Of a DNA stretch of 54,430 nt, positions 1 through 54,430 are shown one piece after another. Within the stretch, counting starts at the first letter, position 1; each line of letters starts with the position of its first letter. The notes under the pieces are model-generated. The model was not told the DNA's origin. It was given only the letters and a program-made list of their open reading frames with translations, and made no database searches. The position numbers and the translations under genes are program-made. This DNA is from a virus. The stretch spans positions 1 through 54,430 of IMG/VR virus record IMGVR_UViG_3300050011_000409; one strand, written 5' to 3'.

Positions 1-33
1 AGCCAACGTAAGTTAAATTTGCAAACGACATCG
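1..33. repeat. Terminal direct repeat (left copy), contig circularises
   Basis: Bases 1-33 are identical to bases 54398-54430. The fibre gene reads in the same frame through the joined ends, so this is best explained as the overlap of a circular or circularly permuted phage genome of 54,397 unique bases. A true short terminal repeat is possible but less likely because the overlap lies inside a gene. The gene is internally repetitive, so a repeat-driven assembly join cannot be fully excluded. Confidence 0.85.
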
Positions 34-493
34 TCGTCAGCGAGGCCATCGTGCTTGGTTGAAAAGCCCCGCCAATGTAGATTAATTCCGGTGCTGCAAG
101 GCGGGTTAAATTGGCCGCTGTCTGGGGGGAGAAACTGACTGCGCCCATCAGGCCGGCAAGGTTGTCAAAACTTAACGTGGTCAGTGAGCCGAAAGGGTCG
201 GTAAATGTAATTGGAGTTTGGCTGCAATACCCGGTGAACACTGTAATCGGCATAGGCACGCCAGAGGCTCCCGTGGCTGCAATGCCCGATGTTTGATCAA
301 CTTCGATGATTGGCGGAAACGTCGGTGGCAATGTTCCGGCATAGGTAATTGTAACCCCTGCTGGAAAAGTAAGATTGATGACGTCGTTGAGCGTCTCTTT
401 GAATGAGTTCCCCGCGCCATCGTCAACCTCGATCAAATCGGTCAGCGCCGGAGCGGGATTCGGCGTCAATTGTGCTATGGTTTTCGTTGGCAT
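1..493 (-). CDS. Repeat-containing tail fibre protein, N-terminal part (continues at 54397)
   Basis: This is the 5' part of a 382-residue protein that continues across the circular junction to 53742. It starts with ATG at 491-493. The N-terminus (MPTKTIAQLTPNPAPALTD) resembles the short anchor segments with which many phage fibres bind the virion. The middle is a low-charge, Thr/Pro/Gly-rich region. From about residue 105 begin repeats with the pattern SLTTxSFxxL...GxxF, spaced 23 residues apart further on. The frame is open from 493 to base 1 and matches the frame of the right-hand fragment. Role as a fibre or adhesion protein is inferred from the repeat architecture and position; no enzymatic domain is visible. 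Confidence 0.7.
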   Translation of the reverse strand, partial: MPTKTIAQLTPNPAPALTDLIEVDDGAGNSFKETLNDVINLTFPAGVTITYAGTLPPTFPPIIEVDQTSGIAATGASGVPMPITVFTGYCSQTPITFTDPFGSLTTLSFDNLAGLMGAVSFSPQTAANLTRLAAPELIYIGGAFQPSTMASLTTMSFANLTYVG

Positions 494-497
494 AAAT

Positions 498-698
498 TTA
501 GTTGATTATTCTTGTGTAGCCCGCCTCGGTTCTCCGCGTTTCACCGGCCTCGGTTATCCGAATCGTTTCCCCCGGCGGCACTGGGCTGTTCAAAATCTCA
601 TCCGCCAGATAAATCAGCGCGGCCAATTGATCGCCCGGCGGAATGCACTTGCCGTAGCACTTAGCGGCGTTCACCAAAACCTGTGGGTCGGTGGCCAT
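498..698 (-). CDS. Small Cys-motif repeat protein (one repeat)
   Basis: A 66-residue protein of unknown function. It contains one copy of a motif of the form AxxCYxKCIPPGDQL followed by an IYLADEI-like segment. Two further copies occur in the gene just upstream (700-930). It ends four bases before the fibre start at 493, and it starts two bases from the upstream stop, so it belongs to the same late operon. Similar CxxxC...P-G...YLL motifs occur in other environmental phage structural clusters. A small virion or fibre-associated role is inferred from position only. Confidence 0.6.
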   Translation of the reverse strand: MATDPQVLVNAAKCYGKCIPPGDQLAALIYLADEILNSPVPPGETIRITEAGETRRTEAGYTRIIN

Positions 699-699
699 T

Positions 700-930
700 T
701 CACGAATTGGCTATGGCATCGGCCAGATAAATCAGGACGGGCAACTGATCGCCCGGAGCGATGCACTTTGAATAGCATCGCGCTCCGGCAACCAAAGAAG
801 CCGGGTCGGTGCTCACACCGGCAAATTGTGCAAAGAGCGAAATCAAGACAGGCAGTTGGTCGCCGGGCGGGATGCACCTGGCGATGCACTGCGCGTTTGC
901 TTCAAGCGTCGTTGGGTCGGTGGCAGGCAT
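700..930 (-). CDS. Small Cys-motif repeat protein (two repeats)
   Basis: A 76-residue protein made almost entirely of two tandem copies of the same motif: DPxxLxAxAxC...CIPPGDQLPVLIxL and then AGARCYSKCIAPGDQLPVLIYL. Each copy has two cysteines three residues apart. The next gene downstream carries a third copy, so the pair probably arose by tandem duplication. It sits between a short acidic protein and the fibre gene in the minus-strand late unit. Function unknown; the paired Cys could bind a metal or form disulfides. Confidence 0.65.
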   Translation of the reverse strand: MPATDPTTLEANAQCIARCIPPGDQLPVLISLFAQFAGVSTDPASLVAGARCYSKCIAPGDQLPVLIYLADAIANS

Positions 931-933
931 TGG

Positions 934-1263
934 TTATTCTTCGGTTGCCGCCGGCTCTGCCATCTTGTCGAAGGTGTCGTCCACGTCATCCATCGTTGAG
1001 CGTTTGCCCTTCGACGGGCCGTTTTCGTCCCCGTCCTTTTCCCAAGACAATTCGACTTCGTTCTCCCAGATGTGCTGGCACTTGAACCGGCACTCCTGGC
1101 CGACATCGGGGATTTTCGAGCCGAAAATGGATTTTGGCACCAACGCGGTGTTACCTTCCATTTCGTCTTCGTTGTCGCCCTGGGGTTTGGATGGTTTGAC
1201 ATCGCCTACGTCACCGGGCGAGGCGGAAGCGGATTCCGGCGCGCTGTAATAGTCATCAGCCAT
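934..1263 (-). CDS. Small acidic protein downstream of capsid gene
   Basis: A 109-residue acidic protein. The start chosen is the ATG at 1261-1263 (MADDYYSAPESAS); a longer frame reaching further upstream would run through the intergenic gap and into the capsid gene. It contains an FKCQHIWENEVEL segment with a lone Cys, an acidic C-terminus (DDVDDTFDKMAEP), and a basic PSKGKRSTM patch. It lies 82 bases after the probable major capsid protein and immediately before the Cys-motif genes. Head decoration or a connector role is possible, but no domain is recognisable. Confidence 0.55.
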   Translation of the reverse strand: MADDYYSAPESASASPGDVGDVKPSKPQGDNEDEMEGNTALVPKSIFGSKIPDVGQECRFKCQHIWENEVELSWEKDGDENGPSKGKRSTMDDVDDTFDKMAEPAATEE

Positions 1264-1345
1264 AAAATAAATCGTTTTTGTTTGGTGAAGCCCTGGGCGT
1301 CCGAACCACCAGAACGCCCAGGGGCTACCACCGCTTGCAGACGGG

Positions 1346-3010
1346 TTATGACAGAATCCACGGAACCGTGATCGTGGAGCAGGAACCCGTAATCGTGATG
1401 CTGTCGCCGCTGACGGCCCAGGTGCCGAGCACGCCGACCAAATGGTTGAGTTGTGTGACCAGGCCGGCCAGCGTTGTCTGTCCGCTGATAGCCTCGTGTT
1501 CGACCGGCACGCCATTGCACATGATGGTGTTCGCCTCGACCTGGTATTGGCCAGTCGTGGCATTGAGATGCCCCGCGACAGTGACGGTGTATGGCGCGCT
1601 CGTGTTGGTGCAGAATGCGCTCGTGTTCGACTCGTAATTCTGGGCCGGGTAGCCGGGATCGGCATTGCAGGTGTCAATCTGAATGATGCACTGCGGCTCG
1701 GCCTTGTGGAAAATCAATTCCAAGAATTCCGTGTAGAGCGGGCGGATGGCCATTTTGAAATCCGCGATGAACTGGCCCTTGTTGCGCCGCTTGTTCTCAA
1801 TCGGATTCCCGTTCTGGTCCGCGCCGAGGTTGTCCATGACGAACTGCCAGCGCCCGCCGAAGTTGCGCGAGCTGTAGGGCATTTCGGGATTGACCGGCGT
1901 GGCATCGGCCACGAGGCATTGCAGAGCCTTCCGGTGCCAGACGTAGCTCCAACGATACTGCGCGTTGTCGAAAGCGGCATTCGGCAGATCCTTGGTGCCC
2001 GGCGCGCCGCCCGCGCCACTGGACGGCACGTTGACGAACGGGAGGACCACCTGATACCGATAGGGCAGCCCGGGCGTGGTGCCAACCGCGCCCAGATAGT
2101 TGAAACGCAGGTTGAACGGGTCCGCGCGCACAACGTAATTGCCGACGGTGCCCGAAAAGGCGTATTTCCAATACTTGCTGGTCGCATCCCATTCGGTGAA
2201 GCGCCAGTTGCCGGTGATGGACGGAACGCCGCCGATGCCCTGCTGCCCGCCGAGACGGTCCAGTTCCCAGACGGTATCCATGTCCGTCACCAACTCGATG
2301 TTGGGCGGCAGATCCTTGAACGGCTGCTTGCCGAAATAGCCAACGCGGCACAACGGCTGAAACCGGGATTGCAACATTTGCGGCGTGAGTTTGAAAATGT
2401 GCGACGCCGGAACGTTGGTATCAATATACCATTCCTCGTCGTTGTGCGTGCCCGCCAACACCCACTGGTATTGGAACGTGCCATTCGCCGAACTCGGATT
2501 GCCGAAACTGCTGTTGGCGACCCAGGCGTAATTGGCGAACTGCGCCGCGCGTTTGCGCAGGAAATTCGAGTTGATCGCGCTGGTGGCCGGCTTCAGAATG
2601 TCAGTGATGATCTGCCGGAAATGTTCCTTCGCGTGCGTGACGTGCATCTCCTGGTCGTAGCACAGCAAGGGCGTCGCCCAAGACTGCTCTTCCAGAAAAT
2701 AAGTCAGCCGCGTGGCACCCCAGGTGATGTAATGCTCCGTCTTGTCGCAGGGCGTCCCCAAACAGTTTCCAGCCTGCGTGGGCCGCCACGTCTTGGTGAC
2801 GTTGGGCCAGACGTGATTGAAGCGATCCAGCGTGTGCTGAACGCCGCTGTAGGCCGGGAACTCGCCGGTGTCAACGTGTAAAATCCAACCATCCTCCGGC
2901 CTAATGTCCTCAAGTATGAGTTTGTCATACACAGGTTCTTGACTGACAAGCTGTTGCGTGAATTGGCAGCCGGTGACAAGGCCGGGTGTCGGGCAGGGTC
3001 CAAAAGCCAT
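1346..3010 (-). CDS. Probable major capsid protein
   Basis: A 554-residue protein starting at ATG 3008-3010 (MAFGPCPTPG). It is rich in aromatic residues and in Asn/Gly/Thr and has no enzymatic motif. It sits in the late minus-strand unit, which is the expected size and setting of a podovirus major capsid protein. The last ~100 residues (from the Cys-rich CIIQIDTCNADPG segment) look like a separate beta-rich domain with alternating hydrophobic strands and could be a surface domain. The scaffold-like gene is elsewhere (23022-24341). No family could be confirmed by eye; a large structural protein of another kind, for example a tail tube, is the main alternative. Confidence 0.5.
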   Translation of the reverse strand: MAFGPCPTPGLVTGCQFTQQLVSQEPVYDKLILEDIRPEDGWILHVDTGEFPAYSGVQHTLDRFNHVWPNVTKTWRPTQAGNCLGTPCDKTEHYITWGATRLTYFLEEQSWATPLLCYDQEMHVTHAKEHFRQIITDILKPATSAINSNFLRKRAAQFANYAWVANSSFGNPSSANGTFQYQWVLAGTHNDEEWYIDTNVPASHIFKLTPQMLQSRFQPLCRVGYFGKQPFKDLPPNIELVTDMDTVWELDRLGGQQGIGGVPSITGNWRFTEWDATSKYWKYAFSGTVGNYVVRADPFNLRFNYLGAVGTTPGLPYRYQVVLPFVNVPSSGAGGAPGTKDLPNAAFDNAQYRWSYVWHRKALQCLVADATPVNPEMPYSSRNFGGRWQFVMDNLGADQNGNPIENKRRNKGQFIADFKMAIRPLYTEFLELIFHKAEPQCIIQIDTCNADPGYPAQNYESNTSAFCTNTSAPYTVTVAGHLNATTGQYQVEANTIMCNGVPVEHEAISGQTTLAGLVTQLNHLVGVLGTWAVSGDSITITGSCSTITVPWILS

Positions 3011-3259
3011 AAAATCGTTTTTCTTTCTTTGCGGCGGTCAATGACCGGCGCGTGTTGTTGTTGTTTGCTCGCGAGCCGCACAAAGCGACACCGAGACTTA
3101 CGACTTTATGGAAGCCATCCCACGACCGGCAGAGAGCTGCGGAGTCTTGCCCGCGTTTACGGGCGCTGGCATCCGTCCGAGATGCCGACCGCTTGGACTG
3201 ACGGAATTGGCTGACCGCTGGCAGGGTCTTGTCCAAGGACCAATTTACGGACAAGGCAA

Positions 3260-3275
3260 CGTTCCATGTGGAACA
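3260..3275. promoter_or_regulatory. Palindrome GTTCCATGTGGAAC (operator or parS-like)
   Basis: A near-perfect palindrome (GTTCCA-TG-TGGAAC) lies in the 333-base divergent gap between the capsid gene (starts 3010, minus) and the endonuclease gene (starts 3344, plus). It matches 12 of 16 positions of the bacterial parS consensus TGTTTCACGTGAAACA. A TTGACA hexamer on the minus strand lies about ten bases away at 3281-3286, so an operator function is also possible. Confidence 0.35.
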
Positions 3276-3343
3276 AAATCTGTCAATAGAGAATTTTGAA
3301 GATTTTATTTGACTTAAAAGGACGGATGAGGGATACTTAATAC

Positions 3344-4078
3344 ATGCCAAATCTGATTGATCTAACCGGCCAAAAATTCGGCCGCCTCACCGTGATTGGC
3401 CGTTCTGAAAAAAACAATTACAACCGGCCAATGTGGCTGTGTCGTTGCGAGTGTGGGAAAGAGGCAACAGTTGCTGGTCAGCCGCTCAGGCTTGGATTGA
3501 CAAAAAGCTGCGGGTGTCTCCACGACTCGTTTCACTTAAAAGACATGACCGGGCAAACATTTGGCCGACTGACGGTGCTTGAGCGCGCGGGAAGCAAAGG
3601 TAATGGCGCGGCATGGAAATGCAAGTGCGTTTGTGGAAAGGAGCTAATTGTTTCCCGCCACTGTCTGATTCATCATAATACTCAAAGCTGCGGATGCCTT
3701 CAGCGCGACAGACACCTCGAAGCAGTCGTCACTCACGGCTTGCGCAAACATCCACTCTACCAGACGTGGGCCACAATGAAGGGTCGCTGTGAAAATCCAC
3801 ACGCGACCGGCTACGAAAATTATGGCGGTCGTGGCATCAAGGTTTACGAGCGATGGAGACACAGCTTCCCCAATTTTCTCAGCGACATGGGGGAGAGGCC
3901 GGACGGCATGACGCTCGACAGGAAGAATGTGAACGGGGACTATTCACCCGAAAACTGCAAGTGGGCGACACACAAGGAACAGCATCACAACAAGCAGTCC
4001 GACCAGAAGATGATTGACCTCCAATCCGAGGTTTCCCGCCTCCGCTCGCTGTGCTTGGCTGCTGGTCTAAAAGTCTGA
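3344..4078 (+). CDS. Zinc-ribbon HNH-like homing endonuclease family protein
   Basis: A 244-residue protein with two tandem zinc-ribbon modules. Each starts with a GQxFGRLTVxxR motif and contains CxCG...SCGCL cysteines (about residues 8-62 and 68-122). The C-terminal third has the pattern Y..W..MKGRC, YENYGGRGI, DMGERPDGMTLDR and NCKWAT..EQ, typical of a phage DNA-binding or homing endonuclease family related to HNH enzymes. It is a plus-strand gene inserted between minus-strand structural modules, and its own promoter-like region lies directly upstream (TTGACT near 3310, with an AT-rich box touching the ATG). A truncated relative with a single zinc module is at 33746-33940. Catalytic activity is inferred, not shown. 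Confidence 0.7.
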   Translation: MPNLIDLTGQKFGRLTVIGRSEKNNYNRPMWLCRCECGKEATVAGQPLRLGLTKSCGCLHDSFHLKDMTGQTFGRLTVLERAGSKGNGAAWKCKCVCGKELIVSRHCLIHHNTQSCGCLQRDRHLEAVVTHGLRKHPLYQTWATMKGRCENPHATGYENYGGRGIKVYERWRHSFPNFLSDMGERPDGMTLDRKNVNGDYSPENCKWATHKEQHHNKQSDQKMIDLQSEVSRLRSLCLAAGLKV

Positions 4079-4118
4079 ATTCTTGCCAACGCTGGCTTCC
4101 GGGTTTAACTTGCCCGTG

Positions 4119-5666
4119 ATGGCGATAGCATTTTCACTTCCTCCGCAGCCGATACCGGCTCCGGTCTTGTGGCAATACGTTCAGAACGTCTCGATCTGGG
4201 CAAAAGAGGCGCACAACCTGATGGGGACACTTGTGACGGCGATCAATGCCGGTGGCGGCGGAGGGATTCCAGACGCGCCGATCAACGGAACTCTTTACGG
4301 CAGGATAAACGCGACGTGGGCCGCCGCGCAGCCGGCCGGAAGTTATCAGCCGGCGGGCAGTTACCTGACGGATGCTGCATCAGACGGGAACACCTACGGC
4401 AGAAAGAATGGGGCATGGAGCGCCATTGCCGGTGGCTCGACGGGCAACCTGACGGAAAATACGTCCAGCATTTTGACGATCACGGGCGGGACCGGGGCGG
4501 TGAACGGCTCGGGCACGAGCATCAAAGTCACCAAGGCCGATGCCAGCCACAGCGGGTATCTATCCTCGACCGATTGGGGCATATTCAACGGGAAGCAAAA
4601 CGCCGGTTCGTATATCACCGATGCAGCGTCAGACGGAAACATTTACGGACGCAAAAATGCGGCGTGGGTGGTTGTCCCGAGCGCGCCTGCTTCCGGGAAT
4701 CTGACGGAAGCCACTTCAAGCATCCTGACAATTACCAGCGGGACCGGAGCGGTTTTGGGATCGGGCACGACAATTCAGGTAACGAAGGCGGACACTTCCC
4801 ACGACGGATACCTTTCCTCGACGGATTGGACTGCGTTCAACGGAAAACCCAACGGCGGCGTTCCGGTAGGCGGCACCACCGGGCAAGTCCTGGCAAAAAA
4901 TTCCGGCACGAATTACGACACCGGCTGGGTCAACCAGTCCGGGGGCGGCGGCTGGCCGGCCAATCCGTATCGGATTTTGTTCCGGTGGAAAGGAAACGGA
5001 GACAGCACGGATTCAATGCCATCAATCAACGACGGCTACATTTTTGGCGGCGTCACTTACGTTGCCGGTCTGGTGGGTCAGGCGTTTAGCTTCAACGGTT
5101 CGACTGGATTTGTGGCTACTTACGGAGTCCGGGGGTTAGGCTACACCCCGTATTGCGTCGCCGGCAATAACACCAGCTCAAGCTTCTTTTTCTCGATTTC
5201 CATGTGGTTCAAAACTTCGACCACTTCGGGCGGTTCAATGATCAGTTTTAACATCACACCGGAATACACCAGCGCGACCAGGGACTTCCCAATTTTTATG
5301 ACCAACGCGGGGTTGGTAGGGTTTGGTTTTTACAGCAGCGGCGTCCGCCTGGCTACAAGTTCTTCTGCCTACAACGATGGCAACTGGCATAATGTGATTG
5401 CCGTGCTGACGGATGCCGGCGGTTCAACGCTGTATGTGGACGGGGCAAGCAAGGCGACCAATACCCAGTCGGGAGGGATTATAGGCGGCTGGACTGGGGC
5501 CAACCTTGGATTTTGGAGAATCGGCAATGGGGATTTTGCTTCGGCTTGGAGCATATCCATGACCAGCGCCTTCTTTGCCGGCCTGATTCAAGACGTTCAA
5601 ATAATGCGGTCGGCCTTGACTTCAACCCAAGTATCGGCGATATACGCCGCCGGGCCGAACGCCTGA
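4119..5666 (+). CDS. Tail fibre with C-terminal LamG/concanavalin-like domain
   Basis: About 515 residues from the ATG at 4119; a TTG at 4083 gives a 12-residue longer form. The N-terminal half holds repeated fibre modules: two copies of SYxTDAASDGNxYGRKNxAW, and two of NLTExTSSILTITxGTGAV followed by GYLSSTDWxxFNGK. The C-terminal ~230 residues look like a LamG/concanavalin-A fold that often binds glycans, with FSFNGSTGFV, ISMWFKTST, NDGNWHNVIAVL, LYVDG and FAGLIQDVQI. It follows the endonuclease gene by 40 bases and precedes a small gene by three. Most likely a receptor-binding fibre, placed on the opposite strand to the other fibres. Confidence 0.75.
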   Translation: MAIAFSLPPQPIPAPVLWQYVQNVSIWAKEAHNLMGTLVTAINAGGGGGIPDAPINGTLYGRINATWAAAQPAGSYQPAGSYLTDAASDGNTYGRKNGAWSAIAGGSTGNLTENTSSILTITGGTGAVNGSGTSIKVTKADASHSGYLSSTDWGIFNGKQNAGSYITDAASDGNIYGRKNAAWVVVPSAPASGNLTEATSSILTITSGTGAVLGSGTTIQVTKADTSHDGYLSSTDWTAFNGKPNGGVPVGGTTGQVLAKNSGTNYDTGWVNQSGGGGWPANPYRILFRWKGNGDSTDSMPSINDGYIFGGVTYVAGLVGQAFSFNGSTGFVATYGVRGLGYTPYCVAGNNTSSSFFFSISMWFKTSTTSGGSMISFNITPEYTSATRDFPIFMTNAGLVGFGFYSSGVRLATSSSAYNDGNWHNVIAVLTDAGGSTLYVDGASKATNTQSGGIIGGWTGANLGFWRIGNGDFASAWSISMTSAFFAGLIQDVQIMRSALTSTQVSAIYAAGPNA

Positions 5667-5669
5667 TTT

Positions 5670-5873
5670 ATGACCATCAAACTCGAACTAACCGGAGAAG
5701 AAGCCGACCAGCTTGCAAAGTTGATTGACGCCGCGATCAAAGCCAACGGGATTCCAGCCGCCGTGGAGGGCGTGCCGCTGTTCCAAAAGCTCAAGCAGGC
5801 GGCAGACGCCGCGGCGAAGGTGGAAATGCCGTCACCGATGCCACCGCCCGGATCGCCCCAGAATCCGCTTTGA
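5670..5873 (+). CDS. Small helical protein after fibre gene
   Basis: A 67-residue protein starting three bases after the fibre stop, so it is almost certainly co-translated with it. It has a predicted helical stretch (LTGEEADQLAKLIDAAIKA) and a Pro/Met-rich tail. The size and position fit a fibre-assembly or small accessory protein, but I recognise no family. It ends two bases from the stop of the convergent polyvalent-protein gene. Confidence 0.6.
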   Translation: MTIKLELTGEEADQLAKLIDAAIKANGIPAAVEGVPLFQKLKQAADAAAKVEMPSPMPPPGSPQNPL

Positions 5874-5874
5874 C

Positions 5875-8800
5875 TCAGGGCGGAGGCGACCAAGCGGGGT
5901 TGGCGGCGCGGGGCTTGGGCTTGTTCCAATCCTCGGCCATTCTTCCGCCCGTGCCGGCCATGATAAGCGTGATGGCAAACGCCCTCAACAAAGTGTTCTG
6001 GGCTGCTTTGGTTTGACCAAGATCGTAGTAGTGGAACACTTCGTTTGCGCCTTCCTCGAACGGGATTGGAAGGACAATTCCGGTGCCGAATTCCTTCCAG
6101 GTGTAGGGCTTGACGCCTTCCGCCGCCAGGCGCTTTGGAACGGGCTGGGGCTTCCCGTAGCCGGGCATTTGCGGCAACGGCCTGTCCGCGTAATCACCCT
6201 TTGTGATTACCGAAATCACGGGACTGATAAACGGGCTGGCCTGCGTTCTCAAATAGGAGCCGCCGGTTTTATACATGGATTCGTCCGGGTAGATCAGATA
6301 CTTCGTTTTCCCACCGCTGCCCGCGCCGATCTGGTAAATTCGCAACGGCAGCCGGGTCATGGTCAGGAACGGACTGCCCCAGGCGAAAGTCATTCCAGCG
6401 ACGCGGAACTTTCCAAAATCGCTCTGCATCGGGTTCCAGCCGCCGCCGCCAAGAGCGACGGGAACGCCATTGAGCTTCTTTTTGTCCCCGAACAACTCGT
6501 TCAACTGTTGGTTGGCCAGCATCAGTCCGGTGAACACGGCAAAGATGCTCGCCTTTTCCTTGAACTGATTCGTGGCGAACCATTTTTCCGCCTCCGTCAT
6601 GTTCTTCATCTTGAGCAGGCTGTTGACGGCTCGAACTGGGTCTGTGGCTATCACCGCGACGCGAGAGGCTTCCAGCTTTGGCGCGAACAGAGCGTAGTGC
6701 GCGTATTTGCCGACCACGCCGCCGCCGGTCTTGGTGACGCCGGTAATGTGGTTGACGGAATCGGCGATGGCCTTCGCCAACTCTGGTGATTTTTCCGATT
6801 CGGCCAGTTTGTTCCAAGCGTTGTCGAACAAATCCTGCCGCAGAATTTTCAGAACGGAATAGCCGCGCGTGCCCATGCCGACGACTCTCCCCAAATGCGC
6901 CTTGTCGAGCTTGGCTTTGAACCACGCGGCCATTTTTGGAAATCCCTGCGCCAGCTTCGGGTCGCTGAAATCCTCCATCTTGCTCATGTCATTCACCAAA
7001 CCGGCGCGCTGGGCAACGGTGTAATTCGGTCGCCGGGCTATCTCGTGCTGCTGCATCTCGTAGTATTCGGGACTGAGCACTAGATGATACATCCTGCCGA
7101 AATTGTTTTTGAAAAGGATGGGATGCGTGGCGACGACGAGCGGCGCGTGCGTGCCCAGTGCAACGGTGCCGTGCAACCCGGTTTTGAGCGTGAACAATGT
7201 CCGCGCCACGGTGGGCAGCGACTTTTGCAGCCACGTTTCTGTGGCATGATTGACCCAGTTTTTGGCAAATTCTTTCAACATCCGGGCTTGGCGCTGTCTC
7301 TGCCAAACATCGTCGGCGGCGCGGCGGACTGGCTTCGTCTGCTCAAGCCCGCGCATGATGTCTTTGACTGGCAGCCCCAAATCAATCGCCAGCTTGTGAA
7401 CGATGTCAGGCCGGCTGTCGTTGCCTTTGTCAATGTATTCGGTCTTGGCGCGCGTCCAGAGCGTTTTGACCTGAAGCGGGGTCATCGGCTTGCCGGATTC
7501 GTAATCACCGAACGCTTTGCGCTGGCTTTCCAGATCGGCGGCGACCTTGACCGGCGTTCCCTTCTCGGCAATCCCGTCAATGGCGGTCTGCAAGCCAGCC
7601 TTTGCCGGTTCCGTGGCTTTGTCCGCCTCATTGACATCGGCGGCAAGTTTTCTGGCGGTCTTGGCCTCGGCGGGATTCAGGTCGCGCCCGGAGATTTCCC
7701 GGAAAGCGCGGTTGATGCCGGTGAAGGAGCCGGTGTCAATGTCCGTCTCGCCTTGCTGCGCCATGCCCTGCTTGTGCCATTCAGTTTGAATTGGCTTAGT
7801 GCGCGTGTCCCAGTCGGACAGGGCTTTTTGAGCGGTGCGATATTGGATTGAATCTGTGCCGAACTTTTCCTCGACGGAACGCGCGGATTTGGCCAATTGC
7901 TCGCCATAGGCGCGCGTGAACGAAATCAAATCGAATGAGGTTGCCCGCGTGCGCTCGAATTCACGCATGGAAACTTCCGGGTCAGCGCCCATAGCAATCA
8001 GGTCTTGACCCCATTTGACCGCTTCCTCTGCGCTGACTCCCTGGCCGGTTGGCACGGGAGCCACCTGTCCGGCGGCGGCGCGGGCCTTGCGCACGCGCTC
8101 GGCCACGCCGTAGATGTCTTGTGGTGCTCCCGTCGTTCCAAAATCCTGAGGTCGCGGATGCGGAACATCGCCGCCCATTGCGACCATTTCCGGCTGCGCT
8201 GCCGCCTTCGGTTTCGTCAACTGCTCCAAAGCGTCAATCGTTGAGGCGTTGACCGACGCGGACGGCTTTCCTTTCTGCCGCCATTGGCCTTCGGTGTTTT
8301 TGTAGAAGGCTTTTCCAAAGGCGGACATCGGGGATTTGATGGTCGGCTCGGTCGGGGCTGGGGTTTCTGCGGTGCGTTCGTTCAGCAGGTTCAAGACTTC
8401 CTGCAATCGCGCCTTTTGCTTCTTGTCGAAACTCTTATAGGATTCGGGATCTTTGGCCATGACTGAAAGTTGTCTTTGGATGGTCTTGGCTGCCTGTGCT
8501 GAACCGCCATACATTTTTTCCGCTGCGTTGGCAGATTTGAACGGGTCAACCTCCTGCACAATGTCGCGGATGGCGAACAAATCGTTTTGGGTCAGCTTCT
8601 CGCCTCCAAAAGCCGTCTCGGTTTTTGTCGGCTCGACAAACTTGGCTTTCTCGCCAGCAAGGTTGAAAGGCGTTTCGGCGGCGGTCAAAAGTTCACCGGG
8701 CGCAGATTTTGGAGCGACACGAGCAGTAGGCTTCGGTGTCGGTTTTAATTTTCCCCCCACTTCGGTCACAAGGTCTGGATGCAACGGCCAGTTTTGCCAG

Positions 8801-10932
8801 CGTTGCAAATCGGCCTTCAATTCATTGACCCGGTTCAAAACACCAGCCGGATCTTTCACGTCCACGCCTAGTTTGGAGGCGGCTTCGGGTCGTTTGGCCG
8901 CGCCTTGAACGGAACGGATTTGATCTGTGATTTCCGTTTGGCGTGCGGACGCTTTCGAGGCCATTGCTTCGGCCTGTTTGATGGCGGTTTCGTCGCGGCC
9001 AAATAAATCAACTTGCTCGGCGGTGCCGCCGGTCTGTATCTGGACGGCCTTGATGAAGTTCTCGATTTCGGCTGGAGATCGGCCCTTGAGCGCCTGCTTG
9101 ATGCCCATGCCCTGAAGATCCGCGTTGCCGGGCGCGGCGCGGGCGATGGCTACGGCTTTTTCGGTGGTGATTTTACCGTCCCGCCAAAGGGCATAGACAT
9201 CATCGCTGGAGTCTTTGCCAAGTCGCCAGCCGTTCTCGCCCTTAGAGCGCGAGAGTAATCCCCGCGATCTAGCATCGGCCTCCGTGAGCGAAGGGGTGTT
9301 TTTGAAGTAGTGCGCATAATCTTCTACACTGCCTTGAGCATCGCGTATATTTGCTTCGGCGTCAAACGTTAAAGCCTGCTCCTTGGTGAAGCCATCGGCT
9401 TCACGCATGATTTGCGCCGGTATAGTTTTCTCGCCCGTGCGCCGGGCCAGATCGAGGCGATGTCGTCCGGTGATGATTTCTTTTTGTCCATTCAACCGCT
9501 CCCAAAGGACAATCGGCGCGGTGCCGACGCGCTGATAAGCGCCGCCGAGACGTTCGGAAGCCACGATGCCGGTCTTTGGGTCGGCTTCAAACTTGAAATT
9601 GGGAACGTCCTTGGAAAGTTGGACTTCGGAGACGGGAACTTCGACGACCGGATGCCGTTCGGTATCCGCAATGTAAGTTGTCGAACCGGGACCGGCGACT
9701 GCCGCTGCGATTGGCTCGGGTTTGGCTGGCGTTTCAGTTGGCGCGGCTTGAGTTGGAGGTTTTGCGGCTCGAAACACCTCGGCTTTATCGTTGGCAAGCT
9801 TCAGGACTTCTTCCGGGGTTGCTCCTTGTTTTGCATAAAAACTTGCGCCATAAGCGGGGTCGCTTTTGGGCAGATTTCGGAACGTGAATTGATGCAGTTT
9901 TATGTCACCAGATTCAAAATCAGCGTCGTAAGTGAATCCGTGTTTGTCGCCTATATTCTTGATGGTGGGCGCTGCGCCGGACGGAGCCGCAGTTTCCGGC
10001 GGAGCGGTAGTTCCAATGTTTTGATCTTTGACCGGTTCCGAAGGCGTTTCGGGCGTCAGTGCCAATGCACCGGCTTGGGCTTCTTGTGGGGCTTCACTCG
10101 TTCCGGCAGTTTCCCCTTGTTGTCGAAGTGGTGCTTGCGTGCCCACTCCGGCCCCTTGTTCGCGTAAATCCACGCCCTCTCCGCTTGCGATTTTGCTGGC
10201 ATTTTGTGACTCACTTTCTGTTGTTGGTTTGATTTTTCCTTTGAAAGCTCTCCCGGCCATTCCCGTTCCGATTAGTGCTTGGCCGATGTTCTCGACCAAC
10301 TGGCCGGGGGTCATGTTCGGGTTGTTGATATTCTGCCGCACGGCATCGACAACCATCTTCACGCCCTGTGCCCTGAATCCCAAATCCATCAGTTTCTTGG
10401 CGACGGGAGCCATTTTCGCGGCGAACTGTTCTTCTGCGGTGGCCACTGCCGAGCCTCCGCCAGTGGCAGCCATCAAAGCAATTCCGCCGGGGCTTGCGAT
10501 AGAATCAGCAATTTCAGATGCCAAATTCTGAACTCCCTGCATCACCGTTTTGGGCTGGTCAACGCGCGGAATGATCTGTTTCTTGTTCGTGAACAGCCCC
10601 ATTGCCCCGGCGTCACTGGTTGTCGGAGCGGATTGCAGAGCAGGAACGGCCGCCTTCTCCGCGTCAGTCCGGCCAAGCAGTGTCTCGACCGGCTGTGACG
10701 TGCGCAGGGCGTGAAAGGCGTCTGACGCGCGCTGGCGCAGCGTGGGCGTGTAGGCCGACATTTGTGCCGTGTCGAAGCGCGGCGGTGGCGTGGCGGTGGC
10801 CGATTTCGTCTCGGCGGGTGCCTTGCTGTAAAGATCCCACGGCTTTTTCTGGGCGAACTGCTCCCACGGCTTCTGTTTCGTGGAATCCTCGGCGTCAACC
10901 GCATCCGGGAGTGTGGCAATGTCGTCCGCCAT
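5875..10932 (-). CDS. Large polyvalent virion protein with ParB-like domain
   Basis: A 1685-residue protein. I use the ATG at 10930-10932 (MADDIATLPD) because the longer frame overlaps the upstream gene. A Pro/Ala-rich N-terminal third is followed at about residues 430-620 by a ParB/Srx-like domain (VEVPVSEVQLS, then ITGRHRLDLARRTGEKTIPAQ and a helical tail). Long helical regions follow. The C-terminus has the hydrophobic segments and conserved-looking KASIFAVFTGLMLANQQL and PFISPVISVITKGDYA blocks seen in large phage polyvalent proteins. Such proteins are packaged in the head and enter the host with DNA. The gene ends the virion operon running down from 20646. An injected, multi-activity role is known for the family; the exact activities here are unknown. 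Confidence 0.65.
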   Translation of the reverse strand: MADDIATLPDAVDAEDSTKQKPWEQFAQKKPWDLYSKAPAETKSATATPPPRFDTAQMSAYTPTLRQRASDAFHALRTSQPVETLLGRTDAEKAAVPALQSAPTTSDAGAMGLFTNKKQIIPRVDQPKTVMQGVQNLASEIADSIASPGGIALMAATGGGSAVATAEEQFAAKMAPVAKKLMDLGFRAQGVKMVVDAVRQNINNPNMTPGQLVENIGQALIGTGMAGRAFKGKIKPTTESESQNASKIASGEGVDLREQGAGVGTQAPLRQQGETAGTSEAPQEAQAGALALTPETPSEPVKDQNIGTTAPPETAAPSGAAPTIKNIGDKHGFTYDADFESGDIKLHQFTFRNLPKSDPAYGASFYAKQGATPEEVLKLANDKAEVFRAAKPPTQAAPTETPAKPEPIAAAVAGPGSTTYIADTERHPVVEVPVSEVQLSKDVPNFKFEADPKTGIVASERLGGAYQRVGTAPIVLWERLNGQKEIITGRHRLDLARRTGEKTIPAQIMREADGFTKEQALTFDAEANIRDAQGSVEDYAHYFKNTPSLTEADARSRGLLSRSKGENGWRLGKDSSDDVYALWRDGKITTEKAVAIARAAPGNADLQGMGIKQALKGRSPAEIENFIKAVQIQTGGTAEQVDLFGRDETAIKQAEAMASKASARQTEITDQIRSVQGAAKRPEAASKLGVDVKDPAGVLNRVNELKADLQRWQNWPLHPDLVTEVGGKLKPTPKPTARVAPKSAPGELLTAAETPFNLAGEKAKFVEPTKTETAFGGEKLTQNDLFAIRDIVQEVDPFKSANAAEKMYGGSAQAAKTIQRQLSVMAKDPESYKSFDKKQKARLQEVLNLLNERTAETPAPTEPTIKSPMSAFGKAFYKNTEGQWRQKGKPSASVNASTIDALEQLTKPKAAAQPEMVAMGGDVPHPRPQDFGTTGAPQDIYGVAERVRKARAAAGQVAPVPTGQGVSAEEAVKWGQDLIAMGADPEVSMREFERTRATSFDLISFTRAYGEQLAKSARSVEEKFGTDSIQYRTAQKALSDWDTRTKPIQTEWHKQGMAQQGETDIDTGSFTGINRAFREISGRDLNPAEAKTARKLAADVNEADKATEPAKAGLQTAIDGIAEKGTPVKVAADLESQRKAFGDYESGKPMTPLQVKTLWTRAKTEYIDKGNDSRPDIVHKLAIDLGLPVKDIMRGLEQTKPVRRAADDVWQRQRQARMLKEFAKNWVNHATETWLQKSLPTVARTLFTLKTGLHGTVALGTHAPLVVATHPILFKNNFGRMYHLVLSPEYYEMQQHEIARRPNYTVAQRAGLVNDMSKMEDFSDPKLAQGFPKMAAWFKAKLDKAHLGRVVGMGTRGYSVLKILRQDLFDNAWNKLAESEKSPELAKAIADSVNHITGVTKTGGGVVGKYAHYALFAPKLEASRVAVIATDPVRAVNSLLKMKNMTEAEKWFATNQFKEKASIFAVFTGLMLANQQLNELFGDKKKLNGVPVALGGGGWNPMQSDFGKFRVAGMTFAWGSPFLTMTRLPLRIYQIGAGSGGKTKYLIYPDESMYKTGGSYLRTQASPFISPVISVITKGDYADRPLPQMPGYGKPQPVPKRLAAEGVKPYTWKEFGTGIVLPIPFEEGANEVFHYYDLGQTKAAQNTLLRAFAITLIMAGTGGRMAEDWNKPKPRAANPAWSPPP

Positions 10933-10936
10933 AAAA

Positions 10937-11893
10937 TCACTGCACTGGACTTGGCTGCGAGGGAGCTTCCATCCAATTTTTCTGGTCGGCTGGATCGCCG
11001 CCTTTGAAGACGTAACCATTTATCACGTCTCCTTGTTTGGGCAAACCCGGCGAGGACGGCGCGGCGGGAGCAGGACCTCCGGCGGCGGGTGTTGGTGCTG
11101 GCGCGCCGGGCGCGGCGGCGTGGAAAGCATCGGCAAGTGATGCTCTAATCGGAATTTTTTGAGTCACGGAATAAGCAGGATGCGCGGGGACTGCCGGGAC
11201 ATCTGGAACGGCAGCCACGTTTTTATCACCAAACCAACTCTTAGGATTCAACAAGCTGCGGGAGTAAGCCGGAGATCCCGGAACCGCCGGGATTTCATCG
11301 GCTTTCTCAAATCGTTCCGTGACGGTTTTTTCCGGTCCCGGTCTTGCCGTGGCTTGTGCCAATGCCGGTGTCCATGCGCGAGGATATTTGGCGAGAGCTT
11401 CGGCGGGCGTCATGCCGCCGGCAACCGCCATTGAGTAATTCTGGCGGTCGGCCAAAGCCTGGGCTTTTTCCGCCGTATCCTGCTGAACCTTTTTCGCCGT
11501 CTGGTCTATCCGTTGCTGGCCAAGGCCGATTTGCGCCTGTTTATAGGCGTTGGCCACGGCGTCCTGGGTCTGGCGGAGCATGAAATTCTGCTTGGCCGTT
11601 TCCTGCCCGGCCTGAAATTCCATCGCGGTCTGCTTTTGCTGCGCTTCGAGCCTCTGCTTTGCAAGACCAAGCTGCTGCGCGGCCTCTGCCGCACTTTGCG
11701 CCAGTCGCGCGCCTTCCATCTGGCCTTGTTGTGAAATTCGCGCGCCTTCCAAATCGCGTTCTTGTGCCAGTCGCGCGCGTTCCAAATCGCCTTGTTGTCC
11801 CAGTTGCGCGTTTTCTTGCCCCGCGCGGACGCCCGCTTCGCGCGCTTGCACGAACTGCGACGGTGAGACATCGAGCCAGGGAGGAATTTGCAT
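10937..11893 (-). CDS. Coiled-coil internal virion protein
   Basis: A 318-residue protein. Residues ~20-150 are a Gln/Ala/Arg-rich coiled coil with an ~11-residue repeat of the form LERARLAQERD, then LEGARISQQGQ. The second half is Ala/Pro-rich and likely disordered (PAVPAHPAYS, APTPAAGGPAPAAP). The C-terminal tail GDVINGYVFKGGDPADQKNW resembles short tail motifs in phage injected proteins. It ends five bases before the polyvalent-protein start and begins seven bases after the preceding stop, so it is part of the same operon. Role as an internal or ejection protein is inferred. Confidence 0.6.
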   Translation of the reverse strand: MQIPPWLDVSPSQFVQAREAGVRAGQENAQLGQQGDLERARLAQERDLEGARISQQGQMEGARLAQSAAEAAQQLGLAKQRLEAQQKQTAMEFQAGQETAKQNFMLRQTQDAVANAYKQAQIGLGQQRIDQTAKKVQQDTAEKAQALADRQNYSMAVAGGMTPAEALAKYPRAWTPALAQATARPGPEKTVTERFEKADEIPAVPGSPAYSRSLLNPKSWFGDKNVAAVPDVPAVPAHPAYSVTQKIPIRASLADAFHAAAPGAPAPTPAAGGPAPAAPSSPGLPKQGDVINGYVFKGGDPADQKNWMEAPSQPSPVQ

Positions 11894-11900
11894 AAATCAA

Positions 11901-12551
11901 TTATCCGGGTGGGTTTCCGGGGTGTGTTTGTCCCAATGCGTCAGTCCACGAATTTGTTACCGTGGGGGCTGTGCTTGTCTTCGTTCCGGCGCCTGGATTC
12001 GTAAGCTGCCGATAAAGATTCGATGCCCCTGCTTCCTGACTGACGAATGCCGGGTCCAAAAATTGCAGGTAGTCCTGCATCTGCTGGTCGGCGGCTGCCT
12101 GTGGATTCGGCGCGGCGGCCATCGTGGCATTGTATTGACCGAGACTGGTCAATAGGCTGGGATCAAGTTGTAGCCCACCCAGCCCGCTCGCGGTGTTGAG
12201 ATAGTTGTTCTGGCCGGTCTGTTGCTCCTGCATGGAAGTCAGGCCAAGATTGCGCAAACTCATATTTTGGGAAAGTCCACTGCCGGGCATTCCCGAACTG
12301 ACGCCCCACGATGCCGCCTGATCTTGGATCTGCTTGATGACATCCGTGGGCACGACGCCCGACATTTGCTGGCCGATTAGATTCGCATTCTGGTTGGTGA
12401 GCGAGGACAACTGGGGCAGGACGCCCGAAAGCTGCTCGTAAGTTGACGGCGGGGTTGCCACAGCACCGGGCACGGCACCGTATGCGCCGGAGCCGGCTTG
12501 GGTTGTCGGATTGGCCGAGTAATTGGCGAGGACTGGATTTTGGATAGCCAT
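11901..12551 (-). CDS. Internal virion/structural protein, Gln/Ser/Gly-rich
   Basis: A 216-residue protein rich in Gln, Asn, Ser, Gly and Ala, with helical stretches (YEQLSGVLPQLSSLTNQN and NMSLRNLGLTSMQEQQ). It has no catalytic motif and no membrane segment. It lies one base from the stop of the tail-adaptor candidate, and upstream of the coiled-coil and polyvalent proteins. This order (adaptor, internal proteins, large injected protein) is common in podovirus-like genomes. Function otherwise unknown. Confidence 0.6.
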   Translation of the reverse strand: MAIQNPVLANYSANPTTQAGSGAYGAVPGAVATPPSTYEQLSGVLPQLSSLTNQNANLIGQQMSGVVPTDVIKQIQDQAASWGVSSGMPGSGLSQNMSLRNLGLTSMQEQQTGQNNYLNTASGLGGLQLDPSLLTSLGQYNATMAAAPNPQAAADQQMQDYLQFLDPAFVSQEAGASNLYRQLTNPGAGTKTSTAPTVTNSWTDALGQTHPGNPPG

Positions 12552-12552
12552 A

Positions 12553-13572
12553 TTAAATCATTCCTAAGGTTTTGCGGTTTAGACTTTCTCTACCGAACGG
12601 GCGGAAGGTGACGACGAATTGTTCATCTGGCACGCGGTCACGAAGCTCGTAGTTCAATTCTCTGAAAGCGTCTTTCTCCCACTGAAGGGAACGGTCGGCA
12701 TCTCCCTTTTCGCGGTAACGGATGCTCTGAATCATGTTGGAGATGGCGTCCTGATTTTCGATCAAAACCAAATCGTTATCGTTAAAGACAGGGATAAATG
12801 CCAATTTTACGAGCGCGGTGATTTGCCGGACACAGCCGCAGGGGCCGACGCCTCCAAGTATTTTGCTGTGTTGATAATCCGGGGAGGTTTCCGATGGGTC
12901 ATATTGGGCCAAATCGAAAACGTTTGGGGTGAGATCGGGATTCAGGTTGACGCCATCCCATTGATAGAGCCGGACGACGCCTTGCGTGCGATCCTTCAGC
13001 ACGCGCGTAATTTTCTGAAACTTCATCGGCGACTGGACGTAGGGCAGCGCGAGCGTGAGGGTAATGCCATCGCTCCACATGCCGTTTATTTTTTGGCGCA
13101 CGTCTTGGCCGTTGGAGTCCACGCCAAACAGGGTGATGGTCTTGACGAGATCGGCTTGGACGCTGGGATAAACCAGAACGTAACGCGACTGGCCGCACGG
13201 GATGGGGTTGAAAACTGGTGTGGTGCCGTCAAAGACGGTGGTGTTTGGAAAGTCATGCCGATGGCCCGGAGTCAGGCCGAAGCTGCCCAGATCAATGCCG
13301 GACCAGTCCATGAATTGAAACCAGCGGTTGGCCAGTTCGGAATAGTGGCCGTTCCGGTTCACCGCGAGCACGGTGCCAACATAACGCGGCCAGGTGATGC
13401 AATTGTCATAGACGCAGCCTCGCATGGGTTGGACGGTGCCCCACCAATTGCCGCGCCGCATCAACTGGCGCACGGCTTGGTTGACGTAGCCCGTGAAGTC
13501 CGGGCTGGTCACGCAGAAACCCGCAATCTTGCTGCAAGGTCCTTCTTTGAGTTGGCCGTATGTGAGTAACAT
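12553..13572 (-). CDS. Putative head-tail adaptor protein
   Basis: A 339-residue protein. The N-terminus (MLLTYGQLKEG... FTGYVNQAVRQLMRRGNWWG) is helical and is followed by a beta-rich region (WPRYVGTVLAVNRNGHYSE). This resembles phage tail-adaptor or connector proteins such as the T7 gp11 or P22 gp4 class in overall layout. Later segments (MWSDGITLTLALPYVQSP, GVVRLYQWDG) are beta-rich, and the C-terminus is charged and helical. An AGGA ribosome-binding motif precedes the ATG at 13570-13572. It is followed immediately by internal proteins. The assignment rests on layout and context, not a confirmed family match. Confidence 0.5.
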   Translation of the reverse strand: MLLTYGQLKEGPCSKIAGFCVTSPDFTGYVNQAVRQLMRRGNWWGTVQPMRGCVYDNCITWPRYVGTVLAVNRNGHYSELANRWFQFMDWSGIDLGSFGLTPGHRHDFPNTTVFDGTTPVFNPIPCGQSRYVLVYPSVQADLVKTITLFGVDSNGQDVRQKINGMWSDGITLTLALPYVQSPMKFQKITRVLKDRTQGVVRLYQWDGVNLNPDLTPNVFDLAQYDPSETSPDYQHSKILGGVGPCGCVRQITALVKLAFIPVFNDNDLVLIENQDAISNMIQSIRYREKGDADRSLQWEKDAFRELNYELRDRVPDEQFVVTFRPFGRESLNRKTLGMI

Positions 13573-13616
13573 CTTCTTTTCCTATCGTATTGAATTTCGA
13601 TTTTGGCAATAGGAAA

Positions 13617-16172
13617 TCAAACGGCGATGAAAGTTCCTCCTTGCTGGAAGCAGACGCTTTTGAGCGGGCCTTGGGGAGCGGCGGGTGAAAAATAGCCCCA
13701 ATTGACGCCGTTGGTGGAGTAAAAATAAACAAGCTGGCCGTTTGGCACGCCCAATATGCCCTGGCTCGGAGTGCCGATAGAAAGAGAAGCTGCCCCTATA
13801 AAGAGCTTCGTGTCCGAATAATAGGTCACAGACAAAAGCGTGCCACCGGGAAAAGAATGCGAGCCACCAACCGAAAGATGCGTAGTCCCGACGAAAACCC
13901 TTCCGAAGAATGAACCGCTGCCGCGGACAAAAACAGAACCGCCGCCCAAGGGCGAAACGGTTGCATACTGTCCCATTGTCACCCCAGGCGCAGAGTCTCC
14001 CAACGCATGTAAAAAACGAAGGAGCACTGTTCCGTATGGATTGGTGAAGCTGCGCGAAACCACGGTGAAAGTGCCAACGTGAACGCCATCGCTGATGACC
14101 ACGCTTCTGCCGGGGACCAAGGACATCCGATTTGAATCATACACTTGAACGGTGACAGTGGCATTTGCGGCGGGAACGACAAAGCCTCCGAGTTGATTGA
14201 CTTGTTCAAACGAACCGTTGTTGTCCTCGCCCGTCCACTTCATCTGGCCGTAACACATGATCTGTGTCCAGTTGATTCCGTCCGATGAGCGATAGACATT
14301 TCCAAGCCCGGTTACGACGACAAACACAAAGACTCCAAAGGCAATGGAAACAAAATTCTCAAGTGATGGAAAAGAATGTGAGTGCCATGTTTTTAGATCG
14401 GGCGACGTGTAAATAAAACCGACGCCTACGACGACATACTGGAATCCCCCGAAGGCAATGTCGTAGGCGGTAAGATTTTGGGGGATGCTGGTATGGGCCG
14501 TCCACGTCGCGCAATCTGAACTGGAAGCGACCTCTCCGAACTTGGAGACAATCAGAAAAAGATTGTTGGCGAATCGCGGCTGCGTCGAGGGCGACAAGGT
14601 TGTGACTGGCAGCCACGTCGTTCCATTACTGGAATAAAAACTGGTTCCGCTTCCGTTCTGGTTGGTTTGGCAGACGAGAAATACCCCGCCGCTGGCGCTG
14701 CCAAAAACGACAGAGTTCAAATCGCCGTTGTTTTCAGTCAGGGGCAGGTCGACTTCCGTCCAGGCAATCGCATTAGAGGAAGAATAAATTGTCGCCTGTC
14801 CGGTGAGGCGGTGTTTGGAAGTCACGACGAACTTGCCGTTGCCGTAGGCAATGTCGGTGAGGCCGGCGGCGTTGGCGATGGTGGAAACGACCGACCAAGT
14901 ATAACCATCCGTGGAGGCATAGACATTATTGCTGCCGTCCCGCGTCATGTAAAACGTGCCGTTCAGGCCGTGGACATCGGCATTGAGATAGCGGATAAAG
15001 TTGAATTTGTAGGCAAATGGGTCTTGAATTGGGGGGCCTGGCTCAAGAACTTTGGCGTGAGACGAATCGCTATATTCCTGATTCGGTAGAAGAACCATGT
15101 TGACTTGAGCGAAGATTCCAATGACCGGCGCCTGGTCTTGCTCTAACACGGTGATACTAATGCCAAAGAGGTATGGTTCGACATGCCAGGTTCCCTTGGC
15201 TGGCATGTTGGTGCTCCCCGCCCCAAATTCGGGGAAATCCGCATAGACTGTATGTGGTGGACTGCTTCCAGTGACAAGTTTGTAGGTGCCTTCCGGCGTG
15301 TAACCGCCCAACTTATACCAGCAGCCGGCCTGACCCCCAGGATTACCTCCAAATTCAGAATTGATCTCAAGAAGCCAAACGAGAATGCCGTTAACGCAAC
15401 GGACGGTGAACTGGAACATTCCTGGCGGCTGACCTCCTACGCTTGGTACGGCATAAGCTTGTTCTGTTTCAGCGACATAAGCTGCGGGGGTTACGGCAAA
15501 GCGCATGACTCGGCCGAGACGGCAAAAAACAGGGTAACAAAGGTCGGCCCGCCAAATATAGGCCCCACCTATAGGGTTGGCTATGCTGGAAGGACTGGTC
15601 CCATAGGTTGGGAAAGCGCCGTCCCACCAAGGATCGCTCGCGCCGCCATACGTGAGTATAGGGTTGGTGCGTGTTGATCCCGCCGCCGCGACTGCGAGCC
15701 AAGCCGCTTGGACCAGACTGGTTGGAATACTTGATCCACGCTTCCAGTCTTTGCCTGCGCCGTTTGGACCAAACCCATAGCCGTCGTAGAAATTGGCAAT
15801 TTCCACGCCAGGCGCGGGCAACCATTGATTTGCTGGCATGATGGCCGTCAGAATAGTCGGGCAATCGCAAACCAATGTTCCGTTCAAAAAAGCAGCCTGA
15901 ACAAATGAGTCGAGCGCCTTTTGGGCGACGGCGTTGGCGGCGTCCTTATCGGTCCCCCGATAAATCCCCGCCGCCCCTTCAAAAGTGGAACCGTCCCAAG
16001 TTATCCAGCCGGGCAGCGCGGCTGAAGAAATGGGCGTGACTCCGGGCGGACACAAATCGCCAGACGAAACCGCATCATTCGTGTAAGGGAGTGGTTCGTT
16101 TGAAGATTGATTTACGACGGCTACGGGCGCGCAAGAAAGTTCCGGGCACGGCGATTCAGGGTTTGCGTTCAT
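13617..16172 (-). CDS. BNR/beta-propeller tail spike or nozzle protein
   Basis: An 851-residue protein; the ATG at 16170-16172 (MNANPESPCPELS) is chosen because it begins eight bases after the upstream stop. Near residues 50-110 is a module PGWITWDGSTFEGAAGIYRG...ANAVAQKALD that recurs in the next protein (a DUF5977-like spacer). Residues ~430-650 contain at least five BNR-like units (YxSxDGxTW/YSSNGTTW/YTSPDLKTW/YRSSDGINW), as in bacterial neuraminidase and photosystem-stability-type propellers. A further module, VQVYDSNRMSLVPGRSVVIS, is shared with the fibre at 19837-20646. Most likely a host-recognition or nozzle protein; glycosidase activity cannot be claimed because no catalytic set is visible. 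Confidence 0.65.
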   Translation of the reverse strand: MNANPESPCPELSCAPVAVVNQSSNEPLPYTNDAVSSGDLCPPGVTPISSAALPGWITWDGSTFEGAAGIYRGTDKDAANAVAQKALDSFVQAAFLNGTLVCDCPTILTAIMPANQWLPAPGVEIANFYDGYGFGPNGAGKDWKRGSSIPTSLVQAAWLAVAAAGSTRTNPILTYGGASDPWWDGAFPTYGTSPSSIANPIGGAYIWRADLCYPVFCRLGRVMRFAVTPAAYVAETEQAYAVPSVGGQPPGMFQFTVRCVNGILVWLLEINSEFGGNPGGQAGCWYKLGGYTPEGTYKLVTGSSPPHTVYADFPEFGAGSTNMPAKGTWHVEPYLFGISITVLEQDQAPVIGIFAQVNMVLLPNQEYSDSSHAKVLEPGPPIQDPFAYKFNFIRYLNADVHGLNGTFYMTRDGSNNVYASTDGYTWSVVSTIANAAGLTDIAYGNGKFVVTSKHRLTGQATIYSSSNAIAWTEVDLPLTENNGDLNSVVFGSASGGVFLVCQTNQNGSGTSFYSSNGTTWLPVTTLSPSTQPRFANNLFLIVSKFGEVASSSDCATWTAHTSIPQNLTAYDIAFGGFQYVVVGVGFIYTSPDLKTWHSHSFPSLENFVSIAFGVFVFVVVTGLGNVYRSSDGINWTQIMCYGQMKWTGEDNNGSFEQVNQLGGFVVPAANATVTVQVYDSNRMSLVPGRSVVISDGVHVGTFTVVSRSFTNPYGTVLLRFLHALGDSAPGVTMGQYATVSPLGGGSVFVRGSGSFFGRVFVGTTHLSVGGSHSFPGGTLLSVTYYSDTKLFIGAASLSIGTPSQGILGVPNGQLVYFYSTNGVNWGYFSPAAPQGPLKSVCFQQGGTFIAV

Positions 16173-16179
16173 CGGGTTG

Positions 16180-19100
16180 TTACCAGAGCGTCCCTTCGGC
16201 GGTGATGATGGCGGCTTGGCCATCGGTGACAATGTTGTTCAAGGCGGCGGCGGCGGTGGTCGAGCCGGGAATCCAAGCATTGCCGTTGCTAGAAAAATAG
16301 ACGTTCCCGGATTGCCCGCAAGCGACAAAGCTTCCGTTGGCAAACACCACGCCGACCAGAGCGCTTTCGGCGACACCTAAAGTCCCCCCCACCGTCCACG
16401 AAATTCCATCAGAAGAAACGGCAGTCCAAGAATGGTTGCCGCCGCTTGAATAAAATCCGACCGCGACATAGGTGTTGTTGCCAAACGCGATGTCGCGGCA
16501 TTCATAGCCGGCGGGAAAGGCACCTTGCGTCCAAACTCCGGCAGGATTGCTTGCGGACCAAACGTTGTCTGCAAAACAGGCGTAGAATTTGCCGTTGAGA
16601 TACTGCACTTTGCGGCAGGACGTTGAACCTTGAACCGATCCATAGGCCGTCCAATTCACCCCGTCAGCCGAAACAACTGGGTGCCCAAAATTATCAAACC
16701 GGCAAAACGACCCGCCGCCAAAGCAGACTGAATAGGACGGAAAAACGGTAACAAGATCGTCATGCTCGGTCCATGCGATTCCATCGAGGGATTTATAGAC
16801 GATGCACCTGAAAGGCACGGTCAGTTGCGCTCCAACGGCAACATAAAAGCCGCTTCCGTAGGCAACGTCGTAAATCAAGCCCGACGCGCCCGCCAGCGGG
16901 TTGGTCCAAGTGAGGCCGTCCGTGGATGAAAAGATTCCGTTGACGGAGGATCGGGTTAAGAAATACTTTCCGTTCAGATAGCGCAACTGCATCGCGTCGG
17001 TCCCCAGCAGGCTTGTTTGTTCGTCGTCCTTGAGAATGTTGTAAGGCGACAGGCAGACAAAGTAACCTGCGGCGACTGCTTGATTGGCCCATAAATCCAA
17101 CGTCTTTTGGGCGACAGTATTGGCGGCAGCCTTGCTATCTCCCCGGAAAAGCCCGGCGTTCCCAACGAGTTGATTATTGGAAAAATCGTAATAAATCCAG
17201 TTCGGTCTTGGCAGGACGCCAAAAATTGGAGCCGGGGTTCCGACTGGACAACTGATTTGGAAAAACACCAGATCGTTAAAAACAACTGGCGTTGTGATCG
17301 GACCAGATTCGCCGGTCTTGTTGCACAGCGGCGGTTCAAACTCGTATTCGGGCACGAGCACGGCTCCGAGTTTTGCACCCTGAAAAACACAATGGCCAGT
17401 GAAGGTGAGACGCAACTGGAAGAAACGGGCTTCGCGAGCGGGCTTGTTGTTGAACTGGACGCACTGCGACGCGCTGGGTTCGCCGAGGCCGATGCGGGAA
17501 CGGTATTGGTTCTCCAAACCAGGGCCGACGGCCGAGCACACATAAAAACTCGCCCACGGATACCAGCAGGGGGACCAGTCGGGCCGATATTCAACGGTGA
17601 CATCCACGCGCCCTTCAATGTCGGACAGATAAATTTCACCATCCACAAGCCGCGCAAGGTCGAACAGACCCTTTTGTTTGCTGCCCATGAAAATGGTTGG
17701 CGACTCAAACTGCCAGGTGATCGGGAGAATTCCACTATCCAAGTGCTCGTCGCCGGTGGGCAGCAACTCCCACAGTTCAATGATGCCGCTGCCGGTGTCG
17801 GAACAAAAGGCAAAGGCGCGATTCGAGCCAGAAAACCTGACGAGTTGGAAAATTTTCAATCCGCCCCATACGCCATCATAAACGGACGCTGATTTGTTTT
17901 GCAGCGAACTGATTTCATCGAAGTTCAGCGCAAAGAGATTCGACCAAACGACGCCTTGAGCCGTCTGGACTGGATTGGCCGTGCTCAAGCGCCGGTTGTC
18001 GAAGACAATTCCTGAATCAAAATTCATCAGGGCCAGATTCTCTTGTTCCGTGACGCGCAACAGCTCAAGACTGATGGGCGTGTCGCCCCAGCGGTTGAAG
18101 TCGAGGCGGCTTAGAATCAAAGACCGGATTTGGCCGTCCGGTGAACGAAAGAGAACATCGGCATTTGAATTGGTCAGTGTGTATTGGCCGGCGCCACCAG
18201 CGCCTTTCAACGCCTCGGTGAGAATCGGGTTGGTAAGACTCTGCCAAGTGGTGCGGTCCACGGGTGCTTGGCAACTGAACACGTTTCGTGAAGTGAATAC
18301 TTGAAGCGGTCCTTGGCCAAGCGAGACATCGAGTGTGGCGGTGAAGATCAAGCCGCGGATTTCTCCGACACTGCCAGGCACTCGAAATAATCCACCGCCG
18401 GCGAGATAAAGATTTTCTGTGATTTTGAGAACAGCGTCGCGGAAATTCAGGTTGGGAGATCCGCTACTGCCCCCCACAATGTCGCCTGCAAGGAAACTAA
18501 TGCTGTCGGTCATCACTTCCCAGACGCGGCCCATGCCGTAGGCGAGCATCCGGCCCGCCGGCAGTTCAGGGATGCTGTAGATGCTTGCTGGCGCGGTAAT
18601 TGATGGTGGCGTGGTGCCAGGCGTTCCCACAGTGTCATTGATGTTGAGCAGTATGATCGAATTTGTCGGAGTGCCGGAGCCGGCGGCGGTGATGATGTAG
18701 TGATCCCCGTTAATGCTTAAGATGGCGGGCAGCGGGCCGGTGTATTGATTGACGAATGACAGCGTGCCGTTTCCATCCACGGGCGGGGCTGTAAATGGGG
18801 TGCTCAAGGTTCCGACATTTTGCAACGGCGCTCCGCCCGGCTTGAAAACCATCAAAGTGTTTTTGGCGACACCCGTTGGCGCGGTAAGGGTTCCGCCGGG
18901 ACTGGAAAAAAGATTCAACTTCAAACTAATGCTGGTCGTGTCCGCGCCCATGACCTTCCAGTTGTAAAATGCGGAATCTTGCGGTGGCCAGTTCACAGTG
19001 GCTCCGATAGGGCCGGTATAGGGAGGGGAGACGGAAATCAAACCGAGCGCAAAAACGGTTCCGTCGGGAATGGAGATCGGACCGACTGGTGGCGTAGTAT

Positions 19101-19830
19101 AGACGGCGGCAATGTTTGGGTCGTAATAAACCACCGTTCCGCCGGGGTAAATGGTTCCGCTGGCGGCGTCAATGTTCTGAACAGCCGGCAGATTGGAGTT
19201 GGGCGGAGCGATCACCTGATACGTCGCGCCACCAATGAGAACTGTTTCGCCGAAATAACCGAGGAACGGTCCGATCAATGTGGCCGTGCCCTCAGCGCCA
19301 ATAGCCGGGACCAGGAAATTCAGGCTTGTCGTCCCCAGAATTATTTCTTGGCCGCCGATTGAACGCCGGGTAGTTGAGCCGTCATATAACAACGGCAGGC
19401 TCGCGCCGTCGTTGACGATCATGAAATTCTCCGCCTGTTTCAGCCAAGCTTGAGGCTGGTTGACCGGGTTCGGGTCGCCCGGAATGGAAATGTTAGCCAC
19501 GGTTGCGTTGCCCTTCGCGTCCGGGATGATATTGAACAGTTGTCCGCCGATGGAACAAATCAGCGATTCGAGGCCAACGTCGGGCTGATAATTCTCGGCA
19601 CCCTGCCAGAGAGCGTTTTCAAAAAGTGTTTGCAGTCCCAAATCGCCGCCGAAGTTAAGTCCGATTCTGCGCCAAGCTGGCCGGTCGGTCGCAAAGCCGC
19701 CGCGCACGGTGACGTTGGCGGCGTAGCCCATCTGGTTTTTCGGCAGCAACGTCGGCGCAACGCCGGAGTCCATGCCGGCCGCGAAATCGCCGAAGCCATC
19801 ATAGATTACGTTGGAGACTGGGGTAGCCAC
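16180..19830 (-). CDS. Large tail nozzle/stem protein with BNR repeats
   Basis: A 1216-residue protein starting MATPVSNVIYDGFGDFAAGM. The N-terminal half (PKNQMGYAANVTVRGGFATDRPAW, then repeated short beta segments) has the layout of phage tail nozzle proteins built on a beta-propeller, such as T7 gp12. Around residues 880-940 is the PNWIYYDFSNN...LFRGDSKAAANTVAQKTLD module shared with the neighbouring protein. The last ~250 residues carry BNR-like units (FSSTDGLTWTN, VSADGVNWTAYG, VSSDGISWTVGG, FSSNGNAWIPG). The two giant neighbours therefore seem to share swapped or duplicated modules. The gene ends 8 bases before the next start. No enzyme motif is evident. Confidence 0.6.
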   Translation of the reverse strand: MATPVSNVIYDGFGDFAAGMDSGVAPTLLPKNQMGYAANVTVRGGFATDRPAWRRIGLNFGGDLGLQTLFENALWQGAENYQPDVGLESLICSIGGQLFNIIPDAKGNATVANISIPGDPNPVNQPQAWLKQAENFMIVNDGASLPLLYDGSTTRRSIGGQEIILGTTSLNFLVPAIGAEGTATLIGPFLGYFGETVLIGGATYQVIAPPNSNLPAVQNIDAASGTIYPGGTVVYYDPNIAAVYTTPPVGPISIPDGTVFALGLISVSPPYTGPIGATVNWPPQDSAFYNWKVMGADTTSISLKLNLFSSPGGTLTAPTGVAKNTLMVFKPGGAPLQNVGTLSTPFTAPPVDGNGTLSFVNQYTGPLPAILSINGDHYIITAAGSGTPTNSIILLNINDTVGTPGTTPPSITAPASIYSIPELPAGRMLAYGMGRVWEVMTDSISFLAGDIVGGSSGSPNLNFRDAVLKITENLYLAGGGLFRVPGSVGEIRGLIFTATLDVSLGQGPLQVFTSRNVFSCQAPVDRTTWQSLTNPILTEALKGAGGAGQYTLTNSNADVLFRSPDGQIRSLILSRLDFNRWGDTPISLELLRVTEQENLALMNFDSGIVFDNRRLSTANPVQTAQGVVWSNLFALNFDEISSLQNKSASVYDGVWGGLKIFQLVRFSGSNRAFAFCSDTGSGIIELWELLPTGDEHLDSGILPITWQFESPTIFMGSKQKGLFDLARLVDGEIYLSDIEGRVDVTVEYRPDWSPCWYPWASFYVCSAVGPGLENQYRSRIGLGEPSASQCVQFNNKPAREARFFQLRLTFTGHCVFQGAKLGAVLVPEYEFEPPLCNKTGESGPITTPVVFNDLVFFQISCPVGTPAPIFGVLPRPNWIYYDFSNNQLVGNAGLFRGDSKAAANTVAQKTLDLWANQAVAAGYFVCLSPYNILKDDEQTSLLGTDAMQLRYLNGKYFLTRSSVNGIFSSTDGLTWTNPLAGASGLIYDVAYGSGFYVAVGAQLTVPFRCIVYKSLDGIAWTEHDDLVTVFPSYSVCFGGGSFCRFDNFGHPVVSADGVNWTAYGSVQGSTSCRKVQYLNGKFYACFADNVWSASNPAGVWTQGAFPAGYECRDIAFGNNTYVAVGFYSSGGNHSWTAVSSDGISWTVGGTLGVAESALVGVVFANGSFVACGQSGNVYFSSNGNAWIPGSTTAAAALNNIVTDGQAAIITAEGTLW

Positions 19831-19836
19831 ATCAGC

Positions 19837-20646
19837 TTAGGTCAGTTCGACAGCCGAGAGTGAGCATTCAATCGCCTCGATGCTGCCGGAATAGGGCAGG
19901 TTAGAGATGGAAGCCATCGCCTGAAGAATATCTGAAACGCCTTGGCCGGTGTAGGGCACACTCAAAATGGTAATCTCTCCAATGGTGTTGGTCTGGCCGC
20001 TGACGACGGCGGTTTGAAGATTTCCGACAGCGTTTGGAATGTCGCCTGCCGTGTTGTTGGTCCGTCGGATTTTGAAATTGATGGCCTCGTTGCCAATCGT
20101 TGCGCCGACATAATCGAACCGGCAGCGCGCGAACAGAAGATATTTTTTACCACTGGTCGCGGACAGGGTGAGAGTGATGCTGCCAACTTGAGTGTTTGGC
20201 GTGGTGGTCAACGCCTGGGAGAGTCCAACGGCGGCGCTGATCGTGCCCAAGACGGTGAAGCCGGATGTGCCATTGGCTCCAATCAAGCCCGAAGGCGATA
20301 CACCGGCCCCGGAATTGATGGTTGCGCCGGTGCTCGAATCGCCCGTGTAATCCAGATATTCGAGAACAACGGAATTGCTGGACGGAATCGAGACGACGGT
20401 AAAATTGGCGAGGTTTGAGCCGTCCGAGATGAACACATTTTGACCCGGAGTCATCCAAGTTGAATTGGTCACGGACACGGTGACGTTGGCCGCAGCGGAT
20501 GGCAGGCTGAAAGGGGCTGTGGTGATCGTGAAGGCATTAACGCCATCGGCACCCGCCACGCCGTTCGTGCCGCCCGAACCCTCCGGCCCAGGGACGTTGA
20601 CCGGCGGTGTTGGACAGGGCTGGCAACAATCGTTGAGTATTGACAT
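19837..20646 (-). CDS. Fibre protein with short collagen-like segment
   Basis: A 269-residue protein. The N-terminus has a Cys/Pro-rich start (MSILNDCCQPCPTPP) and a short Gly-X-Y stretch (GPEGSGGTNGVAGADG). This is followed by the module NVTVSVTNSTWMTPGQNVFISDGSNLA... that is shared with the BNR protein at 13617-16172. The last ~130 residues are beta-rich (VGSITLTLSATSGKKYLLFA). It is the first gene of the long minus-strand virion unit and starts seven bases from the divergent terminase start. A trimeric fibre is the likely role. Confidence 0.65.
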   Translation of the reverse strand: MSILNDCCQPCPTPPVNVPGPEGSGGTNGVAGADGVNAFTITTAPFSLPSAAANVTVSVTNSTWMTPGQNVFISDGSNLANFTVVSIPSSNSVVLEYLDYTGDSSTGATINSGAGVSPSGLIGANGTSGFTVLGTISAAVGLSQALTTTPNTQVGSITLTLSATSGKKYLLFARCRFDYVGATIGNEAINFKIRRTNNTAGDIPNAVGNLQTAVVSGQTNTIGEITILSVPYTGQGVSDILQAMASISNLPYSGSIEAIECSLSAVELT

Positions 20647-20652
20647 GCTTTA

Positions 20653-22494
20653 ATGTTACCGTTGCCAAGCTTTCTGTCTAGTGGCAAATTGTCAAAAGTG
20701 ATTTACTCCGACCAATACGGCGCTCAGTGGCCGCGCAAGCCTGACGACCTGAAAATCGAGTTTCATCAGATTCAACTCAAATGGAAACAACATCTGGCCG
20801 GCACTGATTGCGCCGATGTCCTGCTGAAACATTATCTTGCCGCGCGCAAACTCATCTGGCCCGACCGTTATTGCCATCGCTGGACGGAATTGATCTATGA
20901 GCAGGTGATCAAAAACGCCATCGTGATCCTCATGGGCAGTGCCTCGTCTCAAAAAACGGCGCACGCCTCCGAATTCAACCTGATTGATTACTGGCTTTAT
21001 CCGAACGAAACCGCCGTATTGGTTAGCAGCACGACGCGCGACAAATTGGAAGATGCGGTCTGGGGGGAAATCAAGCACCTCTGGAAGGCGGGAAGGGAAC
21101 GGTTCCCGTGGCTGGCCGGACACATGATTGACTATAAGCAGCGCATTTCGACCGACGAGCGCGGAGCCGATTCCGATGATGCGCGCGATTTGAGAAAGGG
21201 AATTTTTTGCAAAGCTCTGTTCGTAGGAAAACAATATGTCGGGCTTGGCGGCTTTTCCGGCATCAAGCAAAAGCGCATCCGATTACAGGCAGACGAATTA
21301 CAATTTTGCGCACCGACGTTCCTCGCCTGCCTGCCCAATCTTCGGAGCAACACGCGCGCTGGCGGTTTGAAGGTGATCGGCAGCGGCAATCCACGTCACG
21401 ACCCGAATGATCAACTCGGCATGGCGGCAGAGCCGCTGGAAGGCTGGCCAGCCATGGACGGCATCGAGAAAACGACCGTCTGGCCGATCAAGTTGCTGGG
21501 CGGCGTCTGCGTGAACTTGATCGGAACGGACAGCCCTAACTTTGACCAAGACTTTGACAAATATCCCGGACTGATCGGGCACGAATATGAGAAAATAATC
21601 GCGCACGATTACGGCAAGGATTCGCCCGAATACGAAACTCAAATCCGTGGCCGGATGCGGATCGGCCTGGAACATTCTCGGGTCATCACGCGGCAGCTTT
21701 GCCGGTTGCATCATGCCGGTGAAAAGGCGGTCTGGGGCGGCAAACCTCGAACCCGGATTTACGGCGTTGACCCAGCCTATGGCGGCGGCGACCGCTGTAT
21801 AGGCGGATGGATTGAATTTGGAGAGGGGGCCAGCGGCCTGCAAATCCTGCGGGTGAATCCGCCGCGCATCTTAAAAATCGTCGTCAACCCGGATTACCCG
21901 CCCGAAGAACAGATTGCCGATCTGGTGAAACTGGACTTGGAACAAAACGGCATCCCGCCGGAGAACTGTTTTTACGACTCATTCGGTAAGGGCACCATCG
22001 GTTTTGCCTTCGCGCGCAAATTCGGGGCGAATCCTCCGGTGCCCGTGGACGCGGGCGCGCGGCCCACAGAGCGCCCGGTGCGCTACGACCTGTGGCTGAC
22101 TGAACGCGACGGTCGGCGGCGGCTCAAGCGGTGCGATGAGCACTATTCCAAGTTCATCACAGAGATGTGGTTTTCGGTTCGCGAGACGATTGAAAGTGAG
22201 CAGATGTGCGAACTGCCGGAAGATGTGATGCTGGAAGGCTGCTGGCGTGAATACAAGACCGTGGCCGGCGACCGCATCGAGGTCGAGCCGAAGGACGAAT
22301 TGAAGGAGCGCATGGGGAAAAGCCCTGACCTTTTTGACCATCTTGCGATTTGCTGCGAAGGCGCGCGGCGACTCGGTTTCAAAATCAAACGGCTGGGCAT
22401 GGATGTTCCCGTCGAAGATTCAACCTGGGACTGGTTTTGGAAGCGGCAAGACCAGTTGAAGGAGCAGAGAGCGAAGCACGCTCTTACTTTTTGA
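20653..22494 (+). CDS. terL: Terminase large subunit (packaging ATPase-nuclease)
   Basis: A 613-residue packaging motor. A Walker A-like loop GSASSQKT lies at residues 95-102 after a hydrophobic strand (AIVILM). A Walker B-like LQADELQF lies near 211-218, and a coupling-type segment GSGNPRHDPN near 243-252. The RNase H-like nuclease has GVDPAYGGGDRC at 371-382 and YDSFGKG at 441-447, with a late SPDLFDHLAICCEGA providing the third acidic site. The length is normal for the family. It is a lone plus-strand gene between two minus-strand units and ends 10 bases inside the convergent co-chaperonin gene. No small terminase subunit is recognisable next to it. Confidence 0.85.
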   Translation: MLPLPSFLSSGKLSKVIYSDQYGAQWPRKPDDLKIEFHQIQLKWKQHLAGTDCADVLLKHYLAARKLIWPDRYCHRWTELIYEQVIKNAIVILMGSASSQKTAHASEFNLIDYWLYPNETAVLVSSTTRDKLEDAVWGEIKHLWKAGRERFPWLAGHMIDYKQRISTDERGADSDDARDLRKGIFCKALFVGKQYVGLGGFSGIKQKRIRLQADELQFCAPTFLACLPNLRSNTRAGGLKVIGSGNPRHDPNDQLGMAAEPLEGWPAMDGIEKTTVWPIKLLGGVCVNLIGTDSPNFDQDFDKYPGLIGHEYEKIIAHDYGKDSPEYETQIRGRMRIGLEHSRVITRQLCRLHHAGEKAVWGGKPRTRIYGVDPAYGGGDRCIGGWIEFGEGASGLQILRVNPPRILKIVVNPDYPPEEQIADLVKLDLEQNGIPPENCFYDSFGKGTIGFAFARKFGANPPVPVDAGARPTERPVRYDLWLTERDGRRRLKRCDEHYSKFITEMWFSVRETIESEQMCELPEDVMLEGCWREYKTVAGDRIEVEPKDELKERMGKSPDLFDHLAICCEGARRLGFKIKRLGMDVPVEDSTWDWFWKRQDQLKEQRAKHALTF

Positions 22495-22786
22495 TGATGC
22501 AGTTGATTTCGTGCTCGTGGACCATGCGTAATTCGACGCCGTTGAAATCAATTTGGCTGGCACTGTAAAAGTTGAACACGACTTCATCGCCGACTGCGAC
22601 GGTCATGGGGATGCGGACGCCCTGCTCAGACCAACGGCCCGGCCCGATGGCGACTACGATGCCTCGCGTCGGCTTGTCCTTGGCCAGTTCTGGCACAAAG
22701 ATTGCGCCGATTTTTTCCGGGGCTTTAATTGGTTCGATTATCACCCTGTCCGTCACTGGGAACAGGCTGCTGTAAGGGGATGACAT
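22484..22786 (-). CDS. GroES-like co-chaperonin
   Basis: A 100-residue protein with the Cpn10/GroES pattern: FPVTDRVIIEPIKAPEKIG near the start, the mobile-loop region then IFVPELAKDKPTRGIVVAIGPG, and the closing strand VAVGDEVVFNFYSASQID. Family members form a heptameric lid on GroEL and help protein folding. Phage versions (T4 gp31 type) allow folding of capsid proteins too large for host GroES. It lies at the end of the scaffold operon and overlaps the preceding gene by 62 bases, which suggests coupled translation. No GroEL is encoded, so it would act with the host chaperonin. Confidence 0.8.
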   Translation of the reverse strand: MSSPYSSLFPVTDRVIIEPIKAPEKIGAIFVPELAKDKPTRGIVVAIGPGRWSEQGVRIPMTVAVGDEVVFNFYSASQIDFNGVELRMVHEHEINCIIKK

Positions 22787-23018
22787 TTTTGGGTTCCTCG
22801 GTTTTAGGTTTCGATTTCAAAACGGTTTCGGCGGTCTTGGCAAGAGCGACTTGTTCGGCAATTTGCGCGCCGCGTTTGATGGAATAGAGAACGTCCTGGG
22901 CGATGCCGGCCAGAACGGTATAAACGATGGCGGGATGCACGTCGTTCTTCGCAGCGTCGGTGACGATGGCGGCGATTTCTTTTTGGAATTGTTCAGCGGG
23001 ATTTGTTGATTTGCTCAT
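22725..23018 (-). CDS. Small helical protein in scaffold operon
   Basis: A 97-residue protein, mostly helical (NPAEQFQKEIAAIVTDAAKN and VYTVLAGIAQDVLYSIKRG), with a charged, Lys/Pro-rich tail. It starts three bases after the scaffold-like gene stop. Its last 62 bases overlap the start of the GroES-like gene in another frame. I recognise no family. A role in capsid assembly is inferred only from the operon. Confidence 0.6.
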   Translation of the reverse strand: MSKSTNPAEQFQKEIAAIVTDAAKNDVHPAIVYTVLAGIAQDVLYSIKRGAQIAEQVALAKTAETVLKSKPKTEEPKNVIPLQQPVPSDGQGDNRTN

Positions 23019-23021
23019 AAA

Positions 23022-24341
23022 TTATCCATTTCCAGCCGCCAAGCGGTCAAACTCGGCGTCAATGTCGTCCAGCGTGGTTGCGCCTTTTTTCTTGCCGCCA
23101 GCTTCCACCCTGCGCGTCTCGCCGCGTCCGGGTGCGGACTGCTCGTAGCCGGCGAGTTGTTCGCGCAATTCCTTCAACTCGGTGTCCTTCTGGTTCAGGC
23201 GATACACCAGCCGGTCATGGGCGGCGGCGCGGTTGCGAATGGCACTATGCAACAGAGTCATTTCCGCCTGGGGCAACTGGCCATTCACCAGCTTGTCTTT
23301 CAGCGAGGCCGGCAGCTTGACAATTTCAGAGGGGTCAAGGATGCCGAACGCGAGGTCGGTCAGGCGCGTGCCGTAGGCCAGCAAGTCGTTGCCCTTGGTG
23401 TCGGCTGGATCGGTGCCGAACAATTGTGGATATTTTTCCGCAGCCAGTTTGTTCGCCGCGTGCCAACGCTCGCTCGCCTCCTTCTGCGATTTTGTCTGTA
23501 ATTCCCGAAACTGGGTTTCCCTCGTGCCGGCTTGTTTGCGGAAATCCTCGATGGCCGTCCGCATCTGTGTGTGATGATCGAGCACCTTGTCGCGCTGCAT
23601 GGTGATGCGCGCGGCGTTATAGCCGAAATGGTCGGCGATGAATTTGTTGGCCGTGTCCTCGTCCTGAATGGCCATGAGCGCATCCCAGTCAGCCTCGCTG
23701 CCCTTGCGGGTTTTGCCGGGTTCGAGCACCGCGCCGAATTCATCCGATTTGTCCGGGTCCTTGAAATTCAGAGTGGCGAGAAGCTTCTGGCCCTGCTCGT
23801 AGGCTTTCAAAAACGGCTGCTGGTATTTTTCCTTATATTCGGTGCTGCGCTCATAGTTTGAAAACTTGAGTTCGTTTTCCAGTTCGTCACGCCGTTTGTT
23901 CCAAGAGTCGCGATCTTTTAGCAACTGTTCCTTTTCCGTGTCGGCCTTGGGCTTGGAGGATTCGGATTGGAGCGTTTCGTATTTGCTTTTCCAGTCGGCG
24001 GCCTCGGTGCGAGTGCGGTCGAGTTCATCGCGCAAGGTGGATGCCTTGACCTTGGGCGGCAACTCGCCGGGCTTTGCTTGAGTCCCTTTGACTTCGGCAG
24101 GCGATTTGATTTCGTCTGGCTTCGTTTCAGGAGCGAGTTTGGTGTCTGGCGCTGGTTTTGTGTCGGCAGCTGGCTTGGCGTCGGGTTTAGGTTCGGGCGG
24201 GGCTGAAATCAGGGCGTCAAAACCGGCATAGGCGGAATCCATGTTCGGCCCGGACGATTGGGGCGAATGCGGGTTCGGCCCGGCGGGGGCTGCGGGGGCC
24301 GGGGCTGGTGCGGGAGGGGCGGCTGGTGCTTCGGCAGGCAT
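23022..24341 (-). CDS. Putative capsid scaffolding protein
   Basis: A 439-residue protein. Its first ~95 residues are Ala/Pro/Lys-rich and look disordered (APAAPPAPAPAPAAPAG, then repeated KPxxDTKxAPETKP units). A long charged coiled coil follows (~100-190, RDELDRTRTEAADWKSKYET), then more helix, a second coiled coil near 375-395, and an acidic-helical C-terminus (TTLDDIDAEFDRLAAGNG). This composition is typical of phage scaffolding proteins, which guide shell assembly and then leave. It is in a minus-strand operon with the GroES-like gene but far from the probable capsid gene. No protease motif is visible. Confidence 0.6.
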   Translation of the reverse strand: MPAEAPAAPPAPAPAPAAPAGPNPHSPQSSGPNMDSAYAGFDALISAPPEPKPDAKPAADTKPAPDTKLAPETKPDEIKSPAEVKGTQAKPGELPPKVKASTLRDELDRTRTEAADWKSKYETLQSESSKPKADTEKEQLLKDRDSWNKRRDELENELKFSNYERSTEYKEKYQQPFLKAYEQGQKLLATLNFKDPDKSDEFGAVLEPGKTRKGSEADWDALMAIQDEDTANKFIADHFGYNAARITMQRDKVLDHHTQMRTAIEDFRKQAGTRETQFRELQTKSQKEASERWHAANKLAAEKYPQLFGTDPADTKGNDLLAYGTRLTDLAFGILDPSEIVKLPASLKDKLVNGQLPQAEMTLLHSAIRNRAAAHDRLVYRLNQKDTELKELREQLAGYEQSAPGRGETRRVEAGGKKKGATTLDDIDAEFDRLAAGNG

Positions 24342-24345
24342 AAAT

Positions 24346-24615
24346 TTACGCTTTGGGATTCAGTTGTCCCATGGTTGTCGGTTTGGAGGCGGGGGAATCC
24401 TCATTCAACTTTTCGAGTGTGCGGCGGAAGGCGTCCGCGCCTTCCTTGCGCCAGCGATTGGCCGCAGCGGTTGCCACGTCGGCGGCAATGGATAGACACT
24501 GGTCATATTCCAGCGTGGCGGTATCGAGCGCGGTCTGCATCTGGTTGCTGTAAATCAAATCATTATAGCCGCGCGTCAGCGAGCGGTTCGTGCGGAATTT
24601 TTCGCGGGGACTCAT
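24346..24615 (-). CDS. Small basic helical protein
   Basis: An 89-residue protein. It has a basic N-terminus (MSPREKFRTNRSLTRGYND) and a helical middle with two Cys-free amphipathic stretches. It starts within an ATGA overlap with the preceding 52-residue gene and ends four bases before the scaffold-like gene. No family recognised. Confidence 0.6.
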   Translation of the reverse strand: MSPREKFRTNRSLTRGYNDLIYSNQMQTALDTATLEYDQCLSIAADVATAAANRWRKEGADAFRRTLEKLNEDSPASKPTTMGQLNPKA

Positions 24616-24770
24616 AGGAATTTCGGCTTGCTCGCGCCGCCCTTTTTCTTGCGCGGACGATGGACTTTCAGCTTCCGATCAAAAACTGGCTCTTGATTTA
24701 CGAGGCGTTGGCCGAAACGCTGTCCGCTGGTCGCTGGACGATTACCGGAAGATGGAGCGGGGGAGTTCAT
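24612..24770 (-). CDS. Small basic protein (52 residues)
   Basis: A 52-residue basic protein (MNSPAPSSGNRPATSGQRFG ... RPRKKKGGASKPKFL). Both ends are ATGA overlaps: its start overlaps the stop of the gene at 24767-25018 and its stop overlaps the start of the gene at 24346-24615. The double coupling is the main evidence that it is real. Function unknown. Confidence 0.55.
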   Translation of the reverse strand: MNSPAPSSGNRPATSGQRFGQRLVNQEPVFDRKLKVHRPRKKKGGASKPKFL

Positions 24771-25018
24771 TTCTTCGCGCCTCCAACGGCTTTGCCGCCG
24801 GCGCGGGCACCACGCCCGCCGCGCCCGCCGCGCGAGCTTCCGCGTTTGCCGCCCATTTTGTCCGGGGCTTTGATGGCGGTGCTGTGGAGGTTTTGATTGG
24901 TGGCGTGGCTGCGGATGGCCTTCGTCAGAATCTTCTGCATGGCGAATGGCGCAACGGGAATGCCGCGCGGCAAAAAAGTCGGCAACGCGGGCAGGCTGGC
25001 GGCGGTCGGTTCGTTCAT
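24767..25018 (-). CDS. Small Gly/Arg-rich protein, first gene of scaffold operon
   Basis: An 83-residue protein. I chose the ATG at 25016-25018 (MNEPTAASLPALP) because a good promoter lies just upstream; a longer frame would run through that promoter. The C-terminus is a Gly/Arg/Lys-rich tail (GGKRGSSRGGRGGRG), which often binds nucleic acid. It leads the minus operon toward the scaffold-like and GroES-like genes. No family recognised. Confidence 0.55.
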   Translation of the reverse strand: MNEPTAASLPALPTFLPRGIPVAPFAMQKILTKAIRSHATNQNLHSTAIKAPDKMGGKRGSSRGGRGGRGARAGGKAVGGAKK

Positions 25019-25031
25019 GGTTCGCAATGTC

Positions 25032-25060
25032 AGTAAAACACTGAAAGCGGGGGTTGTCAA
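25032..25060 (-). promoter_or_regulatory. Sigma70-type promoter for scaffold operon
   Basis: On the minus strand, TTGACA (25055-25060) is separated by exactly 17 bases from TTTACT (25032-25037). The -10 box ends 13 bases before the ATG at 25018, so the 5' leader would be only a few bases long. Confidence 0.6.
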
Positions 25061-25128
25061 GCGGCAACTGAAAAATAATGTTATTTTTCTCTTGACTAAA
25101 ACACCAAATGTTGTCAATTCTCTTAAAG

Positions 25129-25326
25129 ATGAAAACGAAGCTCAACATGACCGAGAAAATGAAAGCAAAAATCTTCGCGCTTGCCCCCGACTCGAAAGAC
25201 TCTTTTGTTGTCAAGAGCCACCGCGAGATGACCGCGTGTTATCGCGCCGCCGAAACGCTTGGCCTGAAAATCGGACGCCAAGTTGATTGGGCGCGTGGCG
25301 GGTGGCGGGTGATTCGATTCACATAA
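25129..25326 (+). CDS. Small protein upstream of Sak4-like gene
   Basis: A 65-residue protein starting at ATG 25129 (MKTKLNMTEKMKAKI); an ATG seven codons upstream is possible. It is basic and helical, ending RGGWRVIRFT. It opens the plus-strand recombination module, divergent from the scaffold operon. The arrangement and basic charge would suit a small DNA-binding or regulatory protein, but I see no clear helix-turn-helix. Confidence 0.5.
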   Translation: MKTKLNMTEKMKAKIFALAPDSKDSFVVKSHREMTACYRAAETLGLKIGRQVDWARGGWRVIRFT

Positions 25327-25356
25327 CCCGAAGAACGTCACGACCAAACCCTGATT

Positions 25357-25578
25357 ATGAACACCCACAAATTATGTGTATCATGCCGATGGTTCGCTCT
25401 GGCACCAGCCAGCCAAGACGCCGAAAACGCGAACTGCAAACAACCGACCCTGCAAAAGACTTCGCCTGTGACGGGCAAGATTGAAATGCGATTTTGCGGC
25501 AACGAACGCCAGGGCATGGGCGCCTGCGGGCCGGACGCAAACCTGTTCGAGCAGAAACCGGAAACGACAAATTTATGA
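25357..25578 (+). CDS. Small Cys-rich zinc-binding protein
   Basis: A 73-residue protein with five cysteines in a recurring phage pattern: CVSC near the N-terminus, then NANCKQP, RFCGNER and a final GACGPDANLFE. The ending resembles a common small phage family with a C-G-P-E/D-x-x-LFE tail. Four cysteines could bind one zinc. Its stop overlaps the start of the Sak4-like gene in an ATGA junction, so the two are coupled. Function unknown. Confidence 0.65.
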   Translation: MNTHKLCVSCRWFALAPASQDAENANCKQPTLQKTSPVTGKIEMRFCGNERQGMGACGPDANLFEQKPETTNL

Positions 25579-26594
25579 GCTTTGAAATTCACGCAGCATC
25601 GCGGCAGGGAATCAAACCGCTTGTCGGTTTTTACGGCAAGTCAGGCAGCGGGAAAACAATGTCAGCACTTTTGCTGGCGCGCGGCATCGCCGGGCCGACC
25701 AGAAAAATCACACTGATTGACAGTGAGAATGGTCGAGGGTCAATCTTCGCCGACCTGATCCCGGGCGGATACGGGGTGTTGAATCTCGATGCCCCATTTT
25801 CCCCGGCGCGTTACGAAGAAGCCATTGCCGAGGCCGAGAAATCGTCCGATGTGGTTTTGGTAGATTCGATGTCCCATGAATGGAGCGGGGAAGGCGGCGT
25901 TCTGGATTGGGCGGAAGAAGAATTGCAGCGCATGGGCGGCGGGGACAACAACAAGATGCGGTCGTGGGTCAAGCCTAAAATGGCGCACAAGAAGATGGTT
26001 CAACGCCTACTACGAAGCAAGTGCGCCCTGATATGCTGTCTGCGTGGTGAAGAAAAGACGCACATCACAAAGCCGGAGGCCGGACAAAAAGCAAAAGTCA
26101 TCACCGACGAATTTTCAACACCGCTTTTTGACCCGCGCTTTATTTACGAATTGCTTCTCAACTTTGAAACGGTCGCGCACAGCGGCGTTGGCGGGTTTAT
26201 TGTGCCGCGCAAGATAACGCATCCTTCGATTGCGGCGATTCTCCCGCGTGAGAATGAGCAAATCAGCATCAAGCACGGCGAAGCGTTGGCCGCATGGTGC
26301 GCGTCGGCGGGGTCGCCAGCAGGCGTTTCGTCACTATCGGCTACCGTGACAGCCCCTAAATCGTCTGGGGACGCGTCAGATGAGAAGCAAAAGCTGGAAT
26401 TGGAGCTTTGGGGAGTCCTTAAATCAATCAGGACGCCGGGGAAAAAGGGATTTGCCGAAGTAAATGCGTGGCTCTGGCGCGAGGAAATTCTTGACGCCGC
26501 CATTGAACCGCCTCAAACAGTGGAAAGTTTGACGCCTGCAAAACTCCGTGAAGTCATTTCAAAGGCAAAGGCAAAACTTGGACAACTGGTTTGA
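25575..26594 (+). CDS. Sak4-like RecA-fold recombination ATPase
   Basis: A 339-residue AAA/RecA-fold ATPase. The start MSFEIHAASR at 25575 is chosen because it overlaps the upstream stop (ATGA). Walker A is GKSGSGKT (residues 21-28), the acidic strand DVVLVDSMSHEW is near 92-103, and KITLIDSENGR near 44-54 is the usual second motif. The core resembles the Sak4/AAA_24 group of phage single-strand annealing or RecA-like proteins. The C-terminal ~120 residues are charged and helical. Together with the RecE-like nuclease downstream it makes a recombination pair, used for end repair or genome circularisation. Helicase activity is not indicated. Confidence 0.75.
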   Translation: MSFEIHAASRQGIKPLVGFYGKSGSGKTMSALLLARGIAGPTRKITLIDSENGRGSIFADLIPGGYGVLNLDAPFSPARYEEAIAEAEKSSDVVLVDSMSHEWSGEGGVLDWAEEELQRMGGGDNNKMRSWVKPKMAHKKMVQRLLRSKCALICCLRGEEKTHITKPEAGQKAKVITDEFSTPLFDPRFIYELLLNFETVAHSGVGGFIVPRKITHPSIAAILPRENEQISIKHGEALAAWCASAGSPAGVSSLSATVTAPKSSGDASDEKQKLELELWGVLKSIRTPGKKGFAEVNAWLWREEILDAAIEPPQTVESLTPAKLREVISKAKAKLGQLV

Positions 26595-26597
26595 AGT

Positions 26598-26780
26598 ATG
26601 ACAATAGATCACGCGCCAACAATCCGGGCTTTCGTCGAGGAACGATTGAATCAACTCCGCGCCCGGACTTCATATTATGAGGGAAAAGAAAATGTGATCG
26701 AGGAATTGGAGAATGTTCTAACGCTCATTGATGGCCTGAACAAGCAAAACGAACTTCTGACAAAGGCGCTGGGGATTTGA
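26598..26780 (+). CDS. Small coiled-coil protein
   Basis: A 60-residue, almost entirely helical protein (FVEERLNQLRARTSYYEGK, then a Leu-rich EELENVLTLIDGLNKQNELL heptad). It starts three bases after the Sak4-like stop, so it is co-transcribed. It may be a small partner of the recombinase; no family recognised. Confidence 0.6.
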   Translation: MTIDHAPTIRAFVEERLNQLRARTSYYEGKENVIEELENVLTLIDGLNKQNELLTKALGI

Positions 26781-26878
26781 CAAAACTCCAATTTGATTTA
26801 TGCTTTCCTTGTGCAACGACAATCAAACTCTGCTCTCGCCCGCGAAGCCGTCAAACCGGCTGACTTCGCCTTTATCGG

Positions 26879-26922
26879 CATCGTTGCACACGCGGGCGGG
26901 AGCGTTCAAAGGTGCAACGATG
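26879..26922 (+). promoter_or_regulatory. Hairpin covering the HNH start codon
   Basis: Perfect 11-base inverted arms CATCGTTGCAC (26879-26889) and GTGCAACGATG (26912-26922) flank a 22-base loop. The right arm contains the ATG of the HNH gene (26920-26922). In mRNA the stem would hide the start codon, so translation could be limited. Confidence 0.5.
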
Positions 26923-27339
26923 AAAAAATGTTCTATAAAAGGATGTAACGGAAAACATCAGGCCAAGGGTTTTTGCTCTCCACACTATCACCGATGGAAA
27001 AGAACTCGAAATCCAAATCCTGATAAACCAGTCGGGGCTAGGACTGGAAAATTTAACAGTTGTTGGAGGGGTGGTGAAATTAATTTGATCAGTGGGCGCG
27101 TTCTTATTTATTCGCCCAATCACCCACATCCAAATACGGGTGGTGTTTATGTTTTTAGGTCTCGATTAGTCGTGGAAAAGCGACTTGGACGTTTTTTGCT
27201 GCCAAGTGAAATAGTTCATCATAAAAACGGAATCCGTAGCGATGATCGAGACGAAAACTTGGAATACATGACGCAATCAAGGCACGCAAAAATTCACAAC
27301 GTGAATGGCAAATTCAGCCATGAAACAATATGTTCATAA
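26920..27339 (+). CDS. HNH endonuclease
   Basis: A 139-residue protein starting at ATG 26920. The N-terminus is a zinc-knuckle (CSIKGC...GFCSPHYHRW). The C-terminal HNH-type core has LPSEIVHHKNGIRSDDRDENLEY, where the HH and N match the HNH/HNH_3 signature. It lies inside the recombination module. Its last ten bases overlap the upstream start chosen for the RecE-like nuclease, which suggests insertion between two functionally linked genes. Homing endonuclease activity is inferred from the family. Confidence 0.75.
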   Translation: MKKCSIKGCNGKHQAKGFCSPHYHRWKRTRNPNPDKPVGARTGKFNSCWRGGEINLISGRVLIYSPNHPHPNTGGVYVFRSRLVVEKRLGRFLLPSEIVHHKNGIRSDDRDENLEYMTQSRHAKIHNVNGKFSHETICS

Positions 27340-28328
27340 ATGCAAAAGTAATTGGAGCAAACCAAAAAAGAGGCGGCGCGAATCAACCTCCAAGGGGAGA
27401 TAAATCTTTTATCATGTCCCGCACGCAGCTTGTGGCTTTCGCCTTGAATCCCGCCAAGTGGATTGACGGTGGAGAAGTCGAAGAGGAGTCCAAGGCGATG
27501 AGGTTTGGTAGTGTGCTGGATTGTCTGGCGACCACGCCGGACGAACTGCTGAAAAAGTTTGCCGTGACGCCCGAACTCTATCCGGCCACGCCGAAGAAAA
27601 AAGGCGACGAACCGGAAATGAAAAAGTGGCATTCATCTACATATTGCGACAAATGGAAGGCGGACAAAGAGGCCGAAGGATTCACCGTCGTCTCGCCAAG
27701 TCTTTTTGAGGATGCAAAAAAAGCTCATGCTGCCCTACACGCCAACAGTGCTGCTGCCGAGCTTATCGAATGCTCGGAAAAGCAGGTTTTAATCTCGGCG
27801 GATTGGAAGGACTCAAAAACTCGGCTGATGATTCCTTTCAGCGGACTGATTGATCTTGTGCCGCCACCGAATCACCCCGTCTGGGGCAAGAGCCTTGGGG
27901 ACATAAAAACTACCGCTAACGCCAACCCTGCTCTTTGGGCTAGAAAAATTGACGATTCAGGATACGACGTTCAAGGTGCGCTTTACTTTGACATCTACCG
28001 AGCTGCTCGACCAAACGAGGACAGAACTGACTTTGTGCATTTGGTGCAGGAGAGTGTTTTTCCGTTCCATGTTGTCAATCCTATTCCCGCCCTAACCTCC
28101 GAATTTTTGTCGTGGGGTCAGGAAAAGTATCAGTCAGCCTTGGCGAGATACGCTCAATGTCTGGCGACGAGCGTGTGGCCGTCCTACGCTGTTGCCGGAC
28201 TTCGATTCGGCCCGACGCAGTTAATCGGCCCGGACGAGCTTTGGAATTATCGAAAAGCCGGTGGAGTTGAAATGGCCAAGCGAATTGAATATCAACCCAA
28301 ACTTGAGTCTGAAGATGTCCCGTCTTGA
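27330..28328 (+). CDS. RecE-like PDDEXK exonuclease
   Basis: A 332-residue protein. An N-terminal MSRTQLVAFALNPAKW block is followed by EEESKAMRFGSVLDCLATTPDE, as in RecE C-terminal domain/DUF3799 nucleases (the R-x-G-S-x-x-D/H-x-L motif). The PDDEXK core is seen as LMIPFSGLIDLVPPP (acidic D) and GKSLGDIKTTANANP (D and K), then a DVQGALYF strand with Q. I give 27330 as start because the residues before MSRTQ look conserved with such proteins; ATG 27414 is the alternative. It pairs with the Sak4-like ATPase: exonuclease resects, partner loads on single strands. Confidence 0.7.
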   Translation: MFINAKVIGANQKRGGANQPPRGDKSFIMSRTQLVAFALNPAKWIDGGEVEEESKAMRFGSVLDCLATTPDELLKKFAVTPELYPATPKKKGDEPEMKKWHSSTYCDKWKADKEAEGFTVVSPSLFEDAKKAHAALHANSAAAELIECSEKQVLISADWKDSKTRLMIPFSGLIDLVPPPNHPVWGKSLGDIKTTANANPALWARKIDDSGYDVQGALYFDIYRAARPNEDRTDFVHLVQESVFPFHVVNPIPALTSEFLSWGQEKYQSALARYAQCLATSVWPSYAVAGLRFGPTQLIGPDELWNYRKAGGVEMAKRIEYQPKLESEDVPS

Positions 28329-28338
28329 AACAAATTCC

Positions 28339-28614
28339 ATGAGCACATTCAAGCGCGGGAATACTCGGCGTCGTCTTCAGCGACTTGTCGGGGCGTATCC
28401 AGAAGGAACCGCACTAATGAGAATGCGCAAAGGGAAAGAATTATTTGACTGGGCGGTGGCCGCCGCAGCCGATGACAACGAAGAAACATTGAAGGCACAT
28501 GCTGGGCGTTGGATGCCCTTTGCCGAACTCATGGCCGTCGCCTTCAATCGCCCTAACGAATCAAGCTCTGCCACGAGTGGTGGGCAGGGCGTAACCAATG
28601 CAAACAAACCGTAA
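28339..28614 (+). CDS. Small protein ending inside an attC-like site
   Basis: A 91-residue protein starting at ATG 28339 (MSTFKRGNTRRRL), with a basic N-terminus and a helical middle. It starts ten bases after the RecE-like stop. Its last ~20 residues (SSSATSGGQGVTNANKP) are encoded within the left arm and loop of the first attC-like site (28551-28677), so the end of the protein overlaps the recombination site. This is a usual property of integron cassette genes. Function unknown. Confidence 0.5.
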   Translation: MSTFKRGNTRRRLQRLVGAYPEGTALMRMRKGKELFDWAVAAAADDNEETLKAHAGRWMPFAELMAVAFNRPNESSSATSGGQGVTNANKP

Positions 28615-28677
28615 AATTAACGCGATGCCGCCAACCTCAAGGGACACCACTCGTTGTGCAGCAGCGCGTTGTTAGGC
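28551..28677 (+). repeat. attC-like recombination site 1
   Basis: The right boundary is GCGCGTTGTTAGGC, with GTTAGGC at 28671-28677 matching the attC right core GTTRRRY. The left boundary CCCTAAC (28551-28557) resembles RYYYAAC with the first base off. Between them CGAGTGGTG (28574-28582) pairs perfectly with CACCACTCG (28645-28653), and flanking bases pair imperfectly (GCTCTGCCA with TTGTGCAGCAGC). About 127 bases in all, within the attC size range. Weaker than site 2. Confidence 0.55.
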
Positions 28678-28681
28678 GTGT

Positions 28682-28906
28682 ATGAACGAACAAACCGAAG
28701 CCCGACTGCATGAAATAATGAGCATCGCCAGAAAGCTGTCATGGCTCTACAAAAATCCAACTGGCTACCCAATGATGCAGGGCAGCGAAGTGGAAAAATG
28801 TATCCTGATGGCACTGGATGACCGCGAACTCGAACGCTTCCGAGAGGCGGTGAAGGATGCTGATGTCATCACCATCAACCGCAACATAAACCCTCAACAC
28901 GCCTAA
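28682..28906 (+). CDS. Cassette gene between two attC-like sites
   Basis: A 74-residue protein of unknown function (MNEQTEARLHEIMSIARKLS ... VITINRNINPQHA), helical and charged. It begins five bases after the right core of attC-like site 1. Its TAA stop (28904-28906) lies inside the GCCTAAC core of site 2. A single small ORF filling the space between two attC sites is exactly the structure of an integron gene cassette. The start is the ATG at 28682; no strong ribosome-binding site is seen. Confidence 0.65.
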   Translation: MNEQTEARLHEIMSIARKLSWLYKNPTGYPMMQGSEVEKCILMALDDRELERFREAVKDADVITINRNINPQHA

Positions 28907-28990
28907 CGCCACAAGCTGAGGCACAGCGGACTAGGCGCGTGGATTGCAATGACGGCGCTAACCGCTGTTGCCTCCAGCGCGTTGTTAAAC
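28901..28990 (+). repeat. attC-like recombination site 2 with extrahelical bases
   Basis: The left core GCCTAAC (28901-28907) fits RYYYAAC and the right core GTTAAAC (28984-28990) fits GTTRRRY. The inner arms are GCTGAGGCACAGCGG (28915-28929) and CCGCTGTTGCCTCCAGC (28962-28978). They pair along their whole length except for two unpaired bases (T and C) on the right arm. Such extrahelical bases set strand choice in attC recombination by integron integrases. Total 90 bases. GTTAGGC of site 1 pairs with GCCTAAC of site 2, as expected of the two ends of one cassette. Confidence 0.75.
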
Positions 28991-29001
28991 GGCCCAAAAA
29001 C

Positions 29002-29217
29002 GTGACGGCCAACGCACAGAAAACATGCTGCAACTGGCTGGCTTTCTGCCTGACGCTAGGATGGAAGAAAGATTCACTGGATGCGCTCGAACAAATGTGG
29101 TGGGACTACCATGACCGAACCGGAAAACTCGTCAGGCCGCACGCCGCTGATGAGCCGCGTGGCGCGCGTGAAAGTCACGCGGGCGCAAGCACGATTTCAG
29201 GTGGTGGCATTTTATGA
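29002..29217 (+). CDS. Small Cys/Trp protein after attC-like site
   Basis: A 71-residue protein from a GTG start at 29002, twelve bases after the attC-like right core. The block CCNWLAFCLTLGWKKDSLDA followed by LEQMWWDYHDRTGKL is a recognisable pattern in small phage proteins. It may be a second cassette gene or the original downstream gene. Its 3' end overlaps the end of the convergent ATP-grasp gene by 43 bases. An upstream ATG at 28939 would lie inside the attC site and is less likely. Confidence 0.5.
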   Translation: MTANAQKTCCNWLAFCLTLGWKKDSLDALEQMWWDYHDRTGKLVRPHAADEPRGARESHAGASTISGGGIL

Positions 29218-30476
29218 TCAGTGAACTTGATGCCAGCTTCTTCCTCCGTTTCGATATTCCTTAAAATATCGGCCAGAGATTCAACGCAGGCGTCCGCGCC
29301 GTCCGGCAACAGGTCGGCGAGCCTGTTCATTTCCTCCGCGACTTCGGTTGGAGTGTCGCCCACAGCCAGCAGCCAGCCGATTTCCTCAATGGACGGCCCG
29401 TCCGCTGGAAACCAAATCTTTCCGTCGAGTTCACAGCAGTCACAAACCTTCAGCCAAGGCTTGAGTTCATCCGGGAGAACGATGGAAGCCCAGGAATCTG
29501 ACTCGCCCTTTATCTTGACCATGCACTCGGCGGAAAACTTGAAGCCGTAATCAGTGTCGACCAGTTCGCCATCCGCGCCGTGCCATAGTATTTCCGGCAC
29601 GTTCGCGGCGGCTAAGAAGGAGGCGGTGGACGGCATACCGCCGCGCGCTGTGGCGTCAATGAAGTAGGCTTCGGCTCCGGTGACGCGGACTTCCATTGAC
29701 CACTGGCAACTATATTCACTTTCGGCGAGAAACGGCGAGAACGCATCCATGATATGGGTAAGTTCATCGGGCATTTCCCGTTTGAGTGTGACGGCGGAGA
29801 AATAGGCTTCATCTTTTTGTTCAATTCCGTGGAGCATAGTGGCTGGCCACTGGCCATGCACGCAAAATGTGTCCGCGCCGATTTCGAGTTTGGTGTCAAT
29901 CTTGTCGAAAACGAGGAATGGGACGTGTTCTTTCAAGCCGCCAAGCTTCACTGCCCAGAGGTCGAGATTTTCTGCGTCCTCGCGCCAACTGCGCCAGTGT
30001 TTGGTTTCCAAGCTTCCTCTCCAAAATGAAACCTTGATGAATTGATCCTTTTTGTCTTTGAGATAATCGGCCAAAGCCGAAAGACCGACAAGGCTACGAT
30101 GGGGTGCGATTGCCAGACCAAGCTCGCCGAGTTTTTGGAAAAAGAATTCTCGGTTGGTTTCCAGTCTCATGCCGGCCCCGGCCCCCCAGACGCGGCAGCC
30201 TTGGGCGCGCAAATCAGCTTGCAGGCCTTGGTGGTAAATGTCCGGGAAAACCCATAGGTCAATTTTGTTTTTTATAGCCCACGGGTCATTACAGCGAATG
30301 ATGTCATCGAAACCCGCGCCTATGATGCCTTCGTTCAGTGTCGGAAACGCCTTTTCAAAAGGCGTGTGGTAATAGACCTTTCCGAATCCACCGGGTTCGG
30401 CTAGTCGCCGGGCCAGCGGGAGAAAAAATCCGTGGTCAAAAACCAAGACCGTGCGGTTTGAAAAATCCTCGCTCAC
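29175..30476 (-). CDS. ATP-grasp-like ligase
   Basis: A 433-residue protein starting with GTG at 30474-30476, overlapped by the SET gene stop (GTGA). The N-terminal domain (TVLVFDHGFFLPLARRLAE) is a Rossmann-like strand-loop-helix. The middle has an ATP-grasp layout resembling phosphoribosylamine-glycine ligase-type proteins: FIKVSFWRGSLETKHW (nucleotide-binding Lys strand), WSMEVRVTGAEAYFIDATARGG (metal-binding acidic end with D and R). These enzymes join a carboxylate to an amine using ATP; the substrate is unknown. Similar proteins occur in other phages downstream of portal genes. It is the last gene of the portal operon. Confidence 0.6.
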   Translation of the reverse strand: MSEDFSNRTVLVFDHGFFLPLARRLAEPGGFGKVYYHTPFEKAFPTLNEGIIGAGFDDIIRCNDPWAIKNKIDLWVFPDIYHQGLQADLRAQGCRVWGAGAGMRLETNREFFFQKLGELGLAIAPHRSLVGLSALADYLKDKKDQFIKVSFWRGSLETKHWRSWREDAENLDLWAVKLGGLKEHVPFLVFDKIDTKLEIGADTFCVHGQWPATMLHGIEQKDEAYFSAVTLKREMPDELTHIMDAFSPFLAESEYSCQWSMEVRVTGAEAYFIDATARGGMPSTASFLAAANVPEILWHGADGELVDTDYGFKFSAECMVKIKGESDSWASIVLPDELKPWLKVCDCCELDGKIWFPADGPSIEEIGWLLAVGDTPTEVAEEMNRLADLLPDGADACVESLADILRNIETEEEAGIKFTDHKMPPPEIVLAPA

Positions 30477-30886
30477 AAATTCAATTCGCCATAGGTGCCA
30501 TAATTGACGGTGAGTTCTTCGCCTTCGGCAATCTCCCGTAGCGTGAAGAAGTCTCCATCCCGTTCTTCCATATTAGGAGTCTTGCTGTGGTTCAAAAACC
30601 ATGCCACCCCACACGAGTTGAGACTGTGATTCGGGATGTCAAAAACGCCGTCATTTTCGGGGCACAAATCTACCACCAATTGCATGATGGATTTGGGAAG
30701 TTGGGCGGATTCAATAGCGGCTCTGGTGCAAGTTTCAAACACGCACGGCCTGTCCTCTTGCATCGGATTGATGCCCTTGGGGATTGGCCGGACGGCGATG
30801 ACGCCTACGCCTTGGATTTTGCTCGCGCCGATGCGGCAGAACACTTTTGTTTTGAGGTCGTTTATGAATTCAGTTGCGGTGATCAT
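30473..30886 (-). CDS. SET-domain protein (putative lysine methyltransferase)
   Basis: A 137-residue, SET-only protein. The signatures are GVGVIAVRPIPKGI near residues 26-39, FLNHSKTPNM at 98-106 (NHS motif) and GEELTVNYG at 122-130 (ELxxNYG-type end). These are the S-adenosylmethionine-binding and catalytic-Tyr motifs of SET lysine methyltransferases. It is co-transcribed with the portal gene and overlaps the ATP-grasp start (GTGA), so the two enzymes are translationally coupled. The target could be a virion or a host protein; no zinc post-SET domain is present. Confidence 0.75.
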   Translation of the reverse strand: MITATEFINDLKTKVFCRIGASKIQGVGVIAVRPIPKGINPMQEDRPCVFETCTRAAIESAQLPKSIMQLVVDLCPENDGVFDIPNHSLNSCGVAWFLNHSKTPNMEERDGDFFTLREIAEGEELTVNYGTYGELNL

Positions 30887-30893
30887 AGTATTT

Positions 30894-31094
30894 TTATTGC
30901 TCCATTATTTTTTTGGTTTCTCTGGCCTGGCCATCCATGAAAGTGAAAACACCGATGCCAACCATCACGCTTATAACCGCGATGAGTAAAACTCCAAGCC
31001 AGTATCGGCCATGATCAAGTTCAAGGCCGGCCCACACACCCGTTGGCATTTCGAGGGCGTAAAGCACGGCGGAAATATATTTGGATAGATTCAT
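30894..31094 (-). CDS. Small one-TM protein in portal operon
   Basis: A 66-residue protein with one clear membrane segment (WLGVLLIAVISVMVGIGVF, about residues 32-50) and a charged C-terminus (QARETKKIMEQ). Its ATG overlaps the previous stop (ATGA at 31091-31094), and it ends seven bases before the SET gene start. It could be a membrane accessory protein or a lysis helper; no family recognised. Confidence 0.6.
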   Translation of the reverse strand: MNLSKYISAVLYALEMPTGVWAGLELDHGRYWLGVLLIAVISVMVGIGVFTFMDGQARETKKIMEQ

Positions 31095-31321
31095 GGAAGG
31101 ACGTGTTTTTTAATTCTTGGCTGGCGGCGTTTGATCACTTCAACCTGAACTTGCCGGACCGTTTCCGACACCGGCTCGGTCTTACGCAAGACGGGCGGGT
31201 GTTTGGCGAGCGCGTCTTTTTCGATTTCGTCCCAAAACGGCGAAACCATCGTCCGGCGGAGATGGGAGTCAATCGCGGCGCGCGTGTTCCGTTCGTCAAT
31301 TTCCTTTGGATTCAGTTCCAT
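31091..31321 (-). CDS. Small charged protein after portal gene
   Basis: A 76-residue highly charged protein (MELNPKEIDERNTRAAIDSH ... VIKRRQPRIKKHVLP) with a basic C-terminus. It overlaps the portal gene by 26 bases at its start and the next gene by four at its stop, so all are one operon. Function unknown; a portal-associated or DNA-end protein is possible. Confidence 0.55.
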   Translation of the reverse strand: MELNPKEIDERNTRAAIDSHLRRTMVSPFWDEIEKDALAKHPPVLRKTEPVSETVRQVQVEVIKRRQPRIKKHVLP

Positions 31322-33677
31322 GGTCGAAAAAGTCTTTCATCCGGTTGTGGGCGAGTTCCTGCAAATGCTCCTGGTCTTTTTGACGGGACTCCTGCTCAAA
31401 TGTAATCTGACGCTGTGCTGTTCTTTGAGCATGGGACTCTCTGGCATTATCAGCTTTCAGTTTGGCCATCATCATGGTGCTTTGCAGTTTGGCCGCAGCC
31501 TCTGGGTCCATTCCGCCGTTTCCCTTCTGCTGTTTCTTCATGGCCTCTTGTGCGCGCTGGGCGAAGCCCTTGACAGCGTTCATCAACTGAGCGAGCGCGT
31601 CCGTGTAGTGTTTGGCCTTTTCCTTTACCGTATCATCGGGCGGAACCCCTTTGACGTGCATCGGCTTTTCGTCTTCGGAAAATAGTTTGATGTGGCTGGC
31701 GATGCCATTGCCCGGGACTGGCTGGCCCTGGATCGTCTCGCCGGCGAGGTTTTGGAGGCCGTTGATTTCGTCCGGGGTGCCCACGCCGCCCCGCTGGGTG
31801 ATTTGCTGGACCTTGGCGGCCATAGTTGCCAGCAGCGCCTCGATATATTCGGAATGATTTACGCCTTCCTTCAGGGCGACCGGCAAGCCTTGCAGCATGA
31901 CGCCGGCGGCCAGTTGCGCGTCGTGGATTGAGTCGCTGATCACCGGCTGGTCGGGCACGGCCTGCCGCGCGAGTTCGTAATCGTCGGTGAGTGAGGCGAG
32001 GCCCAGGCGCATGAAATTGCGCTGCGCGGTCGGGTCGAGCTTGTTGTAATACAGCAGCATGATTTTGTCGAAGATGGCATTTTGCAGCATCTTGTTGCCG
32101 CCGCCCATGACCCGCACCGGCTGCACATTCCAGCGTTCGATTTCCAGCATTTCCTCCGGGACACCCGATTTGAGGACCGCCAGACGGAACTGGCGCACGT
32201 CGGCATCGCGGCTGTTCTGGATGCAAAAGCGACGGCAGATTTCGTCATACTGGAATTTCTGATAATTGTAAGCCTGGTTGAGCAGGCCACTGACCAGCGC
32301 GGCGCTGGTGTTGACCTTGGCCATGGTGCGCGTGGCGGTTTCATTCTCGCCGGCCTCCTGGTCGAAGTCCTGGGTGAATGAGGCGGAATTGTCGGACATG
32401 ATCTGTCGGTTTTTTGCCAACGCCATTTTGATAAGTTCGCCGTCCACTTCCCAACGCTCATCCCGTTTTACAAATTGCAGACCGTCCGGCAGTGCCTTTT
32501 TGTCCGTGAGATCCACTTTCCACGCGCGCTCGGAGTCAACGGAATTTGTGACACGAAAATACTGCATCAACTGCTCGAACGTGCTTTCGTCGAACTTGCA
32601 GTTGAGGCGGTTTTGGACGTGACAGATCGAGTAGAGTAGGAAGCCGAGCGAGCGGACGGTGTGATAGCGGAACGGCGCCACGCAGGAACAATCCGCAAAC
32701 TGGAAATGGACTGTCTCGCTCAACTTGTCGCAAAATACGGGGTTGCGGCGTTCTTCGGAATCGTAGAGGAAATCGCTTTTGTCGAAATTCCATTGGCCGT
32801 ATTTGCCAGATTGTTTGCTGGGTTTTACGTTCAATGACATACCGCCCGCGCCGCCGATCCCAGGCTCGCCCCAAGCATCGAGGATGATCTTTTTTCGCCA
32901 GCCGGACCTCTTGCCGTCATCGTTCCAATAGATAAACTCGAAACAGTCTATGGTTGGGACACAATCAGAGGCGTAGTAGCCGCCGTCCTGTTTGATACGT
33001 TCCTCCATTTTTTCTGGCGACCAGACTGGAAGGTAAGCCGCCGAAGACAGGGCATGTGTTTGGTCGTTGACCCACTTTACGCACTTTTCAGCCTTTTCAA
33101 TGTTCCAGCCGGGATCAACTTGGGGCTTGTGTGTATTCTCCCAAAGTTCTCGGGCGCTGTATTGGCGGTAACGGGCGAGGAACGGGAGGTTGCTCAGCGA
33201 GAGCAGCGTGTTGGATGGGACCAAAATATCCTCGATGCCATCGGATTCCGGGCACCACGCATGCGCGTCCGGCCAGCTTGACGGCCCGATGCCGTGCATG
33301 ACCAACTGCGCAAAGATACTGCGGCGAGTTTCGAGATAGCGCAGCGAGCCTTTGATCTTTTTGTTCACCTTGTCTTGGAGGCTGGCGGCCCAGTCGCGGC
33401 GCTTCCAGACGGGACCGGAATCGAGTTCGACGGTGAACAACGGATCAGGCGCGAGAAACGCATTCGACAATTGACGGCGCGCGTTGTGCGCGATGTTGGA
33501 CATGGACAGGTCGTTGTAATTGACGGCGATCTGGCCGGCCGCAACTTCATCCTCGCTGTAAGGAGGCCAGCCGTTTGCCAATTCGTTGATCCGTGTCCGG
33601 TTTTTTGCGCGCGGCCAATCCGCCAAACGGAGTTCTGAAACAATCTCTTCTACTAGTTGTGGGTTTGAAAAATTCAT
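31296..33677 (-). CDS. Portal protein
   Basis: A 793-residue protein with the length and composition of a podovirus portal. The N-terminus (VEEIVSELRLADWPRAKNRTR) is helical. It is followed by YNDLSMSNIAHNARRQLSNAFL, by Trp-rich blocks typical of the clip/stem region, and by a long charged, Gln-rich helical C-terminus (KADNARESHAQRTAQRQI) as in portal barrels. Portals form the dodecameric DNA-entry ring of the head vertex. The start is the ATG at 33675-33677, three bases from a perfect palindrome. The assignment rests on size, layout and context. Confidence 0.7.
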   Translation of the reverse strand: MNFSNPQLVEEIVSELRLADWPRAKNRTRINELANGWPPYSEDEVAAGQIAVNYNDLSMSNIAHNARRQLSNAFLAPDPLFTVELDSGPVWKRRDWAASLQDKVNKKIKGSLRYLETRRSIFAQLVMHGIGPSSWPDAHAWCPESDGIEDILVPSNTLLSLSNLPFLARYRQYSARELWENTHKPQVDPGWNIEKAEKCVKWVNDQTHALSSAAYLPVWSPEKMEERIKQDGGYYASDCVPTIDCFEFIYWNDDGKRSGWRKKIILDAWGEPGIGGAGGMSLNVKPSKQSGKYGQWNFDKSDFLYDSEERRNPVFCDKLSETVHFQFADCSCVAPFRYHTVRSLGFLLYSICHVQNRLNCKFDESTFEQLMQYFRVTNSVDSERAWKVDLTDKKALPDGLQFVKRDERWEVDGELIKMALAKNRQIMSDNSASFTQDFDQEAGENETATRTMAKVNTSAALVSGLLNQAYNYQKFQYDEICRRFCIQNSRDADVRQFRLAVLKSGVPEEMLEIERWNVQPVRVMGGGNKMLQNAIFDKIMLLYYNKLDPTAQRNFMRLGLASLTDDYELARQAVPDQPVISDSIHDAQLAAGVMLQGLPVALKEGVNHSEYIEALLATMAAKVQQITQRGGVGTPDEINGLQNLAGETIQGQPVPGNGIASHIKLFSEDEKPMHVKGVPPDDTVKEKAKHYTDALAQLMNAVKGFAQRAQEAMKKQQKGNGGMDPEAAAKLQSTMMMAKLKADNARESHAQRTAQRQITFEQESRQKDQEHLQELAHNRMKDFFDHGTESKGN

Positions 33678-33680
33678 TGC

Positions 33681-33700
33681 TATCGTTAACTTTAACGATA
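33681..33700. promoter_or_regulatory. Palindrome at portal gene ribosome-binding region
   Basis: A perfect 20-base inverted repeat (TATCGTTAA-CT-TTAACGATA) ends three bases upstream of the portal ATG on the minus strand. As RNA it would form a stem over the ribosome-binding region. As DNA it is a good operator. No T-run follows, so it is not a simple terminator. Confidence 0.55.
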
Positions 33701-33745
33701 ACGTGAAACTTCAAAAGCGCAAGATACTAAAATAGTAGGGTTAAA

Positions 33746-33940
33746 TCAGCGTTTTTTGGGTTTGAGCAGGCAGCCGCAACTTCTGGTATTTCCTTGAATC
33801 AGGTGGTGGCTGGTGACATCCTTCTCCTTGCCACAGTCGCAGCGGCAAATCCAAGATGCCCCGAATCCTTTTTTTGTGCCCCGTCGGATCACCAAGAGTC
33901 GGCCGAAGCGTTGACCCTCCAAATTTTTGACTGCTGGCAT
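33746..33940 (-). CDS. Short zinc-ribbon protein, remnant of endonuclease family
   Basis: A 64-residue protein (start ATG 33938-33940) with one GQRFGRLLVIRRG module and CRCDCG...RSCGCL cysteines. It matches the N-terminal module of the 244-residue plus-strand protein at 3344-4078 but lacks the second ribbon and the catalytic-looking region. It is probably a truncated or single-domain relative, able to bind DNA but not to cut it. It lies between the Fn3-like protein and the portal palindrome. Confidence 0.6.
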   Translation of the reverse strand: MPAVKNLEGQRFGRLLVIRRGTKKGFGASWICRCDCGKEKDVTSHHLIQGNTRSCGCLLKPKKR

Positions 33941-33956
33941 TGCTCGCCGTTCAGTG

Positions 33957-34376
33957 TTATTGAGGGTTGATTTGCAGCCGGAAGAAAACCGGCGTGTTGC
34001 TCCACACAACCAAGTTGGTGCTGCTCTGGACGGTGATGAGATACGTCGGCGGCGCGGGAACCTGCAAGTAGGTAAAGTTGCTAAACTGGCTTTCTACACC
34101 CGCCGCATCAATCGCCGTCGCTGCAAATGTATAGTTCGCCGATACAATTTGGTTCAAAGTCGCATTGGTGACATTTCCGATGGTTACAACCTGAACCGCA
34201 TTTGTAGCAAAGCAGTTGGTGTCTGGCGAGTTCGTCCATGCGTAGATTTTATACGCGATGACGTTGGTGCTGATGGATGGCTTCCAAGCCAGCGTCACGC
34301 CAGAAGCAGGACAGGACAAGACGACGAACAGGGCGACAGCGAGTATCACCGCGATTTTGAAAAATGAGTTTTTCAT
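33957..34376 (-). CDS. Secreted fibronectin type III-like protein
   Basis: A 139-residue protein with a Sec-type signal peptide (MKNSFFKIAVILAVALFVVLSC). The mature part is one Fn3-like beta sandwich (VTLAWKPSISTNVIAYKIY ... YTFAATAIDAAGVESQFSNF) followed by YLITVQSSTNLVVWSNTPVF. Endings of the type S-S-T-N-L-xx-W are very frequent in Pedosphaera-group Verrucomicrobia surface proteins. This is the main hint of the host. It lies between the endonuclease remnant and the glycosyltransferase island, so it may be an accessory (moron-like) gene carried by the phage. Confidence 0.6.
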   Translation of the reverse strand: MKNSFFKIAVILAVALFVVLSCPASGVTLAWKPSISTNVIAYKIYAWTNSPDTNCFATNAVQVVTIGNVTNATLNQIVSANYTFAATAIDAAGVESQFSNFTYLQVPAPPTYLITVQSSTNLVVWSNTPVFFRLQINPQ

Positions 34377-34385
34377 AATTACATT

Positions 34386-35027
34386 TCAAACGTCAACCGA
34401 ACGGAACGGCCACGAATTTTTAGCAAGGATAGGGTCATCCTTATCCCACGCCCAGTTTTGGTCAACCCGGTCCTCGTGCTGCGGATGAAAAACGACGCGC
34501 GAGCCGGTCAGGTCGTAACAATAGTTACCGAACTCGGACATGAAGAAATTTACAAGCCAGTTGTCAAAGACGATGCGGCCCAGCCTGAAATCGGCGGGTA
34601 TTTTTTCGGCAACCTTTTTCCAAATCATGGGTGTGGCGGCGAAGAAGTCGAGGCCGTAGTCTACGAGCCGCGCCTTGCTGGTGTCGCCATCTTCGAGCAC
34701 GGTCCAGCGGCGGGACACGGCGCAGCCGGCGAGATTGCTCCGCAATGCTTCTTCCACGCGGCGAAAGTTTGGCGGGATGATGATGTCCGCATTCACGATG
34801 CAGGACCAGTCATTTAGGCCGCCGCAAAATCCGGCGATGGCTTTGATCGTCGGCTTTTCTTTGCACGGCAGAAAAACGGTCTTGACCGAGTGCATCCGTT
34901 GGTCGCGGTCATTGAAATAAAAAATCTGCTTGGCGATGCGCTCCCAAGAGCGGTTGGCGGTGATTTGGTGCTGCCAAATTTTTGCAGGGCAGCCGTCGAA
35001 GGGTTTGAAAGACGAGCAGAATATCAT
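34386..35027 (-). CDS. Glycosyltransferase-like protein, last gene of glycan island
   Basis: A 213-residue protein. It contains WSCIVNADIIIPP, where N-A-D is a DXD-like metal site, and VSRRWTVLED near the middle, plus ADFRLGRIVFDNWLVNFF, resembling nucleotide-sugar transferases of the family-2 fold without its full N-terminus. A well-placed promoter (35037-35065) directs its own transcript, and the ATG (35025-35027) is nine bases from the -10 box. It is downstream of the GT2 gene. Activity is inferred from motifs and neighbours; the donor and acceptor are unknown. Confidence 0.5.
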   Translation of the reverse strand: MIFCSSFKPFDGCPAKIWQHQITANRSWERIAKQIFYFNDRDQRMHSVKTVFLPCKEKPTIKAIAGFCGGLNDWSCIVNADIIIPPNFRRVEEALRSNLAGCAVSRRWTVLEDGDTSKARLVDYGLDFFAATPMIWKKVAEKIPADFRLGRIVFDNWLVNFFMSEFGNYCYDLTGSRVVFHPQHEDRVDQNWAWDKDDPILAKNSWPFRSVDV

Positions 35028-35036
35028 AATGCAGAC

Positions 35037-35065
35037 ATTAAATCAGGTGGTGGTGGTAAAGTCAA
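35037..35065 (-). promoter_or_regulatory. Sigma70-type promoter, near-leaderless
   Basis: On the minus strand TTGACT (35060-35065) and TTTAAT (35037-35042) are separated by exactly 17 bases. The ATG of the downstream gene is at 35027, only nine bases from the -10 box, so the transcript would begin at or near the start codon. Confidence 0.55.
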
Positions 35066-35721
35066 CTACAAAACGGGGTCGCCAGTTTTGATTGCACACG
35101 CGCGATCATCAGCGCGGCAGCGGCATCCCATTCCCGGCACATATCCGTCCAATCCCGCCCCGCATGAAGATACATGGCCTCTCTCTCGGAACCCGGCTCT
35201 AAGGGCCTCAAGTGGTGGGCGACGTTCACCGGAGCCATCACGCCGCGCCCTGACAGCCGCGCGTAGGCGTCGAATATCCTGTCAATGGTGCCCGTGCCTG
35301 CGCAGAACTGGCCGCACGCCTCGCATAAATCCCGCCGAACCATCGGCAACGCCCAATCATACCGATCCGCCGTGCCCTGATGAATGGCCGCGCCAGCCAC
35401 CCCGAATGGCGTGTTTTTAAGAGCCTCGATGTAAAGTTCATCCCAGCGCGGCGTCACCATTTCCGCGTCATCGTTCCAGGCCAGCAACAGGTCGCCCGTT
35501 GACCGGCGGTAACATTCCTCGTAGTAAATGTGATTCCCGGTGTAACCCAACGATGGCCCCAGAATTGCCGAGGGGAAAACCATGGCGCCTGGATCATCGT
35601 CGTCCATCCTCAGCAGGATCTCGATTTCCTTCGGGTTGGCCGCCCTTGACAACAAAAAGTGAATTGATTCGGCCAGTAGATGCGCGTTACCACGGCTCGG
35701 AATGAGGACGCTGATGTTCAT
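35062..35721 (-). CDS. Family 2 glycosyltransferase
   Basis: A 219-residue GT-A fold protein. It starts MNISVLIPSRGNAHLLAES, the standard strand 1 and sugar-nucleotide loop, then RMDDDDPGA (DXD-type metal site) near residue 39. LLLAWNDDAEMVTPRWDELY is the second acidic pocket. The fold and motifs match family 2 transferases that add sugars from UDP- or GDP-sugars. The N-terminal gene boundary is the ATG at 35719-35721. It overlaps the next upstream gene by 35 bases and belongs to the glycan island. Confidence 0.75.
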   Translation of the reverse strand: MNISVLIPSRGNAHLLAESIHFLLSRAANPKEIEILLRMDDDDPGAMVFPSAILGPSLGYTGNHIYYEECYRRSTGDLLLAWNDDAEMVTPRWDELYIEALKNTPFGVAGAAIHQGTADRYDWALPMVRRDLCEACGQFCAGTGTIDRIFDAYARLSGRGVMAPVNVAHHLRPLEPGSEREAMYLHAGRDWTDMCREWDAAAALMIARVQSKLATPFCS

Positions 35722-35926
35722 TTAGTTGTTGTGGGGGTGAAGTATCGGCTGGCGTGGGATTGGTTTCGAGTTTCGGCAGAACGCGCTGGATGAAGTCGTT
35801 CAAGTCCTTCAAGTCATCGAAAGTGGCGGCTGACCGGCCGTAGTTCCAAGTAACCGAATAGCGGAAGTCAGGTAGGATTTTCACCGTGGCACCTTTACGA
35901 GGAACGAATGGTAGTGGGTCGTTCAT
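35687..35926 (-). CDS. Small hypothetical protein in glycan island
   Basis: A 79-residue protein (start ATG 35924-35926, MNDPLPFVPRKGATVKILPD) with a beta-rich first half, a YSVTWNYGRSAATFDDLKDL segment and a Pro/Gln-rich tail. It overlaps the GT2 gene in another frame. It begins 14 bases after the stop of the upstream GT gene. No family recognised. Confidence 0.5.
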   Translation of the reverse strand: MNDPLPFVPRKGATVKILPDFRYSVTWNYGRSAATFDDLKDLNDFIQRVLPKLETNPTPADTSPPQQLNEHQRPHSEPW

Positions 35927-35940
35927 TTTTGAAATAAAGT

Positions 35941-36600
35941 TCAGGCGCCAATGATTTGCGGATCGTCCAAGTGCGCTTGGCACTCTTTTAAAATCTGTTG
36001 TTCAGTCCTAAGCTGGTGAATCCCCCAGCCTTTGCTGATGTTCTCCTGGCTTAACCGCTGGCCCCGGTCGCGCGTGCCCCGGTCAATCCAGAAGCAGGAG
36101 TCCGCGTTCGCCCAGTGCGCGCCGCCCCAAGGCTTGCCCCATTTGTAATGCGCCGGGAAGTTCGCGTTATGGTTCCCCGCCCCCAGCATCACGCCTTGTG
36201 GCCGAAATATGGCTGGCTTCTTGTGGTCAGGCTGGCCGTGCAACCGTTGCAGGAGGGGCGGTTTCAGCCGATCAATGTCCCCGTCCGTGCGATGCCGCCA
36301 CACGCGGGACATTTCGCACATGATGATCGAACCCTGTTCCTGCTCAAGCGCCAGGCGCGGGTCGGTTCCGAGCGGCAGCGGGAAGACAAACTCATCCAGG
36401 TCAACAACGATCACCCAGTCGGCGTCCGAGCGGGCGATGGCGCGGTTGATCCAGTTCATCTTTGGAACATCGTCAAACTTGCCGTCGGGAAACCTGTCTG
36501 TCAGCAGGCTGATCCGGTCAACAAAACTTTCGTAGTGCATCAAAAAAAGAGGCGCGAGAAATTCTTCCCGGTAGTAAGTCACAATCAGTTCGACTTTCAT
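35941..36600 (-). CDS. Glycosyltransferase (GT2-like, DXD type)
   Basis: A 219-residue protein starting MKVELIVTYYREEFLAPLFL. The segment WVIVVDLDEFVFPLP at residues ~73-87 carries the D-L-D-E acidic site of small GT2_4/GT92-type transferases. Further blocks are HNANFPAHYKWGKPWGG and FWIDRGTRDRGQRL. The start ATG overlaps the stop of the upstream methyltransferase (ATGA, 36597-36600), so the two are coupled. Sugar donor and acceptor unknown. Confidence 0.65.
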   Translation of the reverse strand: MKVELIVTYYREEFLAPLFLMHYESFVDRISLLTDRFPDGKFDDVPKMNWINRAIARSDADWVIVVDLDEFVFPLPLGTDPRLALEQEQGSIIMCEMSRVWRHRTDGDIDRLKPPLLQRLHGQPDHKKPAIFRPQGVMLGAGNHNANFPAHYKWGKPWGGAHWANADSCFWIDRGTRDRGQRLSQENISKGWGIHQLRTEQQILKECQAHLDDPQIIGA

Positions 36601-37220
36601 TTTTCCTTGCGAATTATACACAAATCTTTTGAAATCATCATTTCGTCTATGTCGTTTCCAAAGACAACTGGTTTTATAAAATCCTCTACGAATTGAATCT
36701 GATCCGGGAATCCGGGCGTGTGGCTGTCCGGGTTTCTGACCTCGGTGATGTCCTCGACGATGTAATATCCGCCGGATTTGACGCGTGGCCAGAGGCATTT
36801 GAACGCGGCGTGAATCGGGCCGGAGAAGTGGCAGCCATCGTCAATGACGACATGGAATCGAGGCAGTAAATCAAAATTATTATTCCAGAAGATTTCATCA
36901 GACTGATCGCCTTGCAGGAAGATAAATCGCTCAAGATTTTCAATGCCAGCTTCATTCTTAAATTCGTTTATGTCCACGCCATAAACCGTTGCGCGCGTGA
37001 AATACTCAAGCCACAGTTTTACCGACGCGCCTTTGTTCAGTCCTATCTCCAAGAAGCAGATTGGTTCGTCGCGCCACTTGGAAAGTTCGCGCTCATAAAA
37101 CCGAAGGTAATCGTGACAGACATAACCGCCGGGCGTGAAAGATTTTTTGTCCGTCCACAGTTCGGGGACTTTCTCGCGGTGCGCGATCTCGTCCAAAGTG
37201 GGTCTTGGTTTTTCGTTCAT
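36597..37220 (-). CDS. SAM-dependent methyltransferase in glycan island
   Basis: A 207-residue class I methyltransferase. The start MNEKPRPTLDEIAH at 37218-37220 overlaps the upstream stop (ATGA). Motif I is FLEIGLNKGASVKLWLEYF and the acidic site is VYGVDINEFKNE. HVVIDDGCHFSGPI and GGYYIVEDITEV are the later strands. The layout resembles Methyltransf_24-type and macrolide sugar O-methyltransferase proteins. In this setting it most likely methylates a sugar made or added by the neighbouring transferases. Substrate is inferred only. Confidence 0.65.
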   Translation of the reverse strand: MNEKPRPTLDEIAHREKVPELWTDKKSFTPGGYVCHDYLRFYERELSKWRDEPICFLEIGLNKGASVKLWLEYFTRATVYGVDINEFKNEAGIENLERFIFLQGDQSDEIFWNNNFDLLPRFHVVIDDGCHFSGPIHAAFKCLWPRVKSGGYYIVEDITEVRNPDSHTPGFPDQIQFVEDFIKPVVFGNDIDEMMISKDLCIIRKEK

Positions 37221-37879
37221 CGGTTGTTCATGCTCAAATCCGGCCAGCCTGGATAAAAGTCTTTCACGCGCGGTCTTCGTGGACCGCTTCCTATCCATCG
37301 TTCTGCTGCATATCTGTTCGGCCATGTTGCTTCGGGAAGTGGTGGTAGTGTAGCTAAGAATTGTGCCGTCGTCCAGAAAAATGTCCCGCCGAAAAACGGA
37401 CTGGCCACGGCCCCTGGATTTGTTTCCGGTGTCAGCCAGTGGCAGCCGCAGGCGTCCTGCCCGTTCTCAAGTTCCCTGACGCAGTTGCGCCAGTTCCAGA
37501 TGCAGGCTTGCCCCATGCGCTCGCGCCATGCCATGTCGGAAGGAAGCCAGGGGTGAGTCACCCCCTTAAAATGTAAATAAAACACCTTCCAATCTTTGTG
37601 AGTTGGCAGCCATTGCCTGATGAGATTCATGGTGGGAATTTCGGTCGTGGCACCGACGCCATGTGAAATAATTTTGGCTTTGGCCGGCGCGAACAGACGC
37701 GCAATGTCCGCATCTTCTTTACCGCCGTTGACGCCGACGATCATTTCGTCGGTTGCCACCAGCAGCCCGCTTTTCTTCATCGCGTCCATCTGTTCGGCCA
37801 TGATATGGCAGGCGTAGCCGGTGTCAATCCAGCGTGAACCGTCCGAAAATATCGTATGCCAGAAAATTGCAATTTTCAT
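37217..37879 (-). CDS. Glycan-island protein with FYLHFKG motif
   Basis: A 220-residue protein from ATG 37877-37879 (MKIAIFWHTIFSDGSRW), ATGA-coupled at both ends. It has KVFYLHFKGVTHPW near the middle, then CIWNWRNCVRELENGQDACG and FFGGTFFWTTAQFLATLPP ... RYAAERWIGSGP. This series (F-Y-L-H-x-K-G, W-R...M, G-x-F-W, E-x-W-I-G) recurs in a phage and polysaccharide-cluster family. It is probably glycosyltransferase-related. The true activity is not established. Confidence 0.55.
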   Translation of the reverse strand: MKIAIFWHTIFSDGSRWIDTGYACHIMAEQMDAMKKSGLLVATDEMIVGVNGGKEDADIARLFAPAKAKIISHGVGATTEIPTMNLIRQWLPTHKDWKVFYLHFKGVTHPWLPSDMAWRERMGQACIWNWRNCVRELENGQDACGCHWLTPETNPGAVASPFFGGTFFWTTAQFLATLPPLPEATWPNRYAAERWIGSGPRRPRVKDFYPGWPDLSMNNR

Positions 37880-38583
37880 TTGAACGGCTGGTTGGTCGCC
37901 TGTTCCCAGTTCCTGCGTCTCTCGGGCGGCACAGCGAAGTAGTGGTCGGAATGGTTTGCCCACAAAACGCAGTTGCTTTGGTCGCCCTTCCAGAGGATGT
38001 TTTCAGGTTTGCGCCAATCGAGCGGCCCCCATTCGCCATCCCATGTCACCAAACGGACGGGCAATCCCTTCGCCCATGCCCGGCGCCACAGAGAATTTAA
38101 TCCGTGCTCGAACTCGTAGCGTTGTGGATGCTGAGTCACCAGCGGATACTCGCGTAGCAGTTGCGGCGGACACATGAAAGCCGTGGTATTGAGATGACCG
38201 CGCACTGAATTAGACGAGAATGGCCCGTAGAATCCAGACCCATTCCTTTCCCAACTGTCCGCCAGCCTTTGCAACCAGCCGGCCCGGTGGAAATAAACCG
38301 ACTCGCCCAAGCACAAGACCGCCATCGCATCCTTAGCCGGCCCGCGCGCCGCCTCCAAGTAGCCGGACACGTCCCGGCCTTCATCGTTTCTGCGCGGAAA
38401 GAAATGCGCTTTGATGCCCATGAAAATTGTGGCGGTTTCCACATTCGGCGGCCCGCCATTGCAAATGACTGTCAACCGATATTCGGCGTGCGGGGGGAAT
38501 TCGTGCCACGTTGCCACAAACCTTGCGGCCAGATCCAAAGTCCTTGGAGCGCCGATGACAGATGTGTAAAGAACGTCAATCAA
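37876..38583 (-). CDS. Glycosyltransferase-like protein
   Basis: A 235-residue protein (MIDVLYTSVIGAPRTLDLAAR). AMAVLCLGESVYFHRAGWLQRL is placed where a GT-A transferase has its metal and acceptor site. NGSGFYGPFSSNSVRGHLNTTAFM resembles the later acceptor segment. It overlaps the next gene by four bases and the previous by eight. A DXD signature is not clear, so it is a probable transferase rather than a certain one. It is the second gene of the glycan island. Confidence 0.5.
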   Translation of the reverse strand: MIDVLYTSVIGAPRTLDLAARFVATWHEFPPHAEYRLTVICNGGPPNVETATIFMGIKAHFFPRRNDEGRDVSGYLEAARGPAKDAMAVLCLGESVYFHRAGWLQRLADSWERNGSGFYGPFSSNSVRGHLNTTAFMCPPQLLREYPLVTQHPQRYEFEHGLNSLWRRAWAKGLPVRLVTWDGEWGPLDWRKPENILWKGDQSNCVLWANHSDHYFAVPPERRRNWEQATNQPFK

Positions 38584-39310
38584 TGGCCTCCTGTGCGGTT
38601 GCGGTCTTGGCGGAGTCCTGAAGCTGTTGCCGCTCTGTCAGCATCCAGCAGCGCGGATCGAGCCGGTCCCACACATCGGCCTTCGTGTGATCCACAATAT
38701 GTTCAATCGGGCACCACACTTTCAGCCTCAAGAGGCACAAACAAGCAGCGCACGATTGCAACTGCGCGTCGAAGGGTGTTTCGAGCTTTAGGTCGGATCG
38801 GGCCGAGAGTGTTGCGCGGATGGTTTCCGCCGGGGCCACAGTGAACCAACTGCCGACGACGTTTTTTGGACAGAGCGAACATACTGCCGCCCGCGCGGAA
38901 GCCAAGTTTGGATCAACGGGTTTTCCGCCGCTCAACAGCCAGTCCAACACGACAGCGGTTCCGGCCGCAGCCGTCCTAATGTCCCCCGCAGCAGCCAAGA
39001 CGCGGTGCGGCAGGTTTGAGAAGTCCACTTTTTTTGACGGCTGGGATAGCTCCGGCCCTCCTTTCCCAAGGACATAAATATCCGCGCCAGGGATCGCGAG
39101 GCAGCGCAGCGCATTTGACTGGTCAATGAAGTTGGCGATTTTGGCCGGGTCGGTCGGCAGTTTCAAATGCGGGTTGCTGCGCGCAACGCCTTCAAACCAT
39201 GTCACGCCGTCGCCCATAGACCAGAAAATGCGCGTCTGGCTAATTGCCGAAATGGTAACGACGAATCCTCCAGGCGGACATTGTGTTCGTGATTTCAAGC
39301 GGACTGACAT
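38576..39310 (-). CDS. Cys-rich protein, first gene of glycan island
   Basis: A 244-residue protein from ATG 39308-39310 (an ATG six codons upstream is possible). The C-terminal third has paired cysteines (AVCSLCPKN and SCAACLCLLRLKVWCP) that could hold a zinc; the middle has PHRVLAAAGDIRTAAAGTAV. The Cys-pair pattern with L-x-x-K-V-x-x-P recurs in phage proteins. It leads the ATGA-linked series of glycan genes, so it may act in the same pathway. No catalytic motif recognised. Confidence 0.5.
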   Translation of the reverse strand: MSVRLKSRTQCPPGGFVVTISAISQTRIFWSMGDGVTWFEGVARSNPHLKLPTDPAKIANFIDQSNALRCLAIPGADIYVLGKGGPELSQPSKKVDFSNLPHRVLAAAGDIRTAAAGTAVVLDWLLSGGKPVDPNLASARAAVCSLCPKNVVGSWFTVAPAETIRATLSARSDLKLETPFDAQLQSCAACLCLLRLKVWCPIEHIVDHTKADVWDRLDPRCWMLTERQQLQDSAKTATAQEAID

Positions 39311-39700
39311 TGCACAAGCATGACACAAGTGCCGCGAAATTCAAGAGAGAACGGGAAAAACAAAAAACAGAAAGAGAAAAGCCCCCCCACCCCCGCACTA
39401 CAAGGGGTTCCTGTTCATTCAGGCAAAAGACCTAGAGCAAAAAGAAAACCGCAATCCTCTGAATGCTGGCGGGGTGTTAGCAAGCAACCCGGCGTCCTAG
39501 GAGTCTCACGCCTTTCACCAGCAGTCAGAGGACTGTTCGTTTTCCTTTTACACCACGAAGGGGAGACTGCTGCCATCGCACATCGTTCACACCAAGAAAC
39601 ACCCGAAGGCGCACCGGCCATGTTGCAGGTTCCCTATGTCCATGCTGCCCGTCAGCAAAGAACACCAGCCGCTCGAAGTCAAAGCTCGAATCGCGGCAGC
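39311..39700. other. Gap with no supported gene
   Basis: About 390 bases without a convincing gene. A plus-strand frame from 39320 exists but is low-complexity (Lys/Pro/Ser/Arg-rich) and has no recognisable domain. There are A-rich and C-rich runs (near 39360-39400). The terminator at 39701-39733 lies at its right end. Confidence 0.6.
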
Positions 39701-39733
39701 AAAAAGCCCGCCGAGTGTTCAATTCGACGGGCT
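39701..39733 (-). terminator. Rho-independent terminator of the small-gene operon
   Basis: On the minus strand AGCCCGTCGAA and CTCGGCGGGCT form an 11-position stem around a 7-base loop (one mismatch-type pair at the top), followed by a run of T from 39705 to 39701. It ends the minus-strand operon from 41375. Confidence 0.75.
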
Positions 39734-39907
39734 GTAATGTTTACTTCGAGTTCAGACAACGGCCTGAAAAGACCGCCATCCAATTCTAAAAGACGATTAA
39801 CTTGAATTAACATTACAATGCAAGTGTGCTTCAAATTACCGAAGCTGTCAAACTTTTTTTTTACCGGGTGTCAGGACAGCGGACACCCCTATCAGGACGC
39901 GCCAGCC

Positions 39908-40108
39908 TCAATCGTGGCGCGGTTTTTTTGCGTCTGGACTGGTCGAATCGGCAATATCGCCTTTTGACACGATGCTGGGTTTTCGTCTGCCCTTCGCCCG
40001 TAGCGTCTTCATCGCCGCGCTGCGTTCGGCGGCGGACAGCCCGCTCCACCGTTTTGCGGCAGAGCGAGCCTGAAGTGCCCGCATGTATTCTGAAATGGCT
40101 GGGTTCAT
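39908..40108 (-). CDS. Small basic protein (W-x-G-L-S-x-x-E-R type)
   Basis: A 66-residue basic protein (MNPAISEYMRALQARSAAKR, then WSGLSAAERSAAMKTLRAKG). The W-x-G-L-S-A-A-E-R-S motif matches a widespread small phage and plasmid family. Its ATG overlaps the stop of the upstream gene (ATGA, 40105-40108). Last gene of the operon before the terminator. Likely DNA-binding, by charge only. Confidence 0.65.
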   Translation of the reverse strand: MNPAISEYMRALQARSAAKRWSGLSAAERSAAMKTLRAKGRRKPSIVSKGDIADSTSPDAKKPRHD

Positions 40109-40341
40109 TGGTTTTTAGGTCCAAAGAATTTGTCCGATTTGTTATCGAAGTTTTGGCCGCCAGCCATGCCCCAAGCCTCGCCGGTTTGCGTGTTGAGAAT
40201 CAGCGCATAGCCGTTACATACCGCAACTTTGTATTTGCCAACGGAGTTTGATGACGATGATTCCGCGCCCATGACAAACATGGCCGCGACGCCGATGACT
40301 ACTCCGCACAGCAGACTTTTCAGACCAATTTTATTTTTCAT
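40105..40341 (-). CDS. Small secreted or membrane-anchored protein
   Basis: A 78-residue protein (start ATG 40339-40341). The N-terminus MKNKIGLKSLLCGVVIGVAA is a signal peptide or TM anchor. The rest is a small beta-rich domain (KYKVAVCNGYALILNTQTGE), which could lie in the periplasm. It ends in an ATGA overlap with the next gene. Exclusion or envelope function is possible; not recognised. Confidence 0.6.
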   Translation of the reverse strand: MKNKIGLKSLLCGVVIGVAAMFVMGAESSSSNSVGKYKVAVCNGYALILNTQTGEAWGMAGGQNFDNKSDKFFGPKNQ

Positions 40342-40408
40342 TTTTGCCTTTCGTTCGTGCGGCTTAATTGCCGCGTGCTGTCCCCTGTCACGGAACAGAC
40401 CGCGAAAA

Positions 40409-40504
40409 TCACAACGCGCAATAAAAGAACAGGACGATTGCAAACCACACCGCAAACCACGCCGCGTCCTTCGCCAGCAAAAGAAAGAATTTTGTCAGGG
40501 TCAT
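40409..40504 (-). CDS. One-TM microprotein (31 residues)
   Basis: A 31-residue protein, MTLTKFFLLLAKDAAWFAVW then a hydrophobic run to ALstop. Almost the whole chain is membrane-spanning. Its start overlaps the stop of 40501-40806 in an ATGA junction, and this is the key evidence that it is translated. A small membrane effector or lysis helper is possible. Confidence 0.5.
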   Translation of the reverse strand: MTLTKFFLLLAKDAAWFAVWFAIVLFFYCAL

Positions 40505-40806
40505 GGTGTTGCCTTTCCGGTAGCCGTTTTAATCGCGGCGCGGGCTTGCTCTTTCGCCTCACGATAAACCTGCCCGCGCGTCCGGTTGATTGAACCAGTG
40601 GCGAGAATATCTTCAAAACATTTCTGCCCTGCATCCTCCAAGTTTTGCAGCGCCTCCAGAAGCGCGGCGTTATTTGCGGTCAAGCGTGCATTTTCCTCAT
40701 TGATCTCGTGCATGGACAAACCTGTTATCGGGTGAGTGACCGCCGCTGCGCGTGCGCTGTTCGCGGCCTCCTCCGCCCATTTGTTTTTTATTTCAATTTT
40801 CATCAT
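40501..40806 (-). CDS. Small helical protein in early operon
   Basis: A 101-residue protein (MMKIEIKNKWAEEAANSARA), with a central coiled coil (EINEENARLTANNAALLEAL) and a basic C-terminus. It is typical of the small accessory genes of phage early operons. Its stop overlaps the start of the 31-residue TM microprotein. Function unknown. Confidence 0.6.
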   Translation of the reverse strand: MMKIEIKNKWAEEAANSARAAAVTHPITGLSMHEINEENARLTANNAALLEALQNLEDAGQKCFEDILATGSINRTRGQVYREAKEQARAAIKTATGKATP

Positions 40807-40830
40807 AAAGTTTCCTGTTGTTCTTGCGGT

Positions 40831-41016
40831 TCAACTCGTGACTTTGGCCGTGCCAACTTCGTTGCCGTTAATGTCGAGCACGCTGGCTTCAACTGGTGCC
40901 GCTGCCCATTGACCGCGCAATTGTTCAAGCGCCGCCCAGACGGCGCGCTTCGCCTCATCCGTGCCGCCATCTTCAAACGCCGCGTTGTCCATCGTGATTT
41001 CAATTTTCAATTTCAT
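40831..41016 (-). CDS. Small acidic protein (61 residues)
   Basis: A 61-residue protein (MKLKIEITMDNAAFEDGGTDE) with an alternating beta-strand start and helix AVWAALEQLRGQWA, ending in NGNEVGTAKVTS. This beta-helix-beta pattern is common in small phage proteins. It lies third in the early operon. Function unknown. Confidence 0.6.
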   Translation of the reverse strand: MKLKIEITMDNAAFEDGGTDEAKRAVWAALEQLRGQWAAAPVEASVLDINGNEVGTAKVTS

Positions 41017-41084
41017 AGTTTTGTTCCTGTCGTTTGTTTCTGGCTTCTGGCCAGACGTTGCCCGCTGCGACAGGCAAGGTCTAA

Positions 41085-41375
41085 TCAGTGACCGCTGCGA
41101 ATTGCGGCGTAGTTGGCGTAAGCATCCCGCAAAACCTTGAGCGAATTTTCATCTCTCAAACCATTAGCCAGCGGACCGGACTGCAAAACGATTAAAGCCG
41201 CGTCTGCCAAGGCCACGAGCGCGGCGTGCTCGACCTTAGCCTCGTGCGCGATTGCATACATAGTCTCGATCTCGGTCACATCATCGCAACCCGTCGCGCT
41301 ATGCCGATAAACTTCAATTACAGTCTTAATAGCTGACGGGATCACCGTCAGCTTGTCTTGATTTTGATTTTTCAT
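41085..41375 (-). CDS. First gene of small-gene operon
   Basis: A 96-residue helical protein (IPSAIKTVIEVYRHSATGCD and HAALVALADAALIVLQSGPL), starting at ATG 41373-41375. It follows the promoter at 41425-41452. It could be a small regulator or scaffold-type adaptor. No family recognised. Confidence 0.6.
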   Translation of the reverse strand: MKNQNQDKLTVIPSAIKTVIEVYRHSATGCDDVTEIETMYAIAHEAKVEHAALVALADAALIVLQSGPLANGLRDENSLKVLRDAYANYAAIRSGH

Positions 41376-41424
41376 AATTTCGATTTCGTTTCCTTCTCCG
41401 GCTTACTGGGCCTTGTCTGTCACC

Positions 41425-41452
41425 AATATATATGACGCAACCGCTACGTCAA
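41425..41452 (-). promoter_or_regulatory. Sigma70-type promoter of small-gene operon
   Basis: On the minus strand TTGACG (41447-41452) and TATATT (41425-41430) are 16 bases apart. The -10 is near-consensus. It precedes the six-gene operon 41375-39908, which ends at the terminator 39701-39733. The 5' leader would be about 45 bases. Confidence 0.55.
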
Positions 41453-41599
41453 CAATTATTCATCCTCTTTCACCCTGATTCTGGCGTAGGGGATTCACTT
41501 AGGGGTTTCCCCGATACGGGCGCCGCGCGCGCCGCCCGCGCCTGGCGGAATACAATGCTCGCGCTTGACTCGCGGCCCGGCCTGCGCCAGATTCAACCA

Positions 41600-41992
41600 A
41601 TGACCGAAACCGCAACCGAACCAGCCCCAGCCCGGACCTGCAGCCCGGACAATCAGCCCAGCGCACCAGAGCCGGCCTCTACCGATATTCACCCGATACA
41701 ACTTGTGTCCCCAAAACTGCCGCGCCGCAAAACCTCGCGCGTCCAGCAAACCGTCCAGGCCGCCAACCTTCAACGCTTTACTTACGATTGCGGAATCGCT
41801 CTACGACAAGAGTTGATGAAAGATGGAGAATTGAAGATTACACGCGAAGATGCTCAGGCTCTTGGCCAGCTTGTCAAGGCGTGGGACACCGCGGCAGATC
41901 GCCTGCGCGTGCTTCGCGGCAAGGGTCTACCGGCCAGCGTGCGGTCAAAGCCTGCCAAGAACGCGAGCGTCGAGCCACTGAACCCAGCGTGA
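41600..41992 (+). CDS. Hypothetical helical protein
   Basis: About 130 residues from ATG 41600 (MTETATEPAPARTCSPDNQ); the longer frame from 41432 has no supporting features. The first half is Pro/Ala-rich; the second half is helical (FTYDCGIALRQELMKDGELKI and TREDAQALGQLVKAWDTAAD). The helical part has the look of a DNA-packaging or terminase small subunit-like protein, but no family can be confirmed. It is on the opposite strand to the neighbouring operon. Confidence 0.45.
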   Translation: MTETATEPAPARTCSPDNQPSAPEPASTDIHPIQLVSPKLPRRKTSRVQQTVQAANLQRFTYDCGIALRQELMKDGELKITREDAQALGQLVKAWDTAADRLRVLRGKGLPASVRSKPAKNASVEPLNPA

Positions 41993-42313
41993 CTTGCAAC
42001 TAAGTGGGATTTTAAAGAGTTTTTGGGTGAGGTTGTCAAGAACAAAAGCATGGACAATCCTACTATCTTGAACCCAGCCTGATCTTGCTCAGGAGTTTAA
42101 GTCCTGTGAGTCTAAACAGAAACCCCAATGTTTAACACTGTTTCATTGAGAAACACTGGCGTTGTGCCACTGTTTGTGCCACTTCGTCGAGTCAAACCAT
42201 CAGAAGTTTAGGGAGTCTCCTTGCGCTCCGGGACCGTCTGGACGGGGTGGCAGCCGGTACCCGCTTCTGGCCGGCCGGGTCCTCATTCCATAAAGGAGGT
42301 GTTCCGAGAGAAC
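41993..42313. other. Gap of about 320 bases without a supported gene
   Basis: No convincing gene. A promoter-like pair on the minus strand is at 42011-42039 (see separate entry). A short stem-loop CAGGA-GTTTAAG-TCCTG lies near 42090 and looks like a tRNA T-arm, but no tRNA fits around it. Direct and inverted AAACAC/GTTT words occur near 42120-42160. Confidence 0.5.
42011..42039 (-). promoter_or_regulatory. Candidate promoter antisense to 41600-41992
   Basis: TTGACA (42034-42039, minus) and TTTAAA (42011-42016) are 17 bases apart. The first minus-strand gene downstream starts at 41375, over 600 bases away. It might be a promoter for an antisense RNA. Sequence match is good, biological support is thin. 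Confidence 0.35.
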
Positions 42314-42610
42314 GTGCTTCTGAGGTATTTCGTGCCCAAGGCAATGGAATTGGGTGTTTTGTGGGTGGGTAGGGAAACTCCCGGCCTGCCGAGGGTCTGG
42401 CCCGTTATTTATTCGCAATCCCTCCGGTGGAGTGTAAGCGGGCTGAAAGGGTTAGACTGTAAAGCAGCGCGGGATTGTCCTTGCGGTTCAATGTTTAACG
42501 AGCTGCCGCAGACCGTGCTTGCACGCTGTCGTCCCATGCTCGCGTCGTCCTTTGTGAAGGGGCGCCGATTTATGTCGCCGGCTCAATATCTGGCGCAGAC
42601 ACTACCGTAA
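42314..42610 (+). CDS. Possible small gene after a very strong Shine-Dalgarno
   Basis: A 98-residue frame from GTG 42314 (LLRYFVPKAMELGVLWVG ... QYLAQTLP). It follows AAAGGAGGTG (42292-42301), the complement of the 3' end of 16S rRNA and the strongest such site that I noted in the window. Spacing from GGAGG to GTG is 13 bases, longer than ideal. Codon use and amino-acid content are unremarkable, and no domain is visible. It overlaps the end of the convergent HNH gene by 28 bases. Could also be a structured noncoding region. Confidence 0.3.
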   Translation: MLLRYFVPKAMELGVLWVGRETPGLPRVWPVIYSQSLRWSVSGLKGLDCKAARDCPCGSMFNELPQTVLARCRPMLASSFVKGRRFMSPAQYLAQTLP

Positions 42611-42918
42611 GAAGTCCGGCGCAACCATTTCAGGTTTTCGGGCGGGATTCTTCTGCGAAAGTGAGCCTCGGCCTGCGCCTCGAAGGGCGCATCAATTTTC
42701 TCTTGTTCGTGATGATTTGAATGGCAAATGCCGCAAAGAACTTCCAAGTCGTTCACATCGCAGTCAAGCCAATGCCGCCTGTATCTGAGGTGATGGACTT
42801 CCAGATGATCGGTTCGACCGCAGCGGATGCATTTTCGACTGGCCAATTCGAGTTTCTTGGCTCGAAGCGCCTTCCAGTGGTCGGATTGCAGGTATTGCTT
42901 GTAGCTATGGAAGGCCAT
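42583..42918 (-). CDS. HNH endonuclease
   Basis: A 111-residue protein from ATG 42916-42918 (MAFHSYKQYLQSDHWKALRA). The zinc and catalytic pattern is KCIRCGRTDHLEVHHLRYRR then NDLEVLCGICHSNHHEQE, which is a typical HNH domain (CxxC, HHxxY, C..C..H). A longer frame upstream (to 43098) lacks support. A promoter candidate lies at 43017-43046. It is a freestanding, probably homing-type, nuclease. Confidence 0.8.
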   Translation of the reverse strand: MAFHSYKQYLQSDHWKALRAKKLELASRKCIRCGRTDHLEVHHLRYRRHWLDCDVNDLEVLCGICHSNHHEQEKIDAPFEAQAEAHFRRRIPPENLKWLRRTSYGSVCARY

Positions 42919-43016
42919 GGCGGGAAAAGGAAAAGGCACCGAGCCAAGACGATTGCGGCGACTTGTCCCTTGCGGGAAGCTCGGTGCCAAATTGTTACTC
43001 GCAATCGTCATGGGCA

Positions 43017-43046
43017 ACCATAAATCATCCCGGGCGGAGTTGTCAA
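43017..43046 (-). promoter_or_regulatory. Candidate promoter for HNH gene
   Basis: On the minus strand TTGACA (43041-43046) and TATGGT (43017-43022) are 18 bases apart. The HNH ATG is 98 bases downstream. The divergent plus-strand gene starts at 43080. Confidence 0.4.
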
Positions 43047-43079
43047 GGGGATGATTTTGGTTTATCGTCTGGGGTAGCC

Positions 43080-43271
43080 ATGAACGACTACCCGCCACTT
43101 GACGTTGACTTTGACGATCTTCACGACCGATTGACGAAGAACGTCGGCAGGCCGATCAGTTTGGACGAATGGGGACTCATCATCACGGGGTTGAGAATAG
43201 GCAAATCCATTGTGATTCAGGGAGGAAAAATTTACTTGCGCGAAACCAGCGGTCACGATCTGGCCGCGTAA
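43080..43271 (+). CDS. Small hypothetical protein
   Basis: A 63-residue protein (MNDYPPLDVDFDDLHDRLTK), acidic at the N-terminus, with a GLIITGLRIGKSIVIQGGKIYL block that looks like a small beta-helix fold. It is divergent from the HNH gene and followed by a 129-base gap before the methyltransferase end. Function unknown; moderate confidence because of length. Confidence 0.5.
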   Translation: MNDYPPLDVDFDDLHDRLTKNVGRPISLDEWGLIITGLRIGKSIVIQGGKIYLRETSGHDLAA

Positions 43272-43522
43272 AACGCTCCACGGCTCGATTTGCGCTCTGG
43301 GTGGTATCGTCCAGCGACCGGGGGGGTGAAAGTGGCGGGCGCGAAGGCTGGCGCGCGGCGTGCCCGGGCGTGGTCGAAGGTCGGGAGGGTGGGGGAGGGT
43401 TCATATTCCGGTTTGAATCATGACTCGGATGATTTCTTGCGCCACTTGTGGGACTATCGCGTTTCCCAGCCCGCGCAGGCGGTGTGCCCGATTGGGTATC
43501 CCATCAGCCACTCGTGGTGTTC

Positions 43523-43924
43523 CTACTTCCCATCCGTCACCCCAAGGTAAAGTTGAGGCATCTTGCCAGCGGGACATTTGCCATGCCTTTTGGCTGTGCT
43601 GTGCCAGAAGTCGTGACAGGGTTTGCAAAGTGTCTGGATATTCTCCGGCGCATTGTTGCTGATGTTTTGATCGAGATGATGCGCGTGAAGGCTTGTGGCC
43701 TGTCCGCAGGCTTCGCACGCCGCCTTTAAGTGTTTCCGCGCCCGATAGTGAAAGGTGCTCCAATGTTGTGCTGTTTTCTTCGAGCTTCCGCAAGAATGAG
43801 AGCAGTATTTCATCCGCAGAAATACGCTCCGATCTTCCAGCCGTCCATTGAACACCTTCCGCTTCAATTCCATTCCGCAAAAGCCGCAGAATTTCTTCGG
43901 GTCTGATTTTCTTTTTCTCCCCAT
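43523..43924 (-). CDS. HNH endonuclease inserted in the methyltransferase gene
   Basis: A 133-residue protein from ATG 43922-43924. Two zinc-type cysteine pairs (KFCGFCGMELKRKV, then KYCSHSCGSSKK) precede an HNH domain, ACEACGQATSLHAHHLDQN ... NIQTLCKPCHDFWH. It is read in a different frame from the methyltransferase and has its own promoter (43936-43964), which places a TTGACA over the stop of the overlapping alternative frame. The methyltransferase frame stays open through it. It fits a mobile nuclease that has inserted in a conserved gene. Confidence 0.8.
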   Translation of the reverse strand: MGRKRKSDPKKFCGFCGMELKRKVFNGRLEDRSVFLRMKYCSHSCGSSKKTAQHWSTFHYRARKHLKAACEACGQATSLHAHHLDQNISNNAPENIQTLCKPCHDFWHSTAKRHGKCPAGKMPQLYLGVTDGK

Positions 43925-43935
43925 ACAATGAAATC

Positions 43936-43964
43936 ATTCTATGGGATTCCACAAGCATTGTCAA
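43936..43964 (-). promoter_or_regulatory. Sigma70-type promoter of the inserted HNH gene
   Basis: TTGACA (43959-43964, minus strand) and TAGAAT (43936-43941) are separated by exactly 17 bases. The HNH ATG (43924) is 11 bases from the -10 box, so the transcript would be nearly leaderless. The strong match shows that the inserted gene carries its own signals. Confidence 0.6.
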
Positions 43965-44656
43965 TCCACGTTTGTCCAACCGGGAGGATAACCCATCAGG
44001 GCGCAAACCCACTCCGGATTCAGGCTCCCACCGATTTCCGCATTCAGCAGTTTCGTGTTCCGCTCCATTTGCGATGGCGCGCCGTTGTTCTTCGCATCCT
44101 GCGCTGTTGGTGTCGGCCACAGCATCACCTCCCGAAGATTGCTCGGCTTGTTTTTTCGGTTGCGTTTGTCCGCTATCATTGCCTTGAGACTTTCTATTGA
44201 GCGCGGCGGCGTGCCGTCCTTCGTGTTCGGAGTCGGCCACAATTTCCCCGGCGCCCAGTTCGTTCGAGCCACTTCCGCTGTGGTCTTCGGCCCGTTGGTG
44301 TTCGCGTTTTTGTTTGGTGCCTGGTTTGAGGTCGGTGTTGGCACCAAGTATCCAAACCCTGTCTCGTCGGTGTCTGGCATCCACGGCGCAAGCCGGAATA
44401 ACAAGCGGCCACGCGGCGTAGCCGAGATTTTCCAAGTCAGAAAGCACACGGTCGAGTTCCATCGTGACGATTCCAGCAACATTCTCACCCAAGACGTAAG
44501 TGGGTTTTGACTCCGCAATAACGCGGCACATTTCAGGCCAGAGATGGCGGTCATCTTCCTTGCCCCTTCGCTTCCCGGCGACACTGAATGGCTGGCAAGG
44601 AAATCCCCCTGTGACAAGGTCGGCAGGGACGTTTCGTATATTTCGGATGTCTCCAT
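43961..44656 (-). other. Long alternative reading frame inside methyltransferase gene
   Basis: A 231-codon frame overlaps the methyltransferase frame, offset by one. Its product begins METSEIYETSLPTLSQGDFL, contains SWVRMLLESSRW, LLFRLAPWMPDTDETGFGYL and LWPTPTAQDAKNNG, and ends LNPEWVCALMGYPPGWT. These segments match a common group of annotated phage proteins with L-x-P-T-P-T and L-N-P-E-W-V-x-x-L-M-G-F-P-x-G-W-T. The motifs appear in many genomes because the methyltransferase frame is conserved; it may also be a real overprinted gene. Confidence 0.4.
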
Positions 44657-44772
44657 AATTTTTGATTTCAGGCCAGTGCTTTTTCAGCACGGCGCATGAG
44701 TAAGGTTCGATTTCACTAAAGCCGATTGTTTTGAATCCGGCGGACGCCGCAGCCAGAGCGAAGCCGCCAATG

Positions 44773-44818
44773 AATCCCAGAGAACAGGTCTAGGTGAGTA
44801 GGCTTGTTCTCTGGGATT
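44773..44818. repeat. Inverted repeat at methyltransferase motif I
   Basis: Two perfect 14-base arms, AATCCCAGAGAACA (44773-44786) and TGTTCTCTGGGATT (44805-44818), flank 18 bases. In the gene the second-read arm encodes LFSGI, and the 4-base insertion lies just 3' of it. The repeat may have caused the frameshift by template switching. Confidence 0.6.
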
Positions 44819-44884
44819 ATGGAACCCCCTTTCTCTGTTGACTGTGACGCATTTTGAATTATATTTGTTCTATGGATGCTCATA

Positions 44885-45586
44885 TTAAACATTGCCGGGT
44901 TTCTGGTTGCCCGGAAAGCGTTTCGATATTTCTTCCAACGCCTCAACCAATTTCTGCTCGCGCAGATCCGCCTTCGCCAAAGCTTCAGCGTAAGCTAATC
45001 GCCAGCCACTTGGGTCTTTGGTTGCCTCGGCAAGTTCGCGCTCAAGTTGGCGGGCGAAATGCGCCCATTGTGTGCTTGGCGTATGGCTTGGTTCGTCAAA
45101 AAAAGCATCCGTCCTTGGCGTCGTCGTCGCAACTTCCCTATTGCTAGGTGGCTTTGGTGGATTTGGCGGCCCTGGAGGACGGTCATTTTTTGGTGGAATG
45201 TTTGGATTGACACGAAGCGACCGTATCATCGGCGTCGGTGTCGCGGCGTCGGCGATGTGTTTTACTATTGCAGCAATTCGCGGGTCGCTGCCAGTCATTT
45301 TCATTTCGCGATTGATGAAGGCGCACAGTTCGGCGTTTTCGCGCTGGCTGTAAAACAATTCCTTCTCCAATCCGCAAACGACACAGTTTCGCGCCAGCGT
45401 GCCGTGAATGCAATCGCGCGTCTGTCCCAGCGGGTGAAATTGCTGAACCCATTCGGTCGGTGTTTTGTCGTCGTTTTTCATAATGTTCATTTCATTGTGT
45501 GCTTTCTCGTCGGCGATTTGCTGCGCGCGGTCTTCGTCAACCGGCTCGCGAAGCGGTCCTGAAAACCTTGGCCAGTCCAGGCTCAT
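44885..45586 (-). CDS. Hypothetical protein with PRTDAFF motif
   Basis: A 233-residue protein; I use ATG 45584-45586 (MSLDWPRFSG), which overlaps the previous stop (ATGA). It has a Cys pair (DCIHGTLARNCVVCG), then a Pro-rich linker, then TPRTDAFFDEPSHTPSTQWA and HFARQLERELAEATKDPSG at the C-terminus. The combined PRTDA and FARxLERE(L/I) motif is a frequent C-terminal element of small phage proteins. Function unknown. Confidence 0.6.
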   Translation of the reverse strand: MSLDWPRFSGPLREPVDEDRAQQIADEKAHNEMNIMKNDDKTPTEWVQQFHPLGQTRDCIHGTLARNCVVCGLEKELFYSQRENAELCAFINREMKMTGSDPRIAAIVKHIADAATPTPMIRSLRVNPNIPPKNDRPPGPPNPPKPPSNREVATTTPRTDAFFDEPSHTPSTQWAHFARQLERELAEATKDPSGWRLAYAEALAKADLREQKLVEALEEISKRFPGNQKPGNV

Positions 45587-45807
45587 GTTTGTTCCTCGCA
45601 TTCTTCCAGAAGCGTCAGCATTTTTTCGCGGCTGATTGTGGGCACTGCTTTCTGGAAATACAACCAGAAGCCGTCTGGGTCTTTCTGGTGCGCCTCGACC
45701 GGGTGCGCCGAGCAGAACATTTCAAACGCGATTTGTTTGCACTGGTCTTCAGTTTCGTTGCCTGTCATTTCGATGAACATGGCCGTGCCTGATTGTTTCG
45801 AGCTCAT
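45583..45807 (-). CDS. Small acidic protein in DNA-processing operon
   Basis: A 74-residue acidic protein (MSSKQSGTAMFIEMTGNETE) with a Cys-containing centre and Glu-rich end. It has ATGA overlaps at both ends (with the VRR-NUC gene upstream and the PRTDAFF gene downstream), which supports it. Unknown function. Confidence 0.6.
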   Translation of the reverse strand: MSSKQSGTAMFIEMTGNETEDQCKQIAFEMFCSAHPVEAHQKDPDGFWLYFQKAVPTISREKMLTLLEECEEQT

Positions 45808-46226
45808 TTTATTTGATCCAGGAATTCTTCAAAACTGAACACAACGAAATGTTTGTGGCCAAGTGCGAGCAGGACATGCTTGGTAACGGTCTGTTCTTTG
45901 TTCAGTTTTTCCCCCTCGCGCTTGCACTCCACCCAGAACGTGCGTGGTTGACCTACGTTCCCAGTCGGTGGCGCGGCGATGATAAAGTCCGTTACGCCAA
46001 GCTGTGTTGTGGTTGCCCTGTCCATTCGGCTGTGGACATAATACCATCGGCGCCGTTTCAGTTCGGCCTCAATTTGGTCGTGCAAATCGCTCTCGCGCTC
46101 AACCGGCTCGCCGGCGGACTGGTTGGGTGAGGCTTGAAATGGATTCCTGTCCCAAACGCCGGGACTGGTTTCGACGTAGCCCTTCGCCCGCATTTCCATA
46201 TCGAATGATTGTGGCGACTGGCTCAT
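45804..46226 (-). CDS. VRR-NUC-type nuclease
   Basis: A 140-residue protein. The catalytic series of PDDEXK/VRR-NUC nucleases is visible: SDLHDQIEAELKRRRWYYVH (Glu helix), QLGVTDFIIAAPP (Asp 80 in GVTDF), RTFWVECKREGEKLNKEQ (E100-x-K102), and VLLALGHKHFVVFS at the end. Such nucleases process branched DNA or act as restriction-like cutters. The start overlaps the HerA-like ATPase stop and the stop overlaps the next start (ATGA each), so these three genes are coupled. A role in DNA-end processing with the ATPase is inferred. Confidence 0.75.
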   Translation of the reverse strand: MSQSPQSFDMEMRAKGYVETSPGVWDRNPFQASPNQSAGEPVERESDLHDQIEAELKRRRWYYVHSRMDRATTTQLGVTDFIIAAPPTGNVGQPRTFWVECKREGEKLNKEQTVTKHVLLALGHKHFVVFSFEEFLDQIK

Positions 46227-47998
46227 GTGAAAAATTCATCCGCCGCTCGCAGCGTCTCATTGTTTCGACCCACAATAACGCCGGCCGTTCGCAACGCTCC
46301 CAGGGCATTCTGTGTGCTGCCCGACCATTCGTATCCTGAAGTTTGTAAAAGTTCGTCGCGCGCCAGGCCGTTTGGGTTGTCAATCAAGCAGCGCAGCAAT
46401 GACCGCTCGCATTTCCCAAAGTGCGGGAAGGTAAGCCAGTAATTTCTGAATCCGTCGCCTTCAGGTAGTGGCTGGAAACTCCCGGAAGCCATTCCCGCTT
46501 CGGTGATTCTGATGAGACTGTTGTTTGCGCCTTCGACAAGTCCGAGCGACCGCAATTTTCCGAGCGCGTTTTGTGTGCTGCCGCTCCACGCATAGCCGGC
46601 GAGCAGAATCAATTTGCCGCGCGTGCAGCCTTCTGGATATTTGGCGACCACAGACAAAAGTGAACGCTCGCACTTGCCAAGTGGCGGATCAATGACTGGA
46701 AACTCGCCTCGATAGTCAGTGAATCCGTCGTCGCGTTTAAGTGGCAGGACTGGCCGGGGCGCGGCCGGCGCGATGAGTTTCGCCAGGCGTGTTTGCCCCG
46801 CTTCCTTTTGTGGCAACACCAAAAGTTTTCCGGCCAGCAGGTTCTTAAAAAAAACAAGCTCATCCCGCATTCCGTCCTTCGCAACAGAAAATAAATCCAT
46901 CAGGCTTCTGGCGGAATTGAATGTGGCGATAAATGTTTCGTGGGTGTCAATCAACTTCGTTAACCGCTTACGCTCGGCATCGGTCAACGCGGGAATGGTT
47001 TTTATTTCAACCGCTTGTGCAACTGGTTTTGAAATTTGCGGTTGTGCTTTAAGTTGAGTCTTCAGTGACCGTATCTCTTTCTTTAGCTCTAGGGGGTCGT
47101 TCTCCTTCGCTCTAGCTACTGTTGATTTTATCTGCTCGCCGAGTTTTTCCAAATCCACCAGAGCAACCTCTTTGGGTATCACAACCTGCTTGCCAACTTC
47201 AGGAGTAGAAGATGAATCAAATGTCCGGCGTTTTCGGATTTCAACTCGTTTGAAAATATCAAGCCATCCGGGAGACCAAAACCACGCTGTCCCGATTGGT
47301 AGTGATGCAAGGCTGTCGAAAAACTGTTCCTGCTTTGACTCTGAACCATGAACCTCAATCCACGCTTGCAACGCATCCCTGTCTTGTGGGGAGATGGTTC
47401 TCAATGCCACCAAGACCTCGATTTGTGTGAGCACATTCTTGTTGATGACCGCTGCCCGTTGGGTGATAAGCGTTACCCCCAGCCCGCGCGCTCGACCTCT
47501 GCGAACGATGTCCTCGAAGGCTCCGAGTAATCTTTCCTCACCCTTCATTGGTCGTTGTGGGGCAAATGCGTCAGCCTCGTCCACGAACAGGTGTAGCGGC
47601 TTTCGGTTAAGCCGATACAGTGTCTCCGCGAACGCTGTCATAAAACGAACCTGTGAGTTCTTCCGCAGTAGCGAGATGTCAAGGATGGCCGAGAATCCGT
47701 TTTCGACAACAGCACCGGCAATTATCTCGCCGGAATTTTCCTCAAGTGGAACATCTGCGCGTTCGCCACCAAACACAACAATGGGATAACCCGCACTCTT
47801 TCCATCAGCCGATGAGCGCAATCCCCACCAAACCCCAATTGGATCAGCTACAACGATCTGCTGTGATGCCTCCAGCATTTCCTCGGCCATCACTGCCCCA
47901 GTATAAGTTTTGCCAACCCCACGCTTGGCGAGAATAGCAAAGGTTTGAGTTACTGCCTCAAGTGGCAGGGAAAGAGAATGTGATATTTTTAATTGCAT
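46223..47998 (-). CDS. HerA-like DNA-translocating ATPase with two winged-helix domains
   Basis: A 591-residue FtsK/HerA-type ATPase. Walker A is LAKRGVGKTYT (residues 23-33), Walker B LHLFVDEADAF (135-145), and the sensor and arginine-finger segments are RARGLGVTLITQRAAVINK and LVALRTISPQDRDAL. The C-terminal region (~440-590) is a duplicated winged-helix unit: GKCERSLLSVVAKYPEG ... GYAWSGSTQNALGKLR and then GKCERSLLRCLIDNPNG ... GYEWSGSTQNALGALR. Such ATPases pump or unwind DNA in end resection, conjugation or defence. The nuclease gene follows directly. Target is unknown. Confidence 0.75.
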   Translation of the reverse strand: MQLKISHSLSLPLEAVTQTFAILAKRGVGKTYTGAVMAEEMLEASQQIVVADPIGVWWGLRSSADGKSAGYPIVVFGGERADVPLEENSGEIIAGAVVENGFSAILDISLLRKNSQVRFMTAFAETLYRLNRKPLHLFVDEADAFAPQRPMKGEERLLGAFEDIVRRGRARGLGVTLITQRAAVINKNVLTQIEVLVALRTISPQDRDALQAWIEVHGSESKQEQFFDSLASLPIGTAWFWSPGWLDIFKRVEIRKRRTFDSSSTPEVGKQVVIPKEVALVDLEKLGEQIKSTVARAKENDPLELKKEIRSLKTQLKAQPQISKPVAQAVEIKTIPALTDAERKRLTKLIDTHETFIATFNSARSLMDLFSVAKDGMRDELVFFKNLLAGKLLVLPQKEAGQTRLAKLIAPAAPRPVLPLKRDDGFTDYRGEFPVIDPPLGKCERSLLSVVAKYPEGCTRGKLILLAGYAWSGSTQNALGKLRSLGLVEGANNSLIRITEAGMASGSFQPLPEGDGFRNYWLTFPHFGKCERSLLRCLIDNPNGLARDELLQTSGYEWSGSTQNALGALRTAGVIVGRNNETLRAADEFFT

Positions 47999-48456
47999 TG
48001 ATTCTTTCCCCTCCCGGTAAAATGGATTTTGGCATGTCGCACTCTGTCTGTTAATTGCAGATTGTTTGGTTTGTAATTATTCTTGTCCCCGTCTCTATGG
48101 TGAACAATGTCTTTGGGCGTGAGCCTTCTGCCAAATTTCCGTTCGGCAACAATTCTGTGGGCGTGTCGAGAACCGATTTTAGGATAGGACTTTCTGTGCT
48201 TGTTGTAATACTCCTTCCAACAATTCCAAGAACACCAAGACAATTTCCCGCGACGGGAAACTTCTGAATGACATCGAGAGAATTTTTTTACGCAGTTAGC
48301 ACAAACCAAATTCTCCTGCCGTCGCATTGCAAGCCCACGGCATTTCATTGAGCAATACTTTGTAGCCCCAGAATGCCGCAGCGTCTCTTTTGGCCTTCGC
48401 AAGAAGATTCGCCGGCACTTTTTACAGCGGAATTTTAAGCGCTTGACCCGGTTCAT
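47989..48456 (-). CDS. HNH endonuclease with zinc pairs
   Basis: A 155-residue protein from ATG 48454-48456 (MNRVKRLKFRCKKCRRIFLR). Three pairs of cysteines (CKKCRRIF, YCSMKCRG, LVCANCVKKFSRC) precede an HNH core, RHAHRIVAERKFGRRLTPKD then IVHHRDGDKNNYKPNNLQL. It overlaps the start of the HerA-like gene by ten bases, so it seems inserted before it. A related HNH with a similar IVHHKNG core is at 26920-27339. The product is a probable homing nuclease. Confidence 0.75.
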   Translation of the reverse strand: MNRVKRLKFRCKKCRRIFLRRPKETLRHSGATKYCSMKCRGLAMRRQENLVCANCVKKFSRCHSEVSRRGKLSWCSWNCWKEYYNKHRKSYPKIGSRHAHRIVAERKFGRRLTPKDIVHHRDGDKNNYKPNNLQLTDRVRHAKIHFTGRGKNQCN

Positions 48457-48520
48457 TTGATTAAGGCTAACAATGAAGGCTTGTATTGTCAACTGCCAAG
48501 AAGGATTCTGTTTTTCATGT

Positions 48521-48604
48521 TCATTGCTGCCTCCAAGTCTTGAAGCCAATCAGGGCCAGCACAATCACTGTGAGCACGATGGCGATTGTTTCGTTGGCGG
48601 TCAT
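48521..48604 (-). CDS. One-TM microprotein (27 residues)
   Basis: A 27-residue protein, MTANETIAIVLTVIVLALIG then FKTWRQQ. It is one membrane helix with a positively charged end. It starts 12 bases after the stop of the microprotein at 48617-48715. Too short to recognise; the tandem pair supports it. Confidence 0.45.
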   Translation of the reverse strand: MTANETIAIVLTVIVLALIGFKTWRQQ

Positions 48605-48616
48605 ATTTTTATCAAG

Positions 48617-48715
48617 TTAATCGGACGCGACCACGGCGCCGATGGCCGACAACAGGCCGGTCAAGGCTAATCCCGCCGTGCAGCTTTTGAATCTATCGTC
48701 GCGCCCGAAATTCAT
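48617..48715 (-). CDS. One-TM microprotein (32 residues)
   Basis: A 32-residue protein (MNFGRDDRFKSCTAGLALTG then a hydrophobic run to VVASD). A charged N-terminus is followed by one membrane segment. Its ATG overlaps the primase-helicase stop (ATGA), so translation is likely coupled. It may be a small membrane effector; no family. Confidence 0.5.
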   Translation of the reverse strand: MNFGRDDRFKSCTAGLALTGLLSAIGAVVASD

Positions 48716-50325
48716 ACTGGTTCAGTTGTCCGCTCGGTTATTAACATTTTTGCACCATCGAAATTGCATTTGACCCGCGTTCCGCTTCCGCCCTTTGTGG
48801 ATTTCAAAACCTTCAAGTGCATCAAGGTCGAATCATCCTTGTCGCGCCATGCACCGATAAGCAGCCCGCAGGAATTCTCAATCGAACCGCTTTCCTTTGC
48901 GGAATGCAACGCGATTTCCTTCGAGTCTTCCGTCGGTCTTCGCACCTGTGATGCCGCAATAATGATTGTCCGTGTCGTCTTGGCCAGCACTTTCAAACCC
49001 TCGGCTACATCTGAAATCCGCTCGCGCCGGTTCGCCCCGTCCGCGCCGACAAGTTGGAGGTAATCAATCAGGACGAGTTTCGGCTTGCAGCCCATTTTTA
49101 ATTCGCTTCGTAGGATGTAGTTTTCAAAGTCTGCCAGTGTCAATCTTGATTGCGTGCAAATGAAAAAGTTTCTGAACTCCACTCCAAGCCCTTCCCCGAT
49201 CACTTCGCCGCGCTGGTAGGCGGATTCAACATCTCGGCAATCCAGCCTGTATTGAGCCGCCACGGAACGCTCGAATAAAAGTTCGGGTGGCAGTTCCAAC
49301 TCAAACAGGAGCGTCGGAATTGGGCGTGCGCTCTTGGCGATGGCGGAGAGAATCCCAGTCTTGCCAGCGCCGGTGTCACCAATGAAGAAAACCAGTTCGC
49401 CAGGAATCAGTGGGCGGATGTATCGTCCCAGAGTCGGCAACCATTTCCCAAGATCAAATGAGTTTTGTGCCTGGCTTTGGATGAGCCGAAGATAATTCGG
49501 CTCGATCTCGCCCATTGTGTAAATCGGCAACTTGACGCCCTTGAAGAACGGGTGGGCATTTGAAAACAGTTCCTCGATGGCGGCTTTGGATTCGTTCTCG
49601 GATTTGAAAGAGGCGATGAAATCTGAAATGTCCTTCGTGGTCTTTGGCAGCTTGACGATTCGCACGGACTTCGCTTTGCCGCACACGGATTCAAAAACAA
49701 GGTCAACATGCTTTTGTCCCGGCTCGTCGGTGTCGCCGCAGATTACCACCTCCTTATCGCAAAGCGTTTCCGTGTAGGCGTCCAGCCACTTGCCCGCGCC
49801 GCCGACGTTGCACGTTGCGACAATCCCAAGTTCCGCCAGATTGTCCGCGTCTTTCTCGCCTTCAACGATCCACACAATCGGACTTTTCAAAACTTCGGGC
49901 AGGTGATAAATAAATCGCTCAACTCCGTCCATGCTCCAAATCCAATTCCCGTCCACTTGATGCCGCTGACGGAAGGATTTCGGCTTGAGCCTCACCACTT
50001 GATAGGCTTCCTGACCCGTGTGTTTTTGGTAGGAATAAATCTTTTCGATCACCGGCTTCTCGGTTGTCGCATGTGCGTTGCTGGCCGGGACAGCGAACGG
50101 CCTGGCCGGTTCTTCTGGGAATAGGTCTTTCATTTTCAATCCCAGTGCCGCCACAACGGATTCAGTCGGACAATTCGCAAAGCATTTCAAAAGAATTTTC
50201 CCGTCGCCTGCCCTGCGAACTTGGAGCGATGGGGATGAGTCGTCGTGGGCTGGACATCTTACCAGCCATCCGACGGCGGTTTTCTGCCGCTTCTCAAACT
50301 TGGCAATGAAGTCGTCGAAAGTCAT
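48712..50325 (-). CDS. Bifunctional primase-helicase
   Basis: A 537-residue protein resembling T7 gp4 in layout. The N-terminal zinc site is CPAHDD...KCFANCP (C24, H27, C48, C52). TOPRIM motifs are WIVEGEKDADN (152-162) and VVICGDTDEPGQ (193-204). The DnaB-type helicase has Walker A FIGDTGAGKTG (314-324), Walker B KLVLIDYLQLVG (416-427), and IIIAASQVRRPTE as a later motif. It would make RNA primers and unwind the replication fork. Its start overlaps the accessory gene stop. No DNA polymerase is seen in the window, so it must work with a host polymerase or one not recognised. Confidence 0.85.
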   Translation of the reverse strand: MTFDDFIAKFEKRQKTAVGWLVRCPAHDDSSPSLQVRRAGDGKILLKCFANCPTESVVAALGLKMKDLFPEEPARPFAVPASNAHATTEKPVIEKIYSYQKHTGQEAYQVVRLKPKSFRQRHQVDGNWIWSMDGVERFIYHLPEVLKSPIVWIVEGEKDADNLAELGIVATCNVGGAGKWLDAYTETLCDKEVVICGDTDEPGQKHVDLVFESVCGKAKSVRIVKLPKTTKDISDFIASFKSENESKAAIEELFSNAHPFFKGVKLPIYTMGEIEPNYLRLIQSQAQNSFDLGKWLPTLGRYIRPLIPGELVFFIGDTGAGKTGILSAIAKSARPIPTLLFELELPPELLFERSVAAQYRLDCRDVESAYQRGEVIGEGLGVEFRNFFICTQSRLTLADFENYILRSELKMGCKPKLVLIDYLQLVGADGANRRERISDVAEGLKVLAKTTRTIIIAASQVRRPTEDSKEIALHSAKESGSIENSCGLLIGAWRDKDDSTLMHLKVLKSTKGGSGTRVKCNFDGAKMLITERTTEPV

Positions 50326-50945
50326 GGAGCGCAGCCATGAAGCGGGTTTATGTGTTTAATTCCCGGCCTGCCGTTTTCCTCCCAATGGCGCTTCCAGTTT
50401 GCGCCCGCCGCCGTCCAAGATTTCATTGGATTTTTACCAACCTTCCATCCATTTGATTCGTAATAGTTGAAGAACTTTTCCGCCTCCGTCATTGGCAATC
50501 CTGATTTTGAAAAGAGTAGTTTTATTTCTTCCAGCGAGGGTTTTTGGAACTTGCCGGAAGCATCGGCGGCTTTTTCCCGGTGTCTAGCCACCCTGAGATT
50601 TACATCTGCTTTGGTTCTGATTGAGTCGTATTTTGTCCAGTTCAAAATTCTCCATGCCCAGTCCCGATGTGCGTCGAGCCGCTCAATTCTGCGGCCGTCG
50701 AACTCAGGGTCACGGCTGGCCGGGTCGGGGGCTTCCAGCTTTTCGATGGCGCCGTTCAACGTTTCTATCGGGCAGTTAAGTCGCCTTGAAAGAGCCTGTC
50801 GCGTCATGTCCACAACGCCGGTCTTATGTTCGGCCAGTTTCAAAAAGTCCTCAAACACATGGCGAACGGTGAAATCCTCCGCGATGGAGGAATCCAGTAT
50901 TTGCAGGAACACCCGCGAATATAGTTGGCTCATTTCTTTGTTCAT
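50322..50945 (-). CDS. Replication accessory protein, DnaA/DnaD-like
   Basis: A 207-residue protein from ATG 50943-50945. The N-terminal half has a winged-helix look (FEDFLKLAEHKTGVVDMTRQ and ALSRRLNCPIETLNGAIEKL). The C-terminal half has KLLFSKSGLPMTEAEKFFNY, YESNGWKVGKNPMKSWTAAG, a segment typical of phage replication-initiation or helicase-loader proteins. The stop overlaps the primase-helicase start (ATGA). Probably helps load the helicase; no ATPase motif is seen. Confidence 0.65.
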   Translation of the reverse strand: MNKEMSQLYSRVFLQILDSSIAEDFTVRHVFEDFLKLAEHKTGVVDMTRQALSRRLNCPIETLNGAIEKLEAPDPASRDPEFDGRRIERLDAHRDWAWRILNWTKYDSIRTKADVNLRVARHREKAADASGKFQKPSLEEIKLLFSKSGLPMTEAEKFFNYYESNGWKVGKNPMKSWTAAGANWKRHWEENGRPGIKHINPLHGCAP

Positions 50946-50955
50946 TGTGGCTGAA

Positions 50956-50961
50956 TTTATA
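50956..50961 (-). promoter_or_regulatory. Extended -10 promoter for replication operon
   Basis: On the minus strand TGTTATAAA contains an extended -10 (TG-N-TATAAA, box at 50956-50961). The -35 is weak. The ATG (50945) is ten bases away, so the leader would be at most a few bases. Confidence 0.45.
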
Positions 50962-51073
50962 ACATTACCAACAAAAAAGTTTCATTGTAACGGAATGTAA
51001 CGGGCACCGTTACCCCTCTGTATATGAGTCTGTATCTGTATTTGCTTGGAAAGGGGTGTGGGGAAAACCTTTT

Positions 51074-51397
51074 TCACGCCATTTCCTCCATTGCCTCACT
51101 GAATAGGCGATTGGCGACGATTTCCAGCCGCAGCGTTGGCACGTTCTTGAGAGAAAGCCGGATTGCGTCAATGATTTTGTCCGTTAATTCCTGACGCTCT
51201 TTGTGGCAGTTCTCGCAGAGAGTTTGATAAACGTCATCAGGATAATCCCATGGGTCGCGCCTGGCGTAAAGCAAGTGATGGACTTGAAGATTCGATTGCG
51301 AATCACCACAGGAACAGCATTGCCAGTTGTCGCGTTCGAGTATTTGAAGCCGTTTTTTTTGCCACTGCGGGCTGCGAAGTTTTTCCGTGTAGGTCAT
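51074..51397 (-). CDS. HNH endonuclease
   Basis: A 107-residue protein (MTYTEKLRSPQWQKKRLQIL). It has the compact HNH pattern: CCSCGDSQSNLQVHHLLYAR then TLCENCHKERQ. The C-terminal helix-rich tail is short. It lies between the replication promoter and a divergent plus-strand unit. A restriction-like or homing activity is inferred from the family; the genome carries seven related genes. Confidence 0.8.
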   Translation of the reverse strand: MTYTEKLRSPQWQKKRLQILERDNWQCCSCGDSQSNLQVHHLLYARRDPWDYPDDVYQTLCENCHKERQELTDKIIDAIRLSLKNVPTLRLEIVANRLFSEAMEEMA

Positions 51398-51502
51398 AAA
51401 TTATAAAATCATTTCGGGAAGGCTCTCATTTTCCGTGCGCGCTGTCAACAATTTTTTTTGCGCCCGCATTCCCGCCGGGCCTAAAATTTTGTAAAAAAAG
51501 AT

Positions 51503-51531
51503 TTGACACCACCATCGCGGACCGCTATAGT
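51503..51531 (+). promoter_or_regulatory. Strong sigma70-type promoter, leaderless start
   Basis: TTGACA (51503-51508) and TATAGT (51526-51531) are separated by exactly 17 bases. The ATG at 51541 is nine bases after the -10, so the mRNA would start at or very close to the start codon. Best promoter seen in the window. Confidence 0.7.
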
Positions 51532-51540
51532 CTCACCACC

Positions 51541-51693
51541 ATGAAGAATAAAAGCCTCAAATGCCTCCGCTGCGGCGCGACGTGGAAACCCCGCAAGAAG
51601 CGCGGACTGCCCCGGCGTTGTCCGGTCTGTTCGTCTCCCAGTTGGCAAAGCCGGCGCAGGAAACCGAGCAGGAAACTCCCGCGAAAAAAGTAA
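51541..51693 (+). CDS. Small zinc-ribbon protein
   Basis: A 50-residue basic protein (MKNKSLKCLRCGATWKPRKK). The cysteines form CLRCG ... RRCPVCSSPSW, a short zinc ribbon, followed by a basic tail. Similar small C-x-x-C proteins with a terminal P-x-x-W occur in phages and plasmids and bind nucleic acid. It is first in a three-gene plus-strand unit with a leaderless promoter. Confidence 0.65.
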   Translation: MKNKSLKCLRCGATWKPRKKRGLPRRCPVCSSPSWQSRRRKPSRKLPRKK

Positions 51694-51717
51694 TCGAACC
51701 ACCATCAACACAAAACC

Positions 51718-51999
51718 ATGAACGAAGAAACCACAAAACCACCAAATGAGAACGGCACGAACCCCAAACCGCGCGCGAGCAGAAAGAAAAAAGGCCCATC
51801 CAAACCTCGCGTGATTGACCCCGGCATCGCCGCCATTCACGCCGAGGCCAAAGCGAAGGTCGTGGAATATCGCAAACTTGGTGCCAGCGGCCGGATCTTG
51901 AAAACGATCCTCGAAAAGCAGCTGGCGCAACTCACGGCGGAGGACAGGCAAAAGCTATTTGACGAACTGCGCGGAAGTTGCACGCCCAAGCTGGTGTAA
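51718..51999 (+). CDS. Small basic helical protein
   Basis: A 93-residue protein. The first third is Asn/Pro/Lys-rich (NPKPRASRKKKGPSKPRV), and the rest is helical (AAIHAEAKAKVVEYRKLGAS, LEKQLAQLTAEDRQKLFDEL). It follows the zinc-ribbon gene and precedes the TM microprotein. A small DNA-binding protein is possible; no family recognised. Confidence 0.55.
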   Translation: MNEETTKPPNENGTNPKPRASRKKKGPSKPRVIDPGIAAIHAEAKAKVVEYRKLGASGRILKTILEKQLAQLTAEDRQKLFDELRGSCTPKLV

Positions 52000-52009
52000 G
52001 ATTCCCCTC

Positions 52010-52093
52010 ATGCTCACCGACGCCGTGATCGTGTTCCTGTTCAGCGCGTCGTTTTTGTGCGTCGTGCTGGCGGTTAAACTTCTGCGGAAGTAA
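52010..52093 (+). CDS. One-TM microprotein (27 residues)
   Basis: A 27-residue protein, MLTDAVIVFLFSASFLCVVL followed by AVKLLRK. One membrane segment with a basic C-terminus, as in several other small proteins here. It ends within the T-run of the convergent terminator (52092-52129). Confidence 0.5.
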   Translation: MLTDAVIVFLFSASFLCVVLAVKLLRK

Positions 52094-52129
52094 AAAAACG
52101 GCCCGGCGCAAGAAGGCTTGCAGCCGGGC
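52092..52129 (-). terminator. Rho-independent terminator of the late minus unit
   Basis: On the minus strand GCCCGGCTGCAAG and CTTGCGCCGGGC form a 12-bp stem with one bulged base and a CCTT loop, then CG and seven T (52098-52092). It ends minus-strand transcription coming from 52158 and beyond. Confidence 0.85.
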
Positions 52130-52157
52130 GCGGATTGGAACTCCGGAAATTACTTGA

Positions 52158-52397
52158 TCACCAGTGAATGAACGCGTGGCCGTTGAAGCTCATCACGAAG
52201 TTGCAGAGGATGAGCACGCAAAGCAGAACCAAGACCAGCACCGCCCACTTGCGCATTGGCTCCGGCACATAGTTTTGAATCACCCACCAAAGGAAACTCA
52301 AGACGATAACAGCCACCACCAGTAATATGAGTCCTTGGCCGAGTCCGCCGGAACTTGAAGTCACGGTTACGTCCGAGAGCATTGGAATGATGTTCAT
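52158..52397 (-). CDS. Two-TM holin-like membrane protein
   Basis: A 79-residue protein with two membrane segments (GLILLVVAVIVLSFLWWVIQ and WAVLVLVLLCVLILCNFV) joined by a short charged turn (NYVPEPMRK). This is the size and layout of a class II holin. It is the last gene before the late terminator and just downstream of lipoprotein and TM genes. No endolysin was recognised, so a lysis function is a suggestion only. Confidence 0.55.
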   Translation of the reverse strand: MNIIPMLSDVTVTSSSGGLGQGLILLVVAVIVLSFLWWVIQNYVPEPMRKWAVLVLVLLCVLILCNFVMSFNGHAFIHW

Positions 52398-52470
52398 AAT
52401 TTTCCTTTCAGTTGGAGGTTTATATCAGAAACGCGCCAGCGCTGCCGCTAGAGCGTCTTCGCATCCGAGG

Positions 52471-53076
52471 TTATGTCGGCGATGCGGCGGACTGCAAATG
52501 CGTCGCTACGGCAGCCGTGGAGCCGTTGCTGGTCGCTGCGTTCATCGCTGCGGTCACAAGGGCTGGTTGCGCCTGAATGACGCTGGCCATCGCTGCGGCA
52601 GCGGCGGCGTGAGTATCGGCGGCGGCGTTGGCCACGACAAGCTGGTTGTTTTTCTTGTTGGCAACGTAGCTGGCTACCAAGGCCGCCAAGGCTGCAAATC
52701 CTCCCAAAATGGTCCCGTAAGGCGCTGGAAGGAGCGGAGCGGCCTGATTAGCATAGCCGACGGCCTGCATGGTAGTCGCATTCGGCGCGTAGCCGGTGAT
52801 GACAGACTGGCCGGCTGGCGTCACCACGATGTAATTCGTCACCGCGGGCGTCGCGGGCACATACAGATAGTTCGTGACGGCGGGCGATGTCGCTGTCGCA
52901 GGCACAACTTGAGCGACCTGTTGCGCTGGGACTGCTGAGATGACTTGCGCTCCATAGACAGCCGGCGTGCCCGGCTTGCTGATGGGCGTAGCGCAGCCAT
53001 AGATGAGGGAGCCGAACAGCGCGAGAGCCGCGCCAACGGTGAGGTTTCGGAGCCAGTATTTTTGCTTAGTTGTCAT
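52471..53076 (-). CDS. Lipoprotein with Ala/Gln-rich surface
   Basis: A 201-residue protein from ATG 53074-53076. The N-terminus MTTKQKYWLRNLTVGAALAL then FGSLIYGCAT has a lipobox-like end, so the Cys near residue 28 may be lipid-modified. The middle has repeated AVTNYLYVPATPAVTNYIVV units, a possible short beta region. The C-terminal half (GTILGGFAALAALVASYVAN) is a TM segment and then a low-complexity Ala-rich tail. A phage outer-membrane lipoprotein or spanin-like role is possible. Confidence 0.55.
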   Translation of the reverse strand: MTTKQKYWLRNLTVGAALALFGSLIYGCATPISKPGTPAVYGAQVISAVPAQQVAQVVPATATSPAVTNYLYVPATPAVTNYIVVTPAGQSVITGYAPNATTMQAVGYANQAAPLLPAPYGTILGGFAALAALVASYVANKKNNQLVVANAAADTHAAAAAAMASVIQAQPALVTAAMNAATSNGSTAAVATHLQSAASPT

Positions 53077-53311
53077 TTTCGTTTTGCTGTTTTTTGTTGT
53101 TGACCGGATTGAAATTCTGGCACAGCGGGCCTTCTTGTTTTTCAGATTCACGTTTCATGGCCCGCCACTCGCGGGCGACCCTCATAATCATGTAAGCCGC
53201 TGTCGCCACTGCCGCGCTGCCCGCGGCTACGGTGGAGAAATTTTGCAGCACGACCGCCGTGCTGACGCCGAGGATGCCTGCAAATGCGTGCCAGTCTATC
53301 CCTGTTTTCAT
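53066..53311 (-). CDS. Two-TM holin-like protein
   Basis: An 81-residue protein starting at ATG 53309-53311 (MKTGIDWHAFAGILGVSTAV). Two membrane segments (FAGILGVSTAVVLQNFSTVA and AGSAAVATAAYMIMRVA) are followed by a charged tail (REWRAMKRESEKQ). It resembles small class II holins. It overlaps the start of the lipoprotein gene by 11 bases, and a hairpin lies before its start. Confidence 0.5.
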   Translation of the reverse strand: MKTGIDWHAFAGILGVSTAVVLQNFSTVAAGSAAVATAAYMIMRVAREWRAMKRESEKQEGPLCQNFNPVNNKKQQNENDN

Positions 53312-53339
53312 CTGTTTGAAATCTTCAAGCACGGCAGAT

Positions 53340-53368
53340 TTGCCCGGCGGTTGTTTGCCGCCGGGCAA
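53340..53368. repeat. Perfect hairpin between small late genes
   Basis: TTGCCCGGCGG (53340-53350) and CCGCCGGGCAA (53358-53368) form an 11-bp perfect stem around a 7-base loop. There is no T-run on either side, so termination is unlikely. It could be an RNA processing or stability element in the late transcript. Confidence 0.55.
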
Positions 53369-53380
53369 GTTGATGCTGCG

Positions 53381-53683
53381 TTATGCCGCCGGGGGTGTTG
53401 GCGTCGGCGCCGGGGCTGGCGGAGTCACCGCCTGATTCAGCCGAGTGGTCTGCGCGGTGATCGTGTCCGCCGCCGCTTGAATCGCGGTGTCGGTCGGAGT
53501 CGCGGTGTTGATGTCGGTCACAGCGGCGTCAACCGCCGTTGTCAGCGCCGTCACTGCGGCGTTCAGATTGTCAATAGCTGCCATAATTGTTTTCTCCAAT
53601 TTCTTCAAGTCGTGTTTGCTCGGGATGTCGGCGAGTGACTCAAGCTTCGCCAGCAACCTTTCGATTTTTTCCTCGAAACTCAT
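53381..53683 (-). CDS. Coiled-coil protein next to fibre gene
   Basis: A 100-residue protein (MSFEEKIERLLAKLESLADI), an internal ATG at 53584 is a possible shorter start. It is a parallel coiled coil with an ~alternating AAVTALTTAVDAAVTDINTA pattern, ending in a Pro/Ala-rich tail (PPAPAPTPTPPAA). Such proteins often sit at the tail or act in lysis. It follows the fibre gene by 58 bases. Confidence 0.55.
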   Translation of the reverse strand: MSFEEKIERLLAKLESLADIPSKHDLKKLEKTIMAAIDNLNAAVTALTTAVDAAVTDINTATPTDTAIQAAADTITAQTTRLNQAVTPPAPAPTPTPPAA

Positions 53684-53741
53684 TCTGCAAGGTTCGCCCA
53701 GCCTGATCGAAAAAGCAAGAACGAAACATCCAGCGGCGCGT

Positions 53742-54430
53742 TTAATTCGTTGTCACGGTCGCCGTGCGCGCGAGCAGTGTGGCCTTGTCAATGATGCCCT
53801 GGCCGCTCGGTGACGCGCTGGTGCCGCCGGAGAGGTTGACCGTCTTGCCAGCGCCCCAAAGCGTCGTGCCGCCCGTGCCGTCCAGCGATACGAGCAGCGC
53901 GAGGATGCCGTTGACAGAAGCCTGGTCAAGTTTCTGGCCGGAGATGTTGATCGTCGCGCCTACGATGCTTTTGAGTGTGCCAACGGTGCCGAGTGTGACC
54001 GAGGCGAGGTTTCCAAGACCGGTGTTGGCGGTAATTGTTCCATTGTAGCTGATCATCGCCGGCAGTGAGAGTGTGGCCAGGCTGGCCATGCTGGCCACGC
54101 TGAAGCTTCCAAATGGGGAGTAGCCCTGATATTGCAGAGCGGGCAGCGAGATTGTGGTCAAAGCCGCCATGGAGGACGGGGTAAAATTCCCGCCGACAAA
54201 ACTCAAGACTGGAAAACTAAAGGTCGTGAGTGAGGCCATTGCCGAGGCGGTAAAACTTGCCCCCAAGATTTTGAGCGAGGGAAAGGACATCGTCGTCAGC
54301 GAGTCCATCGTGCTTGGTTGAAAATTGCTGTTAACAAACGTGAGTGCGGGAAACGACAAAGTTGTCAGCGAGGCCATAGTGGTCGGCCCAAAGGTTGAGC
54401 CAACGTAAGTTAAATTTGCAAACGACATCG
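53742..54430 (-). CDS. Repeat-containing tail fibre protein, C-terminal part
   Basis: This is the C-terminal ~230 residues of the 382-residue fibre that begins at 493 and crosses the junction. It carries at least four 23-residue repeats, with the pattern SLTTxSFPxLxFVGxxFxPS, and then two degenerate units (QYQGYSPFGSFSVAS and SLATLSLPAM). The repeats look like a bacterial-type leucine-rich or beta-helix scaffold. The C-terminus (NISGQKLDQASVNGILALLV) is a different, compact domain (SGGTSASPSGQGIIDKATLL). The stop at 53742 is followed by the coiled-coil gene. Confidence 0.7.
   Translation of the reverse strand, partial: MSFANLTYVGSTFGPTTMASLTTLSFPALTFVNSNFQPSTMDSLTTMSFPSLKILGASFTASAMASLTTFSFPVLSFVGGNFTPSSMAALTTISLPALQYQGYSPFGSFSVASMASLATLSLPAMISYNGTITANTGLGNLASVTLGTVGTLKSIVGATINISGQKLDQASVNGILALLVSLDGTGGTTLWGAGKTVNLSGGTSASPSGQGIIDKATLLARTATVTTN
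54398..54430. repeat. Terminal direct repeat (right copy)
   Basis: Identical to bases 1-33, see the left copy. The overlap lies inside the repeat fibre gene and preserves its reading frame. Confidence 0.85.

Follow-up and report, generated by a model that had tools for sequence, protein, structure and literature searches.

The region from 28350 to 29174 is a truncated integron cassette array in the early-gene region of a phage, and it probably belongs to a family of phage integrons that carry inverted cassette genes and share the geometry of attC, attI-like site and integrase with Verrucomicrobiota. The family is large and apparently undescribed. The window, an IMG/VR virus record of 54,430 bases analyzed over its full length, contains genes for a large terminase subunit (46226-47998) and for a primase/helicase (48715-50325) and is therefore taken as a phage genome, as the original prediction had stated. 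In place of the single acquired cassette of that prediction, we find an array fragment composed of half an attC site with its core at 28387-28393, a first gene (gene1), a complete site (attC1), a second gene (gene2), a second complete site (attC2) and a truncated third gene.

Both complete sites lie on the plus strand. attC1 (28551-28677) is bounded by a left core CCCTAAC (28551-28557) and a right core GTTAGGC (28671-28677), and attC2 (28901-28990) by GCCTAAC (28901-28907) and GTTAAAC (28984-28990); the letters and positions previously given for GTTAGGC, GCCTAAC and GTTAAAC are all correct. Relative to the core consensus RYYYAAC/GTTRRRY, attC2 is exact and the left core of attC1 deviates at its first base. 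A covariance model (R2), constructed from 11 sites of other phages with the window sites left out, matched the 54-kb window at exactly two places, attC2 (28900-28990; 59.7 bits, E 9e-13) and attC1 (28550-28677; 49.8 bits, E 2.5e-10), the latter read on the plus strand as are the genes. Folding as single-stranded DNA, suggested with the original prediction, gave -22.7 kcal/mol for attC2 (28901-28990; z -2.98), which none of 200 shuffles equaled, and -23.1 kcal/mol for attC1 (28551-28677), which is moderately unusual (z -1.80). The model and the folds together support the proposed attC type of the sites. In a core-plus-stem scan, the two sites scored 27.1 and 24.2 (attC1). When the surrounding 2.5 kb was dinucleotide-shuffled 300 times, both sites stayed above the top score of 23.3, but shuffling all 54 kb gave scores of up to 23.5, so that attC1 is marginal by fold and cores alone. 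Rfam at the gathering threshold gave no match in the window, and a pattern scan of the genome for CTCCAGCGCGTTGTTARRC identified five loci, with an R2 match at only one. The 5' arm of attC2, GCT-GAGGC-ACAGCGG, pairs with GCTGGAGGCAACAGCGG, and there are exactly two extra bases, as had been predicted, both on the 3' (L') arm. The window sites are thus imperfect single-strand palindromes with extrahelical bases, and another phage (G002) has a site that is 93.6% identical to attC2 across 94 bp.

Upstream of attC1, the right half of a further attC (site 0; 28352-28393, plus strand) ends in CTTCAGCGACTTGTCGGGG with the core GTCGGGG (28387-28393), and its left half is missing. The 91-aa gene1 (28339-28614, plus strand) stops within attC1 and reads through this half site, which suggests that ATG 28417 was its original start; it matched nothing in Pfam or PHROG. 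The space between the two complete sites is filled by the 74-aa gene2 (28682-28906, plus strand), whose TAA stop (28904-28906) falls within the left core of attC2, just as described for the 74-codon reading frame in the original prediction. Gene2 gave no match in Pfam, PHROG or GenBank phages and was found elsewhere only in a near-identical contig (L003). Its flanking cores, GTTAGGC and GCCTAAC, are complementary at all four variable positions, and this exact complement agrees with the earlier identification of gene2 as a cassette. A third cassette begins at 28985 (gene D, from GTG 29002, plus strand) and is cut at 29174, where a convergent 433-aa phage gene (29175-30476, minus strand) begins and homology with related phages starts again. 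The complementary terminal core GTTTAAC is absent within 1500 bp after attC2. The array is therefore cut at both ends, on the left within site 0 and on the right within gene D at 29174. Searches of GenBank phages and IMG/VR with gene1, gene2 and gene D returned only the near-identical contig, plus a second phage (G001) for gene1.

CALINs are groups of at least two attC sites close together without a neighboring integrase, and the window presents two R2-called sites 223 bp apart and no PF00589 protein in the record. A profile search found no tyrosine recombinase of this family encoded in the window, in agreement with the earlier claim that the genome lacks an integrase. Of the parts of a complete integron (intI, attI and attC), the window lacks intI and any terminal core or attI-like site. 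With neither an attI-like site nor an integrase, the array is most likely the remnant of a phage integron, immobile or dependent in trans, and any reshuffling of it would require an integrase acting in trans; its remaining sites might still recombine.

Directly upstream of the array lies a PD-(D/E)XK exonuclease-VIII-like gene (27330-28328, plus strand; PF12684 7.7e-13, phrog_412 5.4e-42). The 433-aa gene on the other side is a conserved flank that served to find relatives, with 72-79% identity in related phages and 48-59% in distant ones. It has no Pfam or PHROG match, and the label 'ATP-grasp' for 29175-30476 was dropped for lack of family support in these databases, as was the label 'portal' for 31296-33677. 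Adjoining the 433-aa gene, a SET-domain protein (PF00856, 3e-9) is encoded at 30473-30886.

Comparison with relatives showed mosaicism around the array. A 98% relative (L003/L020) carries the identical block with a different gene on its left, the mosaic junction lying at window position 28325, and in L003 the exonuclease-VIII-like gene is replaced by other genes. At this junction (L020 position 7480), the recombination genes on the left are entirely different and the sequence is identical onward. G001, a contig with a 127-bp terminal repeat and seven sites of its own, has only 28350-28560 in common with the window (98.6%), a stretch that stops at the following site's left core; the rest of its fetched array region is unlike. 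Its gene1 homolog, 97% identical over residues 17-74, also ends at that core. Site 0 is complete in G001 (L032 7989-8098; R2 41.4 bits), where the shared segment begins with a full attC; in the window, the sequence to the left of the right half of site 0 is replaced. G008, a more distant relative in which the 433-aa gene is 79% identical, carries nine sites at the same place beside this gene and shares no cassette with the window. We sought a clean empty site in four related phages; three (L012, L016 and L018) carry other genes without an R2 site at that place, and the fourth (L005) has its own array. The comparison of relatives with and without the cassette proposed in the original prediction thus yielded different arrays or other genes and no clean empty site.

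These junctions bear on an explanation to which we assign about an even chance, namely that the block came by homologous or illegitimate recombination from the array of another phage, integron recombination having built the array elsewhere and being now idle here. Neither end of the block coincides with an intact core (28325-28350 on the left, about 29174 on the right), the whole block also occurs in L003, and the window has no integrase. However, such a transfer leaves unexplained why G008 carries another array at this place, and for the window it is compatible with membership in the inverted-gene phage family, which we continue to prefer.

This family was identified by a pattern scan of IMG/VR and by running R2 over whole records; of 23 further records, 20 proved to contain arrays. 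This site type is carried by at least 27 phage contigs in IMG/VR, most of them metagenomic, and the fetched arrays contain 164 sites, up to 16 per phage, the median site being 105 bp long and the median cassette body 254 bp. Full complementarity of the flanking cores, at all four variable positions, was seen in 110 of 132 cassettes; chance would give 12.5, and none of 5000 draws gave more than 25. Between the two cores of one and the same site it was seen in only 31 of 132. We interpret this complementarity as the trace of an integron-type crossover in the core, in which the core at the cassette start would originally have been paired with the core at the cassette end. Its use as proof of the canonical unit was rejected, since the test is symmetrical and fits both polarities. 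Near-identical attC sites also recur in different phages with different genes on both sides, as if reused apart from the genes (L033 2385-2474, window 28901-28990 and L088; also sites of G001, G008 and G024). DNA methyltransferases of the MT-A70, N6/N4 and Dam types are among the cassette products (L036 6914-8046, L030 508-1095, L032 8840-9256), often without recognizable restriction partners.

The polarity of the sites distinguishes the phage arrays from known integrons. Class 1 cassettes carry their extra bases on the L'' arm, which adjoins the 3' end of the gene (PMC3518468). Our class 1 attC control had them always on the 5' arm (L''), as did the site of phage TJE1, whereas the phage sites of the family have 364 on the 3' (L') arm versus 40 on the 5' arm. 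R2 reads the attC of blaIMP on the minus strand. The original prediction had assumed the usual polarity of gene followed by attC, which would place the extrahelical bases in L'' on the gene side of the bottom strand; this assumption failed, the extra bases of the window occupying the L' arm, opposite to what class 1 and Verrucomicrobiota attC show with respect to gene direction. R2 matched 47 of 388 Verrucomicrobiota genomes, and five of the chromosomal integrons fetched from this group have an integrase; the bacterial comparison covered Verrucomicrobiota and one class 1 integron. Genes in the phage arrays run with the R2 strand in 105 of 131 cases (105:24; 61:7 among clear cases), whereas 56 of 68 Verrucomicrobiota integron genes run against it and 12 with it (clear cases 6 with, 49 against). 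Pfam searches confirmed the called direction, since the 75 sense ORFs of the phages matched 11 families, chiefly DNA methyltransferases and PAPS-reductase-like proteins, and none of 50 antisense ORFs matched any; the 53 bacterial ORFs of opposite direction matched 21 families. On this evidence, the genes in the phage arrays are considered inverted relative to attC when compared with the bacterial integrons examined. Some phage arrays show mixed or contrary direction (3:4 in G041, 0:2 in G031). Mixed or bacterial-like direction was also noted in L100 (G041), in L091 and on the plus strand of L088.

Polarity speaks against an ordinary CALIN, in which one or two canonical bacterial cassettes would have been captured via a host integrase, as in TJE1. 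The cassette cores and gene spacing of the window fit such an origin, and there is a precedent for it (PMC9892861). The extra bases are nevertheless on the wrong arm for canonical polarity, the genes run opposite to those of Verrucomicrobiota arrays with the same site type, and gene1 is common to G001 while the following site is not; we therefore regard an ordinary CALIN as improbable. Of the integron-type acquisition originally proposed, the array of integron cassettes stands, and a single capture event from a bacterial integron explains the data less well, because the array family is widespread in phages and some members have their own integrase.

The ends of the family's arrays resemble those of complete integrons. 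In 19 of 28 phage arrays, against 2.5 expected, the last right core has its exact complement 140-1216 bp further downstream, which indicates that the last gene is also a cassette and that the array ends in a left core. This terminal left core is often followed by an AACAGT-GATTAT-like sequence. All five bacterial integrons with intI end in such a terminal core shortly before intI, followed by an AACAGT-type sequence, and from its position and likeness we infer that the stretch after the terminal core is attI-like. The left array end was rejected as attI; a complementary core was present in only 8 of 25 cases, some of them weak further sites. Integron integrase (TIGR02249; cut-off 265 bits) was detected near four viral arrays with scores of 347, 275, 272 and 260 bits, and all four genes lie 3' of their arrays and share the strand of the cassette genes. 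The start of an integron integrase is seen at the contig end of G035, and in G043 (L101) an internally deleted integron integrase, whose N- and C-terminal parts are joined in a single frame, lies just 3' of the terminal core TTCTAAC. We read this arrangement as one in which attC, attI and intI keep their usual order and the genes are the likely turned part. Besides its array, the G035 contig (L095, L126) has a large transposase-like ORF and, after it, an ATPase-like ORF, putatively Mu-like.

Misassignment of bacterial integrons as viral contigs is a concern, as IMG/VR records are predicted from metagenomes and two contigs (G044 and G038) have few phage hallmarks. We judge it very unlikely, given that the window has a terminase and a primase/helicase, that G001 has its 127-bp terminal repeat, that gene direction is unlike that of bacterial arrays and that G025, which carries an integrase, encodes a terminase, portal, tape measure and tail fibre; G025 is the only proven phage of the four integrase-bearing contigs. 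Chance palindromes or transcription terminators are a negligible explanation, the moderate attC1 fold (z -1.8) and its scan score of 24.2 against 23.5 in whole-window shuffles being outweighed by an independent covariance model (E 1e-10 to 1e-13), the 110/132 core fingerprint and the integrase genes that adjoin some arrays.

Segments shared between arrays most often run from left core to left core and thus comprise an attC and its downstream gene (G043/G037, G029/G036 and within G024). Those shared by the window and G001, by G033 and G008, and by G017 and G033 stop at a left core, beyond which the sites differ; an internal pair in G041 is a counter-example that shares a gene and its following site. 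These few shared segments, about seven in number and set against the one counter-example, favor a crossover in the left core and a unit of attC plus downstream gene. Near-identical sites with different genes on both sides are explained by neither simple unit. In the window, the exchange unit under the inverted-gene model would be attC1 plus gene2, left core to left core (28557-28906, plus strand), and under the canonical model gene2 plus attC2 (28672-28984).

In the mechanism we propose, the cassette genes would be read towards attI and the integrase. The integrase would be the phage's own in a few relatives and would otherwise be supplied in trans by the host or a co-infecting phage. It would recombine attC folded as a single strand, with the crossover presumably in the core at the 3' side of the gene, and each attC would move with its downstream gene. 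The window array runs in the direction of the phage genes upstream and would be co-transcribed with them, needing no cassette promoter.

Phage-borne cassettes as such are known, contrary to the novelty first suggested, and it is the inverted-gene arrays that are apparently new; no description of them was found in the open-licence literature, preprints excluded. CALINs were published in the virulent phages TJE1, P12002L and PH101, the cassettes of TJE1 and PH101 having the typical arrangement, and IntI1 recombined five of six tested phage CALIN sites with attI1 (Qi et al. 2023, PMC9892861). Like the window, these CALINs are phage-borne attC arrays without integrase that hold small cassettes, DNA methyltransferases among them. 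However, the TJE1 site has canonical polarity and no R2 match, and the window family differs from the phage CALINs in its inverted genes, attI-like ends, longer arrays and, in some members, integrases. Verrucomicrobiota chromosomal integrons have the same attC type, the same attC-attI-intI geometry and an AACAGT-type sequence after the terminal core, but their cassette genes are opposite in direction relative to attC.

We lean towards the view that phages keep an integron class of their own with inverted genes, and that their cassette pool is separate from the bacterial one, the two being largely isolated. If this is true, a bacterial cassette captured at a phage attI would lie antisense, and a phage cassette in a bacterial integron would be antisense to Pc. 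Phage-borne cassettes would then be no rare oddities but a phage system dedicated to the storage and exchange of small genes, many of them DNA methyltransferase and PAPS-reductase-like genes. The phage arrays also show that gene direction relative to attC is not fixed. Strand and core use, and exchange between the phage and bacterial cassette pools, provide testable predictions.

Finally, the reverse integrons of Treponema have intI at the 5' end, read towards attI, so that intI is the inverted part (PMC3607928). They resemble the phage arrays in that integrase and cassette genes share one direction of transcription; in the phage family, however, intI, where present, lies 3' of the array and of the attI-like site, and the cassette genes are inverted instead of intI. 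In the GenBank phage contig Virus Rctr41k (KX853513, L154; 4680-8813), an integron integrase annotated as xerD is followed by several attC-like sites, with one R2 match on the minus strand, and this region appears to be an unannotated Treponema-like integron. It is similar to the phage family as a phage contig with an integron integrase, an attC array and all genes co-directional, but differs in that its intI precedes the array on the 5' side and its R2-like site reads on the minus strand, a Treponema-like layout with canonical cassettes.
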